The notes beneath the pieces were generated by a model. That model worked only from the letters and a program-made list of their open reading frames with translations, did not search any database and was not told the DNA's origin. A stretch of 64,000 bases of DNA from NCBI RefSeq assembly GCF_964019385.1, contig NC_088654.1:11241145-11305144 (forward strand), given 5' to 3'. How positions within the stretch are numbered: the first letter of the stretch is position 1; each line of letters starts with the position of its first letter. The DNA is from Sycon ciliatum. Its lineage: Eukaryota > Porifera > Calcarea > Leucosolenida > Sycettidae. The position numbers were made by a program, and so were the translations under genes. Below are positions 1 to 64,000 of the stretch, piece after piece.

Positions 1-93
1 ATGGCATAGGCTGTAAATCGGTAACCAGCGATTTTCTTCCGGATGGCGAGGGTTCCGGATTAAAAAGAGGACCGGATAAGCGAGGTCTGACTG
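1..93. mobile_element. Tigger-like MITE (family T1), right part only
   Basis: Ends in ACCGGATAAGCGAGGTCTGACTG, the right end also seen at 23636-23822. Internal sequence GTAAATCGGTAACCARCGATTTTCTTCC is shared with the copies at 23636-23822 and 42788-42980. The left part is outside the window. Confidence 0.75.
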
Positions 94-95
94 TG

Positions 96-256
96 GAGTG
101 AAACCTGTCTGAGACGACCGCTCAAGGGACCTCCAAAATGTGGTCTCTGTTACCAGGTGGTCTCCTTATCCAGGGTCATTTGACTGTAAATAGCATCCCA
201 TGAACCTGGCTGCAGTGGTCTTCTGGGACAGGTGGTCGCCTTGACAGGGTTCACTG
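96..256. mobile_element. CAGT-type MITE (family T2)
   Basis: Begins AGTGAAACCTGTCTGAGACG and ends CCTTGACAGGGTTCACTG, inverted ends of one another. Full-length relative at 16868-17026 with about 80% visible identity. It ends 7 bp from the splice donor of HIP1-like exon 264-371. Confidence 0.75.
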
Positions 257-263
257 CCCATAC

Positions 264-25178
<24,915 letters not shown>

Positions 25179-25736
25179 GGTGCTGGCTGATGAAGAACAG
25201 AGGTGAACACTCTGGACAAATTCTACAAACTACTCGTACCTCGCAACTGACACTTCTGACTTTTCGAATAATGTGCCCAAAACACACTCCGCTTCCAGCC
25301 AAAGCCAGGGACAGGAAGCTTGTCACGACGCTAATAAAACAGCAAACTAGGCTGTGCGATCTGGAATGCGTCGGTGTTCCACGACCAGCCGGCCAATCGC
25401 CGCTTGCAGCAAGATTCTACCCCAAGTACCTCTACTTCCACTCCTAAAAAAACTCTTTTGATCAGCATGCAGATGTATGACACTTGACAGCAAACCCGGG
25501 TCTGTGATTGCTCTCCCGGCAGCGACCTAGATTTCATGTAGAGCGTCCCGATCCCACAAATGCACAAGCGCAGCTCTTCGTACACCGCGTAGCGGTACGT
25601 AATCCGTTTGTGTTGTTGCTGTGACGGTCTTCGACCAGTTTGGGCAACAACGATTGCAACGCAGATACGGTGGGATTTTATATGGGCTAGGGCATGCGTT
25701 TTCGTCCTGAAACCCCCAATTGGCTCCATCCAAGTA

Positions 25737-26863
25737 ACTATTAGTAGGGACTTCAGACCATTTTTTCAAATCGGTTTTCTGTGGCTTATGTTTTGCTTTT
25801 TGGATAGGTTAGAGCTTCCTGAGGAGTTTGGTCTTTAGTTTTTCTAAATCGGACAAAGGAAACTAAAGTTACAAGCAAAATAGTCATCGCCTATCACCGG
25901 ATTTGTCCGACAAACGTCCCACACATTTGAGATCAGAGAGATATGTCAAACTGAGAGAACCCACTTTCCTTGGCAACGCATAGCAACCGCACACCAGATC
26001 CAAAAACAATCTTGATTCTCCGCATGAAATAGCTGAATAGTATGGTTCACAATGTAGTGGTTAGTAACAGGAGACATTGATAATACAGTCCTGAGATAGC
26101 TTCGGACTGTTGGCGTGGTTGGTGTCAAGAAAAGAATGATCACGGAAGAGGCACTGACTAAGCTCAACATGTACATGTACAGGACATTGTATTGGCTGGG
26201 GTAATCGTAGCACGCACATCAGCATCAGCAGAGATACAGCAAATAGCAACAAGAGTATACAGCACATCTCCCAGTTCGGCACTCTTTCACCTATTCTTGC
26301 GGAGCTCAACCAGATCGAAACAGCATTGGAGACAAGAATCGAGGCATGGACCGAAACAGCCAAGAGCAATTCAATTTGTACATCAGCATCATTTAGCGCA
26401 GGATACTTCTCGCTGCTTTCCATACTGTGACTATGGCGGCGCTGCACGGCAAAGTACAAAGAGGAACAATGCAAGAAATAGGTCTTCTGGAAAGTGAAAA
26501 CAATAAAGATTACCTTCTATCTAGACTAATTCGAGGTCGTAGAATACGAATATCACATTTTCAAGAAGGGGACCCGGACGGATCATATGGTTTCTCACCT
26601 TTCCCTTCCATCCGCATACGTATCTCCGTCAAAAATGAACGTAACAGCTCCATTCTTGCTGGTCCCAAACGAAGGCAAGCTCCAACAAGACGAACCGAAA
26701 CTTTCTCCAACTGTACAAGACTTCCTTCATTTCGAAAAACGGTTCCACATTTCTTTACACGACTTGACATATGACCATCACACGATTTGTGCAGGCGTCG
26801 ATTTGCACGCTTTTGCCAGTTTTGGGCCATAAAGTCACGTGGTCTGAAGTCCCTACTATTAGT
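25737..26863. mobile_element. Unclassified 1.13-kb element with 24-bp TIRs
   Basis: Left ACTATTAGTAGGGACTTCAG; right CTGAAGTCCCTACTATTAGT, extending to ACCA/TGGT inside. The interior has open stretches (for example 26427-26774, plus) with no recognised domain. Confidence 0.7.
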
Positions 26864-27739
26864 ATCTTTTTAGAAGTACGGATTCTAGCAAGGCTCCATC
26901 CGGAATTTCCGGATGGATTTTTGTATTTTCAACGGTAAATTTTAATCAGGGTATTTTCACATGTAGCTCTAGGTACATAATTGTATTATCGAGTGCAGGA
27001 AACAATCAGCCAACATTCGCTTGAAGTATGTTGTTGGCTACTAGCCACTGCCACCTGCTTACCGCCTTTCTGAATTTCGATCAACCAATCAAGATTTTCT
27101 TAGGGTTCCCTGTAAGAAGGCGATGACGCCTGTTGGGAATTCTCTTGTAAAATAAGAATAAAAAATAGAATAAAATAGCCTTCCACTGTTTGCTACCTCC
27201 GCGCTACACTAGCCTACACCTGTACACATGCTACAGCCTCCCATTATCATTGAATGGAACTCCTTATTTAGACTACTGCAGTGTGTCTTTGGGAAATCCT
27301 CAAAATAATAATTACATGACATTGTACTTCAGTTGAAGTATCAATACCGGTGATACAGCCGGGCCAAGCTTGCAAGGCACAACAGACGCAGAGTCACCAA
27401 ACTTTCAAGTGACATGTAACTAACTTGAAGTTAGTTCCCTGTTATAATGTACATGATTGTGCTCTTTCAGAAGTACCTGTTTCAGAACGGTGTTTCCCAG
27501 GGAAAAAACTCCTTCGCGGCTCATCAGATGTAGCCTTGTCATTCTTGCTTCTTGTGTTTGTTTGTTTTCCTCTAGTTTTCTTATGTTCGCGGAGAAGGCG
27601 GAGAGCTAGCCGGAACGCAGAACCTTTTTTTTACATTATTTCACGGAGAAGGCGGAGATGTAGTCTTCAACTTGCCTGTATCAAGACTCAACTAATTACT
27701 TGGCACTGTGACCCTTCTACAAAGTCACAGGCCTACCCG

Positions 27740-27895
27740 CCGGAACCGGTCCGGTTGGTCAGGTTACCACCGGACCAACTTTGTAGCTACCAACACATGT
27801 GTGTATTGCTGAGGAGGGCATATGAGATGTCCCCGCCATATTATACACAAACTGTATGAAAGACTATGGTAGGACTGGACCACTAAAAACTTCTT
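27740..27895 (+). repeat. Dispersed repeat R1
   Basis: CCGGTCCGGTTGGTCAGGTT... GAGGAGGGCATATGAGA... ACAAACTGTATGAAAGACTA. Related copies: 28440-28570 (inverted), 29150-29275, 38640-38800 (inverted), 41405-41575. Class unknown. Confidence 0.75.
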
Positions 27896-27930
27896 CCGGC
27901 GGTGCTGAGTCATATTATTCAAGTTTCGTC

Positions 27931-28172
27931 TTTGTGGACGGTTTGTGGACGGTTTGTGGACGGTTTGTGGACGGTTTGTGGACGGTTTGTGGACGGTTTG
28001 TGGACGGTTTGTGGACGGTTTGTGGACGGTTTGTGGACGGTTTGTGGACGGTTTGTGGACGGTTTGTGGACGGTTTGTGGACGGTTTGTGGACGGTTTGT
28101 GGACGGTTTGTGGACGGTTTGTGGACGGTTTGTGGACGGTTTGTGGACGGTTTGTGGACGGTTTGTGGACGG
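27931..28172. repeat. 11-bp tandem array, 22 perfect units
   Basis: TTTGTGGACGG repeated 22 times (242 bp) with no visible variation. Because 11 is not a multiple of 3, all frames cycle and appear open on both strands. Confidence 0.97.
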
Positions 28173-28578
28173 GGAAAGGTCAACTTCCGTCGCATCGAGG
28201 TCGTCCAGACAGCAAACAACAACATCATAGCAGAGTCTGGGAACCGTTCATCCGGGCCCGGAGGGGAGGGGGGGGGGGGAGCCGGGTCACTTGAAGCCTG
28301 TTCTATACCGTATAAGCATCAGTAGCCCAAGCCAGCTCCTGAAAGACGGTACGGCCCGGTTATTACCCTATGCCACGATTTGGATCAACTTAAAGTCTTT
28401 CCAAGCATTTCTGGGGGAGATGCAAAGCTGACTAGTCTAAAGTAGCACTGAAGCGTTCTGGAGCCCAAGCCCGGGTATGGTACGGTACGCAGGACCAGCC
28501 GCTGGAAGCAGTTTTTGATTGGTCCGGTAGTGCATGTATTGTGGCCTTTCATACTTTGCGTATCGAAATGGTGGGTAC

Positions 28579-28616
28579 CAGGGAGTCGTAAAATACCGGT
28601 ATTTTACTACTCCCTG
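28579..28616. mobile_element. 38-bp palindromic micro-element with decayed 8-bp duplication
   Basis: Begins CAGGGAGTCGTAAAATACCG and ends TACTACTCCCTG. Flanks GTGGGTAC and GTGGATGC agree at 6 of 8 bases. It is the same element as 63596-63633. Confidence 0.75.
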
Positions 28617-30236
28617 GTGGATGCATATGCCCTCCACAGTAGTAAACACATGTCGGTGACCAAAAGGTTGATCCGGTTATAAATTTTTGTTTTTGTTTTC
28701 AGCAAGCTGCCATAAAGCAGTTTTTATTGCTGTAATTACTTTGTTCTTGCCCTTACAAGAGGCAGTATTGTCTGCACCGTATTAAAAGGTCCGGTTATAA
28801 CCTCAGTCCTGACCAACCGGACCGGTTCCTGCGGACAATGCCGGACATGGTATGGTATGGTACCAGCGATGGAGTAGTGAAGCCCGGCAATACTGCACGT
28901 AGTACTGGCCCGGTGGTATCGGTGCGGTTGGTCAGCCTGGCCATGGCCAGACAAACTTGTTGGCCATCAATGATTGTATTAACTTCTTTTTTTTTAACTG
29001 TTCCAAAGCCATTTTTACGGGCGAACAAAACAAGACGTGGATATGTCAAAGAAGAAAGAAGAAAAAAGGCCCAACCCTGCCCTGCCAGTTATGAGGGCTT
29101 ACACGGGGGTCGCCATGGCAAATAATAAAAATAAAAATGCGCGCGTTCGGGCAATGATTGTATTAACTGCTGAGGAGGCCATGTGCGTACAGTACCCTCC
29201 ATACCATACGCAAACTGTACAAAAGGCTAGGTGTGTGGCCGGATCAATCAAAAACCGCTGCCCACCTCCGCTACAGGCTGGCTTTCGCCCTGCTGCGTTC
29301 CAGTGCCATGTGTCTGCGTGGGGCTCGCCGAGTTTGGCAGCCTCCACTGGATGGCTGTGCCTCCCTGGCTGTCGTGGAGGCTAAGGTGTCCCGTTGACCC
29401 TTGGCCCGTGATTGTGCGGACTATGCCATACTTCTCTTGCTCTCTGATCACGTGTGACGTCATCATTATGTGACTTTGTTTTTCAATCCTCCGCCATCAT
29501 GCAAATTGTGTTTTGTTCGCCCATAAAAGAGGCTTTAATAAAATAAAAAATAATAAAAAATAATAATAAAAAATAATAAAAATCCGCTTCCACTGGTCCT
29601 GTAAAAAAAAAGTAAAGTTCGCACGTCCGCGTTACAACCGGCTATACACAATTGCATTGAGTCTGTACTGAGCAGCCTTTGTAGCTTTCATTACTGTACG
29701 GGCAGACAATTTCGTCGGTCAAACATTTCGTCCAACTCCACAAAAAGGGAGTTCGTCCAGTTGCAAATTATTTCGTCCATGCCTCTCATACGAGTGTTTT
29801 CAAAAGCTGGACAAGTCGAAATTCGTCCCGCATATAATTTAGTCCAAAAGCTGCTTGGACGAAAAAGACGAAATTAAATTCCAGCAAAATATTTATGCTT
29901 TGACAGTATCCCATCAAGCCCTCCCAGACGGGCTGTGATTTTCCGAGCTAGGCCACTTCATGAGGGCTTTGATTTACCGAGTCTAGCCTGCTGTTTTTTG
30001 TTTGTTTTGTTTTTTACTGAATAAGCCAGGTCGAGTCATGCTTTCAAGGGTGATCATGAGGAAGATCAAAGTGCGCGTTCATGTCCGAAATGATTCAATC
30101 AAAACAGTCGTGTTCATATTCCATCAGCCAATCACAGCCCTTTGCGCAATAGTGTATCTCACGCTCGTACTCTTGTTTGATTCCATACATCATGGTACAT
30201 GCTTGTCTTGCTGGATAGGTTCGCATGCATGTTGCA

Positions 30237-30500
30237 GGGGCGTCGGACACGCTAGCGCACTACCGTCACTACAATCTGCTGCTGGAAATGCTTGCAATTG
30301 GCTTCAATTTTTGACATTTTTTCCCAGGGGAGGGTAATGTTTGTCCCGGATCGTAGCGTCGTCAAGGTTTGTTGCAGGATCAAAAAGTCTTTCATTTTAG
30401 TTACACTGAAATGGCACCAAATGCCCGGAAATGCTTGCAATTGGCTTCAATTTTTGAAGTTTTTTTCTCGGGGGAGGACCCCGGACCCCCCCCCCCCCCT
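30237..30500. repeat. Tandem duplication inside an hAT-like GGGGCGTCGG fragment
   Basis: GGAAATGCTTGCAATTGGCT occurs at about 30286 and 30427, each followed by a GGGGAGG stretch. The left end reads CAGGGGCGTCGGACAC, like 33613-33809. Confidence 0.7.
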
Positions 30501-30967
30501 TCCATGGCCGCCCCAACTCCCAAGTCGGTGCGACGGGCCTGCTATGTAATGGTTATGTAATGTGGTGTCATGGAAAGTCATGAGAAAGTCAGTGTCATTT
30601 TTGATTGCAGACACTGCTGTAGAGAGACAGTGTAGACAGTGCAGAGGAGTGTAGTGCATGCAGTGAAGACGGAGGTGACGGGTTTGGGGCAAGCAAGTCG
30701 CCTGTCGATGTCGTACATGTCACATTTTTCAGAACCTTTTTAGCACTGCACCGCGAGAGTGCACGTTGTCGTTGATTCTACGCAGCGGCTGGGGCAACCC
30801 GTCACCAGGTCACCACGGTCACTGAAGTGAGATCATGAGACTTGAGAGTGAGAAAGTCAGCACTACACGGTCGGTGCCAGCATTCACCGCGACAGCACAT
30901 GACTGCAATGACTGTCGACATGCATGTCAAGACAAGACTCAACAGTCAACACTTACAATCTCTCACC

Positions 30968-32985
30968 TGCAGGCTACACGCGCCATATCCCTGACCAGAG
31001 CGGCAGGCTGAGCGCCCAATATTCTGGCCTCCACTCCAGTCTCCACCAGGCACCCCTGGCCCTGGCCTGCACTGGCACTACACCATGTACACGTACACCA
31101 TGGCATGTGCACCCACCGCGCGCGTACCGCCGACTCGACTACGTAGTCGACTGTCGTCCGCACCGACGTCTCGTCGACGCGTCCCGTAACTTTTACTCCT
31201 GTTCGCCTCCTTCCTCGCAACTTCGGCTATTCTGTATTCACTCTGTGCCGCTGCACTGTTTCAGCCGGACGACCATCGCTACTTCCCTAGCTAATGCTGT
31301 GTAGCGATTGGTTTGCGTATCCGTTGAATTTCTAGCTCAGGGGAGGGCGTGTAGTATTTTCGGTGCTCTCTAGGTCGTTTGGAAAGCATCGCTCTGCTCG
31401 ACGGACGGACTGACAGCCGTGTTGCAGTTGCTTATCACGGAGGTAAGGCGTCGAGCTCTTCCATTGCCCCTCATGTGCTTCCTGTTCTGGTCTGTTGTAC
31501 CCCGCACTTCTCCAGTGTTGCATGCAACACAACATTCTCATGATCATGTCATGTAACTCGCCGTCCGATCTACTCGAATTGCAAGCAGTTACGCACCCAC
31601 GCCCTCAACATAATAATAATAATTGTTTGGGAAGTACTTTCCAGCTCGGAAATGGCTTATCGGCGAAGAAATTTATTTTATAATACCAACATAGTGTGCG
31701 ACAATGACCACGTGTTGTGACACAACAGCGCGGCGAGCGATAGAGTTTGTCAGCACATAATAGACACGACAAATTCTTAGTTCCAAGCAGCAGCTGCTGC
31801 GCTAGCCTACCATTTACTGAACCATCCTGAAACATTGGTTGTTGAATGAATTTCACATTCATTTCCATAAAATTTATAATAATGCGCTCTGTGAAACGAT
31901 CACCAATGCATTAATGACCAAGTGCAACATTTGAGTCTTTTTGACACGATCGAGGTATCGCACATTTTTATGATGCCACTCGCACGGCCGGACGCTACAA
32001 GACGTTCCAGCTAAGTGCCATGTCTGCTACTTGTAGACAGGTGTAACTGGTGCTCTTCACCTTGTATAGTTTCGTGAGTTTGTGTCCATTTTGCTGTGTC
32101 CTGGTTCAACTGATGTTATGCCTCTGGCGATAAAAATTCATGATGGCCCATTCAGGAGGGTGCGATGAAATTAATTGATGACGGCATCGTAACAACGAGA
32201 AGAACATTGCTATGGAGTGATATCCGAGTTTTAGCAACGTTACCTGCAGCTTCACAAAGTGCGTTAGCGCTTGCTAACCTGAGAAACCGGTCGATATTGC
32301 GAAATTACATTTAAAACCCTTGTAAAGTGTTGAATATTGAGTTGAAAAATGGGGAAGGTCTGAAGATAAAATTGAATCACCAAAAGGACTCGAACTAAGG
32401 GACCGTCGTTTGTGGCTAGCGATGATCTACCACTAAGCATTGTCCACTGAATTTGGAATTGGAAAGCACCTACTGTTGCATGTTTGAGACCGGGCCCAGA
32501 GCTGTCTGACCATGATGTACTGTGAAGTCCACCAGTGTCATGTGATTACCGTGATGGGAGAAACATTTAAAATACAGTTGAACTAAGCAGATGCCGCCTT
32601 TCTCTATCTATCTATCTATCTCTATCTATCTCTCTCTCTCTTTCATATCTAGGCTATCTTTGTTGTTCTTTCCCGGGATCACTCTCCAGCAGCAGCAGCA
32701 ACAGTAGCACAAGCGACATCACAACCACATCAACATCATGTGGAACTAGTTCCGGCCGTCAACTGCTCCTTGCACAGTCACCTGCATGCCATCTGCTACA
32801 CTCACTATCACTCACCTGGTACACTGCCGTCCATCGTCACAGTAAATCCTGAAGACCCACACCGTGGCATTAGCGCTCAACTCCAACTCCACTAGGCATT
32901 TCGGGTGGAGCCATTTTCCTAGCTTGAATATATTTATTTTGATCAAGAGTTGTAGTGGGGAGAGATCCAGGATCCAGCCGCCAAG
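30968..32985. promoter_or_regulatory. Candidate divergent promoter / 5' UTR zone between the HIP1-like gene and merlin
   Basis: Both genes point away from this zone. Around 31080-31230 it is GC- and CpG-rich, unlike most flanking sequence. On the minus strand a consensus donor (CAG/GTGAGA) lies at 30967, giving a possible non-coding first exon for the HIP1-like gene, whose ATG exon has an upstream acceptor. No TATA box is obvious. On the plus strand, merlin's ATG at 32986 lacks a nearby acceptor, so its UTR may be continuous. A tRNA-derived repeat (about 32350-32445) and a short CTAT/CT tract (32604-32640) also lie here. The promoter assignment is inference. Confidence 0.35.
32350..32445 (-). 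repeat. tRNA-derived SINE-like head
   Basis: Minus strand: GCTTAGTGGTAGATCAT (A box-like), then AGTTCGAGTCC (B box), then GATTCAATTTTATCTTCAGACC. The same head and tail junction occur at 46368-46475. Confidence 0.6.
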
Positions 32986-52144
<19,159 letters not shown>

Positions 52145-52993
52145 ACCCCGCTCTGCTGGTGCTGTGTCTCGGCTACCGTGGACAGTGCTGCGCAGGGCTC
52201 GGTCCAGCGCGCGATGGCTACTCGACAGGAATATCTATCCAACACGACTAGCCCGGCGGAAAAAGACTATTAGGGAGTATGCTTCATTGGTGCCTTGAAT
52301 TGGACTGACTGCGATAGAAGCACCAGCATGCATGTACGATCACAGACTCGCTCACATGTGCGGAAGCGCTCCCATGTGCGGAAGTGCTCCCGTGCATTCC
52401 TGTACATGGACATGGGCATGTAGGCTCACGCCTTCGGCTTGCTCTTCTTCCTCCTGTCGACCTTGTTCCAGATGGGTGCTCACGATAGTCGAGCCTCTTT
52501 GTACCCCATAACTTAAGAGCGCCCATGAAGTGTTCTCGTCAAACATCGTGCTCATGTTATGATGAGAACGTCGATTTCGCCGATTTGTACTTGTACAATT
52601 TTGCACTTGCCTTATCTTGATCGATATTTTGTTTACTTGCTGTGTAGTGGGCCGCAAGGCATCTTTCTATATTTATGACGAACCATGACATGATGGTTGT
52701 ACCCAACCCTGTCTGCGTACGCTGTTCTCTGCTATCTAGGCTGGTGTAGAGCATTGCCATGTTGTGCTCATGTTTACGTTTTCGGGACTGCTTCTTGCTT
52801 GAGAGCTCTCGCTGCGGTTTGAATGGCAGCGCGAAGAAAAAAAGAATCCGTTCAGCTGATATGACTGGGAACTCGTGTGAGAGAGCGTGTTCTGGTTAAT
52901 GGCTGTGTACCATGCTGTGTGTATCGGGTTGTTGCACATCTTTCACTTGACCATTGTGTGGGCAGCCATGTTGGTTCCTACTCCAGTCTACTA

Positions 52994-53072
52994 CAGCGCT
53001 GGCAACTGAAATCCGACCCCCTTGCCGGCGCGCCTCGCCGCCAAGGGGGTCGGATTTCAGTTGCCAGCACTG
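52994..53072. mobile_element. 79-bp palindromic MITE (family T13), TA-flanked
   Basis: CAGCGCTGGCAACTGAAATC...GATTTCAGTTGCCAGCACTG. Almost perfect palindrome with a GC-rich loop (GCCGGCGCGCCTCGCCGC). Confidence 0.92.
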
Positions 53073-53084
53073 TAGTAGTACATT

Positions 53085-53490
53085 TGCATCAATGGATCAC
53101 ATGTTGTCATCCATGTTGCTGGCCACTGTCCACATGCCATTATTTACACTTCCTTTTTTTATCGTGAACATTTTTACTAAAAACGCAGTCACATGACAAC
53201 GATGACGTCATGAAACCATGTTTGGCTCCAACTCCCCTGAATCCCTGCATCTATGGGTCACATGATGTCGGCCATGTTGGTTCCACTGTCCGCATGCCAT
53301 GATCACTTTCTACCAGGAGTCTACGACTCCCTGCTTTCTACCCCAAATGCAGTCACATGACAAAGATGACATGCAACCATGTTGGTTCCAACTCCACTGA
53401 ACTCCGTGCATCTATGGGTCACATGATGTCGGCCATGTTGCTTCCACTGTCCGCATGCCATGATCACTTTCTACACACTTGGCGGGCACA
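53085..53490. repeat. ~161-bp tandem repeat (also at 40717-40800)
   Basis: TGGGTCACATGATGTCGGCC recurs at 53253 and 53414, with a diverged unit from 53090. A related single unit lies in a merlin intron (TGGGTCACATGACGTCGGCG, about 40719). Confidence 0.8.
53314..53333. mobile_element. 20-bp palindromic micro-insertion with perfect 8-bp duplication
   Basis: CAGGAGTCTACGACTCCCTG flanked by CTTTCTAC on both sides (53306-53313 and 53334-53341). Neighbouring units of the 161-bp repeat lack it. Ends match the 38-bp elements at 63596 and 28579. Confidence 0.8.
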
Positions 53491-54003
53491 TGACGAAGAT
53501 GACTGTGATGCCGCTATAAAGAGTATTGTACAATGCAGGCTAGGCTGGCTACTATCATGGCTACCGAACACAGCGATACTAGTGCCAGTAGTGGACAGCA
53601 GTCAGACTCACAGATACACTCGTACCTCGCTTATCCGGGCGTCCTGGACCGCCCGAGACTTTGAACAGGCTCGTAGCTCAATAGGAGACACTTGGTCCGA
53701 AGATTGTCCAGTTTTACTTTTTCTTCACCTTCCTACATGTGTACTGAATGAAATGCTCTGCTTCGTCCAGGGATGTCCCTGGAACAAAACTGGAGCATTG
53801 GGGAAGTTCTACTGTACTAGCCTTGAATTCAACTATTCAGTTTCAAAAGCTATTGCGGGTTGCGAAATTTACGTCAAATTTGTTACAAAGAGGATGAAAT
53901 TCCAAAGATGTCCATGTTTTTCTTTTTTTATGATCAAGTAACAGTTTTCCTCTCCACGCTCTGTTACCATGGTTACATCACTACCTGTAGCCTACTACCA
54001 TGA

Positions 54004-54312
54004 CTACCAAGAGTACATAACCCCCCAGAGTGTGCAACGCCTGATCCAGCTCTGCAAAGAAAGGGTCTTGGTCGAGCGGAATCGGATCTTTGCGTCATAA
54101 TACCGTACAAATCTGAAGTGAAGGGAACCCGGGGAGTCGCGGGTACTCTTGGATCAAAAACAATGGTGCCCTGCCTCGAGACCGGCCTTGCACTGGTGTG
54201 GAGTGTACGCATGACATCAGAAGATCCGATTCCGCTCGACCAAGACCCTATGCACAGTGCAGAGCTGGATCAGGCGTTGCACACTCTGGGGGGTTATGTA
54301 CTCTTGCTACTA
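54004..54312. mobile_element. Foldback element (family T9), second copy
   Basis: Arms ACCAAGAGTACATAACCCCCC... / ...GGGGGGTTATGTACTCTTGCT. Reverse-oriented relative to 4819-5101 in its loop (CTGCCTCGAGACCGGCCTTG). Confidence 0.85.
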
Positions 54313-54313
54313 C

Positions 54314-54617
54314 TACTAGCAAGAGTAGATAAACAAGAGTGTGCAACTCCGGATCTCTCCTGCACAATCTGCCCACGGCGGAATTTTTTGTTGATGTCAC
54401 CTTTTTCCAGAAGAACGCGGATTTTGCCGCAGAGCAGTGTGAGAGCACGTGCTGGGCACCGACCTTGTAGTGTGAAGCCGGCCAAGAGCACGAGGGAAAA
54501 CTTTCCGAAAGACTCGCAGCGCGTGCGTCGTCCAAAAGATTACGTCAACAAAAAATTCCGCCGTGGGCCAACCCATCCGCGAGTTGCACACTCTTGTTTA
54601 TCTACTCTTGCTACTAG
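54314..54617. mobile_element. Foldback element (family T10) abutting T9
   Basis: Arms of about 100 bp: CTAGCAAGAGTAGATAAACA... / ...TGTTTATCTACTCTTGCTACTAG; they share CCCACGGCGGAATTTTTTGT. Terminal AGCAAGAGTA is common with T9. Confidence 0.85.
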
Positions 54618-55078
54618 GCTGTGCGTATGCGCCACATCTAACACCTTACTTCTACATACTATTAGATTAGTATTACTAAGTAACAGTTAGCATCATATTC
54701 GTCAACACGCGCTCTTCTTATCTACGTGCAAAGCTTTCACCTCATCCCGCCGCTCTTGCTGATTGGAAGCTGCGTTGCGTTCACCCTATAGCTATAAGGC
54801 TATAGTTCACTGCTCAGTTTAGTTTAGTTGTCTTATTCTGAGATTCAATGAGAACTGCTACCAATGCAACAGTATTCATTGCGTTTGTATTCTATTAATT
54901 TTAATCTTTCTGTTTGCCCATCAGTCTGCGGATGATTAGCATTACTGAACGATAAGGTTGTGCCCTACTGCTCAAATACGTCCCGAAAAAAGCAGAAGTA
55001 AACCGGGGGTCGCGATCACAAAGTATCGTGGAGCTCATGCCATGCAATCTATTATATTCTGCGTTTGTCGCTCATAAT

Positions 55079-55610
55079 GCTGTGTGATCAGCTAGTCAGT
55101 CGTGCTGAGCAAAAAAACTTCTCGTGTGCTCTTGACTGTCCCTGCGGGAATTTGCGGAAAAAACTCTCGAAAACTTGCGCAAGAAATTGCGGCAGAAAAC
55201 AACAAAAAATGCGACGGAAAGTGCGGAATGATGCAGAACTTGCCAGGAATTCGCGGAATTATTTGCAGAAAATTGCGGATTTGGGCCAAATCACGAAATT
55301 TGTTGCATAGCATATCTACTCCGGAGTAGTACTGTGCAAATAACCTACAGGATCATGGAAAGCACTGTGTGAAAAGTGCATGAAACATGTGAGATATAGT
55401 GCAGAAAACAACAAAAAACGCGGAAATCGCGGATTTTGCTGAAAATCGCGGGTTTGGGCCAAAATCGCGAAATTTGTTGCATCCGTGGAATCGCGATTTC
55501 CTGGAGGGACAGTCTTGATGGCAGACTTGTGATGTCACTTGACTGACCTACGACTGCCATCAAGAGCACACGGGAAGGTTTTTTTTGCTCAGCACGACTG
55601 ATCACACAGC
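55079..55610. mobile_element. 532-bp TIR element with ~55-bp ends
   Basis: GCTGTGTGATCAGCTAGTCA... / ...ACGACTGATCACACAGC; the arms share TCGTGCTGAGCAAAAAAAC and GTGTGCTCTTGA. The interior has repeated GCGGAAA / TCGCGAAATTTGTTGCA blocks. Confidence 0.85.
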
Positions 55611-55699
55611 ACGGCCACGTAGATCTACGGGTGGGGCAGCGACAAACGCACAGGAGGGAAGCGAGAAATGGCAACTAATCTCGCGAGATGTGGGCTTCC

Positions 55700-55913
55700 G
55701 ACACTGCCAGTGCCAGAGCGTGGGATACCTGACATTAGCAGCAGTTCGATGGAAACAAGCAATGCAAGAACTCAGCAGAGCAAGCGAAATCCTGCACCGA
55801 ATGAAAGCCATGGCATGGCTGTAAGGCTCGGACTGTCGATCGAACCCTCCACTCGGCAAACCTGCAAGGAAGCACCAGTCCCTACTCAATACACAGGTGT
55901 TCGGGGAATTCAC
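55700..55913 (-). pseudogene. LINE ORF C-terminal relic
   Basis: The minus strand encodes SEPYSHAMAFIRCRISLALL followed by SSCIACFHR. It resembles the extreme C-terminus seen after the RT of many animal LINEs and the relic at 61185-61460 (EPYSAVMAWIPCRFSFALLR). Only this tail is recognisable. Confidence 0.55.
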
Positions 55914-57256
55914 CCCTCATCAGTTGAGCCTGAGTAGGCTGGGGAAGATTGTGCCTGAACCTGACCAGCTTCTACAGCATTCAGTAGCTGCACAATCAGT
56001 AGGTTGAACCGTTCTGAGGTTTGCGTGGCGTTGCCAGCACAATCCCGCCAGCCCAGCCCTCCAGGACAAGTTTCAAAGTGCTCCTGGAAACACCACCCGC
56101 CTTCAGGAGGACAGGGTTTGCGCCTCCCGCTAGCCCGGTCAGCAGCAGGGGCATCCCGTCCATCGCACTGTGGTACCGTCCTCTGGAACACCCTCGATTG
56201 TGCCTGAAGAGCGCCACTCGTAGACCCGGGTGCTCGAATGAGATACAGGGTACCAAAACAGAAACAGCCTGAAATTGTACCTAAACTTATTCCGATTTCG
56301 TTTAGTTTTTACAAATACCATCAACATACGGCCCGCTAACGGTATGCCAAATTTCAGCTCTGCCCGGTAAACGGTTTTTGAAATACTCGCGACCCACTTT
56401 TTGTTGGGTCCTTGATTCGAGGATGTGGGTCCACGGTACGGTGCTGCCAAAGACCTGCTGAATCTGCGGCTCCACTGACCATCTTGCTCTCAAAAACGAA
56501 GTAGTAAGTTACTACTCCCTGCCCTCAACTGCCATACCAAGCGTAGACGATGGTAGACTCGTGTGCTTGAATCGGAGACGATCTGACGAGTTTGCTGTTT
56601 CTGATTCGAGCACCCAATTTTCAAGTAAAAAATCCGAAGGAAATACGACTATTTTACTGCGTGCTGTAGCTTGTGTTGTAGCGCACCCAGGTTCTGAATT
56701 CCTGCTAGGTGGGTCAAGCCAGACTCTCTTCCCTGTTCCATCGCCTCTCCAAAAGTATAATTATTCTGACATTGTTGAGATTTACAGATGAGAAATTGCA
56801 CACCTGTCAAATTGTATTGTATTTATTTAAAAGGATTCTCCAAAAGCAAATGGATGCTTATCACGGAAGTCTCCCACATAAATATCGCAAGAAAAATGGG
56901 GAAATGGGGAGAGGAGAGTGGAAGATGAAGCATGGGAAGAAGGGAAACAAGTACCTAAATATCGAGGTATAAAAGCAGGAAAGAAATCGACGAGGGAAGA
57001 AATCGTTTCTGATTCGAGCACCCGGGTCTACAGTGCTCTCCAGACAAAACCATCACCAGGTAGCCCCTTCCCAAAGATGCTCGCCACTTTTTTCGCAACA
57101 TTTCGTTGTTTGGGAAGAAATCGCAACTTTCTTCATTTTCGAGAACTATTTCGCAACTTTTCAGCAACCTTGGCCCCATTGCATGGGGTCAAAAGGTCAA
57201 GTCACAGACTGCATGTCGGACAAATGCCTACTCGATCATTTCTCGCCTTCCTTCAC

Positions 57257-57744
57257 TTAGGGACCATCGCAAAAGTTCGCAGAAGCCCTTGAAACGAAGA
57301 GCATACGTTTGGGGGGGAGGGAGTCGGTGCGAAAATCGCAAACCGGGCTTCAATTCAAAAAAGTATTGACGACATAGGAGCTGTAGGATTAGCATGCCAT
57401 CACAGCCGGCGTAGATCGCTTGAATGTGAAAGCAATATACACCAGTCAACGTTCATTGTAATGCTCAAAGGATACAACTGCATAGCTCTAGCTGTTCTCG
57501 TTCTTAGATCACCCACTGCAAGCTGCAAGGTGATATCATCGTTGCATTTATAAAGTGCTGCACATTGTTACACACTGATACAACAATGCTTGTGTAGTAT
57601 AATTATTATGTGTGAGCATCCAAGTGAAAAAATGAAGCCCATATTGTGACTGTCGTTTCGTTTGAGGGGGGAGGGAGGGGGGTCAGGCCCGAAACTCACG
57701 GTCTTCGTTTCGGGGGCTTCTGCGAACTTTTGCGATGGTCCCTT
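57257..57744. mobile_element. 488-bp MITE with AAGGGACCATC-type ends
   Basis: AGGGACCATCGCAAAAGTTC... / ...GAACTTTTGCGATGGTCCCT; arms extend through GCAGAAGCCC and CGAAACGAAGA. Confidence 0.85.
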
Positions 57745-59389
57745 ACATGTAAGCTGCAGAGTCCAGACTCATGCCACTTGTCAGAGTAACCGGGAGTAGA
57801 CCACCACACTCCATTATTCACCCCAGTGTCTGGAGATAGGTGGATTTTGTAGAAAGAAAAAAAAAGAAGAAAAAAAGTAGATCAACGGTATTTACTTCGA
57901 AAATGCGCATTCCCTTTTCCGTCCACTGGAATGATGTAGGATACATGTAACAGGCTACTGGTACTGTGTAAACTTGTGGTTCACAGCAGTAAGGTGTGTA
58001 CGAGTTTGCTGTCGCACCACTTCTGTATTTCCTCTCCTTTTTCTGGTGGTTTTTGTACAAGAACTCTCCATTTTCAAGTAATTAGTTGCGATGTTAGCAA
58101 CTTTTGCTTTTTCTGAAATTATGGATGCGATTTCAGCAACTTGCACTTGTTTTGGCACGGTTGCGAAAAGCATAAGCTGCGAAACATTATGGCATCTTTG
58201 GGAAAGGGCTAGTGGGGGGGGGGGGGGGACACTTGTCTTTCCACTCACTCAGTCAGTGCTAACGTCGACGTCAGTACAGAACCTTTTGATCAGTGGAGGG
58301 ACACTTGTCTTTCAACTCAAACACAGTCAGTGTGGACTTCATCGTGAATGAGGAACCTTTTAAAGGTTAAGGGGGTTCGGGACAGTTAGGCCCAAAAATT
58401 TAATTTCAACATCAGCCCAATCTGACATCAGGTTTGAATAGGTACAGCCTTATATTTTCGCTTCGTAACATCAGTTTTTCAATTGCCCGAATAGGTCTTG
58501 CCAAAAACACAATTTTCCTTGATGACACAAAATGACACAAAATCCCAAAATTGATGAGAAATCGTCCATAACATCAGTTAGGACAGAAAATATGACATAA
58601 AATTTTACAGACTGTTTGAGGTATTGACTAAGATGATATCAACACCGAAAAATGTACACTTTGGTTGACGATGGGATCCAGGTCGTCATTTCCTGGAGAA
58701 GAACAAAAAGACGCCAAAAATGAAACTTTGAATATTTTTTGCAGCTTATTTTTGAGTTTGCCCCATATGTGGATACTTCAAACACGTTCTATAAGTGGGT
58801 TGGAACAGGTTTACCGCGGCGAAAATAGGGGTCACCGTGCATATTTAGGAGAAAAATCCAAAAAACTGTCAAAATTTGCCTAAAATTGGTAAATTCACGT
58901 ATCTATATTGCTTGTACTTCTCTGCTGCTGCTTTGGTCATAACTTATTGGATTTTTGGCTGTTAGGTGTTGCATAAACTCACTAGAGCCCTCGGCGTTCA
59001 GAACAATACAAGGATGGAATAGCTGAACTAGTAAATTTGCCGGAAAACCCTGGGTGCACGCATTATCGATAGGTACTTTTCTCCATGATTACTCTCCTGT
59101 TGGCACTTGGTTGTGATACATGTACATGTAGCCATGATAGCGCTTAGCACTGCCCCATATCAAACTACAATGAAAGCTGACATGTTGGAACGAATCAGAC
59201 AACATTGAGTCCTCTTGTTCTTCAACTATGTGAGCTAGAACGTGTCCCCACACTGGCAAAAATGATGGTATTTTACGGTGCGCACAAACAAGTGAAGCAC
59301 TGTGCCACAGGGCGTTCCTTACAGTTGGGTTGCTGCTGGTTCTTCGCTAGGTGTTCAGCCACCACTAATATAATATTCCTTGAGACTGT

Positions 59390-59750
59390 CACCCGCTTCT
59401 TACCTCCGACTTGCTCCTTCATCAGTCAGGAAATGGCTGGCTCACCACTTCGTTTGTAGGACAAGACAAAGTGCTTCATCACCAACCCACTGGCAGCTGC
59501 CCGCACTGCAACTGATTTAGAGAAGCACGTTGCTTGGACCAACGGTTGAAGGGTGGCCAGCCGCTTTTGCTGATGTTCTGCAAACTCCATCGCCGAACAT
59601 GCTGATGCAAAAGTGACAGAGTGCTACTGGATACTGGCATCAGGGCGAGCTTCGACAATTTCAGCTAGGGCCGCAACATCCGCAACAGCATCATGAGCAG
59701 CGAACTCATTCCCAACGATGAACTATAAATCAATCTGAGGCTGTAGCTTG
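59390..59750 (-). pseudogene. DEDDh exonuclease-like C-terminal relic
   Basis: The minus strand reads VGNEFAAHDAVADVAALAEIV, which fits the last motif of DnaQ/RNase T-type exonucleases (H-D/N-A-x-x-D-V). It is followed by SVAVRAAASGL... and KKRVTVSRNIILVVAEHL, a tail I associate with exonuclease modules found beside fish PML-like genes. Two in-frame stops break it (after DASIQ and after EPAIS). It may be a transposon passenger or a dead gene; the family assignment is from memory of the motif. Confidence 0.45.
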
Positions 59751-60261
59751 GGAGCTCCGGTATCGCGGTTTAGGGATCAGAGTGTTCACCAATCACAAAA
59801 TGCACACCATTGACACACACATCCGTGCACACATACACACACACACGCACACACACGCACACAAACACACACACATGCATGCTCTCACACGCAATAGAAC
59901 ACACGCGCGCGTACACACACACATACATTCACGCACGTGTGCGTACCCACCCACATGCATGTGCACACTCATGTGCATGAGTGGAGATGCCCGCATACAC
60001 ATGTCACACCAACATGCCCTGGGAGCGGTCATGCACGTGTGTATAGATGTGTGCGAGGGCACGTCCACATGAGCGCATATGCATGTGCATGTTCATACAT
60101 GCGTATGGTGCACACATGCACAAACATGCAGGTCTATGCAAACACACAGACGCTCGCGGCCGCCGCGCATACAGTGTGCTCATACATTTCCATAGCCATA
60201 GGGCCAATGACTCGCAAATATCATGAATAAATCTTATGAGATTGAAAAACGCACTTACCCA

Positions 60262-60643
60262 AAGCAGCGTTGGTGTTGCTTGTGGAAGCACGAGGGCCAG
60301 AGTGTTGAGCAGTTACAGGGCTATCTGTATCTATAAAATTCTCCATCCCACACTGCTGACACAGAATGACAAGTACGCTGCCCAGGTCGTACCTCTTCTC
60401 TTCAACGCAATCAATGAGCGCCAGAGGTTTGCTACATCCAGGATTCTGGCACGCAGACAATCCCACAGCCAGATACATGTACCTGAGATGAACGATTCGT
60501 CGACCGTGAAGAGGGGCACTGAACGACCTCTTCGCGGGAGTCGAATCCAGTGGCGTTAGTGATGGAGATCGCCCTTTCCGTTTTTCAGGAACTCGATCGA
60601 TCGTTTGAGTTTGCGAAGCGTCCCCCTCCTCGGCTTCTTGCAT
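60262..60643 (-). CDS. Hypothetical zinc-binding ORF, likely first exon of a transposon-type gene
   Basis: From ATG at 60643 the minus strand encodes a basic Ser/Pro-rich N-terminus and then GRRIVHLRYMYLAVGLSACQ. Two CxxC-type pairs follow (CQNPGCSKPL...; ILCQQCGM). It ends at a consensus donor (G/GTAAGT, about 60262). This pattern (GRRI..., then two zinc knuckles) resembles the N-terminal region of transposase-like proteins seen in cnidarians and sponges. No downstream exon was identified with certainty. Function unknown. Confidence 0.4.
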
Positions 60644-61184
60644 CGTCCAGTACGCAGAATGCGGGCCGCGTCGTGGGTGACGGATTACTCTCCCGCGTCT
60701 TCATCTCCACGACACGTCGGCAGGAGAACCGAGCTATCCAAAAACCGCCAATGTCAAAACAAATCCGCAAGTCCACTAGTGGCGGAGCTTCTTCCTCAAA
60801 TCTTGTCTCGACTCGAGCACGCGCTGCGAAGTCATGGTCAAACCATTTTCTGTGCATGATCGCGTCCCATTTTTCCACTCCGAAAGGCATTATTTTTCAG
60901 AAAAAAATTCGGAAATCCAACATGGCGCTAACCGTCGCGAACCTCCTGTGCAGCACAGCTTAGTCGAATAAGGCGGTGCCTTTGGTCGTTTTCTTCACGC
61001 TCATAAGTTCATAAGTACACGTGTACTTGATTGTATTTCTTCTAGCAAGATAAATGCTCGCTGTGTGCGTGATCAATAATGCTCGATGAAATCCAATCCA
61101 ATCAAGATTCAAGACGGTAGATTACATTCGGGTTTTCAACCCCTTTGCTCCCTCAAATCGATCCTCTTCCATCACCGCTTGCTA

Positions 61185-61460
61185 CCTGCGTCATGAACGA
61201 GAAAAGCGGAGGCGATACGAACAGCACGTCAAGGAGGTCGAGCGCGGAACCTTCATCCCTGTGGTTTTCGCAGCAACCGGTGGTGGATCTACTGGTCGAG
61301 CTGCTGCCGCTTTCCTCAAGAGAATAGCCGAAATGGTCTCCTACAAATCTGGTGAGCCATACTCAGCAGTGATGGCATGGATCCCCTGCAGGTTTAGCTT
61401 CGCCCTTCTTCGTGCCAGCGTGGCTTGCCTGCGTGGTGCACGACGGCTGGCTGTATTCGC
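61185..61460 (+). pseudogene. LINE ORF C-terminal relic
   Basis: Frames give REKRRRYEQHVKEVERGTF, PVVFAATGGGSTGRAAAAF and PYSAVMAWIPCRFSFALLRA. This matches the conserved LINE ORF2 tail (REKxRxYxxRVxEVExxxFTPLVF..., then SFALLRS). No RT core lies upstream. It sits between two pieces of a degenerate MITE (about 61078-61100 and 61679-61790). Confidence 0.6.
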
Positions 61461-62227
61461 ACCCGGAGGTGGCTGAGTCATCCGCTCGACTCGCTGTCTC
61501 GGAAGCTGCCAATTTGCCATACAGCACTAGACAGTAACCATGGTAACTTATGCTCTCTTGTTTATGCCCCGGCATCATTGCTTTTCTGGTATGGTACATA
61601 ATTATTGCTAATGTATCATTGTGCTACTTCTGCCCGTACAAGAGGCCGGTTCCCGTCTTTAAAAAAATCCAAGGCAGTGCACAGCCCTAGACCTGCGAAC
61701 ACTGCGCTCAGCAACAGTGCACGGCGAAAAACTATTTACTTGACTCGAGCGACTACTCCGCGAATTCATTCTGCAGCACTGTACATTGTACATTGTATAT
61801 AGCAGCCAGGGAGGCATGTAGACAGACCACTTTCTTGTTGGTGCTCGTTCTCTCCGCCGACTTGACGTGCCACTGTTTCAGAGTTTGAATATATTATTGT
61901 ATTGCACCAACTACGTGTAGTTACTTGACGTTGCAGAGAAGATGTACTTCTTCTAGTACGTCCTGTATTTATTATGCGAGCTAATGGCCATACTAGTATT
62001 TAGTCTTCAGGTCTGTTAGCCGAGTTGTATGTCCAAACTAACGTTAATTGGACAAACTGACCTCGAATTACTCGCGTGTAGCACTTTTAGACTTGGTTCA
62101 GCTGCCATAGTTAGTTGTTGATTTGATGAGCAAGACCGTGTACCGTGTGCGCTTGCTTTCAACGTACAGTAGTTAACCATAACGTTCAGATTGTGTGGCT
62201 CGTTCCTTGGATTCGATTGAGAGAACG

Positions 62228-63358
62228 ATGTCTGGCGGAGGAAGTGAAGCATATTCATTCTACAGAACAACTATCGGAGAAGAAACGTTCGACTTACCAC
62301 AGCGATATGAAAAGGCATCACTGATTGCGAAAGGAGGACAAGCTGTTGTGGTGGAGGCCTGGGACAAACGGGAAAAGCAGAAGGTTGCCATCAAGAAGAT
62401 CTGCAAGCCGTTCCAGGATGCCAGCTCGGCTAAGAACACGTTCAGGGAGATAGTTCTCATGCGCAACTTGCAGCATCCCCAGTGCATGGGCGCATTGGAC
62501 ATATTTACTTCAGCCTCAAACCTGCAAGAATTCAGCGATGTTTACCTGGTGATGCAGAAGATGGATTGTGGCTTGAGTTCTAAACTTGGCAAGCACTTGG
62601 ACCACTCTGACATAATATTAATCCTTCGTGGGATTCTTAATGGAGTCCGTTATTTGCATGCCAGAAACATCATTCACGGAGATCTAAAACCTAGCAATAT
62701 TTTGATGAATAGCGACTGCACGTTGAAGATTTCTGACTTCGGAAAGTCGCTAGTAGATGACGGAGAGGGGAATACGGGTGTAACCAGCGGGACCACTATC
62801 TATCTTGCTCCAGAAGTCATCCAGGGTGGTCATTGCGGAAAAGGTGTGGATTCTTGGGCGATCGGATGCATCCTTTCGCGGCTTCTGGGACGGCAGAGAC
62901 TGCACCAAGCTAAAGATTCTACTAACCAGCATATGATAACATCACTGGGTAGTGACGTAATGGAAACACCAGAAGATTGGATTCGCACTAATCAAGCTAA
63001 GGATCTAATATCCAAGATGCTTAAGATCAACCCTGACGAGCGCATCTCCATTGTACACGCACTTCGCCATCCATACGTCCGAAGACCGCGGAGCAGTAGG
63101 GAACCTCATCGTTCCGCCCCGGACCAGTTTACGCACACAATGTTCTCTAAAGACCGAACTGTCGAGGAATGGAAACAGATCACATATGGCGAAATCCAGA
63201 ACGCACAGGATCCCGCTCGACCCCATTTTCTCAGTGGTGAGGTTGCCGACGGTGCTCTGGCTGCTGCTGTTTTTCTTGTTCTCGTTCTTGTTGTTGTGCT
63301 TGTAGTACTTCTACTAAGAGTCGCATCACAAATGGATGTCGTCAACCTTTATAGTTAG
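62228..63358 (+). CDS. Intronless JNK/MAPK-derived protein kinase with C-terminal tail anchor
   Basis: A single open exon of 376 residues. The start is the ATG at 62228 (A at -3); the upstream in-frame GTG at 62195 is not a eukaryotic start. MAPK/JNK signature: VAIKKICKPF, REIVLMRNLQHP, LKPSNILMNSDCTLKISDFG, DLISKMLKINPDERIS, HALRHPYV and TVEEWKQITY (JNK TIEEWKELIY). Retained: Lys56, Glu74, catalytic Asp152, Lys154, Asn157, DFG 170-172, APE 194-196. Altered: the Gly loop (AKGGQAV instead of GSGAQG), HRD changed to HGD (150-152), TxY changed to TGV (183-185), and the MAPK insert of about 40 residues missing. Residues 344-363 are an unbroken Leu/Val/Ala segment with about 13 residues after it, typical of a tail anchor. 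A retrocopy of a JNK-like mRNA is likely. Activity is uncertain because catalytic residues persist but activation residues do not. Confidence 0.8.
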   Translation: MSGGGSEAYSFYRTTIGEETFDLPQRYEKASLIAKGGQAVVVEAWDKREKQKVAIKKICKPFQDASSAKNTFREIVLMRNLQHPQCMGALDIFTSASNLQEFSDVYLVMQKMDCGLSSKLGKHLDHSDIILILRGILNGVRYLHARNIIHGDLKPSNILMNSDCTLKISDFGKSLVDDGEGNTGVTSGTTIYLAPEVIQGGHCGKGVDSWAIGCILSRLLGRQRLHQAKDSTNQHMITSLGSDVMETPEDWIRTNQAKDLISKMLKINPDERISIVHALRHPYVRRPRSSREPHRSAPDQFTHTMFSKDRTVEEWKQITYGEIQNAQDPARPHFLSGEVADGALAAAVFLVLVLVVVLVVLLLRVASQMDVVNLYS

Positions 63359-63595
63359 GTTCCAGAACTCGCCTGCAAGAAGATAGTGGTGAAGAAAGAC
63401 GACAGGAGCTCGACAAGCCATGGGGCCAACATGTTCTTGCCAGTCACCCTGGATCCACGCTCAGCTATGGGCAAAGTGCATTCTCTGCAGTTGCAGTACT
63501 GTAATAGGGAGAGAGTCTCTGATCGAGCCTGTGGCAAACTGCGCGAGGCGATTGAGATACAATGTACGTGATACTAAGCCCAATGTCAACATAAG

Positions 63596-63633
63596 CAGGG
63601 AGTCGTAAAATACCGGTATTTTACGACTCCCTG
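63596..63633. mobile_element. 38-bp perfect palindrome with perfect 8-bp target duplication
   Basis: Starts CAGGGAGTCGTAAAATACCG and is fully self-complementary. Flanked on both sides by AACATAAG (63588-63595 and 63634-63641). CAGGG ends plus an 8-bp duplication fit an hAT-type insertion. Confidence 0.85.
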
Positions 63634-63839
63634 AACATAAGCATATGTGTGGGTTTCTTATGACAGAACCTGTTTTTTCTGAGCTTGTCCTTGCTGCTAC
63701 TTTTTTTGTACATCAATATCACTGATTATAATCATGAGGCGGGTCACACAAATCCATTCTGTTCCTGTCGCATCCCTGGTGATAATGGTTAGGCATGGGA
63801 AGTGTGGGATCTCACAGTTGTCTGCTTTTCTCACACATC

Positions 63840-63945
63840 GTGTCGTGCAATGTTATCGAATGAGCTGATTATTAAGTAACTGGTGGTGATAGTGGACATA
63901 GTCATTATAGCGTAACTTGTAGTTCCTTGGTCCTTTTTCTTTTGT
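63840..63945. mobile_element. Foldback F1, right half only
   Basis: TGCAATGTTATCGAATGAGC...AACTTGTAGTTCCTTGGTCC matches the right arm of 18098-18365. The following TTGGCTCTCCATCCGAGTCC is also shared with 18374-18393, so the true unit may extend further. Confidence 0.85.
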
Positions 63946-64000
63946 ATAAATAAAACCTTGGCTCTCCATCCGAGTCCAATAATGCACACCTGATGAGCCG

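Follow-up and report, generated by a model that had tools for sequence, protein, structure and literature searches.

MAP kinases are the textbook example of control by dual phosphorylation. A few of their relatives, namely the atypical MAPKs ERK3/ERK4, NLK and ERK7, have moved away from the TxY motif or from activation by a MAP2K, and in this they resemble the kinase family described here; to our knowledge HRD is conserved in all of them, they fall into other branches of the MAPKs, and none is JNK-derived. In one account, ERK7 is described as constitutively active, and the dependence of ERK1/2 on MEK is said to have come about through low autophosphorylation (PMC6692128); compared with that history, our family would have gone the opposite way and by another route, by losing its acceptor sites. 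p38 and JNK are reported from most animals, sponges among them, and neither from seven ctenophores; invertebrates also have several p38 paralogues that have diverged strongly, two of them in the sponge Amphimedon (PMC9846432), so that divergence among stress MAPKs has precedents. The family also shares with non-RD kinases such as plant EFR a catalytic-loop HxD motif that lacks the arginine. Unlike our family, EFR lies in another kinase group, where the trait does not represent a loss within a MAPK, and activation-loop phosphorylation still matters there, to judge by the title of PMC8463890. A JNK relative without the phosphorylation switch was not found in a literature search among the titles and abstract openings listed.

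The kinase gene copy studied here, W, occupies 62228..63358 of the window, by which we mean the whole stretch of 64,000 nucleotides that was analyzed (C13:11241145-11305144); coordinates below are window positions unless a contig is named, and all features of W lie on the + strand. As predicted, W is a complete and intact kinase open reading frame of 376 amino acids, running from ATG to TAG, and a whole-genome protein search places it at C13:11303372-11304499. Its protein matches Pfam Pkinase (PF00069) at 7.1e-53 over residues 27-284, spanning profile positions 1-263 of 263. Among the best 60 of 2463 PDB sequence matches, JNK3, JNK2 and JNK1 stand on top at ~225 bits and below, and the first p38 follows at ~198 bits. 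Identity is 37% to JNK1 over 349 aligned residues and 35% to p38a, and the alignment with JNK, interrupted by a single large gap where the MAPK insert would be, spans everything between the FY..IG..TF strand near the N-terminus and the EEWK helix near the C-terminus. A chance reading frame is ruled out by the Pfam and PDB matches together with the comparison of three copies given below. W had also been singled out as intronless; it is indeed a single open frame, but this is nothing special among the kinases of this genome, because its p38-, MKK7-, GSK3- and CDK-like genes likewise have one open frame over 230-320 matched residues, unlike the ERK-type genes, which are split. We rejected the intronless state as proof of retroposition, since several other kinases are equally intron-poor and W has 5' flank DNA in common with two of its relatives. 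Collections of viral contigs and genome contigs scanned with the W protein contained no relative, and scanning the window for Rfam families and tRNAs gave no hits.

Searching the genome (538,412,230 bases in 313 contigs) with the W protein gave 108 matches, of which three besides W itself are close, and all four loci lie on contig C13 within 0.5 Mb. The genome is that of an animal, judging by its matches to the Wnt family, and a calcareous sponge would fit. Two of them are intact: L002, with a 351-residue reading frame and 87% identity to W, and L003, with 337 residues and 88% identity. The last, L004, is 80% identical over residues 27-193 and is broken by one TGA and by deletions of 7 and 1 bp, its similarity stopping at 62760. 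The 5' flank at 61670..62227 is common to W and L002 (558 bp; 93.4% identity over 530 aligned bases, with 10 indels) and from 61973 also to L004 (~255 bp), which implies that W, L002 and L004 arose by DNA duplication. Apart from dispersed repeats, L003 resembles W only from ~62183 to 63404. All three intact copies have HGD and YLAPE and lack both TxY and the insert, and the 17 positions checked, HGD among them, are identical throughout.

The kinase domain of W has kept its catalytic residues and lost its phosphorylation switch. When aligned with JNK1, p38a and ERK2, the glycine loop (residues 33-40; 62324..62347) reads AxGxxA instead of GxGxxG, a degeneracy that had been noticed from W alone, and retains its middle glycine. 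The VAIKK motif (62384..62398) holds the catalytic Lys56, and HGD (residues 150-152; 62675..62683) replaces HRD while preserving the catalytic Asp152. Lys56, Glu74, Asp152, Lys154, Asn157 and Asp170 are present in each of the three intact copies, so that both the exchange of the HRD arginine for glycine and the retention of Lys, Glu, catalytic Asp, Asn and DFG, proposed for W, extend to its sisters. DFG is followed in the family by K/M-S-L, as against L-A-R.

The activation segment from DFG to YLAPE (residues 170-196; 62735..62815) contains no TxY. Its tyrosine is gone, as the original prediction had it, but the TGV that was read in place of TxY begins one residue before the TPY column: T183-P184-Y185 of JNK aligns ungapped with G184-V185-T186, these columns read G-V-T in W, L002 and L003 alike, and the threonine of W's TGV is alanine in both sister copies. 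In this alignment the phospho-acceptor sites for MKK4/MKK7 are absent from W. The loss exceeds the earlier description, because R174, R189 and R192 are gone too. Among seven switch residues, which we take to be the phosphate contacts of the phospho-ERK2 structure, six are replaced (R150>G, R174>L, T183>G, Y185>T, R189>T and R192>L in JNK1 numbering) and only R72 is retained; the HRD arginine, R174, R189 and R192 are likewise missing in L002 and L003. The joint loss of TxY and its arginine partners, with catalytic residues kept, is thus a trait of the family. Relative to the 117 positions that are invariant in JNK1, p38a and ERK2, W has changed 47. The 12 residues of a catalytic or structural set are all spared (hypergeometric 0.0014), and the said six of seven switch residues are among those changed (0.016), P values that are only descriptive because both residue sets were named by the analyst.

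The family further departs from JNK in lacking the MAPK insert and in having a basic rather than an acidic docking site. As had been noted for W, the insert is missing: 43 JNK residues face 7 in W at a junction (62951..62977) whose gap in the MAPK (CMGC) insert falls between residues 242 and 250, and L002 and L003 lack it as well. At the common-docking site, the acidic JNK stretch WYDPSEAE has given way to RRPRSSREPHR (63080..63112), with D326 becoming S289, and the counterparts in the sister copies are RRPRSSSKPRR (L002) and RRPRSSSKPYR (L003). What the family has in common with JNK (MAPK8/9/10, Drosophila basket) is the N-terminal FY..IG..TF..RY, the kinase sequence, the fold and the EEWK helix. 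PDB alignment and family comparison identify the latter as a JNK-type C-terminal helix, DRTVEEWKQITYGEIQN (63152..63202), and a query with fly JNK's C-terminal half matched the DRTVEEWKQITYGEIQN region of W, L002 and L003 at 34-36% identity.

From which MAPK might such a family descend? In a tree of MAPKs only (10 rows) it joins JNK with support 100/98, and AU tests reject its grouping with p38a plus the genome's own p38 (p 0.0098) or with the own p38 alone (p 0.0048), but not with ERK2 (p 0.067). In a tree of 14 rows, to which CaMKII, CDK and ERK5-like rows were added, the family instead stands beside CaMKII with weak support (55/94), perhaps through long-branch attraction, and neither JNK (p 0.40) nor p38 (p 0.063) is rejected as its partner. 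The proposed JNK descent is thus favoured by the best sequence matches and by the MAPK-only tree, whereas the larger tree does not recover it, though without rejecting it. JNK, p38a and ERK2 carry three different letters at 43 sites, at which the family agrees with JNK in 10 cases, with ERK in 6, with p38 in 1 and with none in 26. At 24 sites JNK differs from p38a and ERK2, which agree; here the family sides with JNK at 5 and with p38/ERK at 8 (11 other). Sites where p38a is the odd one out divide 5 against 2 (7 other), and those where ERK2 is divide 17 for JNK/p38, 3 for ERK and 13 other. A structure of W was modelled with an alignment of 19 rows, all kinases of this genome, and shows the usual two-lobed fold of a kinase (mean pLDDT 82, pTM 0.78), for which Foldseek returns JNK1 (3o2m) first at 6.6e-28 and p38a level with it at 6.9e-28, so that the fold cannot separate the two. 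The family accordingly also has the stress-MAPK body of p38/Hog1 kinases, such as the genome's own p38 on contig C2 (L005); unlike the family, which lost both, L005 retains TGY and HRD. Site letters and trees together bear out a stress-MAPK origin well, with JNK the best choice, though not a proved one.

Since duplication, the reading frame has been guarded and the amino acids only loosely constrained, and constraint overall is modest. dN/dS over 325 codons is 0.43 for W-L002, 0.50 for W-L003 and 0.53 for L002-L003 (Fisher p 0.002, 0.013 and 0.079, the last not significant), and these values lie below the dN/dS near 1 that the original prediction named as evidence against it. As few amino-acid changes occurred in 20, 62 and 79 of 2000 neutral simulations for the same pairs, and 79-90% of the simulations ran into a stop codon. 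None of the pairs has an indel in codons 1-332; W and L002 differ by 10 indels in the 558-bp 5' flank and by none in codons 1-335 (chance 3.4e-5), and indels between copies return in the tail codons after codon 332. On the other hand, nucleotide identity of W and L002 is 93.3% in the coding region, no higher than in the 5' flank (93.4%) and lower than in the 148 bp of 3' flank (98.0%), and no pair shows a significant excess of changes at third codon positions (p 0.13, 0.32 and 0.62), which indicates that recent amino-acid constraint has been weak.

A hydrophobic C-terminal segment had been taken to place W on a membrane as a gained tail anchor. The stretch itself is real (19 residues, 344-362, with a mean Kyte-Doolittle value of 3.6, the next best elsewhere being 0.9), but it is not a conserved anchor. 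In L002 a 71-bp deletion has removed it, the protein ending in AVVAAGNPL, and in L003 the site has received insertions of 1 bp and 114 bp and holds (GTT)45, which is out of frame after the 1-bp insertion, the protein ending in LFSQW. Indels between copies are concentrated in the tail codons 333-376 (63224..63358), and because of the changes in L002 and L003 the frame constraint is seen to end just before the hydrophobic run. On these grounds we rejected a tail anchor as a feature of the family. In W the run is read from a degenerate (GTT/CTT)n triplet repeat (63260..63318) with a 3-periodicity as strong as in 0 of 20000 shuffles, a repeat that is absent from the Tandem Repeats Finder list at default score. 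Across the six frames of the window there are 20 clusters with values of at least 3.0, counting W's tail, and the majority lie within or next to tandem repeats; 133 of 68502 stop-free windows of 19 residues are as hydrophobic as W's best or more; unlike the kinase, such a run can arise by chance. As far as the comparison within the family tells, the supposed membrane anchor is a product of repeat DNA, and the tail of W would be a by-product with no conserved role. A hydrophobic tail seen in one genome copy, then, may be repeat DNA, and caution is warranted.

What might these kinases do? We consider it somewhat better than an even chance (probability about 0.55) that W belongs to a local, recently duplicated family of kinases, three intact copies and one fragment, that derives from a JNK-type MAPK and is active without TxY phosphorylation. 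We envision that local duplication of a JNK-type MAP kinase yielded three intact copies and a broken one, in a lineage that has kept its catalytic residues while giving up TxY, the HRD arginine, most of the phosphate-holding arginines, the insert and the acidic docking site. The product would be a serine/threonine kinase of the non-RD kind that needs no phosphorylation by a MAP2K to ready its active site, and which would be controlled by expression or by partners instead. Because the CMGC arginine has been lost (YRAPE to YLAPE), the family has probably ceased to be proline-directed. Losing the HRD arginine is not in itself enough to free a kinase, because activation-loop phosphorylation has been reported for a non-RD kinase (title of PMC8463890).

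The original prediction had left room for a binding-only pseudokinase. In such a protein the fold would persist for binding after catalysis was lost, and HGD and the degenerate glycine loop would be signs of an inactive enzyme. AxGxxA, HGD, the K/M-S-L after DFG and the weak recent amino-acid constraint all fit such a protein, and the same genome encodes what is likely a second degenerate or diverged stress MAPK of pseudokinase-like character, L021 (C2:36470352-36471329, - strand), a p38-like single open frame of 498 amino acids with RPF and a docking-like stretch HDPDDEP, which lacks the VAIK lysine, has HSD for HRD and DLG for DFG, and shows no TxY. Yet L021 has lost several catalytic residues, whereas the W family has the full set of six in every intact copy, and W retains the central glycine of its loop, although 47 of 117 MAPK-invariant positions have changed; and non-RD kinases can be active. 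The retained set favours an active kinase over a pseudokinase, which we hold to be a possible but distinctly less probable reading. Less probable again, and in our view doubtful, is a dying family that was spread by segmental duplication and now drifts with its function gone. Coding sequence that diverges as much as the 5' flank, codon positions without significant skew and the broken state of L004 would be expected of it; against it stand 332 codons without indel or stop in three copies, where the flank of a single pair has 10 indels, a dN/dS below 1 that is significant for the two deeper pairs, and the integrity of all 17 positions checked. In order of likelihood we would place an active kinase independent of MAP2K first, a pseudokinase second and decay third.

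Two further alternatives concern the origin of the family and the location of W. Conceivably, the family is a fast-diverged MAPK of the ERK or p38 type that looks like JNK by chance: it sits on a long branch, its place shifts when distant outgroups are added, ERK2 is not rejected as its partner in the MAPK-only tree, and p38/ERK letters outnumber those of JNK where JNK stands apart. We find this about as improbable as decay, given that JNK leads by sequence, in the MAPK-only tree and at the three-way sites, and that W has a JNK-like IG..TF start, SDCTLKI and the C-terminal EEWK helix. Alternatively, W alone, unlike its sisters, may have acquired a working anchor from the repeat and become a membrane-placed kinase. 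Hydrophobicity alone would let residues 344-362 cross a membrane if they are translated, and 16 of 20 second codon positions of the run are T, the first and third bases being more variable. However, the segment is missing in L002 and out of frame in L003, indels cluster exactly there, simple repeats elsewhere in the window give similar runs, and a candidate splice from GTGAGG at 63237 to the end of a T-rich stretch at AG, 63305, could remove part of the tail. We regard this reading as the least probable of all those considered.

Human JNK1 as query found no canonical JNK among 110 matches (106 of 508 candidates scored), and neither did the C-terminal half of fly JNK among 100 matches (150 of 415 scored). 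The best match among those scored was in both cases the TGY p38 L005, at 46% identity with human and 57% with fly JNK, and the sole higher identity among them was 64% over 36 residues in the ERK5-like L006. The kinase frames of 18 matched loci, a part of all matches, contain no TPY in the stretch shown; we take these loci to comprise one p38, three ERK-type, CDK-, GSK3-, DYRK/CLK-, CaMKII- and PKD-like kinases and others. Over the candidates scored and the frames translated, absence of a canonical JNK from the assembly is likely, not proved. With human MKK7 as query, two MKK7-like genes were found on contig C1, L039 and L040, with 55% and 53% identity to human MKK7, and other MAP2Ks were found as well. 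The activation loops of the pair, NSKARTRGAGCAAYMAPER and NSQACTRDAGCTAYMAPER, are close to that of MKK7, and a TGA flagged in the second gene (NSQACTRDAGCTAYMAPER) is its own stop codon. The RH1 domain, which we take to be one of JIP3/4- and RILP-type proteins, occurs once in the genome.

These observations suggest a more far-reaching scenario, which we advance only tentatively: the JNK branch may survive solely as a duplicated, MAP2K-independent non-RD family with a non-CMGC P+1 loop, while MKK7-like activators are still encoded. If so, this would be a stress cascade with its last step unplugged. A JNK-derived family without acceptor sites, most of their arginine partners, insert and docking site, and with its catalytic set complete, would offer a test case from nature of how a MAPK escapes from its cascade.

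Elsewhere in the window and the genome, several features were recorded in passing. Downstream of W, at 63596-63633, lies a perfect 38-bp palindrome, CAGGG...CCCTG, with the 8-bp direct repeat AACATAAG at both sides; a second copy at 28579-28616 has one mismatch and flanks that agree at 6 of 8 bases, and by its look we take the element to be a minimal hAT-type MITE. The - strand of the window carries a reverse transcriptase reading frame at 19607-22357 (RVT_1, 1.1e-37; C-terminal C2H2 zinc-finger matches) and a Mutator-like transposase fragment at 60224-60700 (PF20700, 2.2e-08). A 52-bp tandem repeat at 50366-52081 (33 copies, 97% matches) keeps long frames of 534 and 597 amino acids open on the same strand. 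Kinase matches form one-strand arrays on two other contigs, at least 26 at C5 28.06-29.91 Mb with open frames of 298-447 amino acids and at least 10 at C14 17.91-18.05 Mb with open frames of 243-660. The Wnt family (PF00110) has 55 matches in the genome, and 19 of them extend at least to profile position 300.
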